A stretch of DNA of 38,624 bases, taken from Fimbriiglobus sp. (GTDB taxonomy: Bacteria; Planctomycetota; Planctomycetia; Gemmatales; Gemmataceae). Position 1 is the first letter of the stretch. Each line of letters begins with the position of its first letter. This document shows positions 1 to 38,624 of the stretch, piece by piece. The stretch spans positions 1 to 38,624 of the forward strand of contig JANXWE010000183.1 of NCBI GenBank assembly GCA_025351325.1, read 5' to 3'. The notes beneath the pieces are model-generated. The model had not been told where the DNA came from and searched no databases. It saw only the letters and a list, made by a program, of their open reading frames with translations. The position numbers and the translations under genes were made by a program.

Positions 1-62
1 ACGGCCAGCACCTCGTTGGCGACCCGTTCGAGTTCTTCCGGCGACGGTTTTGCGAAGGGCAC
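1..62 (-). CDS. Possible 5' end of a gene leaving the left edge
   Basis: On the minus strand a frame starting at a GTG (62-60) stays open to the window edge and reads MPFAKPSPEELERVANEVLA, an amphipathic helix-like stretch with mostly G/C third positions. An AGG lies 6 bases before the GTG. Only about 20 codons are visible, so no function can be given. The plus strand also has an open frame ending in TAA at 76-78, so strand choice rests on how natural the peptide looks. Low confidence. Confidence 0.3.
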   Translation of the reverse strand, partial: MPFAKPSPEELERVANEVLA

Positions 63-196
63 GGGCAGCCTGGGGTAAGATTTTCTAGCCGTCTCACGAC
101 GACAAAAATGAAAATCCCGCCCACTGGATACCACCTCCCAAACTTTCTTGCAAAGCGAGTCCTGCACCCGTTGCTACAACCAAACGGAATGTTCCC

Positions 197-225
197 TTGA
201 CGGCAGATTCCCGTTAAGGCATAGC
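197..225 (+). promoter_or_regulatory. Weak sigma70-like promoter before the lipoprotein gene
   Basis: TTGACG (197-202) matches the -35 consensus at five of six bases. It is followed after 17 bases by CATAGC (220-225), a poor -10 with three matches. It lies about 35 bases before the lipoprotein start at 261. The -35 is good and the -10 is weak, so this is only a candidate. Confidence 0.25.
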
Positions 226-260
226 GGCCCTTCAACGGAGTTCCATTGGGGGGTCGAGCT

Positions 261-743
261 ATGCGTGCAGCCATCGTGTTGTTTGTCGTGTCGTGCGTGG
301 TTATGACGGGTTGTCTTCCCGAGTCGCAAGTCAGTGGGGCGCCCAAGCCGGCGAGTAAAACGGAGGCGTTCACGGGCATCTGGATCCCGCAATCCTCAAT
401 CGCCCAAGGCCAGGAACAACTGCCCGAGAAAGCCTCGCGCGAGATGATCCGCCTGAGCATCGTCAACGACGAATATAAAATGTATTTGCTCACGGACGCT
501 GTGAAACTCGAGGGGCGCCTCCTCGCCGCCGCCGATTTCAGCATCGACGAAAAAGCCGGGACGTTCGAGTTGGCTTTCAAAGACGGACTGAAAAAGGGGG
601 AAAAAATGCACGGCATTTACGAGCTGTCCAAAACGACCCTCAAAATCTGCTACGCACCCACGGACAAGGTACGGCCGACGAAGTTCGAAGCTCCTGCCGG
701 GAGTGACGCGTTCTGCGATATTTGGGAACGCACCAAGAAATAG
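261..743 (+). CDS. TIGR03067-like planctomycete lipoprotein
   Basis: A 160-residue secreted protein. The first about 20 residues are a hydrophobic export signal ending in VVMTGC, an approximate lipobox with Met instead of Leu, so Cys after cleavage could be lipidated. The rest resembles the TIGR03067 domain common in planctomycetes: GIWIPQSS near the start of the domain, a central FSIDEKAGTFELAF strand pair, then GIYELSKTTLKICYAP. The function of that family is unknown. An in-frame TTG at 246 gives a 165-residue version, but the ATG at 261 is preceded by a G-rich ribosome site and starts a normal signal peptide. It is followed 106 bases later by mutS2 on the same strand. Family call by remembered resemblance, moderately sure. 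Confidence 0.7.
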   Translation: MRAAIVLFVVSCVVMTGCLPESQVSGAPKPASKTEAFTGIWIPQSSIAQGQEQLPEKASREMIRLSIVNDEYKMYLLTDAVKLEGRLLAAADFSIDEKAGTFELAFKDGLKKGEKMHGIYELSKTTLKICYAPTDKVRPTKFEAPAGSDAFCDIWERTKK

Positions 744-849
744 GTCTGCCCCCGGCCCTTCGCCTATTCTAATTCTGTACACCGAACCATTCCCCGCGAG
801 AGTTGTCTCGTGGGGTGTCTTGTTTTCGTCACCTGCCCCGATCGGCCCC

Positions 850-2754
850 ATGGACGCGCACACTTTCGATCTGTTGGAATTCGGCAAAGTCCGCGAGATT
901 GTCTCGGGGTACGCCGCGTCGCCTCTAGGGCGCGAACTCGTACGCCAGGTCGAACCCCTTCTGAAATTGGACGAAGTCCGCGCGGAAATCGGGCTGGTCT
1001 CCGAAATGGTGCTCTCGCTCGAGTTGGAACAACCACCGCCGCTCGGCGGCTTGCACGATGTCCGACTCGTGGTGCGACGTGCCAGTATCGGGACGATGTT
1101 GAGTGCCGAGCAATTGTTGGAAGTGTCGGAAACGCTCCATTGCACCGGTGCGATCTATCGGTATCGGATGCGGCTCGACGGACGGCTGAATGGATTGATT
1201 GTTCTATTGTCCGGAATCGAAGATCTCGGGCCGGTCGCCAAGACCATCGGGGGGTGCATCGACGGCCGCGGGCACGTGCTCGACATCGCCAGCCGAGAAC
1301 TCGCAGTCGTGCGGCAGAAGCTGTTCGAACTCGACGAGAAGGTGAAGTCGGAAATCAAGCGGCTGCTGCGCGACCCGGAACTGCGGAAAATCCTCAGCTA
1401 TCCGAACGCCACCATGAACGGCGACCACTATGTGTTGCCGGTGTCGGTGAACCATCGCCAGAAAGTTCCGGGTGTGGTTCACCGCGTCAGTAGCACCGGC
1501 GAAACGGTCTTCATCGAACCCGCGTCGATTGCGAATTTGGGTGCTGAGCGAGTGAATCTGAAAGGTGAGGAAGACCGCGAAGTAAAGCGGATTCTCCGGC
1601 GACTGAGTGCCGAAGTGGGCCGGGTGTCGAAACCGCTGATCTATGCCCTTGATGTGATCGCCCGGTTGGACTTCATCACAGCCAAAGCCCGCCACAGTCG
1701 CGATTTCACGATGGCCCCGGCCGAGGTGAATTCTGAAGGCCGACTCTGGTTGCGCGGTGCCCGCCACCCAATCCTGGAACACCTCTTCCGCGTCGAATCC
1801 AAAACCGCGCCCGAGCCGCGCAGCGTGGTGCCCATCGATGTCCGCCTCGGTGTCGGTTTCAATTTGCTGATCATCACGGGGCCGAACACCGGTGGCAAAA
1901 CGGTCACGCTGAAGACGACCGGGTTGCTGTCGATGATGGCCCTGAGCGGGATGCACATCCCCGCCGGGGCTGGTAGTACGGTGCCGTTGTTCACGAATAT
2001 TTTCGCCGACATCGGCGATGAACAGAGTCTGGAACAATCATTGAGCACATTCAGTTCGCACATCTCCCGAATCGCCACCATTCTTTCGCAAGCCGACCAT
2101 AAAAGCCTCGTACTGTTCGACGAACTCGGAGCGGGCACCGACCCGACCGAAGGGGCGGCCCTCGGCCGGGCGATCCTTGATGAACTCGACATCCTCGGCG
2201 TGCGTGCGATTGTGACGACCCACTTGGGCGACCTGAAAACCTACGCCTTCCACAATGATCGCGCCGAGAACGGGGCGGTGGAGTTCAGCATCGAAACACT
2301 GCGGCCGACGTACCGTTTGCAAATCGGGCAGTTCGGCATGAGCAACGCGATCCTGATTGCCAAGCGGTTGAAGTTGCCAGAGGCTTTGCTGGCGCGAGCC
2401 ACAGAATATTTGCGCGAGACCAAGGGCACCACCGATAACCTGGATCGGTTGCAGCAACTTCGCGAGGAAGCGGAACACGCCCGCGTGGCGGCCCTCGCGG
2501 CCCAGCATGAAGCGGTCCAGCAAAAGGCCGTGTACGAACGGAAAGTGGAGCAGCTCGCGGTCGACGCTTTGGAACAGTCGGACTTGCTGAAGATGCGCCA
2601 GACGTTGCAACCGAACACGATCGTCCGGGTCAGCCGCTTCGACAAAACCGGTCGGGTGGTGAAGGTCGATGCGAAAAAGCAGATCGTGACTGTGAGTTTG
2701 GGACTCGGTCAATGGGAAGTGCCGTTCGACGAGATTTTCCCGTCCGATGGTTGA
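850..2754 (+). CDS. mutS2: MutS2-family ATPase lacking the Smr domain
   Basis: A 634-residue MutS2 protein. The family binds branched DNA or collided ribosomes and couples ATP hydrolysis to suppression of recombination or ribosome rescue. The N-terminus MDAHTFDLLEFGKVREIVSG is typical, which is why the start is set at 850 although the frame opens at 703. Core and clamp regions precede the ATPase: Walker A GPNTGGKT at residues 344-351 and Walker B LVLFDELGAGTDPTEGA with D424-E425. A coiled region follows (about 520-570), then a small beta domain ending QWEVPFDEIFPSDG. Usual MutS2 is near 780 residues and ends in a Smr nuclease domain; that domain is absent. The stop is followed directly by the convergent permease gene, so a frameshifted Smr remnant is unlikely. 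Confidence 0.92.
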   Translation: MDAHTFDLLEFGKVREIVSGYAASPLGRELVRQVEPLLKLDEVRAEIGLVSEMVLSLELEQPPPLGGLHDVRLVVRRASIGTMLSAEQLLEVSETLHCTGAIYRYRMRLDGRLNGLIVLLSGIEDLGPVAKTIGGCIDGRGHVLDIASRELAVVRQKLFELDEKVKSEIKRLLRDPELRKILSYPNATMNGDHYVLPVSVNHRQKVPGVVHRVSSTGETVFIEPASIANLGAERVNLKGEEDREVKRILRRLSAEVGRVSKPLIYALDVIARLDFITAKARHSRDFTMAPAEVNSEGRLWLRGARHPILEHLFRVESKTAPEPRSVVPIDVRLGVGFNLLIITGPNTGGKTVTLKTTGLLSMMALSGMHIPAGAGSTVPLFTNIFADIGDEQSLEQSLSTFSSHISRIATILSQADHKSLVLFDELGAGTDPTEGAALGRAILDELDILGVRAIVTTHLGDLKTYAFHNDRAENGAVEFSIETLRPTYRLQIGQFGMSNAILIAKRLKLPEALLARATEYLRETKGTTDNLDRLQQLREEAEHARVAALAAQHEAVQQKAVYERKVEQLAVDALEQSDLLKMRQTLQPNTIVRVSRFDKTGRVVKVDAKKQIVTVSLGLGQWEVPFDEIFPSDG

Positions 2755-3380
2755 GTGACGCACTCCGGTTGTAAGCCGATCCACTCCGGCTTGCCTTTCG
2801 CCAAGACTTTGACAGCGAAGCCGACGCCGATGCCTTCGAGCACGATCACGGGAATGTGCGCCACTAAGCTTGAGATGGCTAAGACAGTCCAATCTCCGCG
2901 TGCCCCGAAGTAGAGAACTGAAACGTGCAGCAGTACGGTGAACGTGGCGCAGAATAATCCCAATGCGGCTCCCAAGGCAAATCCCGGCCGCAATCGTTGG
3001 CGGAGATGAAAGAACAGGAACCCCGTGAGCCAAGCGGGGATGGCCAGCACGCAAAAGTTGACTCCCAGCGAATCCAATCCTCCGTGCCCGAAGAGTAAGG
3101 CTTGCATGGCTAATCCAACCGCGATGGCGATGGCGGCACGTCGGCGCAGGATGATCCCCACCAGACCGTTCAACAGCAGGTGGACGCTGACGACCACCAG
3201 TGGGATGTGAGCTTGGGACGCCACAAAAAACGCGGCTGTGAGCACGCCGATTCGGGGGATATCTTGTTCATCGAGCTTCCAAAGTGCCGGGATCAGTGCC
3301 ACCACCATCACGACGAAACCGCCGATGAACCAGATCGGTTCGAGTACTCCGTTGGAAATGTGAACGGCCAGCAACAGCAT
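2709..3380 (-). CDS. cbiM: Stand-alone CbiM-like metal transport permease
   Basis: A 223-residue polytopic membrane protein with about six or seven hydrophobic segments. The start reads MLLLAVHISNGVLEP; HISxGVL is the hallmark N-terminus of CbiM/NikM, the substrate-binding membrane subunit of cobalt or nickel ECF transporters. In that family the His next to the mature N-terminus binds the metal ion. Here the usual Met before His is Val (GTT) and five residues precede it. No CbiN, CbiQ, CbiO or cobalamin gene is nearby, so partner proteins and metal are unknown. The 3' end overlaps the mutS2 3' end by 46 bp tail to tail, so the last roughly 15 residues are read from DNA antisense to the MutS2 C-terminus. 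The membrane family is clear, the substrate is not. Confidence 0.72.
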   Translation of the reverse strand: MLLLAVHISNGVLEPIWFIGGFVVMVVALIPALWKLDEQDIPRIGVLTAAFFVASQAHIPLVVVSVHLLLNGLVGIILRRRAAIAIAVGLAMQALLFGHGGLDSLGVNFCVLAIPAWLTGFLFFHLRQRLRPGFALGAALGLFCATFTVLLHVSVLYFGARGDWTVLAISSLVAHIPVIVLEGIGVGFAVKVLAKGKPEWIGLQPECVTQPSDGKISSNGTSH

Positions 3381-3563
3381 AAAATTTCAGTTTGAAAGGG
3401 TCGATTCGCAAATGTTGATGCTACGACACACGCGGTCGGGTGGCCCAATTTGGAAAGTTCCAACAATTTTTCTAGCACCCGTTCGACAACTGTTGTAAGA
3501 CTATGTGAATCGGAGAACAATCTCCGAAGTGTCGAATCAACGTCTTGCACAAGAGGGTATCCC

Positions 3564-3944
3564 ATGCGTGTTTTAGGGTTCTGTATGAGCGGCTTACTCG
3601 CGTTCATGCTTGTGGGGGCTTCGATCAGCCAAGAGCCGAAACCGGCCGCTCCGAAAGAAACCAAAGGGGCCCCCAAAGATGCGAAGGCCGACCCGAAGGC
3701 GGATCCGAAGACCGAAACCAAAGCGAAGGGCCAACTGCCGCAGAATTGGAAGCAGCTCGGTCTCACCGACGATCAAACGCAAAAAGTGTACAAAGTCCAA
3801 ACCAAGTACAACGAAGACATCGACAAGCTGAAAGCACAGATCGAAGAGTTGAAGGCGAAGATGGCGAAGGAACGGAACGAAGTTCTGACTCCCGAACAGA
3901 AGAAGCGGCTCGAAGATATTTTGAAAGCGAAGGCCGATAAATAA
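3564..3944 (+). CDS. Small periplasmic coiled-coil protein (Spy/Skp-like)
   Basis: A 126-residue secreted protein. Residues 1-22 form a signal peptide (MRVLGFCMSGLLAFMLVGAS). A Pro/Lys-rich charged linker follows (about 25-58). The C-terminal half is helical and charged, with LTDDQTQKVYKVQ and VLTPEQKKRLEDIL. Paired LTxxQ motifs are characteristic of Spy/CpxP periplasmic chaperone-like proteins. AGAGG precedes the ATG at 3564; the same frame opens at 3450 but that extension has no signal peptide. It lies two genes upstream of lpxD, the position where many Gram-negatives carry skp/ompH, also a periplasmic coiled-coil chaperone. The role is inferred from composition and position only. Confidence 0.72.
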   Translation: MRVLGFCMSGLLAFMLVGASISQEPKPAAPKETKGAPKDAKADPKADPKTETKAKGQLPQNWKQLGLTDDQTQKVYKVQTKYNEDIDKLKAQIEELKAKMAKERNEVLTPEQKKRLEDILKAKADK

Positions 3945-3956
3945 ACGGGGTTTTGC

Positions 3957-4325
3957 ATGGGCTTGCAGCGCACCATTTTATTCGAGACCGATTCCCGACC
4001 GAGTTGGGAATCGGTGCAGTCCGCCTTCGGCACAGTTTCTGAACAACCCGTTGTGCGGATGATCGACAAACTCCCCGCATTCCCGGACGAGATACCCGAA
4101 CCGAGCTGGCGTGAACTTCGCATTTCACTTTCGGGTGGCATGGTTACGATCCGCGCCACACCCCTCGGCTGGGATTGCATCATCTGGGGCACCGGTGAAC
4201 CGGGCCTGATGCGCTGTTGGAACTTAGCCTGCTGGGCCATCGCAACGGCGGGGCAGGGGACGATCCCACTCGAAAACGGCACCTCGGTTTCCGCCGACGA
4301 GTTTCGACAACTTCACCTTCAATGA
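3957..4325 (+). CDS. Unknown 122-residue cytoplasmic protein
   Basis: I do not recognise this protein. It is 122 residues, has no signal peptide or membrane segment, and is rich in Trp and Cys in its middle (GWDCIIWGTGEPGLMRCWNLACW). It starts 12 bases after the upstream periplasmic protein and ends 22 bases before lpxD, so the genes are probably co-transcribed. Its codon use matches its neighbours. The tight placement supports a real gene; no enzymatic motif is visible. Confidence 0.62.
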   Translation: MGLQRTILFETDSRPSWESVQSAFGTVSEQPVVRMIDKLPAFPDEIPEPSWRELRISLSGGMVTIRATPLGWDCIIWGTGEPGLMRCWNLACWAIATAGQGTIPLENGTSVSADEFRQLHLQ

Positions 4326-4347
4326 CCTTGCTCGAAAGTCGCCGGCG

Positions 4348-5415
4348 ATGTACGTTCACCAGACAACTCCGATTGTCGAGGGTGCGACGTTGGCACACAC
4401 ACTGCACGATGCAGCCGCTTGGATGAATGGAACCGTCGACGGTGACGGTGCGACCGTTTGGAACCGGGCCATGTCGCTGCTCGACGCCGAGTTGGGCGAT
4501 CTCGTGTTGATCGACAGTACAAAAAAAAATGACTCGTGGGCGAAATCAAAAGCCAGCGCTGCGGTGGTTCCCCTCGATTTCCCAGAAGGCGACCGGCCGT
4601 TGATCCGCGTGACGGAACCTCTCAAAGCTTACTTGCAGCTGATTCAAAAATTGCGTGGTGACCGCAGTGGCCCGCGAACAATCCATCCCACGGCCATCAT
4701 TGATCCGAGTGCTACGATCGGATCGAACGCCAGCATCGGGGCGTACGTCGTCATCGGTGCGGCCACGGTGATCGGCGACGATTGCACGATCCATCCCGGG
4801 GTCTGCATCGGGGCGCATTGCAGATTGGGACAGGCCAACACACTCCACCCCGGTGTGGTGCTCTACAACGATTCGATTTTGGGGAACCGCGTGGTGATCC
4901 ACGCCAAGAGTGTCATCGGGGCGGATGGCTATGGCTACCGGATCGAGGCGGGCCAGCACATCAAGGTTCCGCAACTCGGATATGTCGAAATCGGCGACGA
5001 TGTCGAAATCGGTGCCTCGGCCACCATTGACCGCGGAACCATCGGCCCGACCCGCATCGGCGCGGGAACGAAGATCGACAACTTGGTGATGATCGCACAC
5101 AATTGCCAGATCGGCGGGCACAATTTGATCGTGAGCCAAGTCGGCATCGCCGGTTCGACCACGACCGGCGACTATGTCGTGCTGGGTGGTCAAGTCGGCA
5201 TCGCCGACCATTTGCACATCGGGGAGCAATCGATGATCGGCGCCCAATGTGGGATCACGCAAGACATTCCAGCCAATTCCCGCATGGCCGGAACACCGGC
5301 CGTGCCCGTCTGGCAATATTTGCGCACGGCCACGCACGTCAAATCGTTGCCGGAACTGCGCCGCACCGTGGCTGAATTGAAGAAGAAATTTGAACTGCCC
5401 CGTGACGAATCATGA
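4348..5415 (+). CDS. lpxD: UDP-3-O-acylglucosamine N-acyltransferase
   Basis: LpxD transfers the second acyl chain from acyl carrier protein to the 2-amino group of UDP-3-O-acylglucosamine in lipid A synthesis, in the cytoplasm. The 355-residue protein has the N-terminal uridine-binding domain (about 1-105), then a left-handed beta helix of hexapeptide repeats from TIHPTAIIDPSATIG (111) to about 300, and a C-terminal helix. H251 in MIAHNCQIGGHN matches the catalytic His of E. coli LpxD. Length fits the family. It overlaps lpxI by four bases (ATGA), so translation is probably coupled. Codons 58-61 contain nine consecutive A residues (4521-4529), unusual in this G+C-rich gene. Neither lpxA nor fabZ, frequent neighbours of lpxD, is present here. 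Confidence 0.95.
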   Translation: MYVHQTTPIVEGATLAHTLHDAAAWMNGTVDGDGATVWNRAMSLLDAELGDLVLIDSTKKNDSWAKSKASAAVVPLDFPEGDRPLIRVTEPLKAYLQLIQKLRGDRSGPRTIHPTAIIDPSATIGSNASIGAYVVIGAATVIGDDCTIHPGVCIGAHCRLGQANTLHPGVVLYNDSILGNRVVIHAKSVIGADGYGYRIEAGQHIKVPQLGYVEIGDDVEIGASATIDRGTIGPTRIGAGTKIDNLVMIAHNCQIGGHNLIVSQVGIAGSTTTGDYVVLGGQVGIADHLHIGEQSMIGAQCGITQDIPANSRMAGTPAVPVWQYLRTATHVKSLPELRRTVAELKKKFELPRDES

Positions 5416-6269
5416 CGGTTCGTGCCCCCATTGGGTTGATCGCCGGCGCCGGCCGATTTCCAATTCTCTTGGCCACCAAGGCACGCGAACTCGGGATTCC
5501 GGTAGTTTGCATCGGCATCGCGGGGATGGCCGATCCAATCTTGGAACAGCTCTGCCCGAAGTTTTTCTGGCTCCGTCGCCTGTCGATGGGGTTCGTCATC
5601 CGTAGTTTTTGCCGCAACGGTGTGGCCGATTGGACGATGGCCGGAAAGTACCACAAAAAGCTGCTGTTCCGGCCCTGGATGTGGCTACGGATGATGCCCG
5701 ATTGGCGGGCCGGCCGCTTCTGGCTCTCGCGGTTACGGCGTGACAACAAAGACGATACCCTCTTGCTCGGCCTCATCGCCGAATTCGAACGGGATGGTTT
5801 GCACTGCGTCTCGGCGTTGGAACTTTGCCCGGAGTTACTCGTGAAAGCAGGTCAACTGACGAGTCGGGCGCCGACGGCGCAGGAATGGCTCGATATCGAT
5901 TTCGGCTGGACGCTGGCCCGCGAAATGGGCCGGCTCGACATCGGCCAAAGCGTGATGATCCGCAAGCGGGCGTGCCTCGCCGTCGAGGCGATCGAAGGGA
6001 CGGATCGCTGCATCGAACGGGCCGGGGAACTCTGTGGACGAGCCGGGTTCGTCGTGGTGAAGGTGGCCAAACCCAACCAAGATATGCGGTTCGATGTGCC
6101 GACGGTCGGCCCGGATACTGTCGAAACCATGCGAAAAGCTGGGGCGACTGTCCTGGCAATCGAAGCGGGTCAGACCATCATCATTGACGAGCCTGAGACG
6201 CTCGCACTCGCGAACAAGTATCACATGGCGATCATCGCTCGGGTCGATGGTGATGTTCAGGGACGCTAA
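5412..6269 (+). CDS. lpxI: UDP-2,3-diacylglucosamine pyrophosphatase LpxI
   Basis: LpxI cleaves UDP-2,3-diacylglucosamine to lipid X and UMP, replacing LpxH in many bacteria. The 285-residue protein begins PIGLIAGAGRFPILLATKARELG, the typical N-terminal start of the DUF1009/LpxI family. The C-terminal domain contains QSVMIRKRACLAVEAIEGTD and KVAKPNQDMRFDVPTVGPDT, which are highly characteristic. Length is normal. It shares ATGA with the lpxD stop, so the two lipid A enzymes are made together. The TAA stop is part of an 8-bp sequence duplicated on the far side of the adjacent mobile element, so the element inserted exactly behind the stop without truncating the protein. Confidence 0.94.
   Translation: MTVRAPIGLIAGAGRFPILLATKARELGIPVVCIGIAGMADPILEQLCPKFFWLRRLSMGFVIRSFCRNGVADWTMAGKYHKKLLFRPWMWLRMMPDWRAGRFWLSRLRRDNKDDTLLLGLIAEFERDGLHCVSALELCPELLVKAGQLTSRAPTAQEWLDIDFGWTLAREMGRLDIGQSVMIRKRACLAVEAIEGTDRCIERAGELCGRAGFVVVKVAKPNQDMRFDVPTVGPDTVETMRKAGATVLAIEAGQTIIIDEPETLALANKYHMAIIARVDGDVQGR
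6262..6269. repeat. Left 8-bp target site duplication of element A
   Basis: GACGCTAA at 6262-6269 recurs perfectly at 6439-6446, immediately outside both ends of the palindromic element. It covers the last Gly-Arg-stop bases of lpxI. This is what transposition with an 8-bp staggered cut leaves. Confidence 0.8.
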
Positions 6270-6438
6270 GGGTGTGCCAACGGATCTTGGAGTCTTCAAA
6301 ACCAAGAGGGACGCGGATGAGACCCGAGATGAAGAGGATCGGAAAGAAATTGATTTTTTTCTGATCCTGTACATCCTGCCTTTTTCCGCGTCGTCCGCGT
6401 CCCTCTCCATCTGGACTCCAAGAATTATTGGCACACCC
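6270..6438. mobile_element. MITE-like palindromic element A (169 bp)
   Basis: A 169-bp non-coding palindrome. The ends are perfect 11-bp terminal inverted repeats, GGGTGTGCCAA (6270-6280) and TTGGCACACCC (6428-6438). Homology continues inward after a 4-base mismatch as TCTTGGAGTC on both sides. Further in, both arms carry GAGGGACGCGGA. The centre is a hairpin of AGGATCGGAAA and TTTCTGATCCT around a T-rich loop. It is flanked by perfect 8-bp direct repeats. It has no open frame that looks coding, so it would need a transposase from elsewhere. A related copy lies at 13340-13544. The structure is direct observation; mobility is inferred from terminal repeats plus target duplication. Confidence 0.82.
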
Positions 6439-6446
6439 GACGCTAA
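6439..6446. repeat. Right 8-bp target site duplication of element A
   Basis: Second perfect copy of GACGCTAA, abutting the right terminal inverted repeat of the palindromic element. Confidence 0.8.
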
Positions 6447-6526
6447 CATTGCCTGACCCGTTCAGTGCAGAGTTGATAAATTAGCATTCGGTTCCTCCTG
6501 CATCGCAACGGTTTTCAGCGAGTTCC

Positions 6527-7930
6527 ATGGCAACGTTTTCATTCGAATTGCCGACGAAGTGGCCCGGCGATCCGCACGCGATTCTGGAGCGGGCCTGGAT
6601 CGCGGGTGGTTACGATCACGCGCCGATGCCCACGCAACGCCGCTACGACTACAAAACCCTGGAACTGACTCGCGAGGAGAACGAAAGCGGTACTTTGTCG
6701 CTGCCGTGGATCGTGCGCGGCGAGTGCCGCGTCGTTGCGACTTCGACGCTCCGGGCACGACCGGAGCCATACCGACTGGTGATCGAACTGGCGCGCGGCA
6801 GCGTCAACCGCGCCCGCAATCTGCTCTTCGCCCTGCACTCGGCATCGATTCCGACGCCCGAGATTCTGCGAACCGACCTCGCTGAAATTGCGCGGGCGTT
6901 CGGCCGCGCGGTTCTGGCCGATGACCCCGTCACCAGTGAGGCCCATGCGTTGATCGTCATCGAAGCGGCTTCGCTTCTCGCCGACCGGATGACGTACTCG
7001 TTGACCAAGTATCGCTTGGATGCCCGCCTCCACAACGCGAGACCTCTGACGACGCTCATCGGTTGCCGGCTCTCGAATCCGCTGACTTCCGCGGAGTCCG
7101 AAGAGTACATTCGCTGTTTCAACGCCGTGCGGTTCGTGCCGAATTGGAAGCGGATCGAGAAAGAGGAAGCGAACTTCGATTGGAGCCAACTCGACCAGTT
7201 GGTCTATTGGGCCAGCCACACCGGGTTGGCGGTTTCCATCGGGCCATTGGTCGATCTCTCCGACGAGACGATTCCGAATTGGGTCGGAGAAGCGACCGGG
7301 GACTTTCCGAACATCGCCGCGTTTTTCTCGGATTTCGTCGGCACCCTCGTCGCCCGATACCGAGATCGATGCCGGCATTGGGAACTCTTGTCGGGCTTCA
7401 ATTCTGCGGATGCTCTCGGTCTCGGCGAAGACGACCGACTCCGACTCGCGGCCCGGTTGCTCGAAACGAGCCGTGAAATTGATCCGCAAGCCCAGTGGAC
7501 GTTCGGACTGCAACAACCGTGGGGCGACTATCTCCTCGACGCGAATTTGACGTATTCCCCGCTCGGATTCGCCGACACGCTGTTGCGGAGCGGTTTCGAA
7601 GTGGCCGCGCTGGAACTCGACCTGACTCCCGGCGCAAACGGCAGTCTGCCACGCGATCCGCTCGATGTGCTTCAGTTGTTGGAGCTGTTCGACCCGCTGA
7701 ATTGCCCGATGGACATCACCCTAGCTGCACCGCTCTCTGCGGAATCGACGTTGGCACTGGCCACGGTGGAAACGCTGATCGCATCGCCGTCGGTGCGGGC
7801 GATTTACTGGGATAATTGGTCGGTGGAACAAACCCACAGCAGCACGCCCACGTCCGAACTTTATCCAGTTTCGATGGAGCGTCCCGCCCTCGGTTGGTTC
7901 CGTGAAGTCCGAATGAAATTGCTCCGGTAA
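6527..7930 (+). CDS. GH10-like TIM-barrel protein, acid/base residue apparently lost
   Basis: A 467-residue protein without an obvious signal peptide. Residues 1-165 form an unassigned beta-rich N-terminal domain. From about 190 on it resembles glycoside hydrolase family 10: FNAVRFVPNWKRIEKEEANF followed by DWSQLDQLVYWASHTGLAV matches the GH10 stretch ENAxKW...FxxxDxxVxWAxxxG, and GPLVDLSDETIPNWV aligns with HTLVWHSQLPxWV. The position of the acid/base motif WDVVNE reads WELLSG (285-290), so the catalytic Glu is Gly. The nucleophile motif TELD reads LELD with E363 kept. The His and Trp of the substrate-binding WH are also lost. It may be a sugar-binding relative or an enzyme with another mechanism. 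It faces the TauE gene tail to tail, 13 bp apart. Fold moderately sure, function unknown. Confidence 0.6.
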   Translation: MATFSFELPTKWPGDPHAILERAWIAGGYDHAPMPTQRRYDYKTLELTREENESGTLSLPWIVRGECRVVATSTLRARPEPYRLVIELARGSVNRARNLLFALHSASIPTPEILRTDLAEIARAFGRAVLADDPVTSEAHALIVIEAASLLADRMTYSLTKYRLDARLHNARPLTTLIGCRLSNPLTSAESEEYIRCFNAVRFVPNWKRIEKEEANFDWSQLDQLVYWASHTGLAVSIGPLVDLSDETIPNWVGEATGDFPNIAAFFSDFVGTLVARYRDRCRHWELLSGFNSADALGLGEDDRLRLAARLLETSREIDPQAQWTFGLQQPWGDYLLDANLTYSPLGFADTLLRSGFEVAALELDLTPGANGSLPRDPLDVLQLLELFDPLNCPMDITLAAPLSAESTLALATVETLIASPSVRAIYWDNWSVEQTHSSTPTSELYPVSMERPALGWFREVRMKLLR

Positions 7931-7943
7931 AGCCGCGCGTCGT

Positions 7944-8711
7944 TCACTTCAGCGCGTAAAAGATTACCAGACCGAAGCCAATGGCGATCACCAGCCAGCG
8001 CACATATTTCGCGGCCATGCGTTTCGCCACTTTCGCCCCGACGAAACCGCCGACGATGGCCGAGGCGGCCATCACGAGTGCGCAGGGCCAATTGACCAAG
8101 TTCGCATGGATGAAGATGACCGCCGAGACGGAGTTGATCGCGCTGGCCAGGAACGTCTTGACGCCGTTGGCTTTGTTGATGTCGCCGATGCCCATGAATC
8201 CGAGTGCGGAGAGCATGAGGATGCCGATGCCCGCGCCGAAGTAGCCACCGTACACGGCCACGAAAAATTGGAAGAGCATCAGGCACGACAGCAACAGAGT
8301 ACTGGGCGATGTGGTGAAGTCGGTCTGTTTGCGTCTGAGGAGTTTGTTCAGCGGTTGCTGGATGAGGAAGAGCAGGGCGGCGGCGAAGATCAACCAGGGA
8401 ACCAAGTTGCCGAAATGGGCCGGATACCAAACGAGGAGTGCGGCACCGACTCCCCCACCGAGGAGACTAACCGGAAGCATGTGCAGAGCGAAGCGCCGGG
8501 CGGCCCAGAGTTCCTGACGGTAGCCCACCGCCCCGGCCACCGATCCCGGCAACACCGCCAGCGTGCTGGTGGCATTGGCGACTTCCGGCGCCAGCACCGA
8601 CAGCAGGGCCGGGAAGGTCAGGAGGGTACCGCCTCCGGCAATCGAGTTGACGATGCCCGCGAAAAAAGCCGCGAGCACCAAAATGATCCAAACCCCGTTC
8701 CATTCCGGCAT
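7944..8711 (-). CDS. TauE/SafE-family sulfite or anion exporter
   Basis: A 255-residue inner-membrane protein with about eight hydrophobic segments. GIVNSIAGGGTLLTFPALL near the N-terminus is the characteristic first repeat of the TauE/SafE (DUF81) family, and YGGYFGAGIGILML is its second-half counterpart. Members export sulfite, sulfoacetate or other organic anions; substrate cannot be read from sequence. The start at 8711 is chosen because GGAG lies 6 bases upstream. A GTG at 8738, overlapping the upstream stop by one base (TAGTG), would add nine residues and remains possible. The gene is the last of a minus-strand run with the two secreted repeat proteins, though functional linkage is not evident. 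Confidence 0.85.
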   Translation of the reverse strand: MPEWNGVWIILVLAAFFAGIVNSIAGGGTLLTFPALLSVLAPEVANATSTLAVLPGSVAGAVGYRQELWAARRFALHMLPVSLLGGGVGAALLVWYPAHFGNLVPWLIFAAALLFLIQQPLNKLLRRKQTDFTTSPSTLLLSCLMLFQFFVAVYGGYFGAGIGILMLSALGFMGIGDINKANGVKTFLASAINSVSAVIFIHANLVNWPCALVMAASAIVGGFVGAKVAKRMAAKYVRWLVIAIGFGLVIFYALK

Positions 8712-8737
8712 CGCAAACTCCAGGCCCTCTGTTGGCA

Positions 8738-9880
8738 CTAGCGTATGCGTGGGAGTCGCTCGCGGTAGAGGTCGGCCCGATCCTTGTCCGCGTCGCCGAC
8801 CTTCTCTTTTTCTTTGAGCACCGTGAAGATCTGCACGAGGCGATGGACGGCTTTGATCTGTTCATCGCGGTCTTGATTGTAGACCACATCGACCCAGAGG
8901 AAGGCCCACATGGCGTCGCGCCAGAGTCCGTGGCGGACGAACACTTCCCCGACGGCACTGTAGCCGGCGCCGCGGGCGGCGAGGTCTTTGGATTTGGCGA
9001 TCAGGGCTTCGATCTTCGCGGCGGCGAGTTTCACTTTGGCCGTGCGGGCGTCGGTTTCCTCAGTAGTTACTGGCTGATCGCTCGGTTTGCGCTCGGGTGC
9101 TGGAACTGGTGCTTTCAAAATTTCTTCGAAGATCATCCAGCGTTCCCGGAGCGGCCCCGTGGCGGGGAAATCCTTGTCGGCCGCGAGATCTTTCAACAGG
9201 CCCTCGGCGTCGGCCCGTTTGTTACCGCGGAACAGATAGCCCACTTCGATGAGTTTGGCTTCGTGGCGCAACTCAGGGGTGAGCGCCGCACTGCGACTGA
9301 GAATCGAGATCGTATCCGCGGCAGCGGAAATATCTTCAAGCTCACAATAGTAACGTGCGGCCAAGCGAGTCGTGGCCCACGCTTCCCAACTGGCGATGTT
9401 CGCTTTGCTGAAGACGGCCAAGCGGTCGGCCACTTTTTTGCCTTCGAGTTTGAAATCGTCGCCGGTTTTGGCGTCGGCAATCTTCGCGCTCCAGATCAGC
9501 TCGCGGAATTCGAGATAGCGTTTGGCTTTCGGATTCCCGGTCGCACCCGGCACCGTGATCAGCTTGCGGTACTCGGCTGCTGCTTTCACCGCATCGCCAG
9601 TCCCTTCGAACGTGATCGCCGCTTGTTGACCGGTGCGATCCACACCCGGAACGGTACTGTAGTCGATGCGAACCATGTCGGCGGCCGAGATCGTGTTCTT
9701 CACCTTTTTGTCAGGCCCGATGACTTGAACGCCGCTGGCAGACTCTTTGATCTCCCCATCGACATTGGCGACTTTGCCTTCACGGTCGCGGTAGAAGACG
9801 CGATCCGGAGTGACCTGAGCCACAGCGGGAACTGCACAGAACAGAGTGGCCAACATCGGCAGAAACAAGCGTCGCAACAT
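8738..9880 (-). CDS. Secreted helical-repeat protein, 380 aa
   Basis: A 380-residue exported protein. Residues 1-21 are a signal peptide ending AVPAVAQ. The mature N-terminus (VTPDRVFYRDREGKVANVDG and on to about 90) looks like a small beta domain seen in planctomycete secreted proteins. The remainder is helical and TPR-like, with Ala-rich helices and a Pro-rich linker near 275-290. No catalytic motif is visible. The frame opens at 9949, but only the ATG at 9880 gives a signal peptide. It lies 47 bp downstream of the 1106-residue repeat protein and is probably in its operon, suggesting a joint role outside the cytoplasm. Function unknown. Confidence 0.75.
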   Translation of the reverse strand: MLRRLFLPMLATLFCAVPAVAQVTPDRVFYRDREGKVANVDGEIKESASGVQVIGPDKKVKNTISAADMVRIDYSTVPGVDRTGQQAAITFEGTGDAVKAAAEYRKLITVPGATGNPKAKRYLEFRELIWSAKIADAKTGDDFKLEGKKVADRLAVFSKANIASWEAWATTRLAARYYCELEDISAAADTISILSRSAALTPELRHEAKLIEVGYLFRGNKRADAEGLLKDLAADKDFPATGPLRERWMIFEEILKAPVPAPERKPSDQPVTTEETDARTAKVKLAAAKIEALIAKSKDLAARGAGYSAVGEVFVRHGLWRDAMWAFLWVDVVYNQDRDEQIKAVHRLVQIFTVLKEKEKVGDADKDRADLYRERLPRIR

Positions 9881-9927
9881 AATGGAGGAACTCGTGGAGA
9901 ATACGTGAAGGGTTAAGATCGATACGC

Positions 9928-12900
9928 TTATTTCACGGCGGTGTTCCACGCTCCGCCGGCGGTTTTGTACGCTTCTTTGAGCTGCGGGACTTCCTCGAAC
10001 AACTTCTGAAATTTGGCTTTCACGTCGTCGTTCAGCTCCGGATTCTTCTTTTCAATTTCGACGATTTGTTTGGCGAGGCCCGCCATCGCTTTATCCAATT
10101 CCGGTTTCTTTCCACCGTTGATTTGGAGTTGAGCACGGGTCAAACAGCGGACGAGTTCCGCGACGAGGTCGAAGTAGATTGGCTTGGCGAATTCCTTTTG
10201 CCGGCGGAGGTTCGAAACATCCTCTTCCTTAGCGGTCGCTGGCAATGCCGTGGTCAGAACTTTGAGGTATTCTCGACTCATGCCATCCCAACCTTTTTTC
10301 GCTTCTGCCCAAACCTTGGAAGCCTCTTGTGGGTTGGCAATGCCGGCCGCCTTCGCCTCCAGGTAATAAAATTCTTCTCTCCGGAATTCCGGATACTTGT
10401 ATGCCCAGCCACTCCTTCGATCTTTGCCCAGCGACGCTTCGAGAAGTTCCTCGGCCTTCGGCAGTTGATTGGCGAGCCGATAGGTTCGAATCAGTTCCAG
10501 TTGGGCCACACGGTAGAACGGCGTCGCGGCTTTGTCCGCTGTCCAGGCGGCGTCCGGTGCGGCCGGTTGCGGTGGTTCGGCTTTCAGAAAGGCGAGATTC
10601 TTCGGTGCGGGAATTTTCAAGAGCAACGCGATGCCTTTATCGTAGTCGCCCAGCTCCTTGAAGATCTTCCCGAGATCCAGCAACTGAACTGGGGTCAATT
10701 TCGCATCCGCTCCACTGATGCGTGCCGCCAATGCGGAGAGATTCGCAGAGACTTTTTTCGCCTCGTCGGCCTTACCGTCTTTCACCAGTTGTTCGATTTG
10801 CGGCTTGGCCGCCACGACGACTTGAAAAACCGCATTCACGGTCTGGTTCTGGTCGCCACCGAATTTGCCGAGCATATCGAGCAGTTTGGCGGCTTCGTCG
10901 AGTTGACCTTCGCCGACGCGGCTGTTCAACGCGGGAACTACGATCTTGCTGATCCGGAGGGCATCCAAATTCTTGGCGACCGTAGCCACGTTGGGTGCTT
11001 GATCCTTTTTCACCGCCGGACCGCTCTTTTGCATCGCTGCGATTAAACCCTTGTAGCGATCCGCCGATTCTTTGTACTTCTTCTGTTGGTGCAGCGGCAT
11101 CGCTTGCCCGTAGACCGCGTTGATCCTTACGATCTCCGCTTCGCAGAGCAGCGACTCTTTATCGGCCGACTGAACCGTTGCCAAAGTTGGAATCAGCGCA
11201 GTGACATCGTTGCTGATCTTTTCGGCGACGGGGTAGCCCGTGGCACCGCTGGCCAAATAGAGTTGCGCGAGTTGAAACTGGACCCGGCAATAATCGATGG
11301 CGACGGTTGCGGGTGATGTTGCCGAGGCGACCGGAACCCGGCCGAGATCGGTCGTGGCGGTTTGGAATATTGGAACTTTTTGGGCATCGGTTGGCAGGGC
11401 GAACTTCGGTGGTGCCGCGTTGGCGGAACGCGGACGGAGCAATTCGAATGCGACGCCCCCCTGCAAGAGCCGCGCCCGTCCCACGTTCGAGTAGCGATCC
11501 GAGACGCGGTCGAGCAATTGGAACGCTTCGAGATAAAGTGCGCTTTGAACCAACATCTGCGACCCGCGGAATCGGACTTCATCGGTCGTGGGGTCGTTGG
11601 GGTTGGACTGATCGAGAAATTGCACGACGCTCATCGCCTTGGCGAGGTCGGTTTGTCGACTCACCGAGTCTTCCGAATCGGCCTTCTCCGCCGCTTCTTG
11701 ATATGCCAGCACGGCGTTCAATCCCGCCTTGACCGCCGTCGGCCCTTGACTCGTTCGGGCCAAGAATTCGCCGAGCACAGCGGCTTGGTACGCTTGGCCG
11801 GCCAAGCGGTAGGTATACACGAGCATCACTTGGCTACTCAGGGAATCGCGGAGCGATTCCTTCGGCACGGGCAATTGCTTTTCGCGTTCGAGCAGTGCGA
11901 TCACCCGATCCAGCTGCCCCTTCTTTTGTTCCGGGGTGGCTTTGTCGTCCTTGTTCAATTGCTGAAACTTGTCGATTTGAACGAGAGATGTCAAGTGGCA
12001 TTCCTCGAACGTCAAAATCTGCTCGGGTTTCTTATCGGCATTGCCGACGATCAGTCGCACGACTTGCGGCCGCATTTTCGCGGCCCGCGCCGTGTACTCA
12101 TTCTCGCTGTCGGCGAGCCGGCGAAGGTCTCGATCCGCGTCCTTGAGCAGGGGCAATACGGCCGGGTTCACCGTGACCACCATGGTCTTCGGGTCGACCT
12201 TCACCCCGAGTCGGGCTTCGTCGAACTTGGTCGTCGCGGTGTAATACAGGATCGCGTAGTTTTCGTTGGTGATGCGTGAGCTGCGGTAGTCGGCCACCCA
12301 AGCTTCGCAGAGCTTGCGAACACTCGAATAGGCCGCGGCCGTGTTCTCTTTGCTGGCGATGATCCATTTGTTGCGGATCTCGAAGAAACGGGCCTGACGC
12401 ACGCCCGCCAGACCCACGCCGTTCGGTATTTTTGCCGCATCGGTGCGAATCTTGGCGAACGTGGTCTCCGCTTTGATTGTTTCGCTCATCGCGTACGAGC
12501 ATTCGCCGGCCCAGGCGCGAGCGACCCAGCAGAGCGAATGAGTCGCATCGCGTTCCCCGAGTTTCGCGAAGATATCCTGAGCACTCTTGTACGCGGCGGC
12601 ACGATCTTCAATGTCCTGTTTGCCTTCGACCGCGATATACGACTCGGCAAGGAAATAGCGGTTGATGCCCTGGTCGAGGATCGTCTGGTACAGTTCGCCG
12701 CTGCGGCTCAGTTTTAGGTTTGGCGTCGCCGCATCCTTCACCGCTTGCTCGAGTGTTTCAGCGGCTTTTTGAAACCTCGTCGAGGCTTCGATGAAGTATG
12801 GTCGAGCGATTGCAGCCGCAGTTTTCTGACCCGCGACATCGGGAAGTTTCCTGGCCCGATCCAGCTGCGATTTGCCTTGGAGCGACGAAATATTCGCCAG

Positions 12901-13248
12901 CGACATGGTCGCTTCCACAGCGCGCGGGTGACCGGCATTCGCCTTCAAGAATTGATCGAGTTCCGCTTTCGCCTCGTTCACGGCGGTGTCGCGTTTGAGA
13001 TCGTCCGCTTCCTGGGCCGCGAGTTTGATGCGCGACTTGGCTCGTTCGATGGGGAGCGTGACCAGCAACTCTTTCGGTAGAGTTTTCGCCAAATCATCAA
13101 GGTATTCGAGCGCCAGATCGGGTTGATCGTTTTCACGCAACGCTCGGGCCAATTCGAACGGGTTTTGAGCACCCGATTCTTGAGCTAACGCGCCAAGTGC
13201 GAGCACGACCAACGCGAGGCAAGTCCAACAACAAAGAAGCCGAGACAT
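9928..13248 (-). CDS. Very large secreted TPR-like protein, 1106 aa
   Basis: A 1106-residue exported protein. Residues 1-22 form a signal peptide (MSRLLCCWTCLALVVLALGA) with likely cleavage after ALA. The mature chain is almost entirely alpha-helical repeats, for example PFELARALRENDQPDLALEYLDDL near the start and LLDLGKIFKELGDYDKGIALLLKI around residue 870, the spacing expected of tetratricopeptide-like units. Such proteins normally act as scaffolds. AGGA lies 9 bases before the ATG at 13248; the frame opens at 13350 without a signal. The smaller secreted repeat protein follows 47 bp downstream. Nothing identifies a specific process. Confidence 0.78.
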   Translation of the reverse strand: MSRLLCCWTCLALVVLALGALAQESGAQNPFELARALRENDQPDLALEYLDDLAKTLPKELLVTLPIERAKSRIKLAAQEADDLKRDTAVNEAKAELDQFLKANAGHPRAVEATMSLANISSLQGKSQLDRARKLPDVAGQKTAAAIARPYFIEASTRFQKAAETLEQAVKDAATPNLKLSRSGELYQTILDQGINRYFLAESYIAVEGKQDIEDRAAAYKSAQDIFAKLGERDATHSLCWVARAWAGECSYAMSETIKAETTFAKIRTDAAKIPNGVGLAGVRQARFFEIRNKWIIASKENTAAAYSSVRKLCEAWVADYRSSRITNENYAILYYTATTKFDEARLGVKVDPKTMVVTVNPAVLPLLKDADRDLRRLADSENEYTARAAKMRPQVVRLIVGNADKKPEQILTFEECHLTSLVQIDKFQQLNKDDKATPEQKKGQLDRVIALLEREKQLPVPKESLRDSLSSQVMLVYTYRLAGQAYQAAVLGEFLARTSQGPTAVKAGLNAVLAYQEAAEKADSEDSVSRQTDLAKAMSVVQFLDQSNPNDPTTDEVRFRGSQMLVQSALYLEAFQLLDRVSDRYSNVGRARLLQGGVAFELLRPRSANAAPPKFALPTDAQKVPIFQTATTDLGRVPVASATSPATVAIDYCRVQFQLAQLYLASGATGYPVAEKISNDVTALIPTLATVQSADKESLLCEAEIVRINAVYGQAMPLHQQKKYKESADRYKGLIAAMQKSGPAVKKDQAPNVATVAKNLDALRISKIVVPALNSRVGEGQLDEAAKLLDMLGKFGGDQNQTVNAVFQVVVAAKPQIEQLVKDGKADEAKKVSANLSALAARISGADAKLTPVQLLDLGKIFKELGDYDKGIALLLKIPAPKNLAFLKAEPPQPAAPDAAWTADKAATPFYRVAQLELIRTYRLANQLPKAEELLEASLGKDRRSGWAYKYPEFRREEFYYLEAKAAGIANPQEASKVWAEAKKGWDGMSREYLKVLTTALPATAKEEDVSNLRRQKEFAKPIYFDLVAELVRCLTRAQLQINGGKKPELDKAMAGLAKQIVEIEKKNPELNDDVKAKFQKLFEEVPQLKEAYKTAGGAWNTAVK

Positions 13249-13331
13249 GGAGTGGTTCCTGCGACAAACGACCTGCGATTCAGAAAGGTTACCATATTCT
13301 ACGCGGCTGCAATTGTGTAAGTTCCCGAAAG

Positions 13332-13339
13332 CTGCTGAC
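13332..13339. repeat. Left 8-bp imperfect target duplication of element B
   Basis: CTGCTGAC here and CTGCGGAC at 13545-13552 differ at one of eight positions and flank the second palindromic element directly. The mismatch fits an older insertion. Confidence 0.6.
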
Positions 13340-13544
13340 GGGTGTGCCAACGATTCTTGGAGGCTTTATAAAATCCAGAGGAACGCGGATGACGCGGATG
13401 ATACCCGGGATGAAGAGGATCAGAAAGAAATCAATTTTTTCTGATCCTCTTCATGCTGCTTGTTCCCGCGTCATCCGCGTTCCTCTTCATCTGAGCTTGG
13501 TGACGTTGTGATGGAAACAACCTCCAAGAATCGTTGGTACACCA
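13340..13544. mobile_element. MITE-like palindromic element B (205 bp)
   Basis: A second member of the family seen at 6270-6438. The left end GGGTGTGCCAACGATTCTTG and the right end, read in reverse as GTGGTGTACCAACGATTCTT, are inverted repeats continuing through GGAGG. Both arms hold GAGGAACGCGGATGACGCGG. The centre is a perfect 17-bp stem: 13410-13426 pairs with 13438-13454 around an 11-base A/T-rich loop. Relative to element A it is about 36 bp longer, mostly because the right arm contains an unpaired stretch near 13495-13520. One-mismatch 8-bp direct repeats flank it. It lies between the 1106-residue repeat gene and surE and has no coding capacity. Confidence 0.78.
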
Positions 13545-13552
13545 CTGCGGAC
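13545..13552. repeat. Right 8-bp imperfect target duplication of element B
   Basis: CTGCGGAC directly outside the right end of the element; partner of CTGCTGAC at 13332-13339, seven of eight bases identical. Confidence 0.6.
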
Positions 13553-13612
13553 TCAGTGTGCGTCGCTTCGGCCCACTCTAGTCAGCCTAGCACGAATGTC
13601 ATTCTGTCCCGT

Positions 13613-13680
13613 GTTCTTGTTTCCGGTGCTTCCGTTGGTTCCGCAGAGGGGAGGGGGGTATTCTGTGCGGAAACAAGAAC
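13613..13680. repeat. 13-bp perfect inverted repeat downstream of surE
   Basis: GTTCTTGTTTCCG (13613-13625) and CGGAAACAAGAAC (13668-13680) are perfect inverted copies separated by 42 bases containing a G-run (GGGGAGGGGGG). The right arm ends 28 bases beyond the surE stop. No T-tract follows on either strand, so it is not a classic terminator. It could be a protein-binding site, an mRNA 3' end structure, or a repeat remnant. Confidence 0.55.
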
Positions 13681-13708
13681 GAGCGTCAGAGTAGTACCGA
13701 TTTGCCCC

Positions 13709-14482
13709 TCACTCGCCCAAGTCCCAACTCCAGTTGCCCATCTCCGCGAGCATCGGCCGGTTCGTCAGATTGAATTGCAGCGGCGTCACGGTGATGAACC
13801 CTTCGGCCAAGGCGGTGACGTCCGTATCGGGGTGCGGCTCGGGGCAATGGAACTCCGGACTCGTCCAGAAGTACGTTCGGCCACGCGGGTTGGTGCGTCG
13901 GTCGAACTTCTCTTTATACACGCTCACGTTCTGGGGCATCACGCGGATGCCTTTCACCGGCCCGCGTTCCAGCGGTGGAATGTTGACGTTGAACAGGCTC
14001 CCTTTCACGGGTTTGTGCCCGATGATTTGCTCCACGACTTGCCGGGCGTACTCGGCGGCACGGGGCCAGTCCAATTGGGCATCTTTCGTGTATTCCAGGG
14101 AGCAAGCGATGGCCGTGTGATGGTAAAAGGCCGCTTCGATGGCGGCCGCGACCGTACCCGAATACAGAACGTTGATGCCGGCATTCGACCCTGCGTTCAA
14201 ACCGCTCACCACCAAATCCGGTGGCTCGAGCAGCAGTTCCAACAACGCCAGTTTCATGCAGTCTGCCGGCCGACCTTCGACTGCCCAGCCGAGGGGAGTC
14301 TTATCGTCGTCGAAGACTTCCGTGACCAGAAGCGGAGCATTGAGCGTGACGGAATGTCCGGTCGCGCTCTGTTCGGTGGCCGGGGCGACGACGATGACTT
14401 CGCCGATCTTCATGAGCTCGCGGCGTAAGGCCCGCAAACCGGGGGCGAAGATACCATCGTCGTTCGTCAGCAAAATCCGCAT
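13709..14482 (-). CDS. surE: 5'/3'-nucleotidase SurE
   Basis: SurE is a metal-dependent phosphatase that removes phosphate from nucleoside 5'- and 3'-monophosphates and short polyphosphate, linked to stationary-phase survival. The 257-residue protein has the full set of family motifs: MRILLTNDDGIFAPGL at the N-terminus with the metal-binding D8-D9, PATEQSATGHSVT with S39, and VVSGLNAGSNAGINVLYSGT with the metal-binding Asn. Length is normal. It diverges from a Nudix hydrolase gene; the two starts are only 55 bp apart, so promoters must lie very close or overlap coding sequence. It has no partner gene in its own direction. Confidence 0.95.
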   Translation of the reverse strand: MRILLTNDDGIFAPGLRALRRELMKIGEVIVVAPATEQSATGHSVTLNAPLLVTEVFDDDKTPLGWAVEGRPADCMKLALLELLLEPPDLVVSGLNAGSNAGINVLYSGTVAAAIEAAFYHHTAIACSLEYTKDAQLDWPRAAEYARQVVEQIIGHKPVKGSLFNVNIPPLERGPVKGIRVMPQNVSVYKEKFDRRTNPRGRTYFWTSPEFHCPEPHPDTDVTALAEGFITVTPLQFNLTNRPMLAEMGNWSWDLGE

Positions 14483-14537
14483 GGTTTACTCGGAAAAGTC
14501 TCGGGTTTCAAAACCGGGTGATGACTACAACAATAGT

Positions 14538-15047
14538 ATGCTCGCCAACGACCAATTCTGCCACTGCCCGCGATGTGGAGCCCACGCGACGCCGGGTGCA
14601 AATCCGTTTCGATGCACGGCTTGCCCGTTCACCTACTACTTTAACCCGACCGTTTCAGCGGGGGCGTTCCTATCGGATCGCAGCGGGCGTTGGCTCGTGG
14701 TTCGCCGGGAAAAAGATCCCGGCAAAGGTCTCCTCGGCATCCCCGGTGGCTTCGTCGACATCGGCGAATCGGCCGAGAACGCCTTGCGGCGCGAAGTGCG
14801 TGAAGAAGTCGGGTTGGAGATTGCCGACGTGCGATTCGTAGGCACATTTCCGAACAGCTACCTCTACAAGGGGGTGACGTACCCGGTCTGTGATCTGCTC
14901 TTCCTCGGTAAGGCACTGGCACCTGAATCGGCTCAGTCACTCGATGGCGTGGCTGGTATCGAGTGGCGCGAGCCACTGAGTCTGCAAGAAGACGAATTTG
15001 CTTTCGAGTCGATGAAAGCGGCCCTGCGGGTTCTGCGCGGCCAGTGA
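14538..15047 (+). CDS. Nudix hydrolase with N-terminal zinc ribbon
   Basis: A 169-residue Nudix hydrolase. Residues 8-29 hold Cys at 8, 10, 13, 26 and 29 (CHCPRCG ... CTACP), a zinc ribbon like that preceding the catalytic domain in NADH pyrophosphatase-type enzymes. The complete Nudix box, G-x5-E-x7-REUxEExGU, runs from G71 to L93 (GFVDIGESAENALRREVREE then VGL). Such enzymes split nucleoside diphosphates linked to another group, with Mg2+. Substrate is not determinable; ADP-ribose or NADH are possible. The in-frame ATG at 14481 would add 19 unlikely residues and overlap the surE start, so 14538 is preferred. It converges with rfaE1, two bases apart. Confidence 0.9.
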   Translation: MLANDQFCHCPRCGAHATPGANPFRCTACPFTYYFNPTVSAGAFLSDRSGRWLVVRREKDPGKGLLGIPGGFVDIGESAENALRREVREEVGLEIADVRFVGTFPNSYLYKGVTYPVCDLLFLGKALAPESAQSLDGVAGIEWREPLSLQEDEFAFESMKAALRVLRGQ

Positions 15048-15049
15048 CG

Positions 15050-16021
15050 TTACCCGCGACTTCGAATCGCTTCTTCCAAATCCAAAATCGTACAGGTTGC
15101 GGTGCCGACTTTGCCAACGACCACAGCGGCGGCCAAACTGGCCAACTGGCACGCCGATTCGAGATTGCTCCCGACTGCCAGGGACAATGCCAACGCCCCC
15201 GCGACGGTGTCGCCAGCACCGGTGACATCGTAAACTTCGCGGGCTTGAGTCGGCACGTGAACCGTGGGTCGATCCGCTTCGAGCAGCGTCATTCCCTGGG
15301 CACCGCGGGTGACGAGCACTGAGGAACCTGCCCCTAAAAATTGCAGCAGATCACGCCCGGCTTGTTCAACTTCGGCGGTCGTCCGCAACTCCCGGTTGAG
15401 CACCTTGCCCGTTTCGAGTTGGTTCGGCTTGACGACAGTCGCACCGCGATATTTGCGGTAATCCGTCCCTTTCGGATCGACGATCACCGGCACCTTTGCA
15501 GCTTTGGCGAGTTCAATGAACCGTTCGCACAAATTCGAAGTGATCACGCCTTTGCCGTAATCGGACACCACCGCCGCTCGCACCAGATGCAACTGAATTT
15601 CAAGTTGTGCCAGCAGTTCTTTCTCGACTGCTTCCGAAAGTGCCCCTGGTTGTTCGTGGTCGATGCGCACCATTTGTTGGCTGTGGGCGATGACGCGGGT
15701 TTTTGTCGTGGTTGGCCGTGAGGAATCAATCACGAGCGCCGAGCTATCGATCCCTTGTCCGTCGAGAAGATCGCGGATGCGTTGGCCCGCGGAATCGTCG
15801 CCGACGATTCCGGCCACGATGGCTCGACCACCGAGGCTGGCGACGTTGGCCGCCGTGTTCGCCGCGCCTCCGGCCGTGAAACTGCGACGCTGGACTTCCA
15901 CCACCGGGACGGGTGCTTCCGGCGAAATGCGGTTCACATGGCCCCACAGATACTCGTCGAGCATCAGATCGCCGACAATCAGCACCGGGCAATCGCGGAA
16001 CCGGGCGAGTAAGTCGTTCAT
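15050..16021 (-). CDS. rfaE1: D-glycero-beta-D-manno-heptose-7-phosphate kinase (RfaE1)
   Basis: This PfkB-family kinase phosphorylates heptose 7-phosphate at C1 on the way to ADP-heptose, the inner-core LPS sugar donor. The 323-residue protein has the typical N-terminus VLIVGDLMLDEYLWGHVNRISPEAPVPVV, the FTAGGAANTAANVASLGG sugar-binding segment, and the PfkB signature DVTGAGDTVAGAL with catalytic D271. In E. coli the activity is fused with the adenylyltransferase in HldE; here the two are separate genes overlapping by four bases (ATGA at 16018-16021), adenylyltransferase first. GmhA and GmhB, needed for the other steps, are not in the window. Confidence 0.94.
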   Translation of the reverse strand: MNDLLARFRDCPVLIVGDLMLDEYLWGHVNRISPEAPVPVVEVQRRSFTAGGAANTAANVASLGGRAIVAGIVGDDSAGQRIRDLLDGQGIDSSALVIDSSRPTTTKTRVIAHSQQMVRIDHEQPGALSEAVEKELLAQLEIQLHLVRAAVVSDYGKGVITSNLCERFIELAKAAKVPVIVDPKGTDYRKYRGATVVKPNQLETGKVLNRELRTTAEVEQAGRDLLQFLGAGSSVLVTRGAQGMTLLEADRPTVHVPTQAREVYDVTGAGDTVAGALALSLAVGSNLESACQLASLAAAVVVGKVGTATCTILDLEEAIRSRG

Positions 16022-16533
16022 ACCGGGCTACCTTCCGCCACTCGAATTCGCCTCAGAATTTCCGTCGTCGAGACTCCGGGCACCAGCGGCAGATACTCGA
16101 TGCGTCCACCATACGCTTCCACAATGGCCCGTTCCGGCACCGGCCGACCGCGTGGCGGCGCATACTCCGCGCCTTTGCAATGGATGTCCGGTTGCAGTCG
16201 GGCCAAACTTTCCGACGGCGTCTCTTCGTCAAAAACGATCACGGCGGAAACGCATTTGAGTGCGGCCAGCATGGTAGCCCGTTCAACCTGATTCAGAATC
16301 GGCCGCAATGGCCCCTTGTAAGCCTTCACCGAGCGATCCGAATTGACGCCGACCACGAGCAGATCCCCGAGAGCACGGGCTTGCTGGAGGCTCGCCACGT
16401 GGCCCGGATGGAGCAAGTCGAACGTGCCGTTCGTCCACACTACGACGGAACCGCTGATCCGTGCCGACTCGCGCATTTGTAGCAGTTCCGGCCAATCGAC
16501 GATTTTGCTGCTGCTCGTATTCATGCGGGGCAT
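16018..16533 (-). CDS. rfaE2: Heptose 1-phosphate adenylyltransferase (RfaE2)
   Basis: RfaE2 joins D-glycero-beta-D-manno-heptose 1-phosphate to AMP from ATP, giving ADP-heptose. The 171-residue protein is a cytidylyltransferase-fold enzyme with TNGTFDLLHPGHVASL at 34-49, containing the HxGH nucleotide-binding motif (H42-H45), plus NSDRSVKAYKGPLRPI and the C-terminal VPGVSTTEILRRI. It follows the methyltransferase gene by 12 bases and overlaps rfaE1, so the three form one operon. An alternative start at 16524 (MNTSSSK) cannot be excluded because neither start has a strong ribosome site. Confidence 0.93.
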   Translation of the reverse strand: MPRMNTSSSKIVDWPELLQMRESARISGSVVVWTNGTFDLLHPGHVASLQQARALGDLLVVGVNSDRSVKAYKGPLRPILNQVERATMLAALKCVSAVIVFDEETPSESLARLQPDIHCKGAEYAPPRGRPVPERAIVEAYGGRIEYLPLVPGVSTTEILRRIRVAEGSPV

Positions 16534-16545
16534 CTTATGGCTCGG

Positions 16546-17418
16546 CTAGCGTTCGCACTTTTCGTACACGGCCCAGAAAAGGTCTTCCGATGGGTAGGGC
16601 ACCGCCAGACTATCGGGGATCAGCTTCAGCAGGCTGCCCGCCAAACCCGAACGATATTTGTGCATCAGCAACGACTTGGCATGCTTGAGGCCGATCCACT
16701 TTTGCGGTTTGCCGGTGCCGCGTAGTCGATAGCCAAGCGGTGCCAGCGTCCGCTGCAACACGGGAGGACTCCACCAGTGCAGCACACTCGGGGGGCTGTA
16801 TTCGTGCCAAGAGTCTCCGAGGAATTTGGCCGTCCGGCTTTCGCAGTCCCAAGTTTCAATCAGCCAAACGCCGCCGATTTTCGTCAGTGCGTCGGCTCGG
16901 CGAAAGGTCGCCAGGGGATCGGGGAAGTGAGCTAATACTTGAATCCACGAAATGGCGTCGAACGGTTCTAAAAAACCGACCGTGTCCAAAGTGCCCGTCC
17001 GAATGGACAATCCCAACTGGTTGCGTCCGTACTCGGCCATCTTGGCGTTCGGCTCGATTCCTTCCCCTGTCCAGCCGGTATCGGTCATTCCTCCAAGGAT
17101 GAAGCCGGCTGCGGCACCGATATCCAGAATTCGACCCGGCCGGTGAAAGCGGGCCAGCAGTTTCCCGTAGCGTCGGCCGTGTTGGCGGAGCAGGGTGGCA
17201 TCGGCGAGGTAGTCGGGATATCCGGCACCACCTCCGTGAAAATATTCGTCGCCATACACTTCATCGACGTGCGTATCTTTATTGAGGAGACCAGCAAACC
17301 GATGATGGCAAGCGGGGCAATCCAAGATTGGAATTCCGTGAGCCACAAGCCGATTGCGGCCAACAGCATCACAAAGCGGACAATGGGAAGTTTGAGAATC
17401 GTGCAGTGCAGTTCTCAT
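16546..17418 (-). CDS. Zinc-ribbon class I SAM methyltransferase
   Basis: A 290-residue protein. Cys pairs C13-C16 and C34-C37 (HCPLCD ... DCPACHHRF) form an N-terminal zinc ribbon. Then comes a class I methyltransferase with SAM motif ILDIGAAAGF at about 97-106, an acidic GIEPNAKMAEYG and the post-motif FDAISWIQVLAHFPDP. This architecture is frequent in surface-polysaccharide and LPS gene clusters. It is first in an operon with rfaE2 and rfaE1, suggesting a sugar or LPS-core methyl acceptor, which is inference. A paralogue of similar build lies at 30425-31261. The gene diverges from the epimerase gene across a 127-bp A+T-rich gap. Confidence 0.82.
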   Translation of the reverse strand: MRTALHDSQTSHCPLCDAVGRNRLVAHGIPILDCPACHHRFAGLLNKDTHVDEVYGDEYFHGGGAGYPDYLADATLLRQHGRRYGKLLARFHRPGRILDIGAAAGFILGGMTDTGWTGEGIEPNAKMAEYGRNQLGLSIRTGTLDTVGFLEPFDAISWIQVLAHFPDPLATFRRADALTKIGGVWLIETWDCESRTAKFLGDSWHEYSPPSVLHWWSPPVLQRTLAPLGYRLRGTGKPQKWIGLKHAKSLLMHKYRSGLAGSLLKLIPDSLAVPYPSEDLFWAVYEKCER

Positions 17419-17545
17419 GTTCGGTAGAAAGTCGTAAAAATAGCTATTGCAGTCAAGTAAAATTTAGGGATGATTCGTTCCTCGTGCTATGGTGCCGGTA
17501 ATCCTGACAGCGTCCCACCACAGAAAATGTTCCTCGACTTAACTT
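17419..17545. promoter_or_regulatory. A+T-rich divergent intergenic region with a small palindrome
   Basis: This gap separates two divergent operons, so both promoters should be here. It is clearly richer in A+T than the flanking genes. It contains a perfect 10-bp palindrome AATAGCTATT (17439-17448) and a TTGCAG (17447-17452) that could be a -35, but no matching -10 at the right distance. Regulatory role is inferred from position. Confidence 0.4.
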
Positions 17546-18712
17546 ATGACCAGTTTGGATTCTCGGAAATCATCGCCCCGGAAGGTCGTTCTCACGGCTT
17601 TCGGCACGCGACCTGAATTGATCAAGCTCGGCCCGGTACTGGCCGAAATTGAAACTCGCGCGGATCTGTTTCAGACAGTCAACGTCAACAGTGGTCAGCA
17701 TGCTGATTTGTTGGTACCGTTTGTGAAATTGTTCGGAACCCGAATCGACCACGATTTGCAAGTGATGCGACCGAATCAACCACTCAACCTGTTATTTGCC
17801 AAGATTCTGAACGCGATTGACCCGCTTCTTGAATCCTCACAGCCCGATGTAGTTCTCGTCCAAGGGGATACAACCACAGCAGCCGCAGTGGCACTGGCGG
17901 CGTTTCAACGTCGCATCCCAGTGGCACACGTCGAAGCCGGCTTACGGACGAATGACCCACTGTCGCCGTTTCCCGAGGAAATGAACCGCCGCGTGATCAC
18001 CCGGTTGGCCCGCTGGCACTTTGCGGGTACGAAAAACCATGTCCGCACGCTCCGTAACGAAGGCGTGAGTCGAGCCGACATTTTTTTGACCGGGAATCCG
18101 GTCGTGGATGCGTTGAATGGGATCGGTCGTGCGGAATGCTCCCCGGCACTGCAAGAATTATTGAATCGAACCGCTGGGTTGAAGCGAATCGCCTTCACCA
18201 GTCACCGCCGCGAGAACTTCGGTTCCCGACTCGAAGAGAATCTCCGTGTCGTCCGTCGTTTCGTGGAACGACATGCTGATACGGCCGTGCTGTTTCCGAT
18301 GCACCCCAATCCGGTCGTCCGCGCTACTGCACACGCCGTGCTTGCCGGCGTCGACCGCGTCCACTTGCTCGAACCGCTCGACTATGTCGATTTCATCCGG
18401 TTGCTGTCGGAATCGTGGCTGATCGCTTCGGATTCTGGTGGCGTTCAGGAAGAAGCCCCGAGCCTCGGCAAGCATTTGTTGATTTTGCGGGAATCGACGG
18501 AACGCCAAGAAGTGCTGGAGACAGGGTTGGCCCAACTCGCCGGAACGCCGGAACTGTTTTCGGAAATGCTCCACTCCCATTATTGGAACAACGTGATTGC
18601 TGTGCCGACGAAGAATCCTTTCGGCGATGGCCGTGCCGCCCCGCGAATCGCGCGAATCCTCCAACGGGTCTTGACCCTGGAACCGGCCCCCGCGAAACAG
18701 GTGATGGCATGA
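17546..18712 (+). CDS. wecB: Non-hydrolysing UDP-GlcNAc 2-epimerase
   Basis: The enzyme interconverts UDP-GlcNAc and UDP-ManNAc, or in Wbp-type pathways the 2,3-diacetamido-uronate equivalents. The 388-residue protein has the GT-B-like epimerase fold with FGTRPELIKLGPV (residues 19-31), VVLVQGDTTTAAA with D108, VAHVEAGLRTNDPLSPFPEEMNRR containing the conserved acidic residues E130 and E144-E145, TSHRRENFG, and SDSGGVQEEAPSLG. It opens the polysaccharide cluster and overlaps the next gene by four bases. Given the dehydrogenase, aminotransferase and acyltransferase downstream, a WbpI-like substrate is plausible; sequence alone does not decide between WecB and WbpI. Confidence 0.92.
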   Translation: MTSLDSRKSSPRKVVLTAFGTRPELIKLGPVLAEIETRADLFQTVNVNSGQHADLLVPFVKLFGTRIDHDLQVMRPNQPLNLLFAKILNAIDPLLESSQPDVVLVQGDTTTAAAVALAAFQRRIPVAHVEAGLRTNDPLSPFPEEMNRRVITRLARWHFAGTKNHVRTLRNEGVSRADIFLTGNPVVDALNGIGRAECSPALQELLNRTAGLKRIAFTSHRRENFGSRLEENLRVVRRFVERHADTAVLFPMHPNPVVRATAHAVLAGVDRVHLLEPLDYVDFIRLLSESWLIASDSGGVQEEAPSLGKHLLILRESTERQEVLETGLAQLAGTPELFSEMLHSHYWNNVIAVPTKNPFGDGRAAPRIARILQRVLTLEPAPAKQVMA

Positions 18713-20559
18713 ACAAAGCGAGTCCCCGCCAACATTTGTTGACCGTGAATGTCGAAGACTACTATCACGTGCGCGCCTTCAACAAATACATCCAGCGTAC
18801 CCGCTGGCAGCGCTTCGAGTCGAGGATCGAATTTTCGACGCAGAGAACATTCGACTTGCTGGCCCAGCACGATGCCAAGGCGACGTTTTTTGTCCTCGGT
18901 TGGATTGCAGAACAGTTTCCGGACGCGATTCGCCGCATCGCCGAAGCAGGGCACGAAGTGGGCGTCCGTGGATACTACCATCGCGGCGTGAATGAAATGA
19001 CGCCTGAAGAATTCCAGCTCGATGCGATACGGGCACGACAGGCCGTCGAAGCCGCAACGGGGCAGAAGGTCTTTGGCTATCGTCTTGCGGATGGGTGGTT
19101 ACAACCACACGACCTCTGGGCACTTGATGTCCTTGCGGATCTTGGCTTCGTGTACGATTCGAGCATCGCGCCGATCCGGAGTAGTTTTGCCGGAGAACCC
19201 GCAAGGTTGTCGCCGCACGAACATCGCCATGGAACGCATTCTCTTCTCGAACTCCCCATTTCCTGCGGGAAAATCTTGGGCGTCCGAGTGCCGGTTGCAG
19301 GCGGAAACTATCTCCGTCAACTACCGAAGTTTCTAACCGACCGCGCCGCCGCGAAATGGACACGCGATTACCCGACCCCGATGGTGGCCTATTTCCACAC
19401 TTGGGAACTCGACCCCGAACAACCCCATCTCGCAGCCGGTGGTCGACTGAATCAGATGCGGCACTACCGCAACCTGTCGAAAATGCCCGAACGTCTCGGT
19501 CAATTATTGACCACGTACCGCTTCGGTTCGTGTGCTAACTATTTGCAGATTGCCCCCGAAGCGGCACCTGCACCGGCGGCCATCGTGGCTTTGACATCCC
19601 GCATGGATCGACCAACCCCGATGCCCGCTTCAGACCGAATCCCGATTTCCATTGCAGTGCCCTGCTTCAACGAAGAATTGATCGTGCCGCACCTGCGCAA
19701 CACCCTGGATGAAGTGCGGGAGCGTCTCGGTGTTAAGTACGACGTGACTTGTTTACTGGTTGACGACGGCAGCACGGATAATACGTGGAAGTCGCTCAAG
19801 CGCGCTTTCGGTGACCGCCCCGGTTATCAATTGCTGAGGCACGATGTCAACCTTGGCATCGCCGCCGCGATCATGACGGGCATTCGAGGTGCGAACACGG
19901 AAATCGTCTGTTCGATGGACAGCGATTGCAGCTACGACCCTCTGAAACTCGCCGAATTGATCCCACTCTTGACGACTGGCGTCGATCTGGTGACGGCGTC
20001 GCCGTACCACCCGGCCGGGGGTGTGAAAAATGTCCCGGCGTGGCGGTTAAAACTGTCCAAGGGCTGTGCTTGGCTCTACCGCCGTGTGCTCCGGACGAAT
20101 TTGTACACGTACACGAGTTGCCTCCGAGTCTACCGCCGAAGTACCATTGCCGCGATTCCCCTGGTGAACAACCGCTACCTCGGCATCGCGGAACTCGTCG
20201 GCCGGCTGGACTTGGCTGGGAAGACAATCGTCGAACACCCGGCCGTCCTCGAGTGCCGGCTACACGGCCGCTCCAAGATGAAGACAGTCCGTACGATTCT
20301 GGGTCACCTTCGCTTGATGGCCCGGCTCATGTTCGACCGCCGTCGGCAACAGCGCCTCACCGACCGCGACGCCATTATTCGCGGGCAGGTGTCGTTGATT
20401 TCCAAAGTTCACACGCCTGCGGCCCAAGACACTCCGAGTCCCCTCGGAACGCAAGCATTCCCCGGTATGGCCGTCCCCCTTTCGGCCCCGACGCGCCACC
20501 GGCGCGGCGGTACTTCTTCCCCCGCTACTGTCGGGCTTCCAGGATCGCACGGCCCATGA
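18709..20559 (+). CDS. Polysaccharide deacetylase (DUF3473-like) fused to GT2 glycosyltransferase
   Basis: A 616-residue two-domain protein. Residues 8-280 resemble the polysaccharide deacetylases of exosortase/PEP-CTERM loci: TVNVEDYYHVRAF with D17, ATFFVLGWIAEQFPDAI, and YFHTWELDPEQP near 228-239. The metal site is altered: the usual SHGxxH reads VRGYYH (86-91), so the first His is R87 while H91 remains, and YRAPSFS reads YRLADGW. Residues 311-540 are a family 2 glycosyltransferase with ISIAVPCFNEE, LLVDDGSTDNT and the DxD region MDSD (403-406). The last 50 residues are low-complexity and Pro-rich. It is coupled by ATGA overlaps to the genes on both sides. One polypeptide may add and then trim a sugar, or the first domain may only bind. 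Confidence 0.83.
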   Translation: MNKASPRQHLLTVNVEDYYHVRAFNKYIQRTRWQRFESRIEFSTQRTFDLLAQHDAKATFFVLGWIAEQFPDAIRRIAEAGHEVGVRGYYHRGVNEMTPEEFQLDAIRARQAVEAATGQKVFGYRLADGWLQPHDLWALDVLADLGFVYDSSIAPIRSSFAGEPARLSPHEHRHGTHSLLELPISCGKILGVRVPVAGGNYLRQLPKFLTDRAAAKWTRDYPTPMVAYFHTWELDPEQPHLAAGGRLNQMRHYRNLSKMPERLGQLLTTYRFGSCANYLQIAPEAAPAPAAIVALTSRMDRPTPMPASDRIPISIAVPCFNEELIVPHLRNTLDEVRERLGVKYDVTCLLVDDGSTDNTWKSLKRAFGDRPGYQLLRHDVNLGIAAAIMTGIRGANTEIVCSMDSDCSYDPLKLAELIPLLTTGVDLVTASPYHPAGGVKNVPAWRLKLSKGCAWLYRRVLRTNLYTYTSCLRVYRRSTIAAIPLVNNRYLGIAELVGRLDLAGKTIVEHPAVLECRLHGRSKMKTVRTILGHLRLMARLMFDRRRQQRLTDRDAIIRGQVSLISKVHTPAAQDTPSPLGTQAFPGMAVPLSAPTRHRRGGTSSPATVGLPGSHGP

Positions 20560-21797
20560 ACATCCCACTGACACAACTTCCGCAGATTCAAATACCGTCC
20601 GACCAAGACGCCACCGGTCGGACTCTCGGCGACGAAGAAATTGCGCTCGTGACCGAGGCCCTGCGCTGCGGGACGCTGACCGCGACCAAGGGCAAGTTCG
20701 CCAAGCGGCTCGAAACCGAGTTCGCATCGCTCATCGGCGTGAAGCACGCCCACGCGTGCTCCTCCGGCTCGGCGGCCATCCACGCGGCGATTGCAGCCAT
20801 CGACCCCGAGCCGGGCGATGAAATCATCACCACGTCGATCACCGACATGGGTGCTCTTTCCCCGATTCTTTATCAAGGGGCCATCCCCGTCTTCGCCGAC
20901 GTCGATGCCCGCACCGGGAACGTCACGGCCCGCAGTATCGCCGAACGGATTACCCCTCGAACTAAAGCGATCATCGTCACGCACTTGTTCGGCAACCCGT
21001 GCCACATGAAGTCGATCATGGCTGTGGCCGACAAACACGGTATCCCCGTCATCGAAGATTGTGCCCAAGCGTTCCTCAGTACCTACCGTGGCCAGTCGAT
21101 TGGAACTTTCGGCGCACTGGGCTGTTTCAGTCTGCAACAAGGCAAGCACATCACCACGGGTGAAGGCGGCCTCATCGTCGCCAACGATTCGGCCCTGGCC
21201 CGTCGGGCCTATTTGTTCATCAATAAGTCGTGGGGCTACGGCGACGCGAACCCGGACCACTACTTCATCGGGTTGAATTACCGCATCAGCGAATTGCAAG
21301 CGGCCGTGGCCGTGGCCCAGTTGGCTAAGCTGCGAGGCATCGTCGAAGCCCGTGCAGCGTTGGCAGCACGGATGGACGTATTACTGGAAGGGACACCCGG
21401 TGTTTCGGTACCGTTCCGCACCCCGGAAAGTGAACATGTCTTCTGGAAGTACAGCGTGCTGGTCGATCCCGCCGTCATCCCCGGCGGGCCACCGGCGCTG
21501 GCCAAAGAATTGAAGCTGAACAACATCTTGACTGCCCCGCGGTACATCCAAAAGCCAGCCTTCCGTTGTGCGGTCATCCGCGATCAACGCACCTTTGGCA
21601 ACAGTCGCTGGCCCTTCACACTGGCCACCCCGGAGGCAGTCGATTACTCTGCGGAACGCTTCCCGAGTACCTTCGAATACTTGGATCGCGTGCTCGTGCT
21701 GCCGTGGAATGAGAAGTACACCCAAGACACTCTGAATTACCTCGCCGCGACGATTTACCAAGCGGCTTTGAAGCTCTCGGAAGGTGGTGTCGCATGA
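20556..21797 (+). CDS. DegT/DnrJ/EryC1/StrS sugar aminotransferase
   Basis: A 413-residue PLP-dependent aminotransferase that puts an amino group on a keto nucleotide sugar. HACSSGSAAIHAAIAA (66-81) is the phosphate-binding loop, VIEDCAQAF carries D168 that contacts the pyridine nitrogen, and SLQQGKHITTGEGG carries the PLP lysine K197. NYRISELQAAVAVAQLAKL is typical of the family. The frame opens at 19926, but everything before 20556 is a shadow of the fusion gene. The start overlaps the previous stop (ATGA) and the stop overlaps the next start. Sitting beside a Gfo/Idh dehydrogenase and a hexapeptide acyltransferase, it fits a WbpE-like step forming a 3-amino-uronate; the exact sugar is inferred. 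Confidence 0.93.
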   Translation: MNIPLTQLPQIQIPSDQDATGRTLGDEEIALVTEALRCGTLTATKGKFAKRLETEFASLIGVKHAHACSSGSAAIHAAIAAIDPEPGDEIITTSITDMGALSPILYQGAIPVFADVDARTGNVTARSIAERITPRTKAIIVTHLFGNPCHMKSIMAVADKHGIPVIEDCAQAFLSTYRGQSIGTFGALGCFSLQQGKHITTGEGGLIVANDSALARRAYLFINKSWGYGDANPDHYFIGLNYRISELQAAVAVAQLAKLRGIVEARAALAARMDVLLEGTPGVSVPFRTPESEHVFWKYSVLVDPAVIPGGPPALAKELKLNNILTAPRYIQKPAFRCAVIRDQRTFGNSRWPFTLATPEAVDYSAERFPSTFEYLDRVLVLPWNEKYTQDTLNYLAATIYQAALKLSEGGVA

Positions 21798-22852
21798 AAC
21801 CGGTGAAGTTCGCCCTGATCGGGGCCGGGGGTATTGCCCAAAGTTATGCGAGTGCGTTCGACAGCCACCCGGATGCGAAGCTCGTGGCCGTGGTCGACGT
21901 CCGCGCCGAATCGGCGTCGGCACTTGCTTCTCGCTTCAGTTGCCCGGCTTACGAAACGCCAGAAGCACTCTTTGAATCTGGCATTCCGACCGACGCCGCA
22001 ATCCTTTGTACGCCGCCCAATACCCACGAATCGATCACCCAAAATTTGCTGACGCGAGGCCTGCACGTTCTTTGCGAAAAGCCGTTCACCTTCACGGCGG
22101 AAGGCGCCCGCGACATGGCCCGTGCCGCCGATAATGCGGGTGTGCTCCTGACCATGGGGTCGAAGTTCCGCTACGTCGAGGATGTGATTCGCGCCAAGAG
22201 TCTGATCAATTCCGGGATCATCGGCGAAGTCGTGTTATTCGAGAACGCTTTCACCGCCCGTGTCGATATGACCCACCGCTGGAACTCGGATTCGGCCGTC
22301 AGTGGCGGCGGCGTCCTCATCGACAACGGCACCCACTCCGTGGACATCATGAGGTATTTCCTCGGGCCGCTCGCGGAAGTGCATGCCGTCGAAGGCAAAA
22401 ATGTCCAAGGGATCGCCGTCGAAGATACCGCCCGGTTGTTCGTGAAATCCCGTTCCGGAATCATGGGTAGTGTCGATCTTTCGTGGAGCATCAACAAGGA
22501 ACTCGACTGGTACGTCAACATCTACGGTGCGCTCGGCACCATCCAAATCGGTTGGAAAGAATCCCGCTACAAACTCGGCACCGGCAAGGATTGGGTCGTC
22601 TTCGGCAAGGGGTACGACAAGGTGCAGGCGTTCCGCAGTCAGGTCACCAACTTCGCCCGGGCCATCCGCGGAACCGAAAATTTACGCATCACTTGGGAAG
22701 ATGCCGTGGCCAGTGTCGAAGTGATTGAAGCGGCCTATTCCTCGCTCCGAACGTCGCCTTGGACGGGCATCGAGTCGCCCATGATCAACCTTTCGCACAC
22801 GCCGCTGTCGCTGCCGACGCTCGATGCCTTGCGAGACAACTGGAATGGCTGA
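21794..22852 (+). CDS. Gfo/Idh/MocA nucleotide-sugar dehydrogenase
   Basis: A 352-residue NAD(P)-dependent oxidoreductase. The Rossmann start is KFALIGAGGIAQSYASAF (GAGGIA at 10-15). The conserved EKP motif is at 95-97 (HVLCEKPFTF). GGGVLIDNGTHSVDIM holds the catalytic-type D177 and H181. In Wbp-type pathways such a protein (WbpB) oxidises C3 of UDP-GlcNAcA to give the substrate for the aminotransferase, which is encoded directly upstream and overlaps by four bases. The next gene starts inside its last codons (8-bp overlap). Other family members act on inositol or glucose, so the sugar substrate is inferred from neighbours. Confidence 0.9.
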   Translation: MKPVKFALIGAGGIAQSYASAFDSHPDAKLVAVVDVRAESASALASRFSCPAYETPEALFESGIPTDAAILCTPPNTHESITQNLLTRGLHVLCEKPFTFTAEGARDMARAADNAGVLLTMGSKFRYVEDVIRAKSLINSGIIGEVVLFENAFTARVDMTHRWNSDSAVSGGGVLIDNGTHSVDIMRYFLGPLAEVHAVEGKNVQGIAVEDTARLFVKSRSGIMGSVDLSWSINKELDWYVNIYGALGTIQIGWKESRYKLGTGKDWVVFGKGYDKVQAFRSQVTNFARAIRGTENLRITWEDAVASVEVIEAAYSSLRTSPWTGIESPMINLSHTPLSLPTLDALRDNWNG

Positions 22853-23468
22853 TGGAGTGCGAATTCACCCGACCGCCATCCTCGAACACGGTGTCGTCCT
22901 GGGGCGCGGTTGCGCGGTGTGGGATAGCGTGCACATTCGCCGGGGAACCGTGCTCGGGGACGAGTGCATCGTGGGCGAGAAGACGTACATTGCCTACGGC
23001 GTGCGGATCGGTCACCGCTGCAAAATCAACAGTTTTGTCTACATCTGCAACGCCGTCACCCTCGAAGATGGTGTCATGATTTCGGCGGGAACCGTTTTCA
23101 CCAACGACCGCTTTCCTCGTGCCACCACACCAGACTTAAAGCAGCTCCGTAGTTCGGAACCAGACGAACAAACACTACCGACGTTGGTGAAAGAAGGTGC
23201 CACCATCGGGGCGAATTGTACCATCGGTAACGACTTGACCATCGGTCGCTGGGCCATGGTTGGCATGGGTTCGGTAGTCACGAAATCGGTGCCTGATTTC
23301 GCACTGGTCATCGGAGTACCAGCGATAGTGGTCGGCATCGTCTGCAAATGCGGGCAGCTTTTGTTGAGACATCTTGCGGGTTCAGTACCGACCGAGCAAC
23401 GCTTGGTCTGTCAAGCCTGCAAGCTGGCTTACAACCATGTTGCTGGCAACACGAGCGAAGTGGAATGA
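22845..23468 (+). CDS. Hexapeptide-repeat N-acyltransferase (WbpD-like) with C-terminal zinc ribbon
   Basis: A 207-residue left-handed beta-helix acyltransferase. Hexapeptide repeats run from RIHPTAILEHGVVLG to about residue 165, with AVFTND-type sequence TVFTNDRFPRATTP at 83-96, typical of WbpD/WlbB enzymes that acetylate the 3-amino group of UDP-2-acetamido-3-amino-uronate. The C-terminus adds a putative zinc ribbon with C167, C169, C189 and C192, also seen in that family as I recall it. The start at 22845 overlaps the dehydrogenase stop by 8 bp (ATGGCTGA). With the two preceding genes it forms a dehydrogenase, aminotransferase and acyltransferase set. Family confident, precise substrate inferred. 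Confidence 0.88.
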   Translation: MADGVRIHPTAILEHGVVLGRGCAVWDSVHIRRGTVLGDECIVGEKTYIAYGVRIGHRCKINSFVYICNAVTLEDGVMISAGTVFTNDRFPRATTPDLKQLRSSEPDEQTLPTLVKEGATIGANCTIGNDLTIGRWAMVGMGSVVTKSVPDFALVIGVPAIVVGIVCKCGQLLLRHLAGSVPTEQRLVCQACKLAYNHVAGNTSEVE

Positions 23469-24754
23469 GCGAACGCATTGGCATTGTCGGCGGCGGTTTG
23501 CTCGGATTGTCGTGTGCGGATCGACTCCAGAAATTGGGGCACACCGTCACTGTATTTGAGGCCGCGCCGCACTTCGGTGGTCTCGCTTCCGCTTGGAAAC
23601 TCGGTGAAATCACCTGGGATCGCTTCTACCACGTGATCTTGTTGTCCGATGGTTACACCCACGCACTCTTGAAAGAACTCGACTTGAGTTCCGCCTTTGT
23701 CGGCGTCGAAACTAAGACTGGATTCTTCACCGATGGTCGGCTGTATTCGATGTCAAACTCGCTGGAATTTCTGCGATTTCCGCCGTTGGGATTGGTCAGC
23801 AAGTTGAGACTCGGGCTGACGATTCACCACGCCTCGCGGGTGAAAAATTGGAAAGCTCTTGAACAAATCCCCGTTGTCGACTGGCTGCGGAAGTGGTCGG
23901 GGAAACGCACCACCGAGAAAATCTGGCTACCGCTGCTGCGTGCTAAACTCGGCGAAAGTTACCGCGTGGCTTCGGCTGCGTTCATCTGGGCGACCATCGC
24001 TCGAATGTACGCCGCACGGCGATCGGGCATGAAAAAAGAACTCTTCGGCTACATCCACGGTGGCTATGGTGTGATCGTGGAACGATACAGTGCCAAGCTA
24101 CGAGAACGCGGTGTCGAACTGGTGGCGAATGCACCTGTCCGGCAAATCACAAGTGGGCCGATTATTGAGCTAGAGTCTGGGGAGTCGCACAAATTCGACC
24201 GAGTGATTTGCACCTCGGCACCACCGCTGGCCGTCAAACTGGTGCCGGGATTGACCCTGGTGGAACGTACCAAACTCGACGACTTGACCTACCAAGGAAT
24301 CGTCTGTGTTTCGGTGCTGTTGAAGAAGCCATTGTCCCGTTTTTACGTCACGAATCTCACCGACGACTGGGTACCGTTCACCGCCGTGATCGAAATGACG
24401 GCGCTCGTCGATCCCGCCGAGTTCGGTGGTCGAACGCTGGTCTATTTGCCCAAGTACGTCGCCCCAGACGACCCGCTGTTTGCCGAAGCGGATGAGTCGA
24501 TCCGCGAGCGTTTCCTAGCGGCACTCGAACGGATATACCCCGACTTTCAGCGTTCCGATGTGCTGGCGTTCCAACTGGCGAAAGTGAAGCATGTTTTCGC
24601 CGTGCCGACATTGAACTATTCCGAGCGTGTGCCTGGTATGGCCACGAGCGTGGCGGGGGTCTATTTGGTGAACTCGTCGCACATCATCAACGGGACGTTG
24701 AACGTGAACGAAACCCTGCAATTGGGGGAGCAAGCGGTGGGTCGCCTCCTATGA
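23465..24754 (+). CDS. FAD-dependent amine-oxidase-type oxidoreductase
   Basis: A 429-residue flavoprotein. The N-terminal dinucleotide-binding motif is GIVGGGLLGLSCADRL (GGGLLG at 9-14), followed by VTVFEAAPHFGGLASAW, the typical FAD-ribose Glu and GG segment of NAD(P)-binding Rossmann/amine oxidase proteins. The C-terminus GVYLVNSSHIINGTLNVNET resembles the FAD-closing motif. Relatives include protoporphyrinogen oxidase and UDP-galactopyranose mutase-like proteins, and such genes are frequent in planctomycete and cyanobacterial polysaccharide clusters. The reaction here is unknown. It overlaps the acyltransferase stop and the next deacetylase start by four bases each, so it is tightly coupled to the cluster. 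Confidence 0.83.
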   Translation: MSERIGIVGGGLLGLSCADRLQKLGHTVTVFEAAPHFGGLASAWKLGEITWDRFYHVILLSDGYTHALLKELDLSSAFVGVETKTGFFTDGRLYSMSNSLEFLRFPPLGLVSKLRLGLTIHHASRVKNWKALEQIPVVDWLRKWSGKRTTEKIWLPLLRAKLGESYRVASAAFIWATIARMYAARRSGMKKELFGYIHGGYGVIVERYSAKLRERGVELVANAPVRQITSGPIIELESGESHKFDRVICTSAPPLAVKLVPGLTLVERTKLDDLTYQGIVCVSVLLKKPLSRFYVTNLTDDWVPFTAVIEMTALVDPAEFGGRTLVYLPKYVAPDDPLFAEADESIRERFLAALERIYPDFQRSDVLAFQLAKVKHVFAVPTLNYSERVPGMATSVAGVYLVNSSHIINGTLNVNETLQLGEQAVGRLL

Positions 24755-25695
24755 AACCGACGTGCAGCCTGTCGCTCGACCTCGACAATTTGTGGTCGTA
24801 CTTGAAGACGCATGGCGAAGCCGGCTGGGACGAATACCCCTCGTATCTGAATATTGTCGTGCCACGGGTGCTAAAATTCCTGGCCGAACGAAACTTAAAA
24901 ATCACTTGGTTTATCGTCGGCAAAGATGCAGCCGACCCGGTTCATGCCGAAGTGTTGCGATCCATCACCGCCGCTGAGCACGAAGTTGGAAACCACTCGT
25001 TTCACCATGAACCCTGGCTGCACCTCTACAGCGAAGCTGAAATCGAAGACGAATTGAAGCGTGCCGAAGATGCGATTGTAGGGGCCACTGGTGTCCGACC
25101 GAACGGCTTTCGTGGCCCAGGATTCAGCCACTCACCGACGTTATTGAACGTACTCGCACGGCGGGGACACCAATACGATTGCAGCACCTTCCCGACGTTC
25201 CTCGGGCCGATTGCCCGGTTGTATTATTTGGCCACGGCCAAGGGGTTATCACCCGAGGAACGAGCCAAACGCAAGAAGCTCTTCGGTCGTTTCACGGATG
25301 GTTTTGGGCCTTTGAAACCGTTCACTTGGAACACTCCTGCGGGGCCGTTGCTCGAAATCCCTGTGACGACGATGCCCCTGTTCAAAGTGCCCATCCACGT
25401 GTCGTACCTGCTCTACCTCGCGGGCTACAGCCGGGCGCTTGCTAAGCTCTATTGGCGCATCGCATTGCAACTCTGTCGGGCAACAAAAACGGAGTTGTCG
25501 CTCTTGCTCCACCCGCTCGATTTCATGGGATCGGACGACACCGACCGCCTCGGCTTCTTCCCCGCCATGAAGCGACCGCACGCGGGCAAACTCGTCCTCG
25601 TCGGCCAGTTCTTCGACTTGTTGCAACAACAATTCGAGTGCGTGCCGATGGGCGAACATGCCCGGCGAATTCAGACGAAAACCGCTAAGATTTGA
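24751..25695 (+). CDS. Polysaccharide deacetylase (NodB-type)
   Basis: A 314-residue carbohydrate esterase 4-type protein. SLSLDLDNLW near the N-terminus holds the catalytic or metal Asp; HEVGNHSFHHEPW contains the intact metal-binding HSxxH; GFRGPGFSHSP matches the third motif; LSLLLHPLDF gives the late catalytic His. Unlike the first deacetylase domain in this cluster, all metal ligands are present, so it is likely active on N-acetyl groups of the polymer or a lipid-linked precursor. No clear signal peptide, so it may act in the cytoplasm. It is the last gene of the overlapping series; an 86-bp gap and a new promoter follow. Confidence 0.87.
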   Translation: MKPTCSLSLDLDNLWSYLKTHGEAGWDEYPSYLNIVVPRVLKFLAERNLKITWFIVGKDAADPVHAEVLRSITAAEHEVGNHSFHHEPWLHLYSEAEIEDELKRAEDAIVGATGVRPNGFRGPGFSHSPTLLNVLARRGHQYDCSTFPTFLGPIARLYYLATAKGLSPEERAKRKKLFGRFTDGFGPLKPFTWNTPAGPLLEIPVTTMPLFKVPIHVSYLLYLAGYSRALAKLYWRIALQLCRATKTELSLLLHPLDFMGSDDTDRLGFFPAMKRPHAGKLVLVGQFFDLLQQQFECVPMGEHARRIQTKTAKI

Positions 25696-25724
25696 CCCAA
25701 TCGGAAATAGTTCGGGAATTCCAT

Positions 25725-25753
25725 TTGACTCGATGGTGAACATGTGTTATAGA
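25725..25753 (+). promoter_or_regulatory. Strong sigma70-like promoter for the dcd unit
   Basis: TTGACT (25725-25730) and TATAGA (25748-25753) are separated by exactly 17 bases. They match the housekeeping consensus at five and four of six positions. Transcription would begin near 25760, about 20 bases before the start codon at 25782. It is the best promoter-like sequence I found in the window. Confidence 0.7.
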
Positions 25754-25760
25754 TATGTTC
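25738..25760. promoter_or_regulatory. Inverted repeat overlapping the -10: probable operator
   Basis: GAACAT (25738-25743) and ATGTTC (25755-25760) are perfect inverted half-sites 11 bases apart, and the -10 hexamer lies between them. A repressor bound here would block the promoter. The GAAC/GTTC half-sites recall LexA-type boxes, but the spacing is longer than the Gram-positive LexA site, so the regulator is unidentified. Confidence 0.5.
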
Positions 25761-25781
25761 ATCTATCATTGGAGTGCAGCT

Positions 25782-26060
25782 ATGTCATTCGTTCAATGCG
25801 ATACTGTCACAAAAGGACTCCGGGATTCTGAAGCATTAGCAAACGTAACCGATTTGAGAGGCAGACGGCACTCGATCCGAGTTGAGCGTGATTTCCTAAC
25901 TCAGTTTGATGGGAAAGACTATCTTCCGATTGGAGTCGTTCACATCGACCCCAAGTCGGAAAGTGTGCTGATCGAATTTTCTCACGAGCCGGAAACCGGC
26001 ATCAACCGGATTTGGGTCAAACCAGAACAACTTCACCAACCGGTTGAAAGTTACGCATGA
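25782..26060 (+). CDS. Unknown 92-residue protein preceding dcd
   Basis: I do not recognise this protein. It is 92 residues, soluble, beta-rich by look (RRHSIRVERDFLTQFDGKDYLPIGVVHID and VLIEFSHEPETGINRIWV). GGAG lies 8 bases before the ATG at 25782, which is why this start is preferred over 25755. It overlaps the dCTP deaminase start by four bases (ATGA), so the two proteins are probably made together. Only 11 of the first 29 codons after the start end in G or C, against 24 of 29 in the preceding deacetylase gene, and AGA codons appear. That points to a different origin from the polysaccharide genes around it. Confidence 0.7.
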   Translation: MSFVQCDTVTKGLRDSEALANVTDLRGRRHSIRVERDFLTQFDGKDYLPIGVVHIDPKSESVLIEFSHEPETGINRIWVKPEQLHQPVESYA

Positions 26061-26659
26061 TCCTGTCTGACCGTGAAATTCGAGCTGGAATCGCTCGGAA
26101 TGCTATTAAATTGGAACCATTGCCTTCAATTGAGGCGTGGTCATCGACAGCGCTGGATCTGCGACTGGCTGGAGAAATCACACAATGGCGTAAGCCGAAA
26201 GTCGGTGGAGTTTCCGTACCGATTTCTCCATCGGATCCGAACTACAACTTCGCCGACTTGCAGATGAACTTCTGTGACAACTCGACAATTCCGGCCACAG
26301 GTTTCGAACTCAAATCCGGGTCGTTCTTATTGGCTTGGACTATCGAAAAGATCCAACTTCCTCACCAATCTCGTCTCGCGGCACGGGTTGAAGGAAAGAG
26401 CAGTCTTGCCCGCCTAGGGGTCGGCGTCCATGTGACGGCCCCCACTATTCATGCAGGGTTCGGATACAAATCTGGTGACGATCAGTACCCCGGAAATCCA
26501 ATCCAATTGGAGATTTGGAACACTGGCCCTCTCGATATCCTGTTGATTCGGGGAATGCCAATCTGCCAACTCATCTTCGAATGGGTCGATGGTACACCCG
26601 ACAAAGGTTACGATAGCCGTTTCGCCGTGCAAGGGCCGGGCGGGGTCGATGGACGTTAG
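26057..26659 (+). CDS. dcd: dCTP deaminase-like protein
   Basis: A 200-residue trimeric dUTPase-fold protein. dCTP deaminase converts dCTP to dUTP (in some members directly to dUMP) for thymidylate synthesis. MILSDREIRAGI is the usual N-terminus, SSTALDLRL follows, and ARVEGKSSLARLGVGVHVTA holds S115 and R119 equivalent to E. coli S111 and R115. LEIWNTGP holds E152, equivalent to the catalytic E138. An extra loop of about ten residues (FGYKSGDDQYPGN) sits just before the catalytic Glu, where typical enzymes read PGFEGQ. Composition is A+T-richer than the surroundings. It shares a promoter with the small gene before it and interrupts a polysaccharide cluster. Confidence 0.85.
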   Translation: MILSDREIRAGIARNAIKLEPLPSIEAWSSTALDLRLAGEITQWRKPKVGGVSVPISPSDPNYNFADLQMNFCDNSTIPATGFELKSGSFLLAWTIEKIQLPHQSRLAARVEGKSSLARLGVGVHVTAPTIHAGFGYKSGDDQYPGNPIQLEIWNTGPLDILLIRGMPICQLIFEWVDGTPDKGYDSRFAVQGPGGVDGR

Positions 26660-26670
26660 AAGTGAGTGTT

Positions 26671-28308
26671 ATGCCTGTATATCCTTCTCAGCGACTATCT
26701 CGCTCCCACACACTCCATCTGACTTTACTCGCGTTAGCTTTGTTGGCGTGCCACTTGGCCACGGGGTATGCGTCGGAGCCGTTCTTCAACAACGATGAAT
26801 CTCGGCACACCATGACCGGTGTTTTTGTCCGCGATGCGTTGCGTGATGGTCCGGACTCATTCCGCAATCCGAAGGCGTACGCCGAGACGTATTACGTCCG
26901 CTATCCGGCGCTCGGATTGCTCGTCTGGCCACCACTCTTTTATGGGATCGAAGGGCTGGCCATGTCGCTGTTCGGTACGTCGTTCGCGGTGGGGCGGGCG
27001 GTGGTCGCGGCCTTCGGTTTGTTGATGTTCGTCTACTCGTACCGCTTCGCGAGGCAGACTGAAGATCACCTCGGAGCATTGTTCGTGGCCGGGTTCGTCG
27101 GCCTCAGTCCCGTGATTTTTATGCTCTCGCAGCGGGTGATGTTGGAAGTGCCGACGCTGGCGCTCGCGTTGGTGTCGATTGTCCATTTTGAAAAACATCT
27201 GCGGGATCACCGCAGCCGCGATGCAGTCCTGGCGTGTCTGTTCGCGGCGTTCTGTGCGCTCACTCGATTCGACGGTGTCTTCTTGGTTCCGTACTTTGCG
27301 TTGCGATTGTTGATGACGCGAAACCTGCGTCTCGTTATCACTCGACAGGTGGTCTATTCATCATTCGCGGCGTTGCTGCTCGCCCTGCCGTATTACTTGG
27401 TCACCTATTTCGAATACGGTTCGGGCCTGAGTGCCGGAGCGAACGACGGATTTACGGCTGAAGCACGCGGGCTGCTACACTGGCAGAATTGGCTCTTCTA
27501 TCCGAGAGCACTCCCCGAGTTGATCGGTGGGTTCGCCACGGTGTTCGTGGTGGCCGGGGCGATTCTCGCACTCGGATCACCGCGACGGTTGAGGCCGGCA
27601 CTGGCGTGGATCGCGGCGGTGTACTTCACCTTCAGCCCGTTGGCCGAACTCGATACCCGGCACAGCTTGTATTGGGTACCCGCACTTGCCGTCTTGGCGT
27701 GGCGAGGACTCGCATTCGTCCGGCAGCGTTCGCCGTGGCTCGCACTTGCACTCGGGTTGTTGATGACGGTCGGCATGGCGTACGACACGTACTCCCAGGC
27801 GTTTCGGTATGTCCGTGGTTACGACGATGCTGCGAAGTTTGTCGTGGAACACAACGTCAACGGTCGACCGCTTTTCGTGGATGGCGAACTCACGGGAACG
27901 TTCATTTACCAAGTGCGATGGAACGACCCGGAACGCCGCTGTTCCGTATTGCGGGGGGATAAATTGCTCTACTCGATGCTGAGCGATCCGAATTCGAACT
28001 ACCAGCAGCACGCCTTCACGGAAGCCGATGTGCTGGCACTCTTACACGAGTACGACCCCGAATGGATCGTCGTGGAAGAGCCGCAGCCAACCTTCCATAA
28101 CGTTCCCGGTGCGGCCTTGTTGCGAACGACGCTGAAGAACCAACCGGAGCAGTTTCGACTCGAAACGAGCTTCCCGATTCGCTCGAACTACGACCATTTT
28201 GATGGTTGTTCGCTTGTGATCTACCGCAAGCTCACCCGCAACCCGGTGCCGAGGAATGGCACATCGATTCGGGTGCCCGGTTTGGGTCGCAGCTTGCAAG
28301 GGGAGTGA
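26671..28308 (+). CDS. GT-C membrane glycosyltransferase (GT39/ArnT-like)
   Basis: A 545-residue integral membrane protein with about ten hydrophobic segments and a C-terminal soluble domain of about 150 residues. After the first membrane helix comes FFNNDESRH, the acidic Asp-Glu motif in the first periplasmic loop that is catalytic in GT-C enzymes using lipid-linked sugars. Such proteins transfer a sugar from a polyprenyl phosphate donor to a glycan or lipid outside the membrane. A GTG at 26662 would add three residues and remains possible. It lies 11 bases after dcd on the same strand, so it may be read from the dcd promoter. The downstream 398 bp carry palindromic repeats. Confidence 0.8.
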   Translation: MPVYPSQRLSRSHTLHLTLLALALLACHLATGYASEPFFNNDESRHTMTGVFVRDALRDGPDSFRNPKAYAETYYVRYPALGLLVWPPLFYGIEGLAMSLFGTSFAVGRAVVAAFGLLMFVYSYRFARQTEDHLGALFVAGFVGLSPVIFMLSQRVMLEVPTLALALVSIVHFEKHLRDHRSRDAVLACLFAAFCALTRFDGVFLVPYFALRLLMTRNLRLVITRQVVYSSFAALLLALPYYLVTYFEYGSGLSAGANDGFTAEARGLLHWQNWLFYPRALPELIGGFATVFVVAGAILALGSPRRLRPALAWIAAVYFTFSPLAELDTRHSLYWVPALAVLAWRGLAFVRQRSPWLALALGLLMTVGMAYDTYSQAFRYVRGYDDAAKFVVEHNVNGRPLFVDGELTGTFIYQVRWNDPERRCSVLRGDKLLYSMLSDPNSNYQQHAFTEADVLALLHEYDPEWIVVEEPQPTFHNVPGAALLRTTLKNQPEQFRLETSFPIRSNYDHFDGCSLVIYRKLTRNPVPRNGTSIRVPGLGRSLQGE

Positions 28309-28357
28309 ATAGGAAGGAACTCACTAAAATAGAATTCAACAGTTTACCTTGTCGGTG

Positions 28358-28535
28358 GAGTTCCGATGCCACTTCGACGTTCAGAATCTGTTGGAGTTCA
28401 ACCTTTAGGTTGGTTCACTTACACCATATGATGTCGATCATTTAGGTTGGGCCGAGTCTGCGAAGCCCAACCCACGCCGACGTCGGAACTCGAAGACTCA
28501 TTCCGACCAAGACAACCTAAAGGTTGAACTCCAAC
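28358..28535. repeat. Overlapping palindromic repeat mosaic
   Basis: Three inverted repeats interlock in this gap. GAGTTCCGA (28358-28366) pairs with TCGGAACTC (28483-28491). A perfect 23-base arm at 28390-28412, containing GGAGTTCAACCTTTAGGTTG, pairs with 28513-28535. A small hairpin, GGTTGGGC (28445-28452) with GCCCAACC (28465-28472), lies inside both. The first two pairs cross rather than nest, so they cannot be one simple hairpin. No coding potential is evident. The GGTTGGG...CCCAACC hairpin resembles dispersed intergenic repeats I associate with planctomycetes, which is memory rather than a search. Confidence 0.75.
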
Positions 28536-28706
28536 CAAAAGAAGACATCGCCGAAAAGCTACCAGCGGAATGGACAGAGTGAGGTCTCTGGGAAACCTCA
28601 AAGAATTCGTTGAGATACCCCGATTGATATTGACGTTCCCCCACTAGGTCGGCACTCTGACTCAATCGATTGTCGCATGGGGTTGACTCGAAATGGAGTG
28701 CGACGG

Positions 28707-29702
28707 ATGACACCACCGACGCCGCTCGTTTCGATTGTGATTCCGATCATGAACGAGGCGGAGTGCCTCCCCAAGTTGCTCGTGGAACTGCGGATCGCTT
28801 GCGACCCGCTGGAATATGCATTCGAGTTCCTGTTCGTCGACGATGGCAGTACCGACAACACGCTCGACTGGCTGACGGTCGAACGCGAACGCGATCCGAG
28901 GGTCTGCTTCATCGCCCTCTCGAGAAACTTCGGCCACCAGGCGGCATTGAGTGCCGGTCTGGCGCGGGCACGGGGCATCGCTGTCATCAGTATGGATGGC
29001 GACTTGCAACATCCGCCGGCGTTGATCCCCCTCCTACTCGCGCAGTTCGCGGCCGGGTACGAAATCGTCAACACGACGCGGTTAGCAACAGACGGGATCG
29101 GGGCCGGCAAACGCATCTTCTCGAACGCCTTTTACAAAACGTTCAACTGGTTGGCGAGCATCCGCGTCGAGCCGGGCAGCGCCGATTTCCGCCTGTTCGC
29201 CCGGCCGGTGGTCGAAGTGTTGAACGAGATGCCCGAGGTGCGGAAGTTCCTGCGCGGCTTGGTTCCGTGGATCGGCTTTCGTCAGATCAGTATTCCTTTC
29301 ACAGCTCCGGCCCGGCATGCGGGGCGCTCGAAATATGGGTGGATCAAAAGCTTGCGGCTCGCCGTCGACGGCATGACGGCCTTCAGTATGAACCCGCTCC
29401 GGAAGATGGCTTTGGGTGGCGTGTTCGTGGCGGGATTGGCGTTCCTGTACGGGTTCGCGGCCATCTTCGCCTATTTTTTCACCGAATTGACTGTGCCCGG
29501 TTGGACGTCGCTGCTCGTCAGCGTGCTCTTCCTCGGTGGTTGTCAACTTGTTTGCTTTGGGGTTCTTGGCGAGTACATCGGGCGGATTCTCGAGCAGGTC
29601 AAGGGTCGACCGGTTTATATCATCCGGGCCACGGCCGGCCTAGATTCGACTCTGCAAGTCCACCCTGTGGATGCGTCTGCCGATATCCGCCAAGCGGGTT
29701 GA
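28707..29702 (+). CDS. GT2 polyprenyl-phosphate glycosyltransferase with C-terminal membrane helices
   Basis: A 331-residue family 2 glycosyltransferase of the DPM1/ArnC type, making polyprenyl-phosphate sugars. Catalytic domain: VSIVIPIMNEAECL, EFLFVDDGSTDNTLDWL, and ISMDGDLQHPP with the DxD-type motif. RNFGHQAALSAGLARARG and GSADFRLFARPVVEVL are characteristic. Two membrane helices follow (about 230-260 and 270-300), ending GEYIGRILEQVKGRPVYI, typical of ArnC/GtrB-like proteins. GGAG lies 8 bases before the ATG at 28707; an ATG at 28677 gives ten more residues without a ribosome site. It may supply the lipid-linked donor for the GT-C transferase upstream, which is inference from neighbourhood. 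Confidence 0.9.
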   Translation: MTPPTPLVSIVIPIMNEAECLPKLLVELRIACDPLEYAFEFLFVDDGSTDNTLDWLTVERERDPRVCFIALSRNFGHQAALSAGLARARGIAVISMDGDLQHPPALIPLLLAQFAAGYEIVNTTRLATDGIGAGKRIFSNAFYKTFNWLASIRVEPGSADFRLFARPVVEVLNEMPEVRKFLRGLVPWIGFRQISIPFTAPARHAGRSKYGWIKSLRLAVDGMTAFSMNPLRKMALGGVFVAGLAFLYGFAAIFAYFFTELTVPGWTSLLVSVLFLGGCQLVCFGVLGEYIGRILEQVKGRPVYIIRATAGLDSTLQVHPVDASADIRQAG

Positions 29703-29732
29703 TTCGACTTCCAAAATTCAGGAATCACACTG

Positions 29733-30428
29733 GTGCGTGTCCTCGATCCCCGTGAACTCTGCCACGATCGGCTAGCGGATCGCTTCGGCGATCTGTTATC
29801 CAATTACGATACCCAGCGCCGGCTCGAAACTCTTGTCGACGAGTTCTTGAGCGCTGAACGGCTCGCCGGCGCGTCGGTTTTGGATGTCGGCTGTGGTCTG
29901 GGTCAGTTCAGCGAACGCTTACAAGCCAAGGGTGCCGTGGTGATTGCCAGCGACATCGGAACGCGCTTACTCGATCTCACCCGGCAGCGTGTCGGCTGCG
30001 AATGCGTGCAAGCGGATGCACTCGAACTTGCCAACGTGTTCGGGGTGAACCGGTTCGACATCGTGGTGTCGTCGGAGTGCATCGAACATACGCCCGATCC
30101 GAAGGAGGCGTTGCGGCAGATGGCCCTCGTCCTCAAACCGGGTGGTCTGCTGGCACTGAGTACCCCGAACCGCATCTGGCAGCCCGTGGTGCAATTGGCA
30201 ACGAAATTGAAGTTGCGCCCATTCGATGGTTACGAGCGTTTCTTGTCTTGGAGCCAAGTGCATGACACATTGAAGAGTTCGGGGATGATCGTGCAGCGCG
30301 AACGGGGGCTGCACCTGTTTCCGTTCCAGTTGCCATTGCACCGCCTGTCTCGTTGGTGCGACCGTCAGTTGCAAGTGCTGAAGGGCGGCATGATCAACCT
30401 TTGCATACTGGCCGAGAAGGCCCGATGA
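29733..30428 (+). CDS. Class I SAM-dependent methyltransferase
   Basis: A 231-residue methyltransferase of the UbiG-like group. Motif I is VLDVGCGLGQFS at 49-60; IASDIGTRLLDL gives the acidic residue binding the SAM ribose; CIEHTPDPKEALRQMALVLKPGGLLALSTPN covers the post-motifs. The start is a GTG at 29733, with AGGAA 12 bases upstream. It ends in an ATGA overlap with the next methyltransferase. Its place among glycosyltransferases suggests methylation of a sugar or of the lipid carrier product, but no substrate is visible. Confidence 0.85.
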   Translation: MRVLDPRELCHDRLADRFGDLLSNYDTQRRLETLVDEFLSAERLAGASVLDVGCGLGQFSERLQAKGAVVIASDIGTRLLDLTRQRVGCECVQADALELANVFGVNRFDIVVSSECIEHTPDPKEALRQMALVLKPGGLLALSTPNRIWQPVVQLATKLKLRPFDGYERFLSWSQVHDTLKSSGMIVQRERGLHLFPFQLPLHRLSRWCDRQLQVLKGGMINLCILAEKAR

Positions 30429-31261
30429 CGCCAACGTGTCCGCTGTGCAACAGTGTTCAAACACGGCTCCTCTTCGAAAAAGGGGGAACACCATATTGGC
30501 GGTGTCGCGGTTGTCGATTCCACTTCGCCACGCCGAGTGCGAATCCCAACCTCGAAAATCAGCTCGATGATTTCGAGCCGGCATACCTGCAATATCTCGA
30601 GGTCGAAGCGGCCGATGCCGCGAATTTCCGCGCGACCCGGAAGTGGATTGAACGCTTCCGACCGTTGCAGAATCGCACGGTACTCGATGTTGGCTGTGGC
30701 AGCGGCAAATGGGTGCGTTGGCTGAAATCACAGGGTGTAGATGCGTTCGGCTTGGAACCGAGCGCGGCACTTTTCGCACGGTTCTTGCAAGGGGATGCGG
30801 CCTTTCAACAGGGATTGCTCACCGAGCAACTCGTGTTGCCCCGTGAAGCGTATGCGGTGATCACCTCGTTCGATGTTCTCGAACATGTGGAGCGACCGCT
30901 TGAGTTTTTGGCGGAGCTGGCCCGACGGTTGGAGCCGGGCGGGAAACTGTTCTTGTCGAGCCCCGATGTCGGTAGTTTGGCCGCACGGTTGCTGGGTCGT
31001 GCATGGCACTTCTACGGGCCGTACCATCTGTCGTATTTCGGCCGGGAGACACTTCAACGGGTGGCACCGCAACTCGGTCTGCGAATGATCGACTATCGAT
31101 ATCGAAGTCGTTGGCGTTCACTCGGCTATGCCGGGCGATACTTCTACGAATTCGCACGGCGGCGCAAAGCCCCGACCTGGGTCCAGCGCTTCGACAGTTG
31201 GCTGGCACCGATGAATCTGTTCGACACATTCCACGTCTGTTTCGAGCGAACGGCGAAATGA
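30425..31261 (+). CDS. Zinc-ribbon class I SAM methyltransferase, second copy
   Basis: A 278-residue protein with the same build as the one at 16546-17418. Cys pairs C5-C8 and C27-C30 (TCPLCNS ... RCRGCRFHF) make the zinc ribbon. Motif I is VLDVGCGSGKWV at about 86-97, and FDVLEHVERPLEFLAELARRLEPGGKLFLSSPD follows. The C-terminal WHFYGPYHLSYFGRETLQR resembles motifs in polysaccharide-cluster methyltransferases. The start is set by the ATGA overlap with the preceding methyltransferase; the frame itself opens earlier. Its stop overlaps a possible start of the next gene in the same way. The substrate is probably a glycan or its precursor, by context. Confidence 0.85.
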   Translation: MTPTCPLCNSVQTRLLFEKGGTPYWRCRGCRFHFATPSANPNLENQLDDFEPAYLQYLEVEAADAANFRATRKWIERFRPLQNRTVLDVGCGSGKWVRWLKSQGVDAFGLEPSAALFARFLQGDAAFQQGLLTEQLVLPREAYAVITSFDVLEHVERPLEFLAELARRLEPGGKLFLSSPDVGSLAARLLGRAWHFYGPYHLSYFGRETLQRVAPQLGLRMIDYRYRSRWRSLGYAGRYFYEFARRRKAPTWVQRFDSWLAPMNLFDTFHVCFERTAK

Positions 31262-33795
31262 ATCTTTCGAGGTCACCCATGCTGACGACGCCGTTGGAAC
31301 CGAGTCCGCGCTTGAAGTGGGATCGCTGGAGTACAGCGCTGCTGACGCTGTTTCCCATCGCGCTGGCCATTCTCTTCTACCACCCGGAATGGTTGACAGG
31401 TGGCAATGCATACTTAGGGCCAGACGGCGCGTTCTACATTTACCAAATTGGGCACGGTGCCGAACTTCACGGGGCGTGGTGGAAACTCGGCACGGATGCC
31501 CATTGCGGATTCCCGTACCCGACTGGGGCCTCTAAAAATCCGGGACTTTACGAAGGGCTGGATCTGATCCTCCTCGGCTCGTTGGTCGGGCAATTCTTGA
31601 CGCCGCTGGCCGCGTTTCAATTCGTGGCCACGGCGTCGCTGGTGCTGAACGGTTGGGCGGCGTCTTGGCTGACACTGCGGTTCGTGCGCTCGACCTGGGC
31701 GGCCGCACTGGCGTCGTATCTCACGATTGTCAACCTGCCAACGCTGATTCGGTTTGAGGAGCATCTCCATCTGATCAAGTACGGTTGGGTCGCGGTTTCG
31801 TTTTGGGCATTCACACGTTACCTTGACGCCCCGACTCTACGCCGTGGTATTTGGCTCGGTGCTACTACGGCGGGAACACTGTTGGCTTCGTTCCATTTCG
31901 GTTTCTTCCTGGTGCTCGGCTTCTTATTCTGGTGGCTGGGATGTTTGCTCTCGGGCACGCTGACCCGTGAGCATGTGCGGCCGACTTTGCTGGCGATTGT
32001 CACCGCGGCTGTTTTGGCGGGCCTCGGGACGTTTCCCGTTTGGAGCGACAATACGAACACGACACTGGCGAAACTCTACTCGCAACGCAACTTCACGGAA
32101 GTCTGGACGTACAGTGCCGAGCCTTGGCAGTACGTCACACGGCCCGGCACCAAGGAAGCAGAACAACGCTTGATTGCGTCGGGCCGCAAAGGGATTCCGC
32201 ACTCCGAGAGTTTGACCGAATCGCCCTTGGATCACGAAATCGTCGGACTCGTCGAGCGGTACGGAAATGCTGCGGGAGGCTGGAATTACTATGGGGCGAC
32301 GGTGCTGCTCGGATTGGCACTGTTCGGAGTCTTCCGAATGCGTGGGGTATGTTTCGGGGTCGAGCGACCGGTGATTCTCGACCGCATGGCCGGACTGATT
32401 CTGTTCTGGGTCGTTCAGAGTTTGGCTGGTGGCCCCGGGGCGTTGCTGTATGAGTTGACCCCGCAATTCCGCTGCTATGGTCGTGCTGGTCTACTCGCGC
32501 TTCCACTCGCAGCGGTGCTTGCCGCAGTGGCACTTCACTGGGTGATCGTCTCCATTCCGAACGTTGCCGTGAAGTTGCTACTCGGTCTGGCGTTGTGTGG
32601 TCTGCTGGCATTCGATTGGCAAGACACGGCGCGGATGCGGATGCCTGCCGAAGATCCAAAACCCCCAGCGTGGGTTCCTTGGCTCACGTCGCAACCGGAT
32701 GACGTTCGGCTGGCGGCGTTTCCTTCGACGGATCAATCGTTCTGCTGGGGTGAAGGTTGGCACTGGCAGAGCTTGGCTTACGCCCTTCAACATCACCATC
32801 GCACGTTGAATGGCGCCGAGTTCGCCTTCGTGTATGGCGATTTGCAACTACTCGGGTCGGGGTACAACGACCTCAGTCCGACCGGCGTGCAATTTGTGGC
32901 CAGTTTGGGGTACACCACGTTGGCCTTCGATGACGTCGCCTTGAAACGATCTCCGTGGTTGACGCAGATACCTTGGCTGAAACGCGATGTCGATCTCGCT
33001 GATGGTTGGAGCATTTGGCGCATCGAACCGATTGCTCCGCGGTTCCCGATTGTCACCCGTGGTGAACTCCTGACGCGCGGGATCGGCCCGGTTCGAACCA
33101 TTCCAGCGGCATCCGTGATCTGTCCGCGTTTCCATCTCACCGAGACGCTGGTCGTCGCTGACCGTGCGCCAGTCGATGCAGCCTGGATCGATGACAAGGG
33201 ATGCATGAGTGGCCCTTGGATGCGAATTCTCGAGCAGTGCGTTTACGGCCCTGGGCTTGGTGCTTACACAGTGCGAACTCCTAAACAAACAGGGAGTTGG
33301 AGTTTGCGTTTCCGCGACCGTGCCACGGGAGCCGTCCTCGGGGAGCAGCGTTTTCAAGTTGCTGACCGTGCCACTTTGCCACAGTTGGAACACAAGATGT
33401 CGTCGCTGGCGGTGGTGGCACCGCTGAGCCAATTCCCCAATGGAGCGTGTCGGCTTCGGGTCAAGAACGAGACCGCAGAATATGTGTGTGCTCGTCCTGA
33501 AGATGACAAAAACTCAGTGACGCATCCGAACTTGAAGGGAGTGGTTCCCGGCACCTTGATTTGCACGCTGCGATCGCGGATGAGCGAACCGGCCCGTGAA
33601 AACACGTACGAATATCGGCGCTTGTTCTTGGCCGACCTGGCCCCGGGGGAGGAATACGAAGTGATTCTGCCACCCGGAACGCTCTCCACGAAACCGCAGC
33701 CGAATCGGGAACTGGTCGGAGCGTTGCACTCGGGTGAGGAACTGCTTCCGCAAAACCCCTCGCCCCAACTGCGGATTCGCTTCGACATCAAATGA
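31258..33795 (+). CDS. Large polytopic membrane protein, GT-C-like, unknown
   Basis: An 845-residue protein. The N-terminal about 480 residues are hydrophobic with roughly ten to twelve membrane segments; the C-terminal about 350 residues are soluble and beta-rich. After the first helix comes YLGPDGAFYIYQIGHGAELH, an acidic loop in the position where GT-C transferases have their catalytic Asp, so it may be a GT-C-type enzyme or a YfhO-like relative. I cannot assign a family firmly. The start at 31258 overlaps the previous stop (ATGA). An ATG at 31279 has a better ribosome site (GAGG, 7 bases before) and would give 838 residues. It closes the cluster and is followed by a strong terminator. Confidence 0.75.
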   Translation: MNLSRSPMLTTPLEPSPRLKWDRWSTALLTLFPIALAILFYHPEWLTGGNAYLGPDGAFYIYQIGHGAELHGAWWKLGTDAHCGFPYPTGASKNPGLYEGLDLILLGSLVGQFLTPLAAFQFVATASLVLNGWAASWLTLRFVRSTWAAALASYLTIVNLPTLIRFEEHLHLIKYGWVAVSFWAFTRYLDAPTLRRGIWLGATTAGTLLASFHFGFFLVLGFLFWWLGCLLSGTLTREHVRPTLLAIVTAAVLAGLGTFPVWSDNTNTTLAKLYSQRNFTEVWTYSAEPWQYVTRPGTKEAEQRLIASGRKGIPHSESLTESPLDHEIVGLVERYGNAAGGWNYYGATVLLGLALFGVFRMRGVCFGVERPVILDRMAGLILFWVVQSLAGGPGALLYELTPQFRCYGRAGLLALPLAAVLAAVALHWVIVSIPNVAVKLLLGLALCGLLAFDWQDTARMRMPAEDPKPPAWVPWLTSQPDDVRLAAFPSTDQSFCWGEGWHWQSLAYALQHHHRTLNGAEFAFVYGDLQLLGSGYNDLSPTGVQFVASLGYTTLAFDDVALKRSPWLTQIPWLKRDVDLADGWSIWRIEPIAPRFPIVTRGELLTRGIGPVRTIPAASVICPRFHLTETLVVADRAPVDAAWIDDKGCMSGPWMRILEQCVYGPGLGAYTVRTPKQTGSWSLRFRDRATGAVLGEQRFQVADRATLPQLEHKMSSLAVVAPLSQFPNGACRLRVKNETAEYVCARPEDDKNSVTHPNLKGVVPGTLICTLRSRMSEPARENTYEYRRLFLADLAPGEEYEVILPPGTLSTKPQPNRELVGALHSGEELLPQNPSPQLRIRFDIK

Positions 33796-33805
33796 GCCAA
33801 ACAAA

Positions 33806-33842
33806 AAGCGGCCGGGGGGATGCCCCCGGCCGCTTCATTTTT
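33806..33842. terminator. Bidirectional intrinsic terminator
   Basis: AAGCGGCCGGGGG (33806-33818) pairs perfectly with CCCCCGGCCGCTT (33823-33835) around a 4-base loop. TTTTT follows on the plus strand (33838-33842) and AAAAA precedes the stem, giving a T-tract on the minus strand too. It lies between two convergent genes, 11 bases after the membrane protein stop and 17 bases beyond the barrel-protein stop, and serves both. Confidence 0.93.
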
Positions 33843-33858
33843 GAATTCGTGACTTCGA

Positions 33859-35469
33859 CTACCAAGTCCATTGGAGTTGGAAACTCAAACCCTGGACGAA
33901 GAAGTCGGTGTCCCGCAAGGGCAGGGCAGTCGGACGCACGATGGACGACCGGGTCGGGCTGGGGTCGAGCGGGAAGTTCGGAATCCGAGTCACATCCAAG
34001 CCGGTATCGATCTGGCCGGCCGGCCGCACGATGCTGTTGATGTACATGATGTTGTAGCCGACGCCGACGCGGAGATGGGGCGTCAGATTCAGACCGAGCG
34101 TCAGGCCCGCTTCGGGGAGGACGCCGAACTTCGATTGCGAGTAGCTGCCAATGTTGGCTCCGGGCAACGCGAGCAGCCCCCCGGCGGACCGACTGATGCC
34201 GACATCGGTGAGGATGGTCTGGGCGCCCGCGATGGTCACCTGCTGTTGCACTTGGCCGAGGGCGACGGCCGCTTTGCCGTTGAGGTACCAACGCCCCCGC
34301 TGGACCTCACCCTGCATGCCGACGTTGACACCGTAAAAGTGGTTCTCGGTGCGGAAGCGGTCTTCGACGGTTCCCGAGATCGCGTTCGGGACGCCGATGG
34401 ACCGCGGCGAGTTCGGGGTGCGGGCGAAGCTCTCGGTGATGTCCAGCGACTCCGACACGTTCAAATTCTTGAAACCCACGAGAAGATCGAGTCGGGAACA
34501 CGGGGTCGGGCAGCAGAGCAAGGCCCGTCTGGCGTTCACTTCGGCTCCCCAAATGTTCGTGTCGAAGTCGATCCGGGCGGAGCCGGTCGACAAGCCAGGG
34601 AAAGCAGTCAATTGGGAGAAGTTCTGCCCCGTGTTGATGTTCACGAACGGCCGGGCGATCAGCGCATCGGTCGACGAATTCAATGCGTAGCTACCGTTGC
34701 TGTTGCCGAGGAAAAAGACGCTACCATCGATTCCCCAGTTCCGGTTGGGGAACAGGTACGACGCCGAGAAGCGGCCGCCGCTCTGGTGGGTGTTGCCGAT
34801 GACTTGGGTGCCGAAGAGGGTGCGGGTGTCGCCCTGACCTTGGATGCCGTTGAATTGCGGGCTACTCGTGGTGAACAGCGTCGGGGCAACTTGGGCGCGG
34901 GCGAACCAGAGCAGATACTCGGCCCCGACTGTGAACCGGCCGTCGCTTGGGCCACCAAAAACCGCGTTGCGAAGTCGAGGGAAGAAGGCGTTCGCACCGT
35001 ATGAGCCACCCAAATACGGATCTTCCAGGCCCAGCAAGCCAACGGCGGGTGCGCATGCTCCGGCATTCAACGGTCCGACTGGGCAAGCCGGGTTGGACGT
35101 GAGCGCGGGCGGGCCGAACGTGCCCACAGTACTCGCCAGAGGAATCGGCTGGCCCATCGGGATGGGCTGGCCCATCGGGAGAAGTTGACCGCTGGAATCG
35201 CGGAACTCCGTCACCATGGGGTTTTGAACCGGCTTGGGTGCCCCGACGGCACCGGGAACGGGCGCCGCGGTGCCCGGGGCCGTCTGGTTCCGCAAGGGAG
35301 GGCGAACCGTTGGCAGACGCGGATCGGAGTATTGACCCCGGGCCGTGGTGGTCGTCGGATCTTCGACCGGACGCAATTGACCCAGCGTGGCGGCCGGCGG
35401 ACTCTGAGCGAGTAGGGGGGGTGCCGAGAGTGCGAGAACAATGCCGACACCTGCGGTTCGCAAGCGCAT
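33859..35469 (-). CDS. BBP7-family outer-membrane beta-barrel protein
   Basis: A 536-residue exported protein. Residues 1-21 are a signal peptide (MRLRTAGVGIVLALSAPPLL, then AQ). A Pro/Gly-rich linker (about 25-130) includes a short tandem repeat MGQPIPMGQPIP. The barrel domain starts near RFTVGAEYLLWFARAQVAPTLF, the usual opening of planctomycete BBP7 proteins, and alternating strands continue to the end, finishing FVQGLSFQLQWTW with the aromatic C-terminus expected of outer-membrane barrels. LLCCPTPCSRLDLLVGFKNLN carries the Cys cluster often seen in this family. AGGAGG lies 7 bases before the ATG at 35469, fixing the start even though the frame stays open to 36315. The function of BBP7 proteins is not established. 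Confidence 0.85.
   Translation of the reverse strand: MRLRTAGVGIVLALSAPPLLAQSPPAATLGQLRPVEDPTTTTARGQYSDPRLPTVRPPLRNQTAPGTAAPVPGAVGAPKPVQNPMVTEFRDSSGQLLPMGQPIPMGQPIPLASTVGTFGPPALTSNPACPVGPLNAGACAPAVGLLGLEDPYLGGSYGANAFFPRLRNAVFGGPSDGRFTVGAEYLLWFARAQVAPTLFTTSSPQFNGIQGQGDTRTLFGTQVIGNTHQSGGRFSASYLFPNRNWGIDGSVFFLGNSNGSYALNSSTDALIARPFVNINTGQNFSQLTAFPGLSTGSARIDFDTNIWGAEVNARRALLCCPTPCSRLDLLVGFKNLNVSESLDITESFARTPNSPRSIGVPNAISGTVEDRFRTENHFYGVNVGMQGEVQRGRWYLNGKAAVALGQVQQQVTIAGAQTILTDVGISRSAGGLLALPGANIGSYSQSKFGVLPEAGLTLGLNLTPHLRVGVGYNIMYINSIVRPAGQIDTGLDVTRIPNFPLDPSPTRSSIVRPTALPLRDTDFFVQGLSFQLQWTW
35147..35182. repeat. 18-bp tandem repeat in the barrel gene linker
   Basis: GGCTGGCCCATCGGGATG (35147-35164) is repeated at 35165-35182 with the last two bases different. 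On the minus strand it encodes the MGQPIP pairs of the linker. It is a candidate for length variation between strains. Confidence 0.75.
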
Positions 35470-35817
35470 GTGAAATCCTCCTGACCTGACGCGCTCCGGT
35501 ATGGTGAAAGCACCGGATGGGAGACGCTCCTTGTCTTCTGAGAAGGAATTTCGGCCCTTGTGTGGCCGGCAATCCAAGGGAACCCCGCCCGATGGCGTGT
35601 CAACTTGCAAACCCGCGCCACCTGGGATCGTTGTGCGGATCTTGCACGAAAATGGGTTTGTGCGCGTCCGGCAAGCTGTAGCGAAGAGGCGGACTTTCCG
35701 GGCTTCGGGTAAATTCGGGAAGATCGCCTCAAATCCCTTCAACCGCTCCGCTTCGTTCGCCGATACTTTGGGTACGGAAATGATTTCCCACCGGCCCGAG
35801 ACGGGATCGAGGTTGTT
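35470..35817. other. Divergent upstream region, 348 bp, no convincing promoter
   Basis: This gap separates the barrel gene and the PEP-CTERM gene, both reading outward. Near the left end is the barrel gene's AGGAGG site; near the right end is GAGG, 5 bases before the PEP-CTERM start. I found no -35/-10 pair with good spacing, no strong hairpin and no credible coding frame. Confidence 0.5.
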
Positions 35818-36195
35818 ATGATGACGAAGCTGTTCAAAATTGTACCGGCGGCCGCATTCGGATGCGCCGCATTCACGGTGCTGTCGTCCGGGGCCTTGGC
35901 CTTTTTCCCACCGGTGCCGACAGGCTCCGAAGTGGTGACGGTCTCCCCTCCTTCGCCAATCATCCCGGTCTCGCCACCGCCGGTGATTGTGGTACCACCG
36001 GTGCCACCACCCGTGGTGATCCCAAAAGAAATCCCGAAGCCACCACCTTGCAACTGCATTCCAGTTCGCCCGAGTGAAGTGCCGGAACCGATGACGCTCA
36101 TCTCGGGTCTGATCGGCTTGAGCGTGCTGGGTGCCGCGGCTGTGAAACGGAAAATGAGCAAGTCGAACAAGACAGACGACACGACCCCGAATTGA
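35818..36195 (+). CDS. Proline-rich PEP-CTERM surface protein
   Basis: A 125-residue exported protein. Residues 1-28 are a signal peptide (KLFKIVPAAAFGCAAFTVLS). Residues 30-86 are a Pro/Val-rich extended linker with a CNC pair at 78-80. The C-terminus is a PEP-CTERM sorting signal: VPEP at 88-91, a hydrophobic segment TLISGLIGLSVLGAAAV, then basic KRK. In such systems an exosortase cleaves near the PEP motif. The tail after the helix is long (about 16 residues ending TDDTTPN) where the usual tail is a few Arg. GAGG lies 5 bases before the ATG; a second ATG follows at 35821. No exosortase gene is visible; the DUF3473-like deacetylase at 18709 is of an exosortase-associated family. Confidence 0.8.
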   Translation: MMTKLFKIVPAAAFGCAAFTVLSSGALAFFPPVPTGSEVVTVSPPSPIIPVSPPPVIVVPPVPPPVVIPKEIPKPPPCNCIPVRPSEVPEPMTLISGLIGLSVLGAAAVKRKMSKSNKTDDTTPN

Positions 36196-36238
36196 TCCTG
36201 GTACATTCGGTGCGGCCCCCGACGCATCGAGTGGAAGC

Positions 36239-36302
36239 GCGAACCGCAGATGCCGGATTGGAGATTCCCCCCTCCAGGCCGCCTGCGGTTCGCCTTCGTT
36301 TT
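36239..36302. terminator. Putative terminator hairpin between the PEP-CTERM gene and pheT
   Basis: GCGAACCGCAG (36239-36249) pairs perfectly with CTGCGGTTCGC (36283-36293), with an inner TGGAG...CTCCA pair in the 33-base loop. A short TTTT (36299-36302) follows on the plus strand. It sits between two convergent genes. The stem is good; the T-tract is weak. Confidence 0.5.
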
Positions 36303-36311
36303 CATTGGACT

Positions 36312-38624
36312 TCACTTCCCGCGAATCTGGGCCTTCAACACGTGCACCAGTCGGCTCTCGATCTTTTGATGGGCCTTATCGATCTCTTTGTCCGTGAGGG
36401 TCTTTTCCTTCGGCTGGTACGTCAACGCGAAGGCGAGGCTCTTCGTACCGGCGGGAATACTGTCGCCGCGGTAGACATCGAACAACTCGGCACTCGTCAA
36501 GAGTTCGCCCCCGGCCGCTTGCAATTCCGCAAGGACACGATCCATCGATAACTCTTCGGGCACGATCACCGCGACATCCCGTTTGGCGGCGGGTAATGTG
36601 TTGAACGGTCGGTAGGCATATCGTTCGGGCACGGCGGACAGCAGCGCTTCCGCGTCAATGTCGGCGACGAGAACGGCGCGATCCGCCAGTCCGAATGCTT
36701 TCGAGACCGTCGGGTGGAGTTCGCCGAAGGTCGCCATCGGTTTTCCGTTCACCAGAACCGTGGCCGCACGACCGGGGTGCAGGTGAGGCACCGACTTGGC
36801 GGGTTCAAACGTCATTGGTGGCAAATGCAGTTCGGTGCCTAAGCGGACGAGGAGACCTTTCAGATCGTAGAAGTCGAATGCTGCGGGTAACTTGGCGGAC
36901 GCATCGTCCCAAGCGGTGGCGGTGCGGCGTCCACTGAGCACGATAGCGAGACGTTGGGGTTCTTTGGGAAGGTTTGTCGAATCCGGGTGGAACACGGAAC
37001 CGAGTTCGAACAGAGCCACGCTTTCGGCGGATGCAAAATTGCGAACCGCGATTTCCAGCAAGCCCGGCAACAGCGAGCGCCGCAGGACGGAACGCTCGGG
37101 GGAAATCGGGTTGAGTAAGGTCACATAGTCGGCCACGGGGGCCGTGCTCGGGTCGAGTTTGCGTTCCACGTCGATGCTGGTGAAAGAATAAGCGATGCAC
37201 TCGGTGAGCCCGAAATCGACGAGGCGGTCTTGCAGTTTCTGTTCGAGAGTTAACCGGCGGTTGCCGGCGGGCATCGGCATTTCGGTCGCCAGCAAGCGCT
37301 CCGGGAGTTGGTCGTACCCCGAGACGCGGGCCAGCTCTTCGATCAAATCCGCCGGCCCCGATTGCAGGTCGAGCCGCGTGGCCGGCGGCGTGACCTTCCA
37401 ACCCCAGAGCGTCGGTTCGAGCTGGAATTGCAGGGCCAATAGAATGCGTTCGACTTGGCCATCGGGGATATCGAACCCGAGCACCCGGCTGATTTCGGTA
37501 CGGTTCAGTTCAATCGGCACCAAGACTTGCGGCGTCGGATATTGTTCCACGGTGCCCGTGAGCACTTCGGCCCCAGCGTGCTTCTGCAACAGTTGCGCGG
37601 CTCGTGCTGCGGCCATTGGAACGAGGGCCGCAGGGACACCTTTGCTGAATCGGGTGCTCGCTTCGCTGAACAAGTTGAACTGCCGGGCGGTCTTGCGGAC
37701 GCTGACGAAATCGAAGGCGGCGCTTTCGAGCAGGATCGCCTTCGTGGTCGCCGTCACTTCGGTATCCAGACCGCCCATCACCCCGGCCAGCGCAATCGGC
37801 CCGACGCTGTCGGCGATCACCAAATTGTCCGGCCCGAGGGTACGTTCGACTTTATCGAGTGTCGTCAGTTTCTCGCCCGGCTTGGCACTGCGAACGAAAA
37901 TGGTGGGCGTCTTGCCACCGGCACGCTTCACCAGAACGTCGAAATCGAAGGCGTGGAGCGGCTGGCCGAATTCGAGCATCACGTAATTGGTAATATCCAC
38001 GACCGCGCTGATGGGCCGCATCCCCGATGCGAGCAAGCGTGACCGCAGCCACCGTGGCGCCGCACCCGTCGAGGCATTTCGCAGCAACGTGGCATTGTAG
38101 CGGGCGCAGAGTTTCGGGTCTTCGATGACCACGTTCACTAGGCCGATGGCCGATTCCGCGATCGTCGGAACCACCAGCGGCGGTTCGCAAACTTGGGCAC
38201 CGGTTAGAGCCGCCACTTCACGGGCCACGCCGAGCATCGCCAAACAACGGGCCATGTTCGGCAGCACGTCGAGTTCGATCACGATGTCGCCGAGGACGTC
38301 TTGAATCGGGGTGCCCGGAGGGGGATCGTTGTCGTCGAGCAGGATGATGCCATCGTGATCGTCGGCGATGCCGAGTTCGAAGTTCGACATGCACATGGCA
38401 TCGTTCATGATGCCGCGAAGGGCCTTCGGTTCGAGTGTGACGGTGGTTTTCTTGCCGTCTTTGTCGCTCGTGAAATAGCGGCAGCCACGCAGACCGAGAA
38501 TCACCTTCATACCCGACTCGCCGGGGGCGATATTCGGTGCCCCGGTCACGACGGTCTTCGGCTCGGCTTGGCCGTAGTCCACGGTGACGAGCTTGAGTTT
38601 GTCGGCGTCCGGATGCTTCTCGAT
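36312..38624 (-). CDS. pheT: Phenylalanine-tRNA ligase beta subunit (5' end outside window)
   Basis: PheT is the beta subunit of the alpha2-beta2 synthetase that charges tRNA-Phe; it carries the editing site. The visible 770 residues run off the right edge. The frame does not begin at 38582: beyond it the codons read EKHPDADKLKLVTVDYG, the tRNA-binding (EMAP/OB) domain, so only some 30-45 N-terminal residues are missing. Next come the B3/B4 editing domain (VVDITNYVMLEFGQPLHAFD), the B5 domain (VLVPIELNRTEISRVLGF), the catalytic-like core (ECIAYSFTSI, LLNPISPERSVLRRSLLPGLLE) and the C-terminal FDX-ACB anticodon-binding domain (RDVAVIVPEELSMDRVLAEL) ending AQIRGK. Nothing is odd. pheS would be expected upstream, outside the window. 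Confidence 0.96.
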   Translation of the reverse strand: MEKHPDADKLKLVTVDYGQAEPKTVVTGAPNIAPGESGMKVILGLRGCRYFTSDKDGKKTTVTLEPKALRGIMNDAMCMSNFELGIADDHDGIILLDDNDPPPGTPIQDVLGDIVIELDVLPNMARCLAMLGVAREVAALTGAQVCEPPLVVPTIAESAIGLVNVVIEDPKLCARYNATLLRNASTGAAPRWLRSRLLASGMRPISAVVDITNYVMLEFGQPLHAFDFDVLVKRAGGKTPTIFVRSAKPGEKLTTLDKVERTLGPDNLVIADSVGPIALAGVMGGLDTEVTATTKAILLESAAFDFVSVRKTARQFNLFSEASTRFSKGVPAALVPMAAARAAQLLQKHAGAEVLTGTVEQYPTPQVLVPIELNRTEISRVLGFDIPDGQVERILLALQFQLEPTLWGWKVTPPATRLDLQSGPADLIEELARVSGYDQLPERLLATEMPMPAGNRRLTLEQKLQDRLVDFGLTECIAYSFTSIDVERKLDPSTAPVADYVTLLNPISPERSVLRRSLLPGLLEIAVRNFASAESVALFELGSVFHPDSTNLPKEPQRLAIVLSGRRTATAWDDASAKLPAAFDFYDLKGLLVRLGTELHLPPMTFEPAKSVPHLHPGRAATVLVNGKPMATFGELHPTVSKAFGLADRAVLVADIDAEALLSAVPERYAYRPFNTLPAAKRDVAVIVPEELSMDRVLAELQAAGGELLTSAELFDVYRGDSIPAGTKSLAFALTYQPKEKTLTDKEIDKAHQKIESRLVHVLKAQIRGK

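Follow-up and report, generated by a model that had tools for sequence, protein, structure and literature searches.

The 169-bp palindrome at the stop codon of lpxI, in a 38.6-kb stretch of Fimbriiglobus DNA (herein the window, meaning the whole stretch analyzed), is most probably a composite (probability roughly 0.87): a non-autonomous MITE with ends of the ISKra4 family (ISMich2-like, p-MULT 4) that has enclosed a palindromic intergenic repeat as its interior. The identification of positions 6270-6438 as a MITE is solid, and the reading of its interior as foreign cargo, a separate repeat enclosed by ISKra4-type ends, is well supported. The features in the window are as follows.

5412..6269, + strand: lpxI, intact despite the insertion
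6262..6269, no strand: left target-site duplication (TSD) GACGCTAA, which includes the lpxI stop codon TAA
6270-6438, 169 bp: MITE, palindromic, with exact 8-bp direct repeats on either side
6270..6294, + strand: left terminal inverted repeat (TIR) GGGTGTGCCAACGGATCTTGGAGTC, with the 11 outermost bp matching the right end perfectly
6305..6406, no strand: palindromic core of foreign origin (AGAGGGACGCGGATGA...CCGCGTCCCTCT); this repeat is present without TIRs elsewhere
6414..6438, - strand: right TIR
6439..6446, no strand: right TSD GACGCTAA
13332-13339 and 13545-13552: TSD of the second copy, CTGCTGAC and CTGCGGAC, matching at 7 of 8 positions
13340..13544, + strand: second member of the family, longer at 205 bp

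The gene 5′ of the element is lpxI (Pfam LpxI_N and LpxI_C), a lipid A gene, and is itself preceded by an lpxD-like gene. The ends of the palindrome read GGGTGTGCCAA (the TIR motif is also written GGGTGTNNCAACGATTCTTGGAG); pairing between 6270-6294 and 6414-6438 is perfect for 11 bp and holds at 21 of 25 positions (4 mismatches). Scanning the window for inverted-repeat arms spaced 50 to 400 bp apart identified this as the sole site where an 11-bp inverted repeat stands flush against an exact 8-bp direct repeat; no such structure arose in 200 mononucleotide shuffles of the window. The perfect 11-bp TIRs and exact 8-bp duplication reported in the first-pass annotation are thus confirmed. So is its statement that the insertion spared LpxI: as the TAA lies within the duplicated octamer, the reading frame, the stop, and the protein are unchanged.

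The single strand of the element has a predicted folding energy of −96.5 kcal/mol (z = −11). Such a stable fold at a gene end could indicate a functional hairpin 3′ of lpxI, a terminator or regulatory RNA, in place of a mobile element. We regard this as very improbable: it leaves out the target duplications and the scattered copies described below, and it predicts conservation at lpxI in relatives, whereas the hairpin is absent there in a second Fimbriiglobus MAG (JANXTU01; herein G002). A search of Rfam gave no family above threshold, the sub-threshold matches being to plant miRNAs only, as is typical of any long hairpin. The hairpin of an inserted MITE may have a secondary effect on transcription.

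Searching the window's own genome (5.09 Mb, 382 contigs), as had been proposed earlier, returned 64 nucleotide matches at ~40 places. Members of the family are 77 to 410 bp long, noncoding, and multicopy; the second copy in the window lies at the upstream end of a large minus-strand ORF (9928-13350). From the two related genomes, that of the window and G002, 48 non-redundant elements with both ends were compiled, a biased sample because the TIR served both to find and to define them. Exact flanking repeats of 7 to 11 bp accompany 28 of these 48 complete elements, compared with 4 of 2256 mismatched left/right flank pairs; the TSD is exactly 8 bp, without offset, in 15 elements and 9 bp in 5. 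Among the independent TSDs are AGAAGTGA, GTCGCCGG, ATACTTTA, and CTGAAATA. In G002 the lpxI ortholog is followed by matching downstream sequence without an intervening element, an empty syntenic site that comes from another species (LpxI 79% identical) and not from a with/without strain pair. The related copies, the TSDs at unrelated points, and the empty site bear out the original description of a MITE-like insertion with target duplication.

No specificity for stop codons is claimed: of 43 elements, 7 have the stop of a long ORF no more than 10 bp away, a count from crude ORF calls without a proper null. In three copies (L004, L009, and L011) extra unrelated junction sequence (GAGAGATGGAATTTTGTCCAAATAGTTG...), perhaps another repeat, is joined to the inner part of the element.

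A scan of GTDB r220 for the TIR pattern GGGTNTNNCAACGATTCTTGGAG matched Fimbriiglobus sp. 339R, Limnoglobus sp. 341R, and one Verrucomicrobiaceae contig (L148); the last has one TIR and, over the sequence read, no partner for it, and was taken as a chance match. In the draft Limnoglobus MAG, the same ends enclose a 1513-bp insertion sequence (IS) with 27-bp perfect TIRs, assembled from two contig ends (L143 and L142) with a 102-bp overlap; its flanks share GCAAATCCA (9-bp TSD). ORF1 (100 aa) of this IS overlaps ORF2, which is in the −1 frame, at GAAAAAAAG, and the two transposase ORFs are probably joined by a −1 frameshift predicted at that site. The encoded DDE transposase has D132, D212, and E327 invariant in five relatives. 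Its best match is NF033572 (ISKra4; E = 3.9e-53, 181 bits), and, because this score lies below the NCBIfam cut-off of 205 bits, the family name draws also on the TIR, the TSD, and the frameshift.

G002 has an 83%-identical transposase in pieces; at two places an identical TIR lies 27 bp away from its C-terminal end. The TIRs are common to the window element, the 1513-bp ISKra4-like IS, and the G002 transposase pieces. The transposase relic retained in the window's own genome is 79% identical at the nucleotide level across 460 bp; it is interrupted by a stop and a frameshift and lacks TIRs, and no intact IS with these ends was found in that genome. The family looks inactive in this genome now, as the broken relic is the only transposase found and the copies are 82 to 90% identical. 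It appears to have been active more recently in G002 and to be decaying in the window's genome, since main-type elements in G002 have a median identity of 96% vs. the 82 to 90% of window-type copies.

Similarity and published group features place the partner IS, as a candidate assignment made from sequence, in the ISKra4 family, ISMich2-like (p-MULT 4, Mutator-like). The ISMich2 group/p-MULT 4, known from Planctomycetes, has 8-9-bp direct repeats, 18-39-bp inverted repeats, and a −1 frameshift (Guerillot et al. 2014, PMC3942029). The IS has a 27-bp TIR and the 9-bp GCAAATCCA, the MITEs have 8-9-bp duplications, and the resemblance extends to the two-ORF transposase with its −1 frameshift and to the planctomycete host. 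The window element differs from the group in having no transposase and an unrelated interior.

IS66, ISL3, IS256, and IS1595 all make 8-bp duplications, and these four families had been named in the first-pass annotation as possible sources of the transposase; moreover, IS256 and the ISKra4 family fall within one Mutator-like superfamily (PMC3942029). A transposase from any of them is extremely improbable. The sole full-length element found with these ends has an ISKra4-like transposase, and the 9-bp TSDs of part of the copies, together with the −1 frameshift, are the ISMich2/p-MULT 4 pattern. Among the elements encountered, none of the four was met with these ends. The earlier reading therefore stands for the MITE at the lpxI stop and falls for its transposase candidates; the interior as a separate repeat had gone unnoticed. 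A REP/RAYT (Y1 transposase) system is unlikely as an explanation because of the TSDs and the DDE partner.

All 48 elements match the 1513-bp IS at their ends only. Internal deletion of the IS, by which bacterial MITEs classically arise (although not every definition requires it), was rejected on this ground; at least six unrelated interiors, mostly palindromic, stand behind the one TIR. The core of the window element (AGAGGGACGCGGATGA...TCGTCCGCGTCCCTCT) occurs without TIRs at several places in its own genome (L271, L273, L275, and L277-L281). The core string CGCGGATGACGCGGA is found in other Gemmataceae 34, 23, and 12 times (genomes G070, G083, and G001, respectively), with 0 occurrences of its reversed control in the same three genomes, and no TIRs were found around 20 core copies fetched from other Gemmataceae. 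Another interior, core C (GTTAACCCGATGCGCAAGCATCGG), is a high-copy palindrome with ~30 copies in the window's genome, mostly outside recognized TIR elements. It is confined to that genome among the 61 searched; therefore, not every enclosed core is widespread.

In the MITE reading, the IS transposase would recognize in trans the TIR (23-27 bp), and 8 or 9 bp of the target would be duplicated on insertion. A pre-existing palindromic intergenic repeat would have been enclosed by the TIRs and then multiplied with them. This composite may have arisen by capture, or the palindrome may have inserted into a TIR element, with co-amplification following in either case; the data fit both.

Like bacterial MITEs, the window element is shorter than 300 bp, noncoding, and multicopy, with TIRs and TSDs as in a larger IS; unlike them, its interior is no deletion derivative of that IS, and one TIR is combined with several unrelated interiors. 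In eukaryotic Mutator-like elements and Pack-MULEs (e.g., maize Mu), the TIRs are conserved, the internal sequences unrelated, and the TSDs 9 bp long (PMC3276141). The transposase superfamily is the same, as is the occurrence of one TIR with unrelated interiors, but the TIRs here are 23 to 27 bp long vs. 50 to 200 bp. Foreign sequence within Mutator-type TIRs, together with TIR-free copies of the core elsewhere in the same genome, constitutes a Pack-MULE-like arrangement in which the cargo is a palindromic repeat, not a gene fragment; the likeness is one of pattern. Eukaryotic Mutator elements are known for many unrelated interiors behind their ends, and here a prokaryotic Mutator-like transposon shows the same; an unnamed repeat family gains a candidate source of transposition activity.

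How the core entered is a separate matter, for which there is a second account, compatible with the MITE reading. The core might itself be mobile, as a gene-less palindrome of the type found around GxxExxY genes, and have entered a TIR element, the composite then being amplified by the IS transposase. Stand-alone cores in the window's genome favor this, as does a window-family copy (L274, G000:C180:1700-2500) with core C, a second and unrelated palindromic repeat, inside its hairpin loop. So does a GxxExxY gene in the same genome (TIGR04256; Pfam PDDEXK_3), which sits between inverted arms (GAACACGGATGACACGGATCTAAGGCAAGATGAAGAGGATCA) similar to the core. The upstream arm of this gene scores 18.5 and 21 against the two window cores (500 shuffles, ≤14.5); against a further copy (L025) it did not rise above its shuffles. 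The 8-9-bp duplications, however, lie exactly at the TIR ends and not at the core ends, which makes the TIRs responsible for the last move; inspection by eye revealed no duplication around the stand-alone cores. Entry of a mobile core is, in our judgment, possible but somewhat doubtful.

When the two flanks of each GxxExxY gene are compared for inverted matches, the median score over 38 Planctomycetota loci is 19.5, and 28 of them score at least 14.5, compared with at most 13.5 at 17 lpxI loci and a 95% point of 16.5 for mismatched flanks. Arms of the same kind (e.g., TTCACCACAGAGGACGCAGAGGACACGGAG) flank plasmid-borne GxxExxY genes in Bacteroides, Bernardetia, Sphingomonas, and Gemmatirosa; the arms are weak in Treponema, and none were found at the plasmid-borne gene of Persicobacter. 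Most GxxExxY genes examined are flanked by such inverted arms, the loci being the following.

L211-L217, L219, most of L242-L265, L289, L290, L293, L294: GxxExxY loci with inverted arms

We found no published description of GxxExxY genes between inverted arms; among the papers searched, no relevant one has the arm strings, and only two mention GxxExxY. We hypothesize that the GxxExxY protein acts on the arms. The full version of such an element would be a PD-(D/E)XK nuclease-like GxxExxY gene between arms of 8-10-bp near-repeats (CACAGAGGACACAGAGG, CACGGATGACACGGAT, and variants). Tentatively, and from sequence comparison, the core could belong to a cross-phylum class of palindromes propagated by the GxxExxY nuclease, in which gene-less palindromes would be its non-autonomous derivatives and one of them would have been enclosed by ISKra4 ends. 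If true, GxxExxY palindromes would represent a selfish element of a kind not described before. With periodic inverted arms beside GxxExxY in several phyla, the role of a common but little-studied protein family becomes testable. What takes this element beyond the routine is the multiplicity of interiors behind one TIR, together with its core's link to GxxExxY palindromes.

Inverted arms composed of 8-10-bp near-repeats (e.g., CCACAGAGGCACAGAGACACAGAG) accompany GxxExxY (PDDEXK_3) in several phyla. In Sphingomonas, the GxxExxY gene and its arms lie between fabD and fabG.
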